From a virus, in IMG/VR virus record IMGVR_UViG_3300030007_000084, positions 1 to 25,478 of that record: 25,478 nucleotides of DNA; one strand, written 5' to 3'. A program made the position numbers and the translations under genes. Shown here piece after piece: positions 1-25,478 of this stretch; within the stretch, counting starts at the first letter, position 1, and every line of letters starts with the position of its first letter. The notes under the pieces were generated by a model that was given only the letters and a program-made list of their open reading frames with translations, had not been told where the DNA came from and ran no database searches.

Positions 1-402
1 AATCCATTGTTCTATGACGCCACGGTGATCGCTGCTGTCAACGCTGCCACGGCGCTGCTCAACTCCGGGTTCCTCAAGATCTACTCGGGCAGCCAGCCGG
101 CGCTCGACGGCTCCGTGACCGGCACCCTGCTGGCCACGCTCACCTTCGGCGCCACGGCGTTCGCCACCGCCTCGGCCTCGGCCGGCACCGTGACCGCCAC
201 CGCCAACTCCATCGGCAGCGCCACCGCCGCGGCCACGAACACCGCCGGTTACTTCGTGCTGGTCAAGTCCGACAACTCCACCGTCGGCGCCAGCGGCTCC
301 GTCGGCACCTCGGGCGCCGACCTGAACATGAACTCCACGTCCATCAGTTCGGGCGCGACCGTGTCGTGCTCGGCCTTCACCATCACCGAACCGCAGACCT
401 AG
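1..402 (+). CDS. Small capsid-region phage protein, 5' end cut by window
   Basis: The frame is open from base 1 and ends at a TAG at 400-402. The only in-window start near the edge is a TTG at 7, so the true start probably lies just outside. The product is rich in Ala, Thr, Ser and Gly and carries LKIYSG, GTLLATLTF and VGTSGADLNMNSTSI. These match a phage family usually encoded just downstream of the major capsid gene, with the pattern IY.G..P, GTLLA.L.F and GTSGADLN. The family is beta-rich, about 120-140 residues, and of unproven function; capsid decoration or another structural role is often assumed. Its place ahead of the head-tail connector genes fits. Confidence 0.75.
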   Translation, partial: NPLFYDATVIAAVNAATALLNSGFLKIYSGSQPALDGSVTGTLLATLTFGATAFATASASAGTVTATANSIGSATAAATNTAGYFVLVKSDNSTVGASGSVGTSGADLNMNSTSISSGATVSCSAFTITEPQT

Positions 403-524
403 CCGTGGGCGTCGCGTGGTCCTGGCCGTACAAGCCGCCACCGTGCCAGCACGGCGAAGTTCTGAACGAACTCAAGGCCATCCGGGCGGTGCTCGCCCGG
501 ATAGAGACAAGGGAGATCAAGATC

Positions 525-752
525 ATGTCCGACCAGGCACAGCTTGACGCCGACGCGCAGACCATCGAAGTGGACGTGACCGAGATCAACACCGGGCTCG
601 GCCAGGTGCAGACCGCGCTGGCGGCGCTTGAGCAGGCCAACCCCGGCCTGGACTTCACCGCCGTGAACACCGCGCTGTCCGACCTCGGCAACTCGGCCGC
701 TGCCGTCGCTGCTGCCGGATCCTCGGCACCGCAGCCGCCCGCTTCGAGCTAG
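525..752 (+). CDS. Small helical phage protein
   Basis: The ATG at 525 has a GGGAG about 9 bases upstream and opens a 75-residue acidic protein beginning MSDQAQLDADAQTIEVDVTE. It has coiled-coil-like helix to about residue 45 and an Ala/Pro-rich tail. Small proteins of this kind are common between capsid and connector genes of actinophages; their role is unknown. The same frame extends upstream to a GTG at 405, adding 40 residues that also look coding (ELKAIRAVLARIETREIKI continues the helix). That start has no clear ribosome binding site and lies 3 bases past the previous stop, so a longer 115-residue form is possible. Confidence 0.65.
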   Translation: MSDQAQLDADAQTIEVDVTEINTGLGQVQTALAALEQANPGLDFTAVNTALSDLGNSAAAVAAAGSSAPQPPASS

Positions 753-789
753 CTAGGGCAGGCAGCACCGGACCCCGGAGGGAGGGAAT

Positions 790-1002
790 GTGACCGGCGG
801 CGGCTGGTGGGCACTCGATTCAGTCCTCAAGGAAGCGGCTGCGTACGAGACCTATTACCGCTCGCAGCCGCCGGTCGCCTGCCCGAGGGACGGGCAGCCG
901 CTGACGAACGGGCCACCGCAGGCATCGGCGGTTCTGTTCTGCCGGTTCTGCGGCTGGGAGTACCCGCAGGACTACGACGCGGACACGATGTCCGGCATCT
1001 GA
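790..1002 (+). CDS. Small Cys-rich (zinc-ribbon-like) phage protein
   Basis: The GTG start at 790 lies 3-4 bases after a strong purine run (ggagggaggga); the overlapping ATG at 788 is followed at once by TGA, so GTG must be used. The 70-residue product has CPRDG near residue 31 and CRFCGWEYP near residue 51, so three to four Cys could bind metal. Short proteins with a CP.DG...C..CGW pattern are frequent in actinophage structural operons, between capsid and head-tail connector genes. A structural or assembly role is only inferred from this position. Confidence 0.75.
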   Translation: MTGGGWWALDSVLKEAAAYETYYRSQPPVACPRDGQPLTNGPPQASAVLFCRFCGWEYPQDYDADTMSGI

Positions 1003-1073
1003 CAACCGAATAGCTCAGCAAGCCAATCCCACGGCCGCAGTTCCGGCCGACGCCAGGAAAGCAAGGGACAGGA

Positions 1074-2135
1074 ATGGCGGTTTACCTGCCCGCATACTGT
1101 TCGCGCGAGGACGTAAAAAGCGCGAGCGACATGTTGCAGACAGCGGACTACAACGCGCATATCGACAGCGCGATCCAGTCCGCTACTGACGACGTGAACC
1201 GCCTCTGCCACCGCCGGTTCTACAACGTGGACACCACGGCTTACTGGGACTGGCCCAACTACCAGTACGCGCTGCCGTGGCGGATCTGGTTCGATGAGCG
1301 GGAACTGGCCGACACCACCGTCAACGTTCCCGTGGTCACGTCCGGGGGCGTCGTCATCCCGGCTAACCAGATTTTCTGGGGGCCGTGGAACTACAGCCCG
1401 CCGTTCACCTTCATCGAACTGGACCGCTCCACCGCGGCCGGGTTCGGCGTCGGCGACACCCCGCAGCGGGACGTGGCCATTACCGGCACCTTCGGGTTCT
1501 GGATCAAGTCACGGCCGGCCGGGGCGCTGGCAGTCCTCGCGGGATCCGGCGACGCCACCGTGACCGTTACCGACGGCTCCGTGACCGGCGTCGGCGACAC
1601 CATCACCATCGACTCCGAGCGGCTGCTTGTCAGCGATAAGGCGTATGCCGACACCGGCCAGGCGCAGATAGGCGCCGGGTGTACCACGGACAGCGCGGGC
1701 GACAACATCCTGCTAGTGGGCACCGGGGCGGACATCCACGCCGGGGAACTGCTGCAACTCGACGCCGAAGTGATGCTGGCCACCAGCGTGACCGGCAACA
1801 ACGTGGCCGTGATCCGGTCCTACGACGGCACCAGACTCGCCACCCACACCGCAGCCGAGGTTTACGCCGCCCGGCTGCTGACCGTGCTGCGCGGCGAGTT
1901 CGGCACCACCGCAGCCAGCCACGCCGTCAACGCCACCGCCACGGCGCTGCTGGTCCCGCCGGCCGTGCGTGAACTGGCCATCGCCTACAGCCAGGTGTAC
2001 GTGGCGCAGAAGTCCAGCGCATACGCCAGGGCACTCGCCGAGGGCACGTCAGCAGTGCCCGGCCAGGGCCTGCCGTCGATAGAGGACAGGGTTCGCACCG
2101 CCTACGGGCGCAAAGCACGTCAGCGGGTGGTCTAG
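1074..2135 (+). CDS. Head-tail adaptor (connector) protein
   Basis: 353 residues from an ATG preceded by aaggga. The N-terminal about 120 residues (YCSREDVKSA, then helices with DDVNRLCHRRFY and a Trp/Tyr-rich strand) resemble the gp6-like head-tail adaptor fold, which docks below the portal. The last about 70 residues (VRELAIAYSQVYVAQKSSAY and an Arg-rich tail) look like the C-terminal adaptor helices. Between about residues 150 and 290 lies a beta-rich Thr/Val/Gly stretch with two related units, VIRSYDGTRLATH and VLRGEFGTTAASH. This makes the protein longer than a simple adaptor. The stop abuts the ATG of the next gene. The assignment rests on motif pattern and order after capsid-region genes. 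Confidence 0.75.
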   Translation: MAVYLPAYCSREDVKSASDMLQTADYNAHIDSAIQSATDDVNRLCHRRFYNVDTTAYWDWPNYQYALPWRIWFDERELADTTVNVPVVTSGGVVIPANQIFWGPWNYSPPFTFIELDRSTAAGFGVGDTPQRDVAITGTFGFWIKSRPAGALAVLAGSGDATVTVTDGSVTGVGDTITIDSERLLVSDKAYADTGQAQIGAGCTTDSAGDNILLVGTGADIHAGELLQLDAEVMLATSVTGNNVAVIRSYDGTRLATHTAAEVYAARLLTVLRGEFGTTAASHAVNATATALLVPPAVRELAIAYSQVYVAQKSSAYARALAEGTSAVPGQGLPSIEDRVRTAYGRKARQRVV

Positions 2136-2561
2136 ATGGCCCGCGTGAAGTGCTCCGGGCCGATCTTCGACGGCACGGCTGAGAGGGCCTGTAACAGGGG
2201 CGTGGACGCCATCCGGGCGAAGCTAGCGGAGGAAGGCGCGCGGCTGGCAGCGGCCACCCTGGCGGCGTCCATACGGCGTGAGCGCACCGGGCACGCCGTC
2301 CGCTCCGTGACCACCACGGGCAAGTCCCGGATCTACCAGACCGGCAAGTACTCGATGCCGATCGTCGTGGACCGGGACGAGACGGTGGTCACGATGGACC
2401 TGGCCACTTACGGGCCCTGGCTCGAAGGCACCGGCAGCCGGAACCTCACCACCCGGTTCAAGGGCTACGGCAGTTTCCGCCGGGCCGGCCAGGTGCTCGA
2501 CGGCATGGCCGAGGGCATCGCAGAGGACACGTTCGGGCCGTACGTCCGGGAGATGCAATGA
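2136..2561 (+). CDS. HK97-gp10-like head-tail connector / tail component
   Basis: A 141-residue basic protein whose ATG follows directly on the TAG of the adaptor gene, implying coupled translation. Its helical N-terminal half (ACNRGVDAIRAKLAEEGARL) is followed by RTGHAVRSV and a beta segment ending YGPWLEGTGSRN. The YG.WLEGTGSRN motif is typical of HK97-gp10-like and related proteins that sit at the head-tail junction. Size and order, after the adaptor and before the tail terminator, match. The stop overlaps the next start as ATGA. Confidence 0.75.
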   Translation: MARVKCSGPIFDGTAERACNRGVDAIRAKLAEEGARLAAATLAASIRRERTGHAVRSVTTTGKSRIYQTGKYSMPIVVDRDETVVTMDLATYGPWLEGTGSRNLTTRFKGYGSFRRAGQVLDGMAEGIAEDTFGPYVREMQ

Positions 2562-3841
2562 CCTGGACGTACGCGGGCGAGTGGACCGGGGACATCCTCT
2601 ATCAGTCGAAGGGCACCGTCTCGAACGTGCCCGTGGCCATCACGAAGCCGGACACCACGGCGGCGACGCTCTACACCGACGCCAGCAAGGGCACCGCGCT
2701 CGGCTCCAACTCGGTGAACACCGACGCCTATGGCAACCTGGCATTCTTCGCCGACCCCGGCACCTACACCTGCACCGTGCCGACGGGCGGCTCATTCCCG
2801 GCCGTGGTCGCGATCTCACCGCTTGAGTTCGTGGCGGACATTGGCGACGGCGGCGGCGTTACCTCGGTCAACACGCAGACCGGCGTAGTGGTCCTCACCG
2901 CTGCCGAGGTAGGCGCCGACGCCTCGGGGGCCGCCAGCACGGCTCAGTCCAACGCTGAGACGTTCGCCACCGCTGCCGTGACCGCAGCCGTGGCCACCGA
3001 GACAAGCCGCGCGGAAGCAGCCGAGGCCACGCTGACGACCTCGGCCAGCACCAACGCCACCGCCATCGGCGCGGAGACATCCAGGGCGGAAACAGCCGAG
3101 GGGCTGAAAGCACCGCTGGCCAGTCCGACGTTCACCGGCACCCCGGCCGCGCCGACGGCGGTGGCGCTCACCAGCACCACGCAGCTGGCGACTACCGCCT
3201 ACACGGACAACGCCGTCGGCGTGGAGGCATCGCGCGCGCAGACGGCCGAGGCGCTGGCGCTGCCCAAGGCCGGCGGCACCATGTCCGGCGTGATCGCGAT
3301 GGGCGCGCATAAGATCACGGGCGGCGCGGCTGCGACTGCGGGCACGGATATCCCGATCTACAGCCAGACCGCGGCAGGCGGCACGATCGTCTCCGGGCAA
3401 TACCTGTGCACGCCTACTTCTTATGCACCTGGCACCCTGACGTCGCTGTCCACCTCGTCGGCGACGCTCGCCGCCGTGTCCAGCGCCAGCGTGAACACCG
3501 GCAGCTTCGCCGCGCCGCCGTCCGGCAGCGTAACGGTCAGCGTCACCTGCACCGCCGTGCCGCCCGCGAACGTGATCTACGCGTTCGCGCTCGCCGCGCA
3601 CGGCACCGTCACCCCCGTCGTCGGCAACGTGATCACCGGGGAGGTAAGCTCGGCGAACGCCCGTAACCCGCTGCAGATGCAGTTCCTCGTCACCGGCCTC
3701 ACCCCGGCCACGTCTTACAACTTCGACCTGCTGTTCGCCACCGCGTCGTCCACGATGACCGTCCCCGCAATCGGGCAGACCTCCGTGACGCCCACCGCGA
3801 CCGTCGGCGCCCCCGTGCTCATGTCCGTCCAGGCGGTCTAG
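2558..3841 (+). CDS. Tail-fibre-like / virion fibre protein
   Basis: 427 residues; the ATG overlaps the previous stop by 4 bases. The N-terminal about 90 residues form a beta domain (VPVAITKPDTTAATLYTDAS). Then comes VTSVNTQTGVVVLTAAEVGA, a linker seen in many phage fibres. After it are helical units, ETSRAEAAEATL, ETSRAETAEGL and EASRAQTAEAL, the typical fibre repeat LAPLASPTFTGTPAAPTA, and a C-terminal beta domain from about residue 280. Such architecture means a trimeric fibre. Its place between connector genes, not after the tape measure, is unusual for a tail fibre, so a capsid- or neck-attached fibre is also possible. Host binding is inferred. Confidence 0.75.
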   Translation: MTWTYAGEWTGDILYQSKGTVSNVPVAITKPDTTAATLYTDASKGTALGSNSVNTDAYGNLAFFADPGTYTCTVPTGGSFPAVVAISPLEFVADIGDGGGVTSVNTQTGVVVLTAAEVGADASGAASTAQSNAETFATAAVTAAVATETSRAEAAEATLTTSASTNATAIGAETSRAETAEGLKAPLASPTFTGTPAAPTAVALTSTTQLATTAYTDNAVGVEASRAQTAEALALPKAGGTMSGVIAMGAHKITGGAAATAGTDIPIYSQTAAGGTIVSGQYLCTPTSYAPGTLTSLSTSSATLAAVSSASVNTGSFAAPPSGSVTVSVTCTAVPPANVIYAFALAAHGTVTPVVGNVITGEVSSANARNPLQMQFLVTGLTPATSYNFDLLFATASSTMTVPAIGQTSVTPTATVGAPVLMSVQAV

Positions 3842-4176
3842 TGCCTGCCTGCCGCCGCGCCTCTGCCTGCAAGTTCGCGTACACCACCGACGACACCCGC
3901 GTGCCGCCGTCCGCCGGCGTGCTGTCCGTGGCATCAGTGACCGGCTACCCGACCACGGGCGCGCTGGCGGTCGCGGCGTCCGGCTCGACGCTCGCGCGGG
4001 TCACCTATACCGGCGTCAGCGGCAGCACCTTCACCGGCTGCGCTTACGTGTCCGGCTCGGCCACCGGGACCGTGGCCACCGGCAACGCGGTCACGAACGC
4101 GGCGCTGCCGGCGTCCATCACCCCGTCTGGCAACAGCCTGTCTGGTGCTTACGGGATCTGGGCGGGTGGTAGCTGA
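3841..4176 (+). CDS. Small beta-rich virion protein
   Basis: 111 residues from a GTG that overlaps the previous TAG by one base; its stop in turn overlaps the next ATG by one base, so it sits inside a coupled chain. The first about 20 residues are basic with two Cys. The rest is Val/Thr/Gly/Ser-rich, with VLSVASVTGYPTTGALAVA and VTYTGVSGSTFTGCAYVSGS. That pattern (strand, small loop, VTYTG..G.TFTGC) is common in phage structural proteins as a small beta module. No enzymatic motif is seen. It may be a companion of the fibre-like protein upstream. Confidence 0.6.
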   Translation: MPACRRASACKFAYTTDDTRVPPSAGVLSVASVTGYPTTGALAVAASGSTLARVTYTGVSGSTFTGCAYVSGSATGTVATGNAVTNAALPASITPSGNSLSGAYGIWAGGS

Positions 4177-4676
4177 TGCCAGTCATCCCCGACCCGCCAT
4201 ACGTCAACCCCGGGTTCAACCAGGCCGCCGTGGGCGCGCTGACGGACAACCTCGTCAGCATCGCCATGCGGCTCAACGTGTTCCGCTCGGTGAACACCCA
4301 TGAGCCGAAGGCAGCACCCGGGACCGGGCTGCGGCTGGCCATCTGGGCGCAGTCAATCGAGCCGATCGGCCTGGCCTCGGGCCTGGCCAGCACGTCCGGT
4401 TACGTCGTGTTCAGCGCGCGGGCGTACGGCAACATGCTCGCCAAGCCAGAGGACGAGATAGACCCGCGCATGGTCACCGCGATGACGACGCTGATGGGCG
4501 CCTACTCCGCAGACTTCACCCTCGGCGGCACCGTGCGGAACATTGACCTGCTCGGCGAGTACGGCCAGAAGCTGACCGCGCAGGCCGGTTACATCACGAT
4601 CGACTCGCACATGTACCGGATTTTCACGCTGACGATTCCGTGCATCGTCAGCGACATGTGGCAGCAGGTGAGCTAG
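4176..4676 (+). CDS. Tail terminator / tail completion-like protein
   Basis: 166 residues, with the ATG overlapping the previous TGA by one base. Characteristic stretches are FRSVNTHEPKAAPG, IWAQSIEPI, YGNMLAKPEDEIDPRM, MGAYSADFTLGGTVRNIDL and a C-terminal VSDMWQQ. These recur in a conserved Streptomyces phage and prophage family found between connector and tail-tube genes. By position it should be the neck or tail-terminator protein that caps the tail tube and joins it to the head. The family is recognised from memory of its motifs, not from a search. Confidence 0.7.
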   Translation: MPVIPDPPYVNPGFNQAAVGALTDNLVSIAMRLNVFRSVNTHEPKAAPGTGLRLAIWAQSIEPIGLASGLASTSGYVVFSARAYGNMLAKPEDEIDPRMVTAMTTLMGAYSADFTLGGTVRNIDLLGEYGQKLTAQAGYITIDSHMYRIFTLTIPCIVSDMWQQVS

Positions 4677-4679
4677 CCC

Positions 4680-4943
4680 ATGAACGGCACCCTCAAAGAC
4701 CTGTTCGGCCCGGGGACGTGGGGCACGGGCGGGAACCTCGTGGCCTGGATCCTCTGCGGGCTGCTCGCCGGCCTCTGGCTGCGGGCGAAGCTCCGGGCAC
4801 AGGCAGCGCTGGCGCGACTCCACCACCAGCAGGCCACAGATCAGCGGCAGGAACACCACGACGCCGCGATGGCGCAGGCGCAGGAACACCACGACGCAAC
4901 GCAGCAGCACATCACCGTGACATCAGGGAAGGCAGCGAGATGA
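4680..4943 (+). CDS. Small membrane protein with His-rich coiled-coil tail
   Basis: 87 residues. After a short N-terminus (LFGPGTWGTGG) there is one clear membrane helix, NLVAWILCGLLAGLWLRAK, then a charged helix with the repeated units HHQQ, QEHHDAAMAQA and QEHHDATQQH. Single-TM proteins of this design occur in actinophage late operons. The role is unknown; a membrane-attached accessory to virion assembly or lysis is conceivable. The stop overlaps the start of the following tail gene (ATGA). Confidence 0.7.
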   Translation: MNGTLKDLFGPGTWGTGGNLVAWILCGLLAGLWLRAKLRAQAALARLHHQQATDQRQEHHDAAMAQAQEHHDATQQHITVTSGKAAR

Positions 4944-5692
4944 CCGCAGGGAAGATGAGCGGGCTTGGTGACAATTTCTACATCGGCGGCTATGACCTGT
5001 CCGGCGACGTGTCCGCGCTGACGCAGATCAGCGGCGGGCCGGCCGCGCTCGACGTGACCGGCATCAAGCAGTCGGCTAACAGCCGCATCGGCGGGCTGCG
5101 CGACGGCGACATGCAGTTCACCACGTTTTTCGAGCACGCCGCCACCGGGCAGGGCACCGAGCACAACGCGCTGTCAGGGCTGCCGCGCTCGGACACGATC
5201 GCCAGCTACTTCCGCGGCACGACCCTGCTGAACCCGTGCGCGTCGTGCAACGGCTTGCAACTCAACTACGACCCGACCCGCGACGCCGCCGGCAACCTGA
5301 CGATGGCCGTGGAAGTGCAGGCCGACAGCTTCGGGCTTGAGTGGGGCGTCCAGCTAACCGCAGGGCTGCGGGCGGACACCACGGCCACCACGGGCGCGTT
5401 CGTGGATGACAACGGCGCCGCTTCGTCGTTCGGGGCGCAGGCGTACGTGCAGCTGATCGCCTTCACCGGAACCAGCGTGACCGTCGATATCAACCATGCG
5501 ACGACCAGCGGCGGCACTTACACCACCCTGATGAGCACCACGGCCATGACGGCGATCGGCGCGCAGCGGCTGTCCGTGTCGAACGCCACGACCGTGGACC
5601 GCTATCTCGAAGTGACCACCGCCGGGACATTCACGGTGGCCACGTTCGCCGTCCACTGGACCCGTAACGCGCTCGCCGGGCAGGTGTTCTAG
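4940..5692 (+). CDS. Tail-tube-like (major tail) protein, long paralogue
   Basis: The ATG at 4940 overlaps the previous TGA, with ggaaggcagcgag upstream; the open frame extends further 5' but that part is antisense-like and overlaps real genes. 250 residues: GKMSGLGDNFYIGGYDLSGD at the N-terminus, then LDVTGIKQSANSRIGGLRDG, YFRGTTLLNP, FGLEWGVQLTAGLR and a C-terminal domain (about 150-250) with an Ig-like, Thr-rich look ending in HWTRNALAGQVF. The DVTG...S...R..GL.DG signature marks actinophage tail-tube proteins. Position just after the terminator fits the major tail protein. A second, shorter relative is encoded at 6759-7181. Confidence 0.75.
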   Translation: MTAGKMSGLGDNFYIGGYDLSGDVSALTQISGGPAALDVTGIKQSANSRIGGLRDGDMQFTTFFEHAATGQGTEHNALSGLPRSDTIASYFRGTTLLNPCASCNGLQLNYDPTRDAAGNLTMAVEVQADSFGLEWGVQLTAGLRADTTATTGAFVDDNGAASSFGAQAYVQLIAFTGTSVTVDINHATTSGGTYTTLMSTTAMTAIGAQRLSVSNATTVDRYLEVTTAGTFTVATFAVHWTRNALAGQVF

Positions 5693-6142
5693 ATGTCCCG
5701 CATCGTGCCCGTGCTCGGACCCGAGCATTACAAGTCCTACAGCTGGCAGCAGCCGCTAGTGACTCACTGGCGGGCGGTCACGTGCGAGGAAGCGCGGTGC
5801 GGCGCGTGGCGTGACGGGTGGGTCACGGTGGTGGACACGGCCACCGAACTCGGCCAGCGGCAGGCGGCTTTCATCCGGGCCGACCGCAGCCGCCAGCACC
5901 GCGAGGAACCATCAGGGACCTCGCTTGTCAGCTTCACGTTCCCGCCCGGCCAGCAGTTTTTCGCCGGATCGCCGAAGCACGAGCACCGCAAGCCGAAGGG
6001 TTACCCCCCGGTCCTGCTGGTGACCGGCGGGGACTGGCGGGGGAACCCGCGCAACATTCCCGTGACCGTCCACCGGACGGCCGAGGACTGGGTGGACGAC
6101 TTCGCCACCCATCAGGAAATGCTCGCCAGAGCACAACGATAG
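5693..6142 (+). CDS. Conserved actinophage tail-region protein
   Basis: 149 residues, ATG directly after the preceding TAG. It contains VTCEEARCGAWRDGWVTVVD, ATELGQRQAAFIRAD, FTFPPGQQFF and LVTGGDWRGNPRN. These form a recognisable family encoded beside tail-tube genes in Streptomyces phages. Two Cys in the VTCEEARC segment are the only metal-ligand candidates. Function is unknown; a minor tail component is likely from synteny. Downstream, an AGGAGA and a GTG (6151) stand where the next tail gene would normally start, but a minus-strand endonuclease gene now occupies the spot. Confidence 0.75.
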   Translation: MSRIVPVLGPEHYKSYSWQQPLVTHWRAVTCEEARCGAWRDGWVTVVDTATELGQRQAAFIRADRSRQHREEPSGTSLVSFTFPPGQQFFAGSPKHEHRKPKGYPPVLLVTGGDWRGNPRNIPVTVHRTAEDWVDDFATHQEMLARAQR

Positions 6143-6147
6143 GAGAT

Positions 6148-6714
6148 TCAGTGACGACCGTTCGGCCCGTAGTTCTCCCGGCGCTTAGCCCATCCACGGG
6201 CATACGCCTCGGGAGAGTTCGGCGTGGTCCGGTCCTCCTGGTTGGCCCGTTGCTCGGGCTTGGTAGCCCACCGGCAGTTTCCGGGCTCATAGTTCCCCTT
6301 GCCGTCCGGGTAGCGGTCAAGCGAGTAATCCAAGCTCGGACGTGGCCCCATGTCCCCAAGGAAGCTCTCGAAGTCGTGCCAGCGCTCGCAGACAATGATG
6401 CCCTTCCTGCCGTACTGGGGGAAAGAGGCATTGCGGCGGTCGTAACAGCGGCCGAGCATTGCGTGCCACGACGTGTAAGTGATCGTCCGGGACTGCCCGT
6501 GCCGGTAGCTGCTGGCCTGCTCACCCGTGTAGGACGCCAGCGCGGCTTTCGCTTCGTCCGTGTGGTGCTTGCCCTGCATCGGGTGATTCACGCGGCTGTT
6601 GTGCCCGGAGATGTAGAGACCCGACCGGCCGGGGCGTACCTCACCGGAGGTCATACCACCGCATCCGCAGGCGCATGGCCTGGGGTCCGTCTTCTTGTAT
6701 CCCATGTAATCCAT
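6148..6714 (-). CDS. HNH-type homing endonuclease
   Basis: Encoded antisense inside the late operon. The start is taken as the ATG at 6714 (188 residues); a second ATG lies at 6705 and a TTG extension reaches 6768, none with a good ribosome binding site. The N-terminus has a Cys cluster (CACGCGG) and YISGHNSR, a zinc-finger-like segment common in phage HNH enzymes. GKHHTDEAKAAL resembles a NUMOD3 DNA-binding motif. The C-terminal half has SWHAMLGRCYD, YGRKGIIVCERW and SLDRYPDGKGNYEPGNCRWA, the hallmark of the phage HNH family that nicks or cuts DNA. The antisense placement between tail genes fits a free-standing homing element. Confidence 0.85.
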   Translation of the reverse strand: MDYMGYKKTDPRPCACGCGGMTSGEVRPGRSGLYISGHNSRVNHPMQGKHHTDEAKAALASYTGEQASSYRHGQSRTITYTSWHAMLGRCYDRRNASFPQYGRKGIIVCERWHDFESFLGDMGPRPSLDYSLDRYPDGKGNYEPGNCRWATKPEQRANQEDRTTPNSPEAYARGWAKRRENYGPNGRH

Positions 6715-6758
6715 TGTATTGGGTTTGGCGGCACGCTGTCGGCCCACGTTGAAAGGAT

Positions 6759-7181
6759 GTGAGTCCAATTTCCGGGAAACTCTCAGGTCTGGGCGGCGCG
6801 GTGTCGGTTGCCGACGCCAGCAGTTCGGCGCAGCTCATCACCGACGACGTGACCAACTGGACCCTCTCGACCCCGCGCGCGGTGCAGGACGTGACCGGCG
6901 TCGGCAAGTCCGCTAACGAGCGGATCCTGCTGCTGGCCGACATCTCCGTGACCCTCAACGGCACGTTCGATGACGCCAGCAACATGAGCCACGCCGTGTT
7001 CTCCACCGTGACCTCCACTTCGGTCGCGCGGGCCGTGATCCTCACCCCCACCACCGACTCGGCGCACCTGCCGTTCAACTCGCTGTTCACCGACTACCAG
7101 CTGACCCGCGCGGCCACCGGGGAACTCACCTGGCAGGTGCCGGGCGTGCTGTCCGACGGCACCGTGCCGACGTGGGCCTGA
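6759..7181 (+). CDS. Tail-tube-like protein, short paralogue
   Basis: 140 residues from GTG 6759 (the overlapping ATG 6757 hits TGA at once). The purine run gaaagga ends only 1-2 bases before the start, so the spacing is poor. The sequence has SGKLSGLGGAV, VQDVTGVGKSANERILLLAD, VTLNGTFDDASNMSHAVF and LFTDYQLTRAATGELTWQVP with a DGTVPTWA end. This is the actinophage major tail (tube) protein pattern. It shares GK.SGLG and DVTG...SAN.R....D with the 250-residue protein at 4940. Being next to the chaperone genes, this one is the better candidate for the true tube subunit. Confidence 0.75.
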   Translation: MSPISGKLSGLGGAVSVADASSSAQLITDDVTNWTLSTPRAVQDVTGVGKSANERILLLADISVTLNGTFDDASNMSHAVFSTVTSTSVARAVILTPTTDSAHLPFNSLFTDYQLTRAATGELTWQVPGVLSDGTVPTWA

Positions 7182-7185
7182 TCCG

Positions 7186-7614
7186 GTGACCGGCAGCAAG
7201 CGGTTCCGCCGGGAACGGACGCTCTACCAGCTGCACTTCGAGGAACCAGAACTCGACGGCTTCGAGTGCGTCATGTCCGGGGTGTCACTCGATGCGTTTA
7301 TCGGCGTGTCGGCGCTGGCCGCCAAGCTCGAAACACCCGAGGGGCGCACCCAGGAGAACATCGAGGCGCAGTTCACGACGCTGGCGGGCTCAATGGTGTC
7401 GTGGAATCTCGATAACGACGACGGGCAGCCGGTCCCGTGCGATTACGAGGGCCTGCGGGTGCAGGACTTCGACTTCGTCATGAAGATCATGCAGGGCTGG
7501 ATGCAGGCACTGTCATCGGTCCCAAAAGCCTCGGAGAACGACTCACCCTCTGGCGAGATTTCCCCGGAGCGGTCTCTCGGATTGGCCGCCGTATCGACAA
7601 GCCGGGCGAGCTAG
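7186..7614 (+). CDS. Tail assembly chaperone G (unshifted product)
   Basis: 142 residues from GTG 7186. Motifs typical of actinophage G-type chaperones are LHFEEPELDGFE near the N-terminus, SMVSWNLDNDDGQPVPCDYE and LRVQDFDFVMKIMQGWMQAL. Such proteins coat the tape measure during tail assembly and are absent from the virion. Location between tail-tube and tape-measure genes is diagnostic. There is no clear ribosome binding site, and the start is 4 bases after the preceding stop, so coupling is likely. The last about 28 residues after the slippery site are low-complexity and differ from the shifted product. Confidence 0.85.
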   Translation: MTGSKRFRRERTLYQLHFEEPELDGFECVMSGVSLDAFIGVSALAAKLETPEGRTQENIEAQFTTLAGSMVSWNLDNDDGQPVPCDYEGLRVQDFDFVMKIMQGWMQALSSVPKASENDSPSGEISPERSLGLAAVSTSRAS

Positions 7615-7751
7615 CCGAGGCCGAGGTGATCCTGGCCATCTGCGAGCGGTTCCACTGCTTGCCAAGCCAGGCGCGCAAGGAAGATGCCGGCATTCTGCGG
7701 CTGCTGAAAATCGAGTCACTAGGTAAGCGGAGGGAGGACCAGCCGGCGTGA
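7186..7751 (+). CDS. Tail assembly chaperone GT (-1 frameshift fusion)
   Basis: Predicted join of 7186-7527 and 7527-7751. Ribosomes decode CCA AAA, slip back one base on CCCAAAA and continue with SLGERLTLWRDFPGAV, then AEAEVILAICERFHCLPSQA, ending in a TGA that overlaps the tape-measure GTG. The result is 188 residues. The downstream frame has no start of its own with a ribosome site at a sensible place, and its protein sequence matches the T-domain type of actinophage chaperones (W.DFPGAV, followed by a helical C-terminus). The shifted and unshifted products together are needed for tape-measure chaperoning in related phages. Confidence 0.8.
7521..7527 (+). other. Programmed -1 frameshift slippery heptamer
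   Basis: CCCAAAA sits as C CCA AAA in the G frame, a perfect X XXY YYZ heptamer. After slippage both codons re-pair as CCC AAA. The -1 frame leads directly into the T-like domain and ends at 7751. No downstream pseudoknot was modelled. Confidence 0.85.
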
Positions 7752-10700
7752 CGAACCTCGTGCATATCACGGTCAAGGCGGACGGTCCTTCCTCCGATGC
7801 CTGGACGAAGATCAAGCTCGAAGCGGCGAAGGCCGGGCTGCAAGCCGCCGATGCGTTCAACACGGCGTTCAAGCTCAAGGCCGGCGCCACCGTGGGCGGC
7901 AAGTCCACCGTCAGCCAGTCGGCCGGCGGCATGGGCCTGGCGGGCGACGACAAGCAGCTGCTGAACAAGCTCAAGTCCTACGCCAACACGCCCGGCGGGA
8001 TCGGCATCCTGGGGACCGGCTCCGACACGTCCCTGATTAGCGCTCTCAAGCGGCAGATCATGTCCGGCAAGCTAGGCGTGCTGCCGGGCTCTGGCGGCGG
8101 CGTGGCGGGCTCTGGGGGCGGTTCTGGGGGCACTCCGAGCTCGGGGCCGACGACCAACCAGGCCAACGTGACCACCACGGACATGATCCGTCAGGTACTG
8201 GCCGGGCAGGCGGCCAGCAACGTCACGACCACGGACACCATTAAGCAGATCCTGTCCGGGAACTCGCCCGGCAACGTGAGCACCGCCGACTACATCAAGC
8301 AGGTACTCACCGGAAAGACCCCCGGCAACATCTCGACCGAGGACGTGATCCACCCGAAGGTGGACGACTCGGATATCAAGTCGCTCGGCGAGAAGGACGG
8401 CAAGACGTACGGCTCCGGGTTCGCCAGTTCCCTGAAAAACGCGCTGTCCGGGCTGCTGAGTGGTCACGGCGGCGGCAAGGGCGGCTCCGGTATCGGCAAG
8501 CTGATCACGGGCGGCGGGGGCGGCGACGACGAGGGGATCGGCAAGGCGCTCAACGTGGGCGGGGCCGTGGGCGGGGCGCTGCCCGGCGTGGCGGGCCTGT
8601 CCGGCATGCAGGCCACGATCACCGGGCTGGCCGGGGCGTTCGCTGCCCTGCTGCCCGCCATCGTCTCCGTGGGCGCCGGCCTGGCCACCATCGGCGGCGG
8701 CTTCATGATCCTTGAGTCCTCGGACAAGAAGTTCGCCGCGGATATGAAGTCCACGATGGGCAGCCTGGAGAGCATATTCAAGGCCGCCGCGATGCCGCTG
8801 GCCAAGCCGCTGGAGCAGGCCGCCACCCAGATCGTCGGCTACTTCAAGCAGATCGGGCCTCAGCTAAAGACCCTGTTCGGTGACTCCGCGCAGCTGATCC
8901 AGCCGCTAGTGAAGGGCTTCGAGGCGCTGATGTCCGGGGCCGGGCCTGGCTTCCTGGCCATGATCAAGGCCGCCGGGCCGGTGTTCAAGTCCATGTCCGG
9001 GGCCTTCGGTGACCTCGGCAAGTCACTCGGCGAGATGTTCCATGACTTCGCGTCGGACGGCGCTGGCAGCGCGACCATGCTCAAGGGGCTGCTCGGCATC
9101 GTGAACTCGCTGCTGCCGTTCATCGGCCAGCTAGGCAAGATCATGGTCTCGGCGCTGGCGCCGGCGTTCAAGGCGTTCAGCGGCGCGCTGGCCTCGGTGC
9201 TGCCCGCGCTCACCCCGCTGCTCAAGATCATCGGCAGCCTTGCGGGTGCCGTGATGGGTGACCTCGGGTCCGTGCTCGGCGCCGTGGGCAAGCTGCTGCA
9301 GGGCCTGGCGCCTAGCTTCACGACCCTGGCGAAGGTGGCCAGCAACCTGTTCAGCACCCTGGAGAACACGGGCATATTCGCGATCCTCGGTGACTCGCTG
9401 GAAAGCCTGGCCAAGCCAATCTCGAACCTGGTCAACGTGCTGGTGCAGGCGCTGGCGCCGTCCCTGCCGCAGATCATCACCCTGATATCTCAGGTGTCGG
9501 CCGTGATCGCGACCCTGATAGCGGCCGGGCTGTCCGTGCTCATCAACGCCCTGGCCAGCGTGGTCAAGTTCCTGTCACCGATCCTGCCGCTGCTGCTGGA
9601 TGCCATCGTGGCGTGGAAGGCGCTCACGATCGCGGTAACGGCGTTCAACCTCGTGATGGACATAGACCCGTTCGTGGCCATCGCGTCGGCCATGGTGCTG
9701 CTGGTCGCGCTGGTGATCAAGTACCACACTCAGATTCTCAGCTTCATCGAGGCCACCTGGGACAAGATCCTGGCTTTCCTGAAACAGTGGTGGCCGCTGC
9801 TGCTCGGCATCGTCACGGGCGGGCTCGGGCTCATCATCGGCGCCGTGATCAAGTACCACGATCAGATATTCAGCGCGATCAAGGACGCCTGGAACAAGAT
9901 CCTGTCTTTCTTCAAGTCCATCTGGAACAGCATCACGTCCTACTTCGGCGGCGCGCTGTCGTCCCTGGAATCGAAGTTCTCCAGCGGGTGGGACTCGATC
10001 ACGTCCGGGGTCAAGTCGGCCTGGAACGGCATTGCCAGCACCATCCAGGGGATCTGGTCCACCACCGCCAACTGGGTGACCGGGCACATATCCAGCTTCG
10101 TCGGCGCCGTCAAGGGCAGCTGGGCCACCATGCAGTCCGACGCATCGTCGGCGTGGAACACGCTGAAAGGGATCTTCGAGGCGCCGGTCAACTTCCTGAT
10201 CGGCACGGTCTACGACAACGGCATCAAGAAACTCTGGAACGACGTGATGGGCGCCGTCGGGCTGGGCAGCCTGGACCTGCCGCAGGTGTCCACGCTGGCC
10301 GAGGGCGGCCGGCTGCCCGGGTTCGGCGGCGGGGATAAGAACCTGGCGCTGCTCGAAGACGGCGAGACGGTCGTTGACAAGCACCGCTCCCGCCAGTACG
10401 CCGGGGCGTTCGCGGCGATGGGCGTGCCCGGCTACGCAAACGGCGGCATCGTCGGCGACGCGGGCGCCGTGGCGAAGATGGTTCTGGCCGCTGGCACGGG
10501 GAATGAGACGGCGTTCAGCAATGCGTTCTCGTCCATCCTGCCGGGCGGTGGCGGCGGCAGCAGCGGGCACCTGGCGGCGGCCATAGCGGCGTACCCGGTC
10601 CACCTGGTCACGGACATCGTCAAGGGCCTCTGGTCCAAGGTCAACGGCGCGGGCGGCGCAGGCGGCGGCGGCGGGGCGCCGGGCACCTACTCGTCCGCGA

Positions 10701-11311
10701 ACCTGCTGAACGTCGGCAAGTACATGAAGTCGCACGGGTACTCGCGCGCTGCCGCGGCCGGTATCGCCAGCTGTGTCGCGGGTGAGTCCGGCGGCAACCC
10801 CGAGGCCATGCAGGGCGGGCCGTCCGGCGGCGGCGGGCTGATCCAGTGGACGCCGATCTCCGCATATCCGGGCCTGGTCACCAACAACCCTCTCAAGGAC
10901 TTCAACAACCAGCTGCCGGCGATCCTGCGGTACAACAACGCGCAGGGCGCGGGCAACATCGCGGCGCTGAACCGCATCTCGGCGCCCATATCTGCCGCTG
11001 ACTTTTACTCGCAGGTGTTCGAGCGTCCGCAGGTCCGTGACTCCGATGTCAGGCCGTCGGTTGCCACCAGCATTTACCAGCAGCTAGACCACGGCGGCTG
11101 GCTGCCGACCGGAACGTCCATCGTGCATAACGGCACGGGGCGCCCGGAGCGGGTGCCCGATCCGGGCATGGCCGGCGGCGGCTCGATGAACGTGACGCTG
11201 TCCGTCGGCGGCGGCTCGGCATCCGACCAGATCCTCATCTCGCTGCTCAAGGAAGCCATCCGCACCCGTGGCGGAAAAGTGCAGGCCGTGCTCGGCACGG
11301 GGCCAGCATGA
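7748..11311 (+). CDS. Tape measure protein with C-terminal tail lysozyme domain
   Basis: 1187 residues; the GTG overlaps the chaperone stop by 4 bases. An N-terminal helical part is followed by a Gly/Ser linker, an 18-residue tandem repeat (residues 140-201) and long amphipathic/hydrophobic helices from about 270 to 720 with several TM-like stretches, as in tape measures that set tail length and enter the host envelope. Residues about 735-830 are Trp-rich repeats (WNSI, WDSI, WNGI). Residues about 985-1112 match a phage tail lysozyme: YMKSHGYSRAAAAGIASC, AGESGGNPEAM (candidate catalytic Glu1013), GLIQWTP and FERPQVRDSDVR. This domain probably cuts peptidoglycan during infection. It is the largest gene after the tail-tip gene and sits in the expected place. 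Confidence 0.92.
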   Translation: MTNLVHITVKADGPSSDAWTKIKLEAAKAGLQAADAFNTAFKLKAGATVGGKSTVSQSAGGMGLAGDDKQLLNKLKSYANTPGGIGILGTGSDTSLISALKRQIMSGKLGVLPGSGGGVAGSGGGSGGTPSSGPTTNQANVTTTDMIRQVLAGQAASNVTTTDTIKQILSGNSPGNVSTADYIKQVLTGKTPGNISTEDVIHPKVDDSDIKSLGEKDGKTYGSGFASSLKNALSGLLSGHGGGKGGSGIGKLITGGGGGDDEGIGKALNVGGAVGGALPGVAGLSGMQATITGLAGAFAALLPAIVSVGAGLATIGGGFMILESSDKKFAADMKSTMGSLESIFKAAAMPLAKPLEQAATQIVGYFKQIGPQLKTLFGDSAQLIQPLVKGFEALMSGAGPGFLAMIKAAGPVFKSMSGAFGDLGKSLGEMFHDFASDGAGSATMLKGLLGIVNSLLPFIGQLGKIMVSALAPAFKAFSGALASVLPALTPLLKIIGSLAGAVMGDLGSVLGAVGKLLQGLAPSFTTLAKVASNLFSTLENTGIFAILGDSLESLAKPISNLVNVLVQALAPSLPQIITLISQVSAVIATLIAAGLSVLINALASVVKFLSPILPLLLDAIVAWKALTIAVTAFNLVMDIDPFVAIASAMVLLVALVIKYHTQILSFIEATWDKILAFLKQWWPLLLGIVTGGLGLIIGAVIKYHDQIFSAIKDAWNKILSFFKSIWNSITSYFGGALSSLESKFSSGWDSITSGVKSAWNGIASTIQGIWSTTANWVTGHISSFVGAVKGSWATMQSDASSAWNTLKGIFEAPVNFLIGTVYDNGIKKLWNDVMGAVGLGSLDLPQVSTLAEGGRLPGFGGGDKNLALLEDGETVVDKHRSRQYAGAFAAMGVPGYANGGIVGDAGAVAKMVLAAGTGNETAFSNAFSSILPGGGGGSSGHLAAAIAAYPVHLVTDIVKGLWSKVNGAGGAGGGGGAPGTYSSANLLNVGKYMKSHGYSRAAAAGIASCVAGESGGNPEAMQGGPSGGGGLIQWTPISAYPGLVTNNPLKDFNNQLPAILRYNNAQGAGNIAALNRISAPISAADFYSQVFERPQVRDSDVRPSVATSIYQQLDHGGWLPTGTSIVHNGTGRPERVPDPGMAGGGSMNVTLSVGGGSASDQILISLLKEAIRTRGGKVQAVLGTGPA
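8165..8350 (+). repeat. 18-residue tandem repeats in tape measure
   Basis: Three full 54-base units and a partial fourth encode NVTTTDMIRQVLAGQAAS, NVTTTDTIKQILSGNSPG, NVSTADYIKQVLTGKTPG and NISTEDVI. The consensus N[VI][TS]T.D.I.Q[VI]L.G is kept while synonymous bases differ, so the repeat is old and under protein-level selection. Confidence 0.9.
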
Positions 11312-11330
11312 TCAACAATGGAGGTAAGTA

Positions 11331-11909
11331 ATGTCATGGACCACCGGCACCCAGGCCGAGGCGCTGTCAGCTAACAGTGCGGTCGGGTCCTCGTTCGCAT
11401 CGTTCACTTCGGCGCAGTACATCGGCCCGGACCCGACCGCGTCGGCGTACCTGCCGGCGAACTTTTTCCTGCCGGCGTACGGCAAGAGCAAGAGCATCCT
11501 GGTCAAGGCGTTCGGCGTGCTCGGCACCACCAGCACCCCGAACCTGACGCTGGGGATCACGGGCAACACCACCCAGGGCACCTACAACTCGTCCGCGATC
11601 TTCGCCACCACGGGCGCCACGGCGGCGCCGGCGTCCGGCTCGAACATGCCGTGGGAACTGGACCTGCTCATCTCGTGCGCCACGGCGGGATCCTCGGGCA
11701 CGTTCCTGGCCGACGGGAACCTCAAGATTTACCCGACCGTGTCCACGCTGATCAACATGCGGTGCTCGTCCAGCACCGCCAACCCGAACACCGCCGTGAC
11801 CATCTCGACGGAGTCGGCGTACTACCTGGAACTGTTCGCCACGTTCAGTTCTAGCTCGTCCAGCAACAACATCCAGTGCTACAACATCACGGTTCTCGGC
11901 ATCAACTAG
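11331..11909 (+). CDS. Small beta-rich virion (minor tail) protein
   Basis: 192 residues, ATG preceded by GGAGG at 6 bases. No catalytic motif; the sequence is Ser/Thr/Ala-rich with AQYIGPDPTASAYLPANFF, LTLGITGNTTQGTYNSSAI, MPWELDLLISC and a C-terminal NNIQCYNITVLGIN. It resembles a family of jelly-roll-like actinophage structural proteins encoded around minor tail genes. Placement between tape measure and tail-tip gene suggests a distal-tail or baseplate component. The gene at 17353 encodes a protein of similar size and style on the other side of the tail-tip gene. Confidence 0.65.
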   Translation: MSWTTGTQAEALSANSAVGSSFASFTSAQYIGPDPTASAYLPANFFLPAYGKSKSILVKAFGVLGTTSTPNLTLGITGNTTQGTYNSSAIFATTGATAAPASGSNMPWELDLLISCATAGSSGTFLADGNLKIYPTVSTLINMRCSSSTANPNTAVTISTESAYYLELFATFSSSSSSNNIQCYNITVLGIN

Positions 11910-11944
11910 CCGCCCGCAGGAGGTACTTACCGGGGGGTTAGCCC

Positions 11945-13296
11945 GTGGCCAATACCGCTACCTTCGTCTGGACGAAGACGACGGCCGGCACCGTTACGTG
12001 GGTGTGCCCGCCGGGGGTCACGTCTGCCCTAGTTGAGTGCTGGGGCTCGGGTGGCGGCGGTGCGGGTTCATTCACGACTGCCGGCTCGGGCGGCGGCGGC
12101 GGCGAGTACGCGGCTGAGCCTGCTCTCTCGGTCACGGCGGGGACCGGCTACACGGTGGTGGTGGGCGCGGCGGGCTCATCCGGCACGACCGGCGGCGGCA
12201 ATGGCGGGGCGGGGAACAGTTCGACTTTCAATAGCACCGGGGTCGTGGCTCACGGCGGTGGCGGGAGTAGCGGCACAGGCGCGGCGGGCGGCACGGGAAG
12301 TTCGAATACCACGCATCACAATGGCGGTGCCGGGGGCACCGCCACGGGCGATGGCGGTGGCGGCGGCGGCGCGTCAGCTGGTCCGTCAGCGGTAGGAAAT
12401 GCCGGGGCCAGCAACTCAGGAAGTAGTAGTGCTGCTGGCGGCTCGGCGGTCACTGGCGGCGGCCCCGGCGGCACGGGCGGCGCCAGCAACGCCAATGGGC
12501 AGGCGCCCGCGTCAGGGCCTGGCGGCGGCGGCGGGGGGGCCGGCAGTGAGGTCGCAGGCGGCGCTGGGTTCGCCGGCCAGGTCCGCATCACGGTCACGAT
12601 GGCTTCGCCGGCGCTGTTCACGTCGGCTGACACGGCGTGGACGTTCGTGGCGCCAGCGGGGGTTACCACGGTCCTGGCCGAAGCGTGGGGCGGCGGCGGC
12701 GGCTCGGGTGGCGTGAGCACGGCAGCATCCAATGCCAGCGGATCGGGCGGTGGTGGCGAGTACGCAGCGGAACCTGCGCTGGCGGTCACGGCGGGCAGCA
12801 GCTACGCGCTGACGATCGGCGCTGCCGGGACTGCCGGGACGACTTCCGGGACCAGCGGCGGGGCTGGCGGCAACTCGGCCATTGCCGGCGATGCGGTCAC
12901 GGTCACGGGGCACGGCGGCGGCGGCGGCGCCGGGACCACCAGCACCACGCCCGGCGTGGGGGGCAGCGCCGGCACCGGATCAGCGAACACGACACATTAC
13001 AACGGCGGCGCGGGCCTTACGGGCAGCTTCGGCGGCTGCGGCGGTGCGGGCTCGGGCGGCTCGGCGGCGGCCGGTAACTCGGGCGCCACTGGCGCGGTGG
13101 GCGGCGCGGGCGGCACGGCGGTCACTGGCGGGGGTCCTGGCGGAAACGGAGGGGGCACTAGCAGCACTGCGGGCGCTGGCTCGGCACCCGTCTCCGGGCC
13201 TGGCGGTGGCGGTGGCGCCTCGGGCTCGGGCGGGTCAACAGGGCATCCCGAAGCGGGCGCGGCCGGGTTCGCCGGCCAGGTGCAGATCACGTTCGG
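11945..13296 (+). repeat. Tandem glycine-rich modules 1 and 2
   Basis: Two consecutive modules of about 215-230 residues. Each has an opening strand and TW.[CA]P.GVT, EYAAEPAL.VTAG, a TTH.NGGAG segment, SAVTGGGPGG or TAVTGGGPGG, SGPGGGGG and a closing GFAGQV.IT strand. The boundary is near 12600. Bases are dominated by GGC and GGT codons. Confidence 0.85.
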
Positions 13297-16200
13297 CGCT
13301 ACTAGCCAGCCGGACATGCCGATCATCCAGCCGGGTCCGACGTGGCTGGCGCTGTTCAAGCCGGGCCTGCCGAGGCCGAAGCCGTTCACGCCGGCGGAGA
13401 TAGCACCCGTCTACACCTCGGGTTCACTCGCCATGGCGCCGATGGCCGAGGGCGCCACCGCGAACCTCGGTGCGAACGACCTGCCCGTGATCGCTCCGGG
13501 GCCGGCGTGGGCGCATCATTTCAAGCCGGGCCAGCCGAAGCCACCGCCGTACATTCCCGAGCCGGGGCCGCCCGCTAACCCCAACCGGACATCCACCGGC
13601 AGCATGGCGATGGCGCCGATGGGCCTGTCCGGCACCGTGACCGGCGGCGACACCACCACCACCGGCAGCATGGCAATGGCACCGATGGCCGAGTCGGGCA
13701 CGGCGCTCGCCGGGAACATCGCCACCGGCTCGATGGCAATGGCGCCGATGGCCATGCAGGCCACCGACATCGAGACTTTCACCGCCACGGGCGGGCCGGC
13801 GCTGGCCCCGATGGCCATGTCCGGGCAGGTCTACCAGTCGCTGCCATTCCCGCTGGCACCGCTGAACCTGCTAGTGGAACTGCTCATCAACGGCGTGTGG
13901 ACCGATATCACGGCTGACGTTTACCAGCGGGACAACGTCGTCATCACCAGAGGCCGCCCGAACGAGGCCACCACGGGCACCACGGCGCCAAGCCAGATGA
14001 CGCTCACCCTGAACAACCGCACCGGGAATTACAGCAGCAGGAACCCGCTGGGGATCTACTACGGCTACCTCGGCCGGAACACGCAGATCCGGGTGTCCGC
14101 ACCGACCGACCCGCTGATGCAGTTCCTGTCTTACAGGTTCTGGGGCGTCGTCTCGGCGTGGCCGCCATCGTGGGATCCGACCGGCTCCGACGTGTATATC
14201 TCGATCACCGCGAACGGGGTGCTGCGGCGGCTCAGCCAGGCCGCGGTGCTCCGGTCGGCGCTATACCGCTACTACTCGACGCTGCCGGACTCCACGGTGC
14301 TGCTGGCCTACTGGCCGATGGAGGACGGCTCAACGTCCACGTCGCTGGCTTCGGGCATCGCCGGCGGGTTCCCGATGACGTGGACCGGGCAGCCGAGCCT
14401 GGCGAGCGATTCGGGGTTCCTGTCGTCGGGTCCGGTGCCATCCATCGCCAGCGCGATCTTCACCGGCCCGACGGGGGTGTCCGGCGCGCTGCCGGTCGCT
14501 AATCAGGCCGTGTTCTCGACGGCTGGCAGCGGCAACTGGGTGTGCCCGCCGGGGATCACCAGCGCTGTTGTCGAGTGCTGGGGCGGCGGGGGCGGCGGGT
14601 CGGGTTACAACGGCTCGACGGGCGGCGCCGGGGGCGGCGGGGGTGAGTACGCGAATGACTCCGTGGCGCTGACGCCGGGCACGTCCTACGCCTACACCGT
14701 GGGCGCGGGCGGCTCATCGACGGGCGGCAACTCGACGTTCACGGGCAACAGCGGCAAGGTGGTCACGGCGCACGGCGGCGGGTTTGACTCCACGGGGGCC
14801 ACAGGCGGCGCTGGGGGCACCGGCAGCACCAATGCCGTGGCGTTCGCCGGCGGCGCGGGTGCGGCTGGCTCAGGCGGTCCTGGGGGCGGCGGCGGGTCAT
14901 CGACCACGAACGAAAGCCAGTCGTTTAAGTCCGCGGGCTCGACGGGGTGGACGGCACCGTCGGACATCTCCAGCAACGTCACTTACTACATCTGGGGCGC
15001 GGGCGGCGGCGGCGGGGCGTCGAGCAGCACTAGTCACGGTGGCTATGGCGGCGGCGGCGGCGGGTTCGTCACGGGGTCGGACAGCATCTCCGGGGGCGCC
15101 AACAAGACCGTTGTCGTCGGCGCTGGCGGCAGCGGCGCCGTATCTGGCGGTGCTTCATCGACGGCCGGCGGGGACTCGACGTTCAACGGGCACGGCTCGG
15201 GCACGGGCGGCGGGAATGGCACGGCTGGCGCGTTCGGCTCGGGCGGCTCGGGCACCCGCAGCGGCGGCGCGGGCGGTGCATCGCCGTCGAACGTCAACGG
15301 CGGCGGCGGTGGCGGCGGGGCTGCCCTGGGTGGTGGCGGCGGGACTGGCCGGGACGGCTCAGCGGGCGGCGCTGGCGGGGCCGGGGGTTCGTCTGGCGGC
15401 CTGGATGACGGCGGCGGCGTGGGCGGGCAGGGCGGCACGTCGGGCAGCCAGGGCGGCGCTACGGGCGGCGCACCGGGCGGCGGCGGTGGTGGCGGGTACG
15501 AGACTGGTCACGGTGGCGGCGGGAACCGCGGGCAGGTCGAGTTGTTCTGGACTGAGACGACCGTCGGGCCGGCGCCGGACGCCGCGATCGGCGGCGGTGG
15601 CGGGTCCTCGGGCGGCTCGGCCAGCGCGGGGAACGCGGGCGCGACTGAACTCGGCGGCGCTGCCGTAACCGGCGGCGGGCCTGGCGGCGGGCTGCTGGTG
15701 GGTTCCACGTTCCAGCCTTCGCCGACCTCGGGGCCGGGCGGCGGCGGCGGCGGGTACGACTCGAACGGCGGGCCCGCTAACGGCGCGGCCGGGCTGGTGC
15801 GGATCACCTATGCGGCCGGCGGCGGCGGCATGGGCATCGCCGCTAACGTGACCCGGTTCCTGCTGAACGTGGACACCGCCGGGGACGCCGACGGCGCGGT
15901 CATGGTGCGGACTTACACCACGGGGCCGATCGCCTGGTACGACGTGATCTACAACACGGCCAGCTCGGGCAGCCTCACCTTGACCGGCTACGGGCCGTCC
16001 GGCGCTTCCCTGTTCACCACGGGGGAGGTTGCGTTCGGGATTGACGGCGAGTTCGTGCTGGTGTCGGCCGAGCTCCAGTCTGTCAGCGGCAATGTGACGT
16101 ACAACCTGGCCGCCATGATCTGCGGGGATCCCGAGCCGATCGCCAACAGCGGGCCGGCCACCTACCTCGGCGGCACCCTCGGCGACCCGTTCGACGCGGT

Positions 16201-17338
16201 GATAGACCCGAACGGGAACGTGGCCGCCAGCAGCATCGGCCACCTTGCCATCCTGGAAACGTACGACGCCATCACGGACCTGGCCGGCCCGGCGGGCGGG
16301 TACGCGGGCGAGAACGCCGCAGACAGGTTCACCCGGCTCTGCACCGAGGAAGGGATCAGCAGCAGCATCGTCGGCACGGACACCGACACGGAGATGATGG
16401 GACCGCAGACCGTCCAGCAGCTTGTGGCGCTGCTACAGGAATGCGAGGACGCCGACCGGGGCCTCATCTTCGAGGACCGCAACAGCCTCGGGCTGGTCTA
16501 CCGGACCCGCGCGAGTCTCTACAACCAGTCCCCGGCCGTGACCCTGAACTACATCTCGGCGGACCTCGCGGTGCCGATCCAGCCGACCGAGGACGACCAG
16601 CTAACCCGCAACGACGTGACCGCTACCCGGACGAACGGCAGCAGCTATGAGGCGGTGGTCACCAGCGGGCCTCTGTCGGTCGCGGACCCGACCGATACGC
16701 CGCCCGGGGTGGGCGTCTACACCTACAGCCAGACAGCGAACGTGCAGTCCGACGGGCAGCTGCCCAACCTGGCCAGCTGGATCGCTTACATCGGCACCGT
16801 GGACGAACTCCGGTATCCGGTGCTGTCCCTGGACCTGACCAGGGCTCAGTCCGGCGACTACTTCGACCAGATCGTCGCGGCAGACATCGGCGACTTCGTG
16901 ACCGTCCAGAACCCGCCGTTCTGGCTGCCGCCCGGCACCATCGACCAGCTGATTTTCGGCACCACGGAGACCCTCAACGCCTTCGTGTTCACGATCGGAG
17001 CGAACTGCGTGCCAGAGGACCCGTACGAGGTAGGGCAGGCCGGCATAGACAAGTGCGACACCGACGGCTCGACCATGCATCAGGGCATCGGCACGGCGGA
17101 CACCCAGTTCTACGTGGACACCCCGCCGCCGAACGCGCGGTGGGTGGACCTGGCCACGTACCCGGCGGAGTTCCCGATACCGATCATCGTCGCGGGCGAG
17201 GTCATGACCGTGACCGAGATTGACGGCACCAGCACGCCGCAGCTGTTCACCGTGATCCGGGCGGTCAACGGCATCCAGAAAACCCACAACGCCGGCGAGC
17301 CGGTCAACGTGTACCAGCCGGCCGTGGTCGCGCTGTAG
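11945..17338 (+). CDS. Giant glycine-rich minor tail (tail-tip/adhesin) protein
   Basis: 1797 residues from GTG 11945; an in-frame TAG at 11939 rules out earlier starts. Residues 1-215 and 220-450 are two glycine-rich modules, each opening with a beta strand and W.CPPGVTSALVECWG or WTFVAPAGVTTVLAEAWG. Residues about 458-630 are a Pro-rich repeat linker. The tail-tip core runs from about 640 (VELLINGVWTDITADV, VVITRGRPNEATTG, LTLNNRTGNYSSRNP) into a ConA/LamG-like domain with YWPMEDG near 790. That domain is interrupted at about 858-1292 by a further glycine-rich module with a fourth nested in it. The core then continues (FLLNVDTAGDADGAV, YAGENAADRFTRLC) to a C-terminal beta module. The core belongs to actinophage minor tail proteins; glycine-rich modules act as adhesin tips in other phages. 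Confidence 0.88.
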   Translation: MANTATFVWTKTTAGTVTWVCPPGVTSALVECWGSGGGGAGSFTTAGSGGGGGEYAAEPALSVTAGTGYTVVVGAAGSSGTTGGGNGGAGNSSTFNSTGVVAHGGGGSSGTGAAGGTGSSNTTHHNGGAGGTATGDGGGGGGASAGPSAVGNAGASNSGSSSAAGGSAVTGGGPGGTGGASNANGQAPASGPGGGGGGAGSEVAGGAGFAGQVRITVTMASPALFTSADTAWTFVAPAGVTTVLAEAWGGGGGSGGVSTAASNASGSGGGGEYAAEPALAVTAGSSYALTIGAAGTAGTTSGTSGGAGGNSAIAGDAVTVTGHGGGGGAGTTSTTPGVGGSAGTGSANTTHYNGGAGLTGSFGGCGGAGSGGSAAAGNSGATGAVGGAGGTAVTGGGPGGNGGGTSSTAGAGSAPVSGPGGGGGASGSGGSTGHPEAGAAGFAGQVQITFGATSQPDMPIIQPGPTWLALFKPGLPRPKPFTPAEIAPVYTSGSLAMAPMAEGATANLGANDLPVIAPGPAWAHHFKPGQPKPPPYIPEPGPPANPNRTSTGSMAMAPMGLSGTVTGGDTTTTGSMAMAPMAESGTALAGNIATGSMAMAPMAMQATDIETFTATGGPALAPMAMSGQVYQSLPFPLAPLNLLVELLINGVWTDITADVYQRDNVVITRGRPNEATTGTTAPSQMTLTLNNRTGNYSSRNPLGIYYGYLGRNTQIRVSAPTDPLMQFLSYRFWGVVSAWPPSWDPTGSDVYISITANGVLRRLSQAAVLRSALYRYYSTLPDSTVLLAYWPMEDGSTSTSLASGIAGGFPMTWTGQPSLASDSGFLSSGPVPSIASAIFTGPTGVSGALPVANQAVFSTAGSGNWVCPPGITSAVVECWGGGGGGSGYNGSTGGAGGGGGEYANDSVALTPGTSYAYTVGAGGSSTGGNSTFTGNSGKVVTAHGGGFDSTGATGGAGGTGSTNAVAFAGGAGAAGSGGPGGGGGSSTTNESQSFKSAGSTGWTAPSDISSNVTYYIWGAGGGGGASSSTSHGGYGGGGGGFVTGSDSISGGANKTVVVGAGGSGAVSGGASSTAGGDSTFNGHGSGTGGGNGTAGAFGSGGSGTRSGGAGGASPSNVNGGGGGGGAALGGGGGTGRDGSAGGAGGAGGSSGGLDDGGGVGGQGGTSGSQGGATGGAPGGGGGGGYETGHGGGGNRGQVELFWTETTVGPAPDAAIGGGGGSSGGSASAGNAGATELGGAAVTGGGPGGGLLVGSTFQPSPTSGPGGGGGGYDSNGGPANGAAGLVRITYAAGGGGMGIAANVTRFLLNVDTAGDADGAVMVRTYTTGPIAWYDVIYNTASSGSLTLTGYGPSGASLFTTGEVAFGIDGEFVLVSAELQSVSGNVTYNLAAMICGDPEPIANSGPATYLGGTLGDPFDAVIDPNGNVAASSIGHLAILETYDAITDLAGPAGGYAGENAADRFTRLCTEEGISSSIVGTDTDTEMMGPQTVQQLVALLQECEDADRGLIFEDRNSLGLVYRTRASLYNQSPAVTLNYISADLAVPIQPTEDDQLTRNDVTATRTNGSSYEAVVTSGPLSVADPTDTPPGVGVYTYSQTANVQSDGQLPNLASWIAYIGTVDELRYPVLSLDLTRAQSGDYFDQIVAADIGDFVTVQNPPFWLPPGTIDQLIFGTTETLNAFVFTIGANCVPEDPYEVGQAGIDKCDTDGSTMHQGIGTADTQFYVDTPPPNARWVDLATYPAEFPIPIIVAGEVMTVTEIDGTSTPQLFTVIRAVNGIQKTHNAGEPVNVYQPAVVAL
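13317..13835 (+). repeat. Proline-rich and AMAPM repeats in tail-tip linker
   Basis: Two copies of a Pro-rich unit (IIQPGPTWLALFKPGLPRPK and VIAPGPAWAHHFKPGQPKPP, near 13323 and 13486) are interspersed with five units of the form TGSMAMAPMAxSG (near 13420, 13600, 13664, 13724 and 13790). The linker lies between the tandem glycine-rich modules and the tail-tip core. Confidence 0.85.
14517..15819 (+). repeat. Glycine-rich module 3 with module 4 nested inside
   Basis: Module 3 opens with WVCPPGITSAVVECWGGGG and closes with AAVTGGGPGGG, SGPGGGGGGY and GAAGLVRITY, the same ends as module 1. In its middle, about 14901-15595 is another complete module that starts SFKSAGSTGWTAPSDIS and ends GNRGQVELFWTE. 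Confidence 0.8.
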
Positions 17339-17352
17339 GGGAGGGGAAAGCT

Positions 17353-17925
17353 ATGGGGCAGGCGCTAGTGCTCGCCGGGCAGACCATCACGCCGGCGGTC
17401 TTGAATCGCATTTACGGCACCGCTGACAGCATCGGCCACACCGTCAACAACACCAGCTACGCGCAGATATCGAGCAGCTACAGCATCCCGGCGGGTGACG
17501 CCGGCGACGACACCGCCTACCGCCTGAGCACCTGGGGTAACGGCACCTGGGGCACCGCCGAGGCCATCACGTTCACGTCGGCGCTGGCAGGCACCCAGAT
17601 CGGCACCGCGCCGCAGATCGCCGGCGGCCAGTTCTCGAACGCCGCCGCGTTCGACTTCGAGCTCGAAACCAGCCTGGTCTGCGTGTCCAACGGCAGCAGC
17701 GGCACATGGGTGGCCAGGATCCGCGGCACCCTCACCGAGTCGGCGAACGCCATCACGATCGGCACCGCAGCCGACAACTCCGTCAGCTTCACCGGATGCA
17801 CGCACGTCACCGTGACCCAGGACACCACCATCGCCGACGCGTTCGTGATCCAGGCCAAATGGGCGGGCACCACCGGCTCGCCCACATTGTCCTGTGTTGC
17901 CACGCTTTTCGAGAAAGTGAACTGA
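17353..17925 (+). CDS. Small beta-rich virion protein downstream of tail tip
   Basis: 190 residues, ATG preceded by ggggaggggaaagct, a strong ribosome site. The N-terminus LVLAGQTITPAVLNRIYG is followed by HTVNNTSYAQISSSYSIPAG, YRLSTWGNGTWG and a beta-rich remainder ending TLSCVATLFEKVN. The AG..I....LN..YG...S..HTV...SYAQ pattern is common in a conserved actinophage protein encoded right after the minor tail gene. The likely role is a structural tail-tip or fibre component. No enzymatic motif was seen. Confidence 0.7.
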   Translation: MGQALVLAGQTITPAVLNRIYGTADSIGHTVNNTSYAQISSSYSIPAGDAGDDTAYRLSTWGNGTWGTAEAITFTSALAGTQIGTAPQIAGGQFSNAAAFDFELETSLVCVSNGSSGTWVARIRGTLTESANAITIGTAADNSVSFTGCTHVTVTQDTTIADAFVIQAKWAGTTGSPTLSCVATLFEKVN

Positions 17926-17926
17926 T

Positions 17927-18232
17927 ATGCACGGAACTGGCAGCACCCCGGGCAACCCGCCGCGGAACCTGGCCGTCTACATCATGGCCGCATCGTTCGT
18001 GCTGGCGATCTTCCTCAACGGCGCGTTCACCGTGTGGAGCGTGCAGCACAACCAGAACCAGGCCAGAGTGCAGGGCGCGATCATCGAGGCTAAAATCTGC
18101 TCTACGCTCGGCGGCCTGGCCACGCTCAGCCCGCCGGCCGGGAACCCGAAGACCAACCCGAGCCGGGGCTACCTACAGCACCAGCACGCGAAGCTGGATG
18201 AGCTAAGCGGGGACCTCGGGTGCCGACGCTAG
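17927..18232 (+). CDS. Small single-TM phage protein
   Basis: 101 residues starting one base after the previous stop. One membrane helix (about residues 15-40: VYIMAASFVLAIFLNGAFTV) is followed by an outward-looking helix with one Cys (IIEAKICSTL), a Pro-rich segment PPAGNPKTNPSRGY and a terminal GC. This is a recognisable small protein of Streptomyces phage late operons located where holin or lysis accessory genes often lie. A role in lysis is possible but not shown by sequence. Confidence 0.65.
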   Translation: MHGTGSTPGNPPRNLAVYIMAASFVLAIFLNGAFTVWSVQHNQNQARVQGAIIEAKICSTLGGLATLSPPAGNPKTNPSRGYLQHQHAKLDELSGDLGCRR

Positions 18233-18429
18233 GCAGGCGATTCGCGGGCGCCATCGTCATCTCGTCGGTGGTGCTGGCCTTCATCCTCAACGCGTTGTAT
18301 ACGACCTGGACTGTTCACGCTGAGTTCTCGAAGTCCTGCGCGCTGATCCAGGCGCAGGCCACCAGCACGTTCTACCCCCCGGAGTTCCGGCACGACTTCG
18401 CCGTACTCGCACGCCAGCGGGGGTGTTGA
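18220..18429 (+). CDS. Small single-TM phage protein, relative of upstream gene
   Basis: 69 residues from GTG 18220, overlapping the upstream gene by 13 bases. The membrane helix SSVVLAFILNALYTTWTVH closely resembles SFVLAIFLNGAFTVWSVQH of the protein before it (shared S.VLA..LN...T.W.V), and both end in GC after a helix with one Cys. The shared pattern suggests duplication and perhaps paired membrane subunits. Function unknown; a lysis accessory is one option by place. Confidence 0.6.
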   Translation: MPTLGRRFAGAIVISSVVLAFILNALYTTWTVHAEFSKSCALIQAQATSTFYPPEFRHDFAVLARQRGC

Positions 18430-18740
18430 TGAGTGGGGATCTTACGCCCGTTTACTACCTCACCGGCATTGGCGGGACGCTCGGCACGGGCCTATGGGCC
18501 ATGCGCGCATACATGGCCAAGCAGCGGGATCGGTGGGTAGCGCAAGGCGGCAAGGAAACATCGCTGTCTGACAAGCTCGACGCTGCGACGAAGGCAGCAG
18601 GTGAGGCCACCGAGGCGATCAAGGAACTTAGCGGGCTGCTGCGCGAACTGAAAGTGCGGCTCGACGGGTACGAGGCGCGGCTGCGGCGCGTGGAGGACAC
18701 GGTTCTCACGCCACGGTGGCGCGGCGACGGCGGGCCCTAG
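18429..18740 (+). CDS. Membrane-anchored coiled-coil protein (holin-like candidate)
   Basis: 103 residues. The ATG at 18429 overlaps the previous TGA; a GTG two codons upstream is less likely. A short hydrophobic N-terminus (YYLTGIGGTLGTGLWAMRAY) could cross the membrane once; then follows a long charged helix (DKLDAATKAAGEATEAIKEL, LKVRLDGYEARLRRVED) with heptad spacing. The design, a TM segment plus coiled coil, is common in small phage holin or holin-accessory proteins, but orientation and function cannot be fixed. It ends the plus-strand late operon, and its last 35 bases overlap the convergent minus-strand gene. Confidence 0.65.
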   Translation: MSGDLTPVYYLTGIGGTLGTGLWAMRAYMAKQRDRWVAQGGKETSLSDKLDAATKAAGEATEAIKELSGLLRELKVRLDGYEARLRRVEDTVLTPRWRGDGGP

Positions 18741-18963
18741 CCGTCCACCAGCGCCACGCCCACGCCACGCCGAGCACTAGCGCGTACGCGCCCCAGAACC
18801 ATGCCTCAATGGCCCACAGGCCGAGCAGCCAGTACCGCAGGGTCCGGTGGCGGCGCGGCCACCACGGGCCGCGTGAGCGCCGGGGACGCAGGCGCCGGCC
18901 CCGGGAGGACCAGAGCACCGTGCGCAGCGGGCCGACCCCGGGGCCGAGCAGGTAGACCCTCAT
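18706..18963 (-). CDS. Small membrane protein
   Basis: 85 residues on the minus strand. A highly basic N-terminal half (RGRRLRPRRSRG, PRRHR) precedes a Trp-rich hydrophobic stretch YWLLGLWAIEAWFWGAYALV, long enough for two short or one long membrane helix, and a basic tail. Its ATG overlaps the stop of the gene before it (ATGA), so it is translated with that gene. It converges on, and overlaps by 35 bases, the last late gene. No family is recognised. Confidence 0.5.
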   Translation of the reverse strand: MRVYLLGPGVGPLRTVLWSSRGRRLRPRRSRGPWWPRRHRTLRYWLLGLWAIEAWFWGAYALVLGVAWAWRWWTARARRRRATVA

Positions 18964-19220
18964 TCGTGCCGCCCGTTCGTCGCGGTGACCCGCGTGGCAA
19001 GGGCGGCGAGTTCGTCAGCGTTGCGGGCGGCCAGCGCCAGCGTGGCACCAGTCAGGTCCAGTGTCAGCTTCGTGATGGCTTCCCGCTGCGCGGTGATCGC
19101 GGCGTCCTGCTGCCTGATCTTGCCGGCCTGCCGGGCGGCCTCGGCGTCCTGCTCGGCGATGGTGGCGTCACGCTCGGCCAGAGCGGCGCGCAGCGTGCGG
19201 TTCGTCCGGTGCATCTTCAT
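18960..19220 (-). CDS. Small coiled-coil protein
   Basis: 86 residues, ATG with a good GGAGG 7 bases upstream. Almost all of it is predicted helix with heptads (AALAERDATIAEQDAEAARQ, KIRQQDAAITAQREAITKL), then an Ala/Leu-rich end. It probably forms a dimeric coil. There is no catalytic or DNA-binding signature. It lies 44 bases after the excisionase-like gene and overlaps the membrane protein gene that follows, so it belongs to the minus-strand operon. Confidence 0.65.
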   Translation of the reverse strand: MKMHRTNRTLRAALAERDATIAEQDAEAARQAGKIRQQDAAITAQREAITKLTLDLTGATLALAARNADELAALATRVTATNGRHE

Positions 19221-19253
19221 GGTGTCCTCCGTAGTGGTGGTGCTGTCAGGTGA

Positions 19254-20270
19254 TCAGTGAGCGGCTATCCGCCGGCGTAGGTGGCGCCGGCCTGTAACGG
19301 CCGGGGACGCCGCCCGGACTCGGCGTAGTGCCCGACAACGGTGCGCGGCTTCCATACCGGGGTACGGCCGAACGTGTCGTCCGGCTCGGGGAACATCGGG
19401 CGCCCGTCCTGATAGGTGCGCTGGCGGCGGCGGTGGAGTGAGGCGGGCAGGATTTGCAGCCACGCCGCGATGTCCTCCGTGTCGTGCAGGGCATCCACGG
19501 CCGGCGCGTACCCGTCGAGCGATTCGCCGGCCTGGACGCTGGCGACCAGCGCGGCGAACGGCGGCAGCGTGATCATCGGTCACCCTTCCAGCAGGGCGAG
19601 CATGTCCAGCGTGCCCGCAGGATCGGCCTTCGGGGTCACGGCCAGTCCGCTCGGCGTGGACAGCGGCATCGCTGTCTGCTGCTGCTTCGGCTTCGGCGTG
19701 AACTGCTGCGGCTCCATCGTTGACCAGTTCATCGGTGCTCTCCATCTCGGTGGTGGCGGCCTCGGGGGCCTCGGTGGTGGTGGTGTCCTCGGCCTCGGCG
19801 GCTTCGTTCCGCTCGGCGGCTGCGCGGCAGGCGGCGCGCTCGGCGGCGTGCTCAGCTATGTACTGGGCGCGAACCGCATCTTCCCGCTTCGCGTCGGCGA
19901 CCTGCTCGGCCCACTGGGTAGCGGTGAGCCGGCCGTTCAGGAAGAACCATTCCTTCATGTCGGCGCTGGCGTGGTAGTCGGCGAACTGCTCGCTGCCGGT
20001 CCACAGTGAGAACGCATCGGCCAGAGGCGAGTCGTGGCGAACCAGGTTCCCGCACAGTTCGGCCTCGGCCCGCATGTACTCGGCGTGTGCCCATGCGACC
20101 CATTCGTCGCGGATCGCGGCGCGGACCTCGCGGGCGTGAGCGGCGCGGCGCAACTTGCGGGCCATCGCGCGCGCTATCTTCGCCATCTGGGGGTCGTACT
20201 CGGCGACGATGCCGGCGTACTCGGTGAGTTCGCTGGCGCTTAGCTGGGCTAGCTGCTCTGTCGTCGTCAC
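19254..20270 (-). CDS. Helical phage protein of unknown function; 3' end uncertain
   Basis: Starts at GTG 20270 (MTTTEQLAQLSASELTEYAG), directly below a promoter, with no ribosome site; a GTG at 20294 lies inside the promoter. About 180 residues look genuine: helices with YDPQMAKIARAMARKLRRAA and IRDEWVAWAHAEYMRAEAEL, then DMKEWFFLNGRLTATQWAEQ, ending in an acidic Glu/Ala/Thr linker. Past about 19733 the open frame continues to 19254, but codon bias moves to another frame that encodes a 50-residue protein and then the HTH gene. The last about 160 residues of the literal frame are therefore probably not real. A frameshift, natural or programmed, near 19735-19790 would explain this. The family is unknown. 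Confidence 0.5.
   Translation of the reverse strand: MTTTEQLAQLSASELTEYAGIVAEYDPQMAKIARAMARKLRRAAHAREVRAAIRDEWVAWAHAEYMRAEAELCGNLVRHDSPLADAFSLWTGSEQFADYHASADMKEWFFLNGRLTATQWAEQVADAKREDAVRAQYIAEHAAERAACRAAAERNEAAEAEDTTTTEAPEAATTEMESTDELVNDGAAAVHAEAEAAADSDAAVHAERTGRDPEGRSCGHAGHARPAGRVTDDHAAAVRRAGRQRPGRRIARRVRAGRGCPARHGGHRGVAANPARLTPPPPPAHLSGRAPDVPRAGRHVRPYPGMEAAHRCRALRRVRAASPAVTGRRHLRRRIAAH
19265..19576 (-). CDS. Excisionase-like helix-turn-helix protein
   Basis: 103 residues. The ATG has GGAAGGG 6 bases upstream and starts 3 bases after the preceding small gene's stop. The central part DTEDIAAWLQILPASLHRRR followed by FPEPDDTFGRTPVWKPRTV follows the winged-HTH pattern of AlpA/Xis-type proteins (helix, turn, recognition helix, then a wing with P.PD...G..P.W...T). 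Such proteins bend DNA as recombination directionality factors or act as small regulators. The integrase lies 5 kb away in the same module. The regulator alternative is equally open. Confidence 0.6.
   Translation of the reverse strand: MITLPPFAALVASVQAGESLDGYAPAVDALHDTEDIAAWLQILPASLHRRRQRTYQDGRPMFPEPDDTFGRTPVWKPRTVVGHYAESGRRPRPLQAGATYAGG
19580..19732 (-). CDS. 50-residue Pro/Gln-rich protein
   Basis: Starts at ATG 19732 (MNWSTMEPQQFTPKPKQQQ) with gatggag upstream, or at ATG 19717. It ends ADPAGTLDMLALLEG at a TGA 3 bases before the HTH gene. Third codon positions are nearly all G or C in this frame, while the longer overlapping frame falls to about half, so this frame is the coding one here. 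No family is recognised. It may be either a separate gene or the real C-terminus of the gene upstream, reached by a frame change. Confidence 0.6.
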   Translation of the reverse strand: MNWSTMEPQQFTPKPKQQQTAMPLSTPSGLAVTPKADPAGTLDMLALLEG

Positions 20271-20276
20271 GTAGAC

Positions 20277-20305
20277 AGTATGACACGGGGTCACGGTGGT
20301 GTCAA
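20277..20305 (-). promoter_or_regulatory. Promoter for leaderless transcript
   Basis: On the minus strand TTGACA (20305-20300) is followed by exactly 17 bases and CATACT (20282-20277). The GTG start codon begins 7 bases after the -10 box, about where transcription should start, so the mRNA would lack a leader. The missing ribosome site agrees. Confidence 0.7.
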
Positions 20306-20317
20306 TCTCAGATAGAC
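20301..20317. promoter_or_regulatory. Shared 17-bp promoter-region motif, copy 1
   Basis: GTCAATCTCAGATAGAC (plus strand) matches a second site at 23228-23244 in 14 of 17 positions. This copy overlaps the -35 box of the leaderless promoter, so it could bind an activator or repressor common to both minus-strand operons. Confidence 0.4.
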
Positions 20318-20367
20318 ACGCCGTGAGGCGAGTTTTCCGGGCCGGGCGTAGCGCTACACCCTGCCGG

Positions 20368-20441
20368 GCGTTACGGCACCGTAACGCTTGCTGACCTGCG
20401 GGAATGCCATTTGCCGTAACGCTGGCCTGCGCTGTTACGGC
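20368..20441. promoter_or_regulatory. GCCGTAAC inverted-repeat sites downstream of RNA ligase
   Basis: A perfect palindrome with 9-bp arms (GCGTTACGG, CA, CCGTAACGC) lies at 20368-20387. A second inverted pair, GCCGTAAC at 20413-20420 and GTTACGGC at 20434-20441, follows. Without a T tract, binding sites are more likely than a terminator, though a hairpin terminator for the ligase gene is possible. Confidence 0.45.
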
Positions 20442-20467
20442 ACCCGGGCCACAATCCGATGTCCGGT

Positions 20468-21133
20468 TTAGACGGAAATTCTCGAGCCGGGCGCGGACCG
20501 CCGCTGGTAGTCCGCCCAGTCCTTCACCTTCATCTTGACCACCAGCCGGTCACCCTTCCGGGTGAACAGGTCCACGGCAGGCCGGCCGACGATGCCCTCA
20601 ATCCGCGCGCCGTCCCACCGGGACGTGAACTGCCCCTCCACGATGCCGCGCCATGCCTGCTCCAGCGTGAACGCCCCGATGGGCGGCACGACCTCCAGCC
20701 CGAGCTTCCCGGCCACGTCGGCCACATCGGCGTCCCGCAGCCACCAGCGGCCGACCATCACGTCAAACAGGATCAGCGCCTGGTCGGGGCGGTACATGCC
20801 GCCTGACTGGATCTTCGCACCGTAGCCTTCGCCGTAGACCGTCACGTCATCCGCATCCGGGAACGCGGCCTTCCAAGGGAGCGGATCCAGCACCGGGCCG
20901 AGATTGGCCACCAGCGTGGCAGGAACCTGCGCGTTGTCGGTCCGGCCGCCCACGGTGACCTCAGACCCGTTCCAGTGCAGCCTGATGTTGGTGCCGTCGA
21001 TCTTCTCGGTCCAGGTCCAGTCCTTGCCGGACAGGTAGCGGAACTCAGGCAGCGTCCACTCGCCGGGGATGATGACGTTGCGCTCGTCCCGCTTGAATGC
21101 GGTCTGGATCTTCGTGTACTCAGGGCCGAACAT
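20468..21133 (-). CDS. RNA-ligase-like nucleotidyltransferase
   Basis: 221 residues from ATG 21133 to TAA. Nucleotidyltransferase motifs of the DNA/RNA ligase superfamily are in order: motif I KIDG (Lys44 expected to carry AMP), arginine in GGRTDN (Arg64), motif III VYGEGYGAKIQSG (Glu102), IIIa-like LILFDV (120-125), motif IV EGIVGRP (179-185) and motif V KMKVKDW (Lys200, Lys202). Length and the Y.E.YG..IQ.G pattern point to the T4 Rnl2-like RNA ligase group. In phages these repair tRNA or other RNA broken by host defence. It stands alone between two clusters of GCCGTAAC sites, with no adjacent polynucleotide kinase seen. Confidence 0.88.
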   Translation of the reverse strand: MFGPEYTKIQTAFKRDERNVIIPGEWTLPEFRYLSGKDWTWTEKIDGTNIRLHWNGSEVTVGGRTDNAQVPATLVANLGPVLDPLPWKAAFPDADDVTVYGEGYGAKIQSGGMYRPDQALILFDVMVGRWWLRDADVADVAGKLGLEVVPPIGAFTLEQAWRGIVEGQFTSRWDGARIEGIVGRPAVDLFTRKGDRLVVKMKVKDWADYQRRSAPGSRISV

Positions 21134-21208
21134 GGGCGCAGCCTAATCCTTCCACGTTGAGGTTTGCTCAGTTGTTTTTGATCTTGGCCGTTGCCACCCT
21201 GCTGGATC

Positions 21209-21224
21209 GCCGTAACGCCGTAAC
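21209..21224. promoter_or_regulatory. Tandem GCCGTAAC sites upstream of RNA ligase
   Basis: Two directly adjacent copies of GCCGTAAC (21209-21216 and 21217-21224), about 80 bases before the RNA ligase start and in the gap behind the preceding gene. The same octamer recurs four times beyond the 3' end of the ligase gene. Confidence 0.4.
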
Positions 21225-21243
21225 ACGGGCCGCGGCAGGTGGC

Positions 21244-21489
21244 CTAGCTGCGGGGCGCGGCTGCGCTTATGGGGGTCACGGTGGCGAGATGGCGCTGCCT
21301 CGGCGCGGCCGGCTCGGGCACGGGCGGCGTCAGGGTCTGGTCCGTGATCGCGGCCTGATACCACTGGCATCGTTCTTGCAGTTTGGCGATGACGCCATAG
21401 GCGTCGGCGAGATCAGCGTGCAAGGACATGATGAGCGCGTCGCGTTTGCTCCACGTCGGCAGCACGGGGGTCTGTGTAGCGTGTGACAT
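21244..21489 (-). CDS. Small coiled-coil protein
   Basis: 81 residues from ATG 21489. The middle (DALIMSLHADLADAYGVIAK, LQERCQWYQAAI) is an amphipathic helix suited to dimerisation; the C-terminal third is Pro/Ala-rich and probably unstructured. The purine run ggaaagg lies about 11 bases upstream, partly inside a possible leader hairpin. No family is recognised. It lies between the four-TM protein gene and the RNA ligase gene on the same strand. Confidence 0.55.
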   Translation of the reverse strand: MSHATQTPVLPTWSKRDALIMSLHADLADAYGVIAKLQERCQWYQAAITDQTLTPPVPEPAAPRQRHLATVTPISAAAPRS

Positions 21490-21493
21490 AGCT

Positions 21494-21558
21494 CGGGGCC
21501 TTTCCAGTCAAAGGGTTCGGGCTAGGCCCCGGTTCGTGTCCAACCACGCGCCGGGGCC
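21494..21558 (-). promoter_or_regulatory. Alternative leader hairpins before the 21489 gene
   Basis: In transcript order, arm GGCCCCGG (21558-21551), arm CCGGGGCCT (21532-21524) and arm AGGCCCCG (21501-21494). The middle arm can pair with either neighbour. The last arm ends 4 bases before the ATG and covers part of the ribosome-binding region. The first hairpin could also end the upstream transcript. Confidence 0.4.
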
Positions 21559-21564
21559 GTTCTG

Positions 21565-22401
21565 TTAGGTGGTGGCCGCCACGGGGGTGATGGCCGTCAG
21601 GTAGTCGCGGATCGCGGTTGCCTTCGCCTGGCCGATGCCGAGGCCGTCACGGAGACGCTTGACGCCGGGTACATCACCCCGGGCCAGATCGTCACCGAAC
21701 ATCTCGACGGCTTCCCGGGCACCCTCGGGCGGCTCGTGGTGCCCGTTCGAGTGCCCGGCGGGCGGGGGGGTACCCGGGGTATACCCGGCGGCCGGGTATA
21801 GGGGACCCGGGGGTATACCCGGCGCCGGGTAGGGGGTACCCGGCGCTATACCCGCATCGGTATCGGCATGGCTATCGGCATGCCTATCGGCGGGCGCCGG
21901 CTCGGGGTATACCCGGGCCTCGGGCAGGGGGGACTCGGGGTATACCCGGACGGCGGGTACAGGGGACCCGGCAGGTATACCCGGGGCGCGCAGCAGGTGC
22001 ATGAGACTGGCGGCGAAGCCGAGCGTGACCACCGGCATGCAGGACACCGCCACCACGACCGGCCACGGCGCCGTGACGTGCCCGGATGCTGCCAGCAGGT
22101 GGTAGGACACCTGCCCGAGCATGCCGAGCACCAGCGCACCCAGGGCGCTACGGCGGGCGAACTTCGAGGCGCGGTCAGGTATACCCGGGCGCAGCCACGC
22201 GCCGAGTGCCGTGGCGCCGTATGCCTCCACGCCAATCGGCAGCGTGATCGCCGTGTTCAGCTGCAAACCGGGGGCTATACCCGGCAGCGGGTGCACTACC
22301 CCGAAGCCGCACATGGCGCCGAGTCCGACCCACCCGGACCAGACGGCCACGGCAGCCGGGGCGGCGACAAACCAGAGGGGCCAGCGGCGCATCGTGGTCA
22401 C
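21565..22401 (-). CDS. Four-TM protein with C-terminal HTH-like tail
   Basis: 278 residues from a GTG overlapping the preceding TGA. Four membrane helices are visible at about residues 7-31 (PLWFVAAPAAVAVWSGWVGL), 48-70, 84-105 and 112-137. A Pro-rich linker of about 85 residues follows, built from units such as APGIPAG, ARVYPEP and AAGYTPG. A C-terminal segment (RGDVPGVKRLRDGLGIGQAK) resembles the HTH tails of mobile-element membrane proteins (SpdB or DUF2637-like proteins in Streptomyces). A membrane protein that also binds DNA is plausible but inferred. The linker DNA carries most of the GGGTATACCC array. Confidence 0.6.
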   Translation of the reverse strand: MTTMRRWPLWFVAAPAAVAVWSGWVGLGAMCGFGVVHPLPGIAPGLQLNTAITLPIGVEAYGATALGAWLRPGIPDRASKFARRSALGALVLGMLGQVSYHLLAASGHVTAPWPVVVAVSCMPVVTLGFAASLMHLLRAPGIPAGSPVPAVRVYPESPLPEARVYPEPAPADRHADSHADTDAGIAPGTPYPAPGIPPGPLYPAAGYTPGTPPPAGHSNGHHEPPEGAREAVEMFGDDLARGDVPGVKRLRDGLGIGQAKATAIRDYLTAITPVAATT

Positions 22402-22464
22402 ATCCTCGGGGGTATACCCGGGGTATACCCGTCACCGGGTATAGGGGATCCGGCAGGTATACCC
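21777..22464. repeat. GGGTATACCC palindrome array
   Basis: Six perfect GGGTATACCC copies (21777, 21811, 21905, 21938, 22410, 22421), four one-mismatch copies (21973, 22177, 22273, 22455) and three near-copies (21794, 21844, 22437) occur within 690 bases. A longer composite of about 30 bases recurs three times, near 21792, 21953 and 22435. The array runs through the coding sequence of two adjacent genes. Confidence 0.9.
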
Positions 22465-22664
22465 GGGCGGTAGTCCAGGCCGAGTACGGCGGCGGTCGCG
22501 GCGGCGTAGTCGGCAACCGGGGCGCCGTACAGAATGTCCCACGGGTTATCGGTGGCGCGTGCCACTTCGAGCAGCACGGCGCGGGCCTCGGCGAGATCCA
22601 GCCGGTCTATGGGACCGAACACGGCTTGCCAGAACGTCGCCGGCGCCGTCGTCGCGGCGGTCAT
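22398..22664 (-). CDS. Small cytoplasmic phage protein
   Basis: 88 residues from ATG 22664 (MTAATTAPATFWQAVFGPID); the longer frame upstream to 22727 is antisense-like overlap with the preceding gene. The middle is helical (LAEARAVLLEVARATDNPWD). The C-terminal about 20 residues, PGIPAGSPIPGDGYTPGIPP, are written entirely by the GGGTATACCC array and look like an added tail. Its start overlaps the stop of the preceding gene by one base and its TGA overlaps the next GTG, so three genes are translationally coupled. No family is recognised. Confidence 0.6.
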   Translation of the reverse strand: MTAATTAPATFWQAVFGPIDRLDLAEARAVLLEVARATDNPWDILYGAPVADYAAATAAVLGLDYRPGIPAGSPIPGDGYTPGIPPRM

Positions 22665-23125
22665 CAGTGCCACCCGGCCGGGGCGATGGGCGCCGACGAC
22701 ACGCCGGCTGCCCGGCACTGGTCGCACGGCCGGGCCGGGTAGAACTCACCGCCGGGGATCGGCTGCGGGTCCATGCACTTGCCGCCGCACTCGGCCTCTG
22801 GCCGGCGCGGGCCGGGCAGCCGCAGGGCGCGGTGCTGGCGGTCACCCTCGGCGCCGAACGTGTTGCGGGGGAACTCGCGGTCAATCAGGAACGCCAGGCC
22901 ATCCTGATCCAGTGACATCAGGAACAGCCACGGGTTAGGCGACGTGCATGCCAGCGCGCACACCAGCAGGTCATAAGCGGTGGTCTCGTCCAGCTGCCGC
23001 ACGAAGTCAATCCGGGCGGTGTGGGCTACGGACGCCAGCACGTCTCGGTAGTCCTGCTCATGCTGAGCAACTTCGGCGGCGGTGGGCCTGCCGTCATCGG
23101 GGTTTGGCTGTGTAGCGTTCGCCAT
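22664..23125 (-). CDS. Phage protein with C-terminal Cys cluster
   Basis: 153 residues from ATG 23125 (MANATQPNPDDGRPTAAEVA), with GGAAGGA upstream; the frame extends to 23281 but those residues are the hairpin-rich leader. The N-terminal half is helical (QHEQDYRDVLASVAHTARID, DETTAYDLLVCALACTSPNP). The C-terminal third has ECGGKC and CDQCRAAG, a possible Zn site (C...C and C..C). It is the first gene of the minus-strand operon that leads to the TM protein. The function is unknown. Confidence 0.6.
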   Translation of the reverse strand: MANATQPNPDDGRPTAAEVAQHEQDYRDVLASVAHTARIDFVRQLDETTAYDLLVCALACTSPNPWLFLMSLDQDGLAFLIDREFPRNTFGAEGDRQHRALRLPGPRRPEAECGGKCMDPQPIPGGEFYPARPCDQCRAAGVSSAPIAPAGWH

Positions 23126-23159
23126 AGGTCCGGTCCTTCCTAGCTGGGTTCCGGGCTCA

Positions 23160-23208
23160 GGGGCCGGCCGGCGGTGGGGTCGCCGAGCCGGCCCCGCCTT
23201 CGGGCCGG
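23160..23208 (-). promoter_or_regulatory. GC-rich leader hairpins of minus operon
   Basis: Transcript order: CCGGCCC (23208-23202), GGGGCCGG (23195-23188), CCGGCCCC (23167-23160). The middle arm can pair with either flank, giving two exclusive hairpins in the leader of the 23125 gene. On the plus strand the GGCCC...GGGCC stem is followed by a run of five T (23213-23217), so it could also end plus-strand transcripts. Confidence 0.4.
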
Positions 23209-23227
23209 GAACGTTTTTAGGTCCAAC

Positions 23228-23244
23228 GTCATACTCACATAGAC
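23228..23244. promoter_or_regulatory. Shared 17-bp promoter-region motif, copy 2
   Basis: GTCATACTCACATAGAC, 14 of 17 identical to the site at 20301-20317. It lies about 100 bases upstream of the 23125 minus-strand gene. No good -10 box is evident beside this copy. Confidence 0.4.
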
Positions 23245-23520
23245 GGGGCGTCGGGCGCAAGACAGCAGCCAAATCGGGCACTGAGTTACACTGATCTCGC
23301 GCACGTGCGTGGCTGCCTGCATGGGATGGCCGTCAGAGGATTTTCCTGCAACTGCACTGCACACTGCACTCGCGTCTGTGACCTGCGGAAACGCAAACCG
23401 CGGATCGGGCGGAATCTGCCCGCGATCGTGTGTTTCCGCTGGTGAGAGGCGCAAACTACAACCAGTGCAGTCCGAAGTTACAACTGCACTGCACCGGACT
23501 CCACCCGGGAAGGAAGCGCG
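23245..23520. promoter_or_regulatory. Divergent control region with repeated operator-like sites
   Basis: With the leader it makes a gene-free stretch of about 395 bases between the minus operon and the plus gene at 23521. It holds an exact 14-bp direct repeat CAACTGCACTGCAC (23349-23362 and 23481-23494), extra ACTGCACT half-sites near 23363 and an inverted one at 23464, an 8-bp inverted pair GCGGAAAC (23385-23392) and GTTTCCGC (23432-23439), and the palindrome CGCACGTGCG near 23300. No convincing plus-strand promoter could be fixed. Confidence 0.5.
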
Positions 23521-24099
23521 ATGCCACGGCAGGCGATGGCGGAACGGCAGGATCGGCGGCGGCGCGGCGTCGAGCACGCCGAGCATGACGGCGCTGCCTA
23601 CGTCGCGGCGTTCGATTGGCTGCGCGCGGAACTCGCGGCGCTGGCCGGCCGCTGGCATGGCGCTGCCCACTACGCGACGGGGGCCAAGTCTGCTTTCCGC
23701 GAGGGGCACCGCAACGCGCTCGACAACGCCACGCGGTTCCTGATGGACCAGGCGCGGGTGGCCGATAGCGGCGTGCCGTTCACCGAGCGGGAGAAGTCGC
23801 GGCGGGATCGGCGGCTGCGCGAGGTCTATGCCGCACGGGGTGAACTCGACAAGCTGGTCGCGGCTTCCCGGTGGCTGCGTAACTCGCTGGCGCGGCTTGA
23901 GCGGGTCCGCACGACCGAGGCGGCGGTGCTGCGGGGTCACGTCCAGCTGGATGCCACGGCGGGGCTGGTGCGGCTGGCCGAGTGGTGCGCGGCGCTGCCG
24001 GCCAAGTATGAGATCCGCAGCCCGAGGAATCTTGAGCAGCAGGCGGCGCGGCAGGAACGGGAAGCTCGGGCTGCGCGGCGGGCGATGCGGGCGCGCTAG
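23521..24099 (+). CDS. Helical basic protein of unknown function
   Basis: 192 residues, ATG preceded by ggaaggaagcgcg. It is Ala/Arg-rich and almost wholly helical: AAYVAAFDWLRAELAALAGR, FREGHRNALDNATRFLMDQ, EREKSRRDRRLREVYAARGE, then LRNSLARLERVRTTEAAVLR and a basic tail (ARQEREARAARRAMRAR). The high charge suggests nucleic-acid or protein binding, but no HTH or enzyme motif is recognised. It is the only plus-strand gene of the right-hand module and is driven from the divergent control region, so a regulatory or early function is possible. Confidence 0.65.
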   Translation: MPRQAMAERQDRRRRGVEHAEHDGAAYVAAFDWLRAELAALAGRWHGAAHYATGAKSAFREGHRNALDNATRFLMDQARVADSGVPFTEREKSRRDRRLREVYAARGELDKLVAASRWLRNSLARLERVRTTEAAVLRGHVQLDATAGLVRLAEWCAALPAKYEIRSPRNLEQQAARQEREARAARRAMRAR

Positions 24100-24141
24100 C
24101 ACCCTCTGATCTACGTGTGCGGGCACGCGCGCGCGCGTTGC

Positions 24142-24205
24142 TTGTCCATTGGACAACGCCGGGGCCGGCCGGTGGACAACGGATTGGACAACGCCGTGGA
24201 CAACG
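24142..24205. repeat. DnaA-box-like TTGTCCA cluster
   Basis: Within 64 bases there is one TTGTCCA on the plus strand (24142) and four on the minus strand, seen as TGGACAACG at 24150, 24173, 24185 and 24197; the last three are spaced exactly 12 bases. The first two form a palindrome with 7-bp arms around one T. Two copies match the Streptomyces DnaA box TTGTCCACA in 8 of 9 bases and the rest in 7. The cluster lies between convergent genes. Confidence 0.6.
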
Positions 24206-24318
24206 CCGGCGTTCTATACCTCGCGTGCGCGTGTGCGGGTGTACGGGCGCACACCGACGCCTGCCGCTGCATAGGACGGCTGAAACGGGGACCTCGGCGG
24301 CGCTGGCCGATCGGCGGG

Positions 24319-24354
24319 CGAGTAGGAGAACGAACGGCGCTGTTCTCCTACTCG
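24319..24354. terminator. 13-bp perfect hairpin between convergent genes
   Basis: CGAGTAGGAGAAC (24319-24331) and GTTCTCCTACTCG (24342-24354) pair perfectly around a 10-base loop. It lies 11 bases past the stop of a possible minus-strand gene (24366). There is no T tract, as is usual in actinobacteria, so terminator activity in either direction is likely but not proven. Confidence 0.6.
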
Positions 24355-24365
24355 GCGCAGGGGGG

Positions 24366-24521
24366 TCACGGTGAGGGCGTGGCGGGGCGCGCGGTGGCGG
24401 CTTCGAGTCGCTCGCGCAGCTGCCCGATTGTGTGGCCGGCCACGACCTGGATGGCGGTGGCCGACGGGCGCCGGATCTCATCCGCAAAACGTACCGAGGT
24501 ACAAAATGCGGATGCCCCCAC
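24366..24521 (-). CDS. Possible small minus-strand gene with Cys-rich upstream frame
   Basis: From GTG 24521 the frame reads VGASAFCTSVRFADEIRRPS, then AIQVVAGHTIGQLRERLEAA, and ends TARPATPSP: 51 residues with strong G/C third-position bias in the second half. The same frame stays open upstream to a TAA beyond 24641 (possible CTG start there, 91 residues) and includes DWNCHTSKCCRDVG, a Cys-rich segment that could bind metal together with the CTS Cys. No usual start with a ribosome site exists, so it may be a decayed gene. The hairpin just past its stop supports real transcription from the integrase side. Confidence 0.35.
   Translation of the reverse strand: MGASAFCTSVRFADEIRRPSATAIQVVAGHTIGQLRERLEAATARPATPSP
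24479..24514. repeat. Imperfect 36-bp palindrome
   Basis: Outer arms CATCCGCA (24479-24486) and TGCGGATG (24507-24514) are perfect inverses, as are the inner GTACC (24491-24495) and GGTAC (24498-24502) around GA; the four bases between differ. It may be a protein-binding site near the integrase, or lie by chance within the small minus-strand frame. Confidence 0.45.
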
Positions 24522-24740
24522 ATCCCGGCAGCACTTCGATGTGTGGCAATTCCAGTCTGCGGAAAAGGATGCGGGGCGGCGGGGCGTAGGGCATGGCTCA
24601 GTGTCTCGCGGGGGGCCTGCGTTCCGGTTCTGTTCCGCCAGAGATAGTTAGGCGGTGTGAGTTTCCGTTAGGTTCCGGTAGTCGGGTTGGCAGGTCACAC
24701 CGGGGTTCCCGGGACCCTTCGCAGGTGGGTGTTTTCCCTG

Positions 24741-24763
24741 TACGAGTTCAAGCACAACTCGTA
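24741..24763. other. Candidate attP core site
   Basis: TACGAGTT (24741-24748), the 7-base spacer CAAGCAC, and AACTCGTA (24756-24763): perfect 8-bp inverted arms around a 7-bp centre, the layout of tyrosine-recombinase core sites. It lies 37 bases beyond the integrase stop, in less GC-rich DNA. Position and geometry fit attP; the matching attB is not visible here. Confidence 0.45.
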
Positions 24764-24800
24764 TTCGATCATGGTTACGTGCCGCTGACCTGCGACGACG

Positions 24801-25478
24801 CTAAACGATCTTTACTCTGTTCCGTCCCTGTTCCGTTTGAGCCTGAAAAACGGCCTCGATCGCGGCCCTGGTGGACTCGTCACGGTCGGGCCACAGGTGG
24901 CTGTAGGCGTCGAGCGTGGTTTTCGCGCTGGCGTGCCGCAGCCGGGCCTGGACGGTCTTCACGTCGGCGCCGCTGGCGATCAGCAGCGAAGCGAGGTAGT
25001 GCCGCAGATCGTGGAAGCGGAACGCCTCGGGCAGGCCAGCCTCGGCGCGGTGCGCCCGGATCGCGCGCGCGAGGGTCCACGGGCCAACCTGGCCGCCGTC
25101 CCCGGTGGTGAGCACCCATTGGCCGGGGAAGCGCTCGGCGTGGGATGACAGCGCCAGCATCATCGAGCCGGCGACGGGCAGCGCGGCGTGGCTGGCGTCA
25201 GTCTTGAGCTCTAGCGCGGGGTACTGCTGCCGGACGTAGATCGTGCGGCCGATGTAGTCGATATCCCCGGTGCGCAGACCGCACGCCTCGGCGATGCGAA
25301 GGCCGGCGAAGGCGCCGAGCAGGACAGCGGCGCGGATCCGCTCGGGCATCGCGTCGTGCAATGCCCACACCTGGGCGGTGGTCGCGAGGTAGGGACGCTG
25401 CGGGCCCTGCTTCGTGCTGGTGCGCCGGGAGCATGGCGAGCGGGCCAGCAGGCCGTCGTGGACGGCGTCGCCTAGCAC
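24801..25478 (-). CDS. int: Tyrosine integrase, catalytic domain (N-terminus outside window)
   Basis: 225 residues visible up to the window edge, ending at TAG 24801. The catalytic set is complete: Arg in FAGLRIAEACGL (visible residue 61), Lys in LELKTDASHAALP (92), His and Arg in FRFHDLRHYLAS (156, 159), His in RLRHASAKTTL (182) and the nucleophile Tyr in LDAYSHLW (192). This is the C-terminal catalytic domain of a phage-type tyrosine recombinase that joins attP to attB. The N-terminal arm-binding and core-binding domains must lie beyond 25478; the GTG at the edge is probably internal. A candidate core site and an excisionase-like gene lie in the same module. Confidence 0.93.
   Translation of the reverse strand: MLGDAVHDGLLARSPCSRRTSTKQGPQRPYLATTAQVWALHDAMPERIRAAVLLGAFAGLRIAEACGLRTGDIDYIGRTIYVRQQYPALELKTDASHAALPVAGSMMLALSSHAERFPGQWVLTTGDGGQVGPWTLARAIRAHRAEAGLPEAFRFHDLRHYLASLLIASGADVKTVQARLRHASAKTTLDAYSHLWPDRDESTRAAIEAVFQAQTEQGRNRVKIV

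Follow-up and report, generated by a model that had tools for sequence, protein, structure and literature searches.

An array of the palindrome GGGTATACCC inside an actinophage gene for a predicted membrane protein: candidate binding sites for the gene's own product

An actinophage gene for a predicted membrane protein with a C-terminal helix-turn-helix (HTH) carries an array of the palindrome GGGTATACCC, and among related genes the repeated motif changes with the class of the HTH and is concentrated beside the HTH-coding part. The array probably consists of binding sites for the product of the very gene that contains them, a membrane-anchored DNA-binding protein through which the element would fasten its DNA to the membrane. 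The array lies in virus record IMGVR_UViG_3300030007_000084, an incomplete actinophage record of 25,478 bases which was analysed at its full length and is here called the window. An earlier note on this DNA had put forward a binding array for a protein of the partition, transfer or repressor type, and this remains the best reading of the evidence.

Results

The window's tape-measure gene is related to those of actinophages, and the features discussed here are collected in Table 1. Away from the array we noted an HNH endonuclease gene on the opposite strand amid the tail genes (6148-6768) and a gene at 11945-17338 for a 1797-aa protein rich in glycine that is probably a tail or fibre component, and close to the array an RNA ligase gene (20468-21133).

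The earlier note had counted thirteen perfect or near copies of the palindrome spread over two adjacent genes, and our recount agrees: six are perfect, four carry one mismatch and three carry two. They lie in linker-coding DNA of the 278-aa gene, at two spots of its membrane-coding DNA, and in the 3'-terminal stretch of the 88-aa ORF that precedes it. In this last region the sites at 22410, 22421 and 22455 begin 9, 20 and 54 bp upstream of the 278-aa start codon, and there is also a half-site at 22437. The motif is not common across the window but confined to the array, as all ten copies with at most one mismatch fall within 21777-22464 (shuffled sequences held 0.44 on average and 3 at most) and the window beyond the array has only six two-mismatch copies and a single GTATAC, at 18297. 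The readings GIP, GYT and VYP given previously for the palindrome are correct, and within the 278-aa gene GGTATAC occupies all three frames (3, 2 and 1). Two further claims stood in part. The Ile codon ATA, described as very rare, is uncommon only (32 of 295 Ile codons across the window), while its link to the array holds for the codon pair GGT-ATA, which encodes seven of the eight Gly-Ile pairs in the two array genes and none of the 30 in the other window genes. A composite unit of about 30 bases in three copies is indeed repeated, in fact as five degenerate units, each 33-35 bp long, which agree exactly in a 10-bp core and differ in their spacers.

Table 1. Features of the window (positions in the 25,478-base record)
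Feature	Position	Strand	Remarks
Array of GGGTATACCC and near copies	21766-22464	.	
Perfect GGGTATACCC copies (6)	21777, 21811, 21905, 21938, 22410, 22421
One-mismatch GGGTATACCC copies (4)	21973, 22177, 22273, 22455
Two-mismatch GGGTATACCC copies (3)	21766, 21832, 21844
Array half-sites	21794 and 22437
278-aa gene: four membrane helices, disordered linker, C-terminal HTH	21565-22401	-	predicted
Four predicted membrane helices, residues 9-138	21988-22377	-	two single sites at conserved PGIA (22273) and PGIP (22177)
Disordered linker, residues 141-222	21736-21981	-	main array, 33-35 bp units
C-terminal HTH, residues 226-273, G-Q class: PGVKRLRDGLGIGQAKATAIRDYL	21583-21726	-	without GGGTATA half-sites
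88-aa ORF upstream of the 278-aa gene	22398-22664	-	overlaps start of the 278-aa gene
Tyrosine integrase	24801-25478	-	extends to record end (right end of the window)

The suggestion that the 278-aa gene encodes a transmembrane protein with an HTH-like tail is borne out by an AlphaFold2 model, in which four membrane helices are predicted at residues 9-31, 54-70, 76-105 and 113-138 (the first at low confidence), followed by a linker modelled at low confidence and then, confidently, by three helices at 228-271. The protein had no Pfam match up to E 0.1, PF10935 included, and a search of viral structures with the whole fold returned a single match with E < 0.001, to a 544-residue protein equal in length to the homologue of Thermobifida phage P1312. 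Searched on its own by tblastn, the 48-aa HTH found nothing in plasmids or phages, and its profile gave weak, unrelated matches only against PDB sequences. Foldseek with the HTH modelled alone likewise gave weak matches (E above 3). A structural second look with VIA-align placed FtsK gamma at ranks 1, 2 and 4 (Z 4.8-5.8), a profile comparison with actinobacterial FtsK gamma (hhalign) gave P 7.7e-4 at a probability of 25%, and Pfam FtsK gamma matched single family members weakly (E 0.03-0.06). Taken together, these results make a relation of the HTH to FtsK gamma suggestive.

To separate DNA from peptide, synonymous codons were shuffled inside the gene, with GGGTATA counts pooling both strands. 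The gene holds 13 such half-sites where 1.25 are expected; its linker-coding part holds 10 (0.91 expected), a number reached in 0 of 2000 shuffles, and its HTH-coding part holds none. The excess in the membrane-coding part is modest (2 against 0.27, reached in 103 of 2000 shuffles), and with the codon usage of the remaining window the observed number is reached in 4 of 5000 shuffles. These tests favour the view that selection acts on the DNA and not on the peptide. The two membrane-part sites sit at the PGI or PGVP positions of homologues, and since the homologues already encode these residues, substitution without insertion can create such copies.

The comparison as a whole covered about 80 related genes. 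The membrane domain is present in thirty viral contigs, phage P1312 and five actinobacterial plasmids. The GGGTATACCC array is absent from the viral homologue loci in the thirty contigs and from P1312, no further family member with GGGTATACCC was found, no array of the window motif was found in the other high-GC phages searched, and a 19-bp piece of the composite unit had no match in an exact search of viral contigs. Nor do the homologues keep the same linker with different codons: their linkers vary in length and sequence, and other motifs replace the window's. Motifs above synonymous shuffles were ACCGGACC/ACCGGTCC in P1312, CGCTGCAC in L089, TCAGGTCA in L080, CGGAGCA in L078, GGGAACC in L085 and CGGGTAC in L007, and among control ORFs of the same loci (n = 91) the top-motif excess was above 2 only in the neighbour that continues the L085 array. 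A tandem peptide repeat is present in relative L210.

Some homologous loci show further arrangements. In L089, three sites of the GTGGGTACCCAC type precede the gene region (958-1012) and another lies inside the family gene (1820), at the position matching the window's 22177 site. In P1312 (L075 1732-3363) the domain order is apparently reversed, with an HTH-like N-terminus, an array-coded linker and C-terminal membrane helices. The Nocardia plasmid relatives L124, L125 and L126 have an N-terminal HTH-like part and an adjoining gene for a ParA-type ATPase, and a GTGAAC(A) motif occurs in L124 and L125.

Paired GGGTATACCC copies in other viral and genome contigs proved unrelated: they belonged to repeats between genes in several genomes, to coding repeats of collagen-like type, and to HTH or ParB-like genes of other bacteria. 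Pairs in linker-coding DNA of unrelated HTH/ParB-like genes (L013 6218-8434, L055 3627-4199, L019 and L043) come from a phage, a Clostridia MAG and Paraburkholderia, the sites lying adjacent to the HTH as if this were a recurring arrangement. Pairs at near-fixed spacing and at several loci per genome, like dispersed repeats, occur in Bosea (L025, L032, L039, L045, L047 and L061), WOR-3 (L023, L028, L044, L050, L058, L060 and L062) and Stagnihabitans (L037, L063 and L070). Literature containing GGGTATACCC was unrelated to the window system, and text matches to CGGGTACG or GTACCCG were uninformative.

The window protein shares its C-terminal HTH with those of L007 and L008 (alignment A2), and the three genes have the related motifs GGGTATACCC, GGCGTACCC and GGCGTATCC. 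In the discovery set, genes with the window-type HTH held 38 CGGGTAC against 7.9 expected, and family genes without it held 8 against 5.1, six of these 8 coming from L135, an HTH gene missed by the pattern. New HTH genes were collected from actinobacterial genomes, the searches sampling one same family, and the window-type HTH was found in 70 of the 299 sampled genomes of one family. The motif goes with the residue that follows a conserved G at the start of the recognition helix (classes G-Q, G-T, G-H, G-N and G-Y), not with the membrane domain. For 37 new G-Q genes the motif had been predicted beforehand, and they contained 77 CGGGTAC against 16.2 expected. Counts by class were 121 CGGGTAC in G-Q (24.8 expected), 32 AGGTACA in G-T (2.4), 86 GGTCGCG in G-H (22.0), 23 ACCGGTC in G-N (5.1) and 19 GGTCGCG in G-Y (5.1), where L008 was misassigned by the pattern and the G-H and G-N motifs, and largely the G-T motif too, were recognised in the same sample that gave the counts. 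Permuting class labels over 62 genes outside the discovery set gave a statistic of 58.9 +/- 10.3 against 145 observed, a value reached in 0 of 20,000 permutations, and this test overstates independence because genes within a class are related. Inside one membrane-domain cluster (47 proteins) the motif still tracks the HTH class; for G-Q the association is seen again in another, unrelated membrane-domain cluster. Fewer than two CGGGTAC sites are present in 17 of 50 G-Q genes. The window gene is itself a G-Q member whose motif is a variant rather than the class motif, GGGTATACCC being two G-Q-class half-sites (GGGTA) placed head to head.

The position of the G-Q sites follows the HTH as well: their density per kb peaks at 8.62 in the final quarter ahead of the HTH-coding part, is still 2.96 over the first 200 nt past the stop codon and falls to roughly 0.2-0.4 farther away, with 0-0.23 over the 400 nt that precede the start. 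They use all frames and both strands, and 73 of the 121 CGGGTAC sites stand in one frame, read V-P, so that linker peptide and site are entangled. In G-Q and G-T genes the Val codon preceding Pro is GTA in 49% of cases, against 9% at other Val codons. Such a codon bias, together with the location of sites in the linker and past the stop, is hard to explain by peptide repeats alone.

Discussion

The covariation of motif and HTH suggests that the protein binds the array in its own gene. A four-helix membrane protein would carry, at the end of a long disordered linker, a small three-helix HTH resembling FtsK gamma, and the cognate site would be held in the linker-coding DNA, in the window together with the end of the preceding ORF. 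The window phage would use the palindromic GGGTATACCC for this instead of the usual G-Q site, CGGGTAC(G). By binding the array, membrane-located copies of the protein would tether the element's DNA. Such an anchor may serve to partition or position an element that is extrachromosomal or has been excised, or to hand it over to an FtsK/TraB-type translocase, and the sites that closely precede the start codon may add autoregulation. The array probably helps to position the element, to partition it or to have it handled in the manner of FtsK; the FtsK-like gene near many relatives and the ParA-type ATPases beside the plasmid relatives speak for this explanation. A broader claim strikes us as evenly balanced: that there is a widespread family of actinobacterial mobile-element membrane proteins with small FtsK-gamma-like HTH tails, in which the residue following the conserved G at the start of the recognition helix (Q, T, H or N) sets the site and an array of that site lies in the gene's own linker DNA. 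Each gene would then carry its own site array, so that reader and sites would move together and specificity could change jointly.

If this is true, protein-coding DNA doubles as a binding-site array for its own product, and the repetitive look of the linkers would be explained. Uncharacterised membrane proteins from the phages, plasmids and conjugative elements of actinobacteria would gain both DNA sites and a likely task. It would also define a recognition code, a natural one for the membrane tethering of mobile DNA, that is testable with short synthetic DNAs.

It should be considered that the repeats may instead be a clt/TRS-like loading array bound by the element's FtsK/TraB-type translocase, with the membrane protein accessory only, which we judge unlikely. 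In Streptomyces, clt loci consist of short repeats that are specific to the element and lie next to FtsK-like tra genes, and TraB recognises repeats of 8 bp via helix 3 of its C-terminal winged HTH (PMC3583192); an FtsK-like gene also lies near the family gene in 14 of 26 relatives and in at least 6 of 18 genomic loci. However, the motif tracks the membrane protein's own HTH, strong arrays occur without a nearby FtsK match in L085, L089 and L097, and some FtsK-adjacent relatives have weak arrays. Six FtsK-like queries found no such gene in the 25 kb of the incomplete window record, and a link of the array with a neighbouring FtsK gene was rejected since arrays and FtsK adjacency do not coincide.

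An operator or stoperator array, through which a phage repressor or the protein as its own repressor controls transcription, would account for the three window sites beginning 9-54 bp upstream of the start codon and for the three upstream sites of L089. We nevertheless think this quite improbable, as the class sites gather in the linker and after the stop and not upstream, and a dozen sites within a gene body would be unusual for an operator.

Neutral expansion by slippage or duplication in a tolerant Pro-rich linker, with no function at the DNA level, likewise stands little chance of being right. The degenerate 33-35 bp units, the placement of sites mainly in disordered linkers and the tandem peptide repeat of L210 are what such a process might leave behind, but the same motif is found in non-homologous genes of the same HTH class, sites run past stop codons, unit cores are identical while spacers vary, G-Q sites occur in all frames and on both strands, and the two membrane-part sites fall at conserved codons. 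The small mobile palindrome inserting without frame disruption that the earlier note also offered is scarcely credible and went unsupported, for although copies do lie in three frames and two genes and some unrelated genomes contain dispersed GGGTATACCC pairs, the window outside the array has no copy with at most one mismatch, homologues and other high-GC phages are without the array, and the membrane-part copies match residues already conserved in homologues, where substitution suffices.

A membrane-anchored protein reading sites in its own gene can be set beside several known systems. FtsK gamma reads KOPS, GGGNAGGG (PMC9764985). KOPS begins GGGNA and the G-Q site contains GGGTA, but the window protein has no motor and no wing is predicted after its helix 3, and its sites are clustered in one gene where KOPS are spread along the chromosome. 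The SpdB-like domain DUF2637 (PF10935) is matched by two genomic relatives with the same HTH and has a membrane part and C-terminal tail in common with the family, while PF10935 scans of the window protein, L007 and L008 gave no match. The lambda O protein also reads sites inside its own gene, the origin iterons, but it is a replication initiator and, unlike the window protein, lacks membrane helices.

SpdA2 of the Streptomyces plasmid pIJ101 binds the sps palindromes in its own coding region and affects segregational stability; sps, CGTCACGTGACG, is conserved across plasmids, and SpdA2 itself is small, with an N-terminal domain that resembles a zinc finger (PMC4170104). The window contains one match to CGTCACGTGACG with 2 mismatches, which is not significant (3.24 expected). 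As in SpdA2/sps, a palindrome is repeated inside the coding region of the window gene; unlike SpdA2, the window protein has membrane helices and about a dozen sites, and its motif varies with the HTH. With TraB/clt the window system has in common short element-specific repeats, a C-terminal HTH and a membrane-linked protein, but TraB is an FtsK-type ATPase, whereas the window protein is without a motor domain and its array lies inside its own gene. SpdA2/sps and TraB/clt of Streptomyces plasmids are the closest known systems. In view of these analogues and of the gene context, our proposal is a membrane-anchored protein that would bind the array within its own gene and position the element's DNA.
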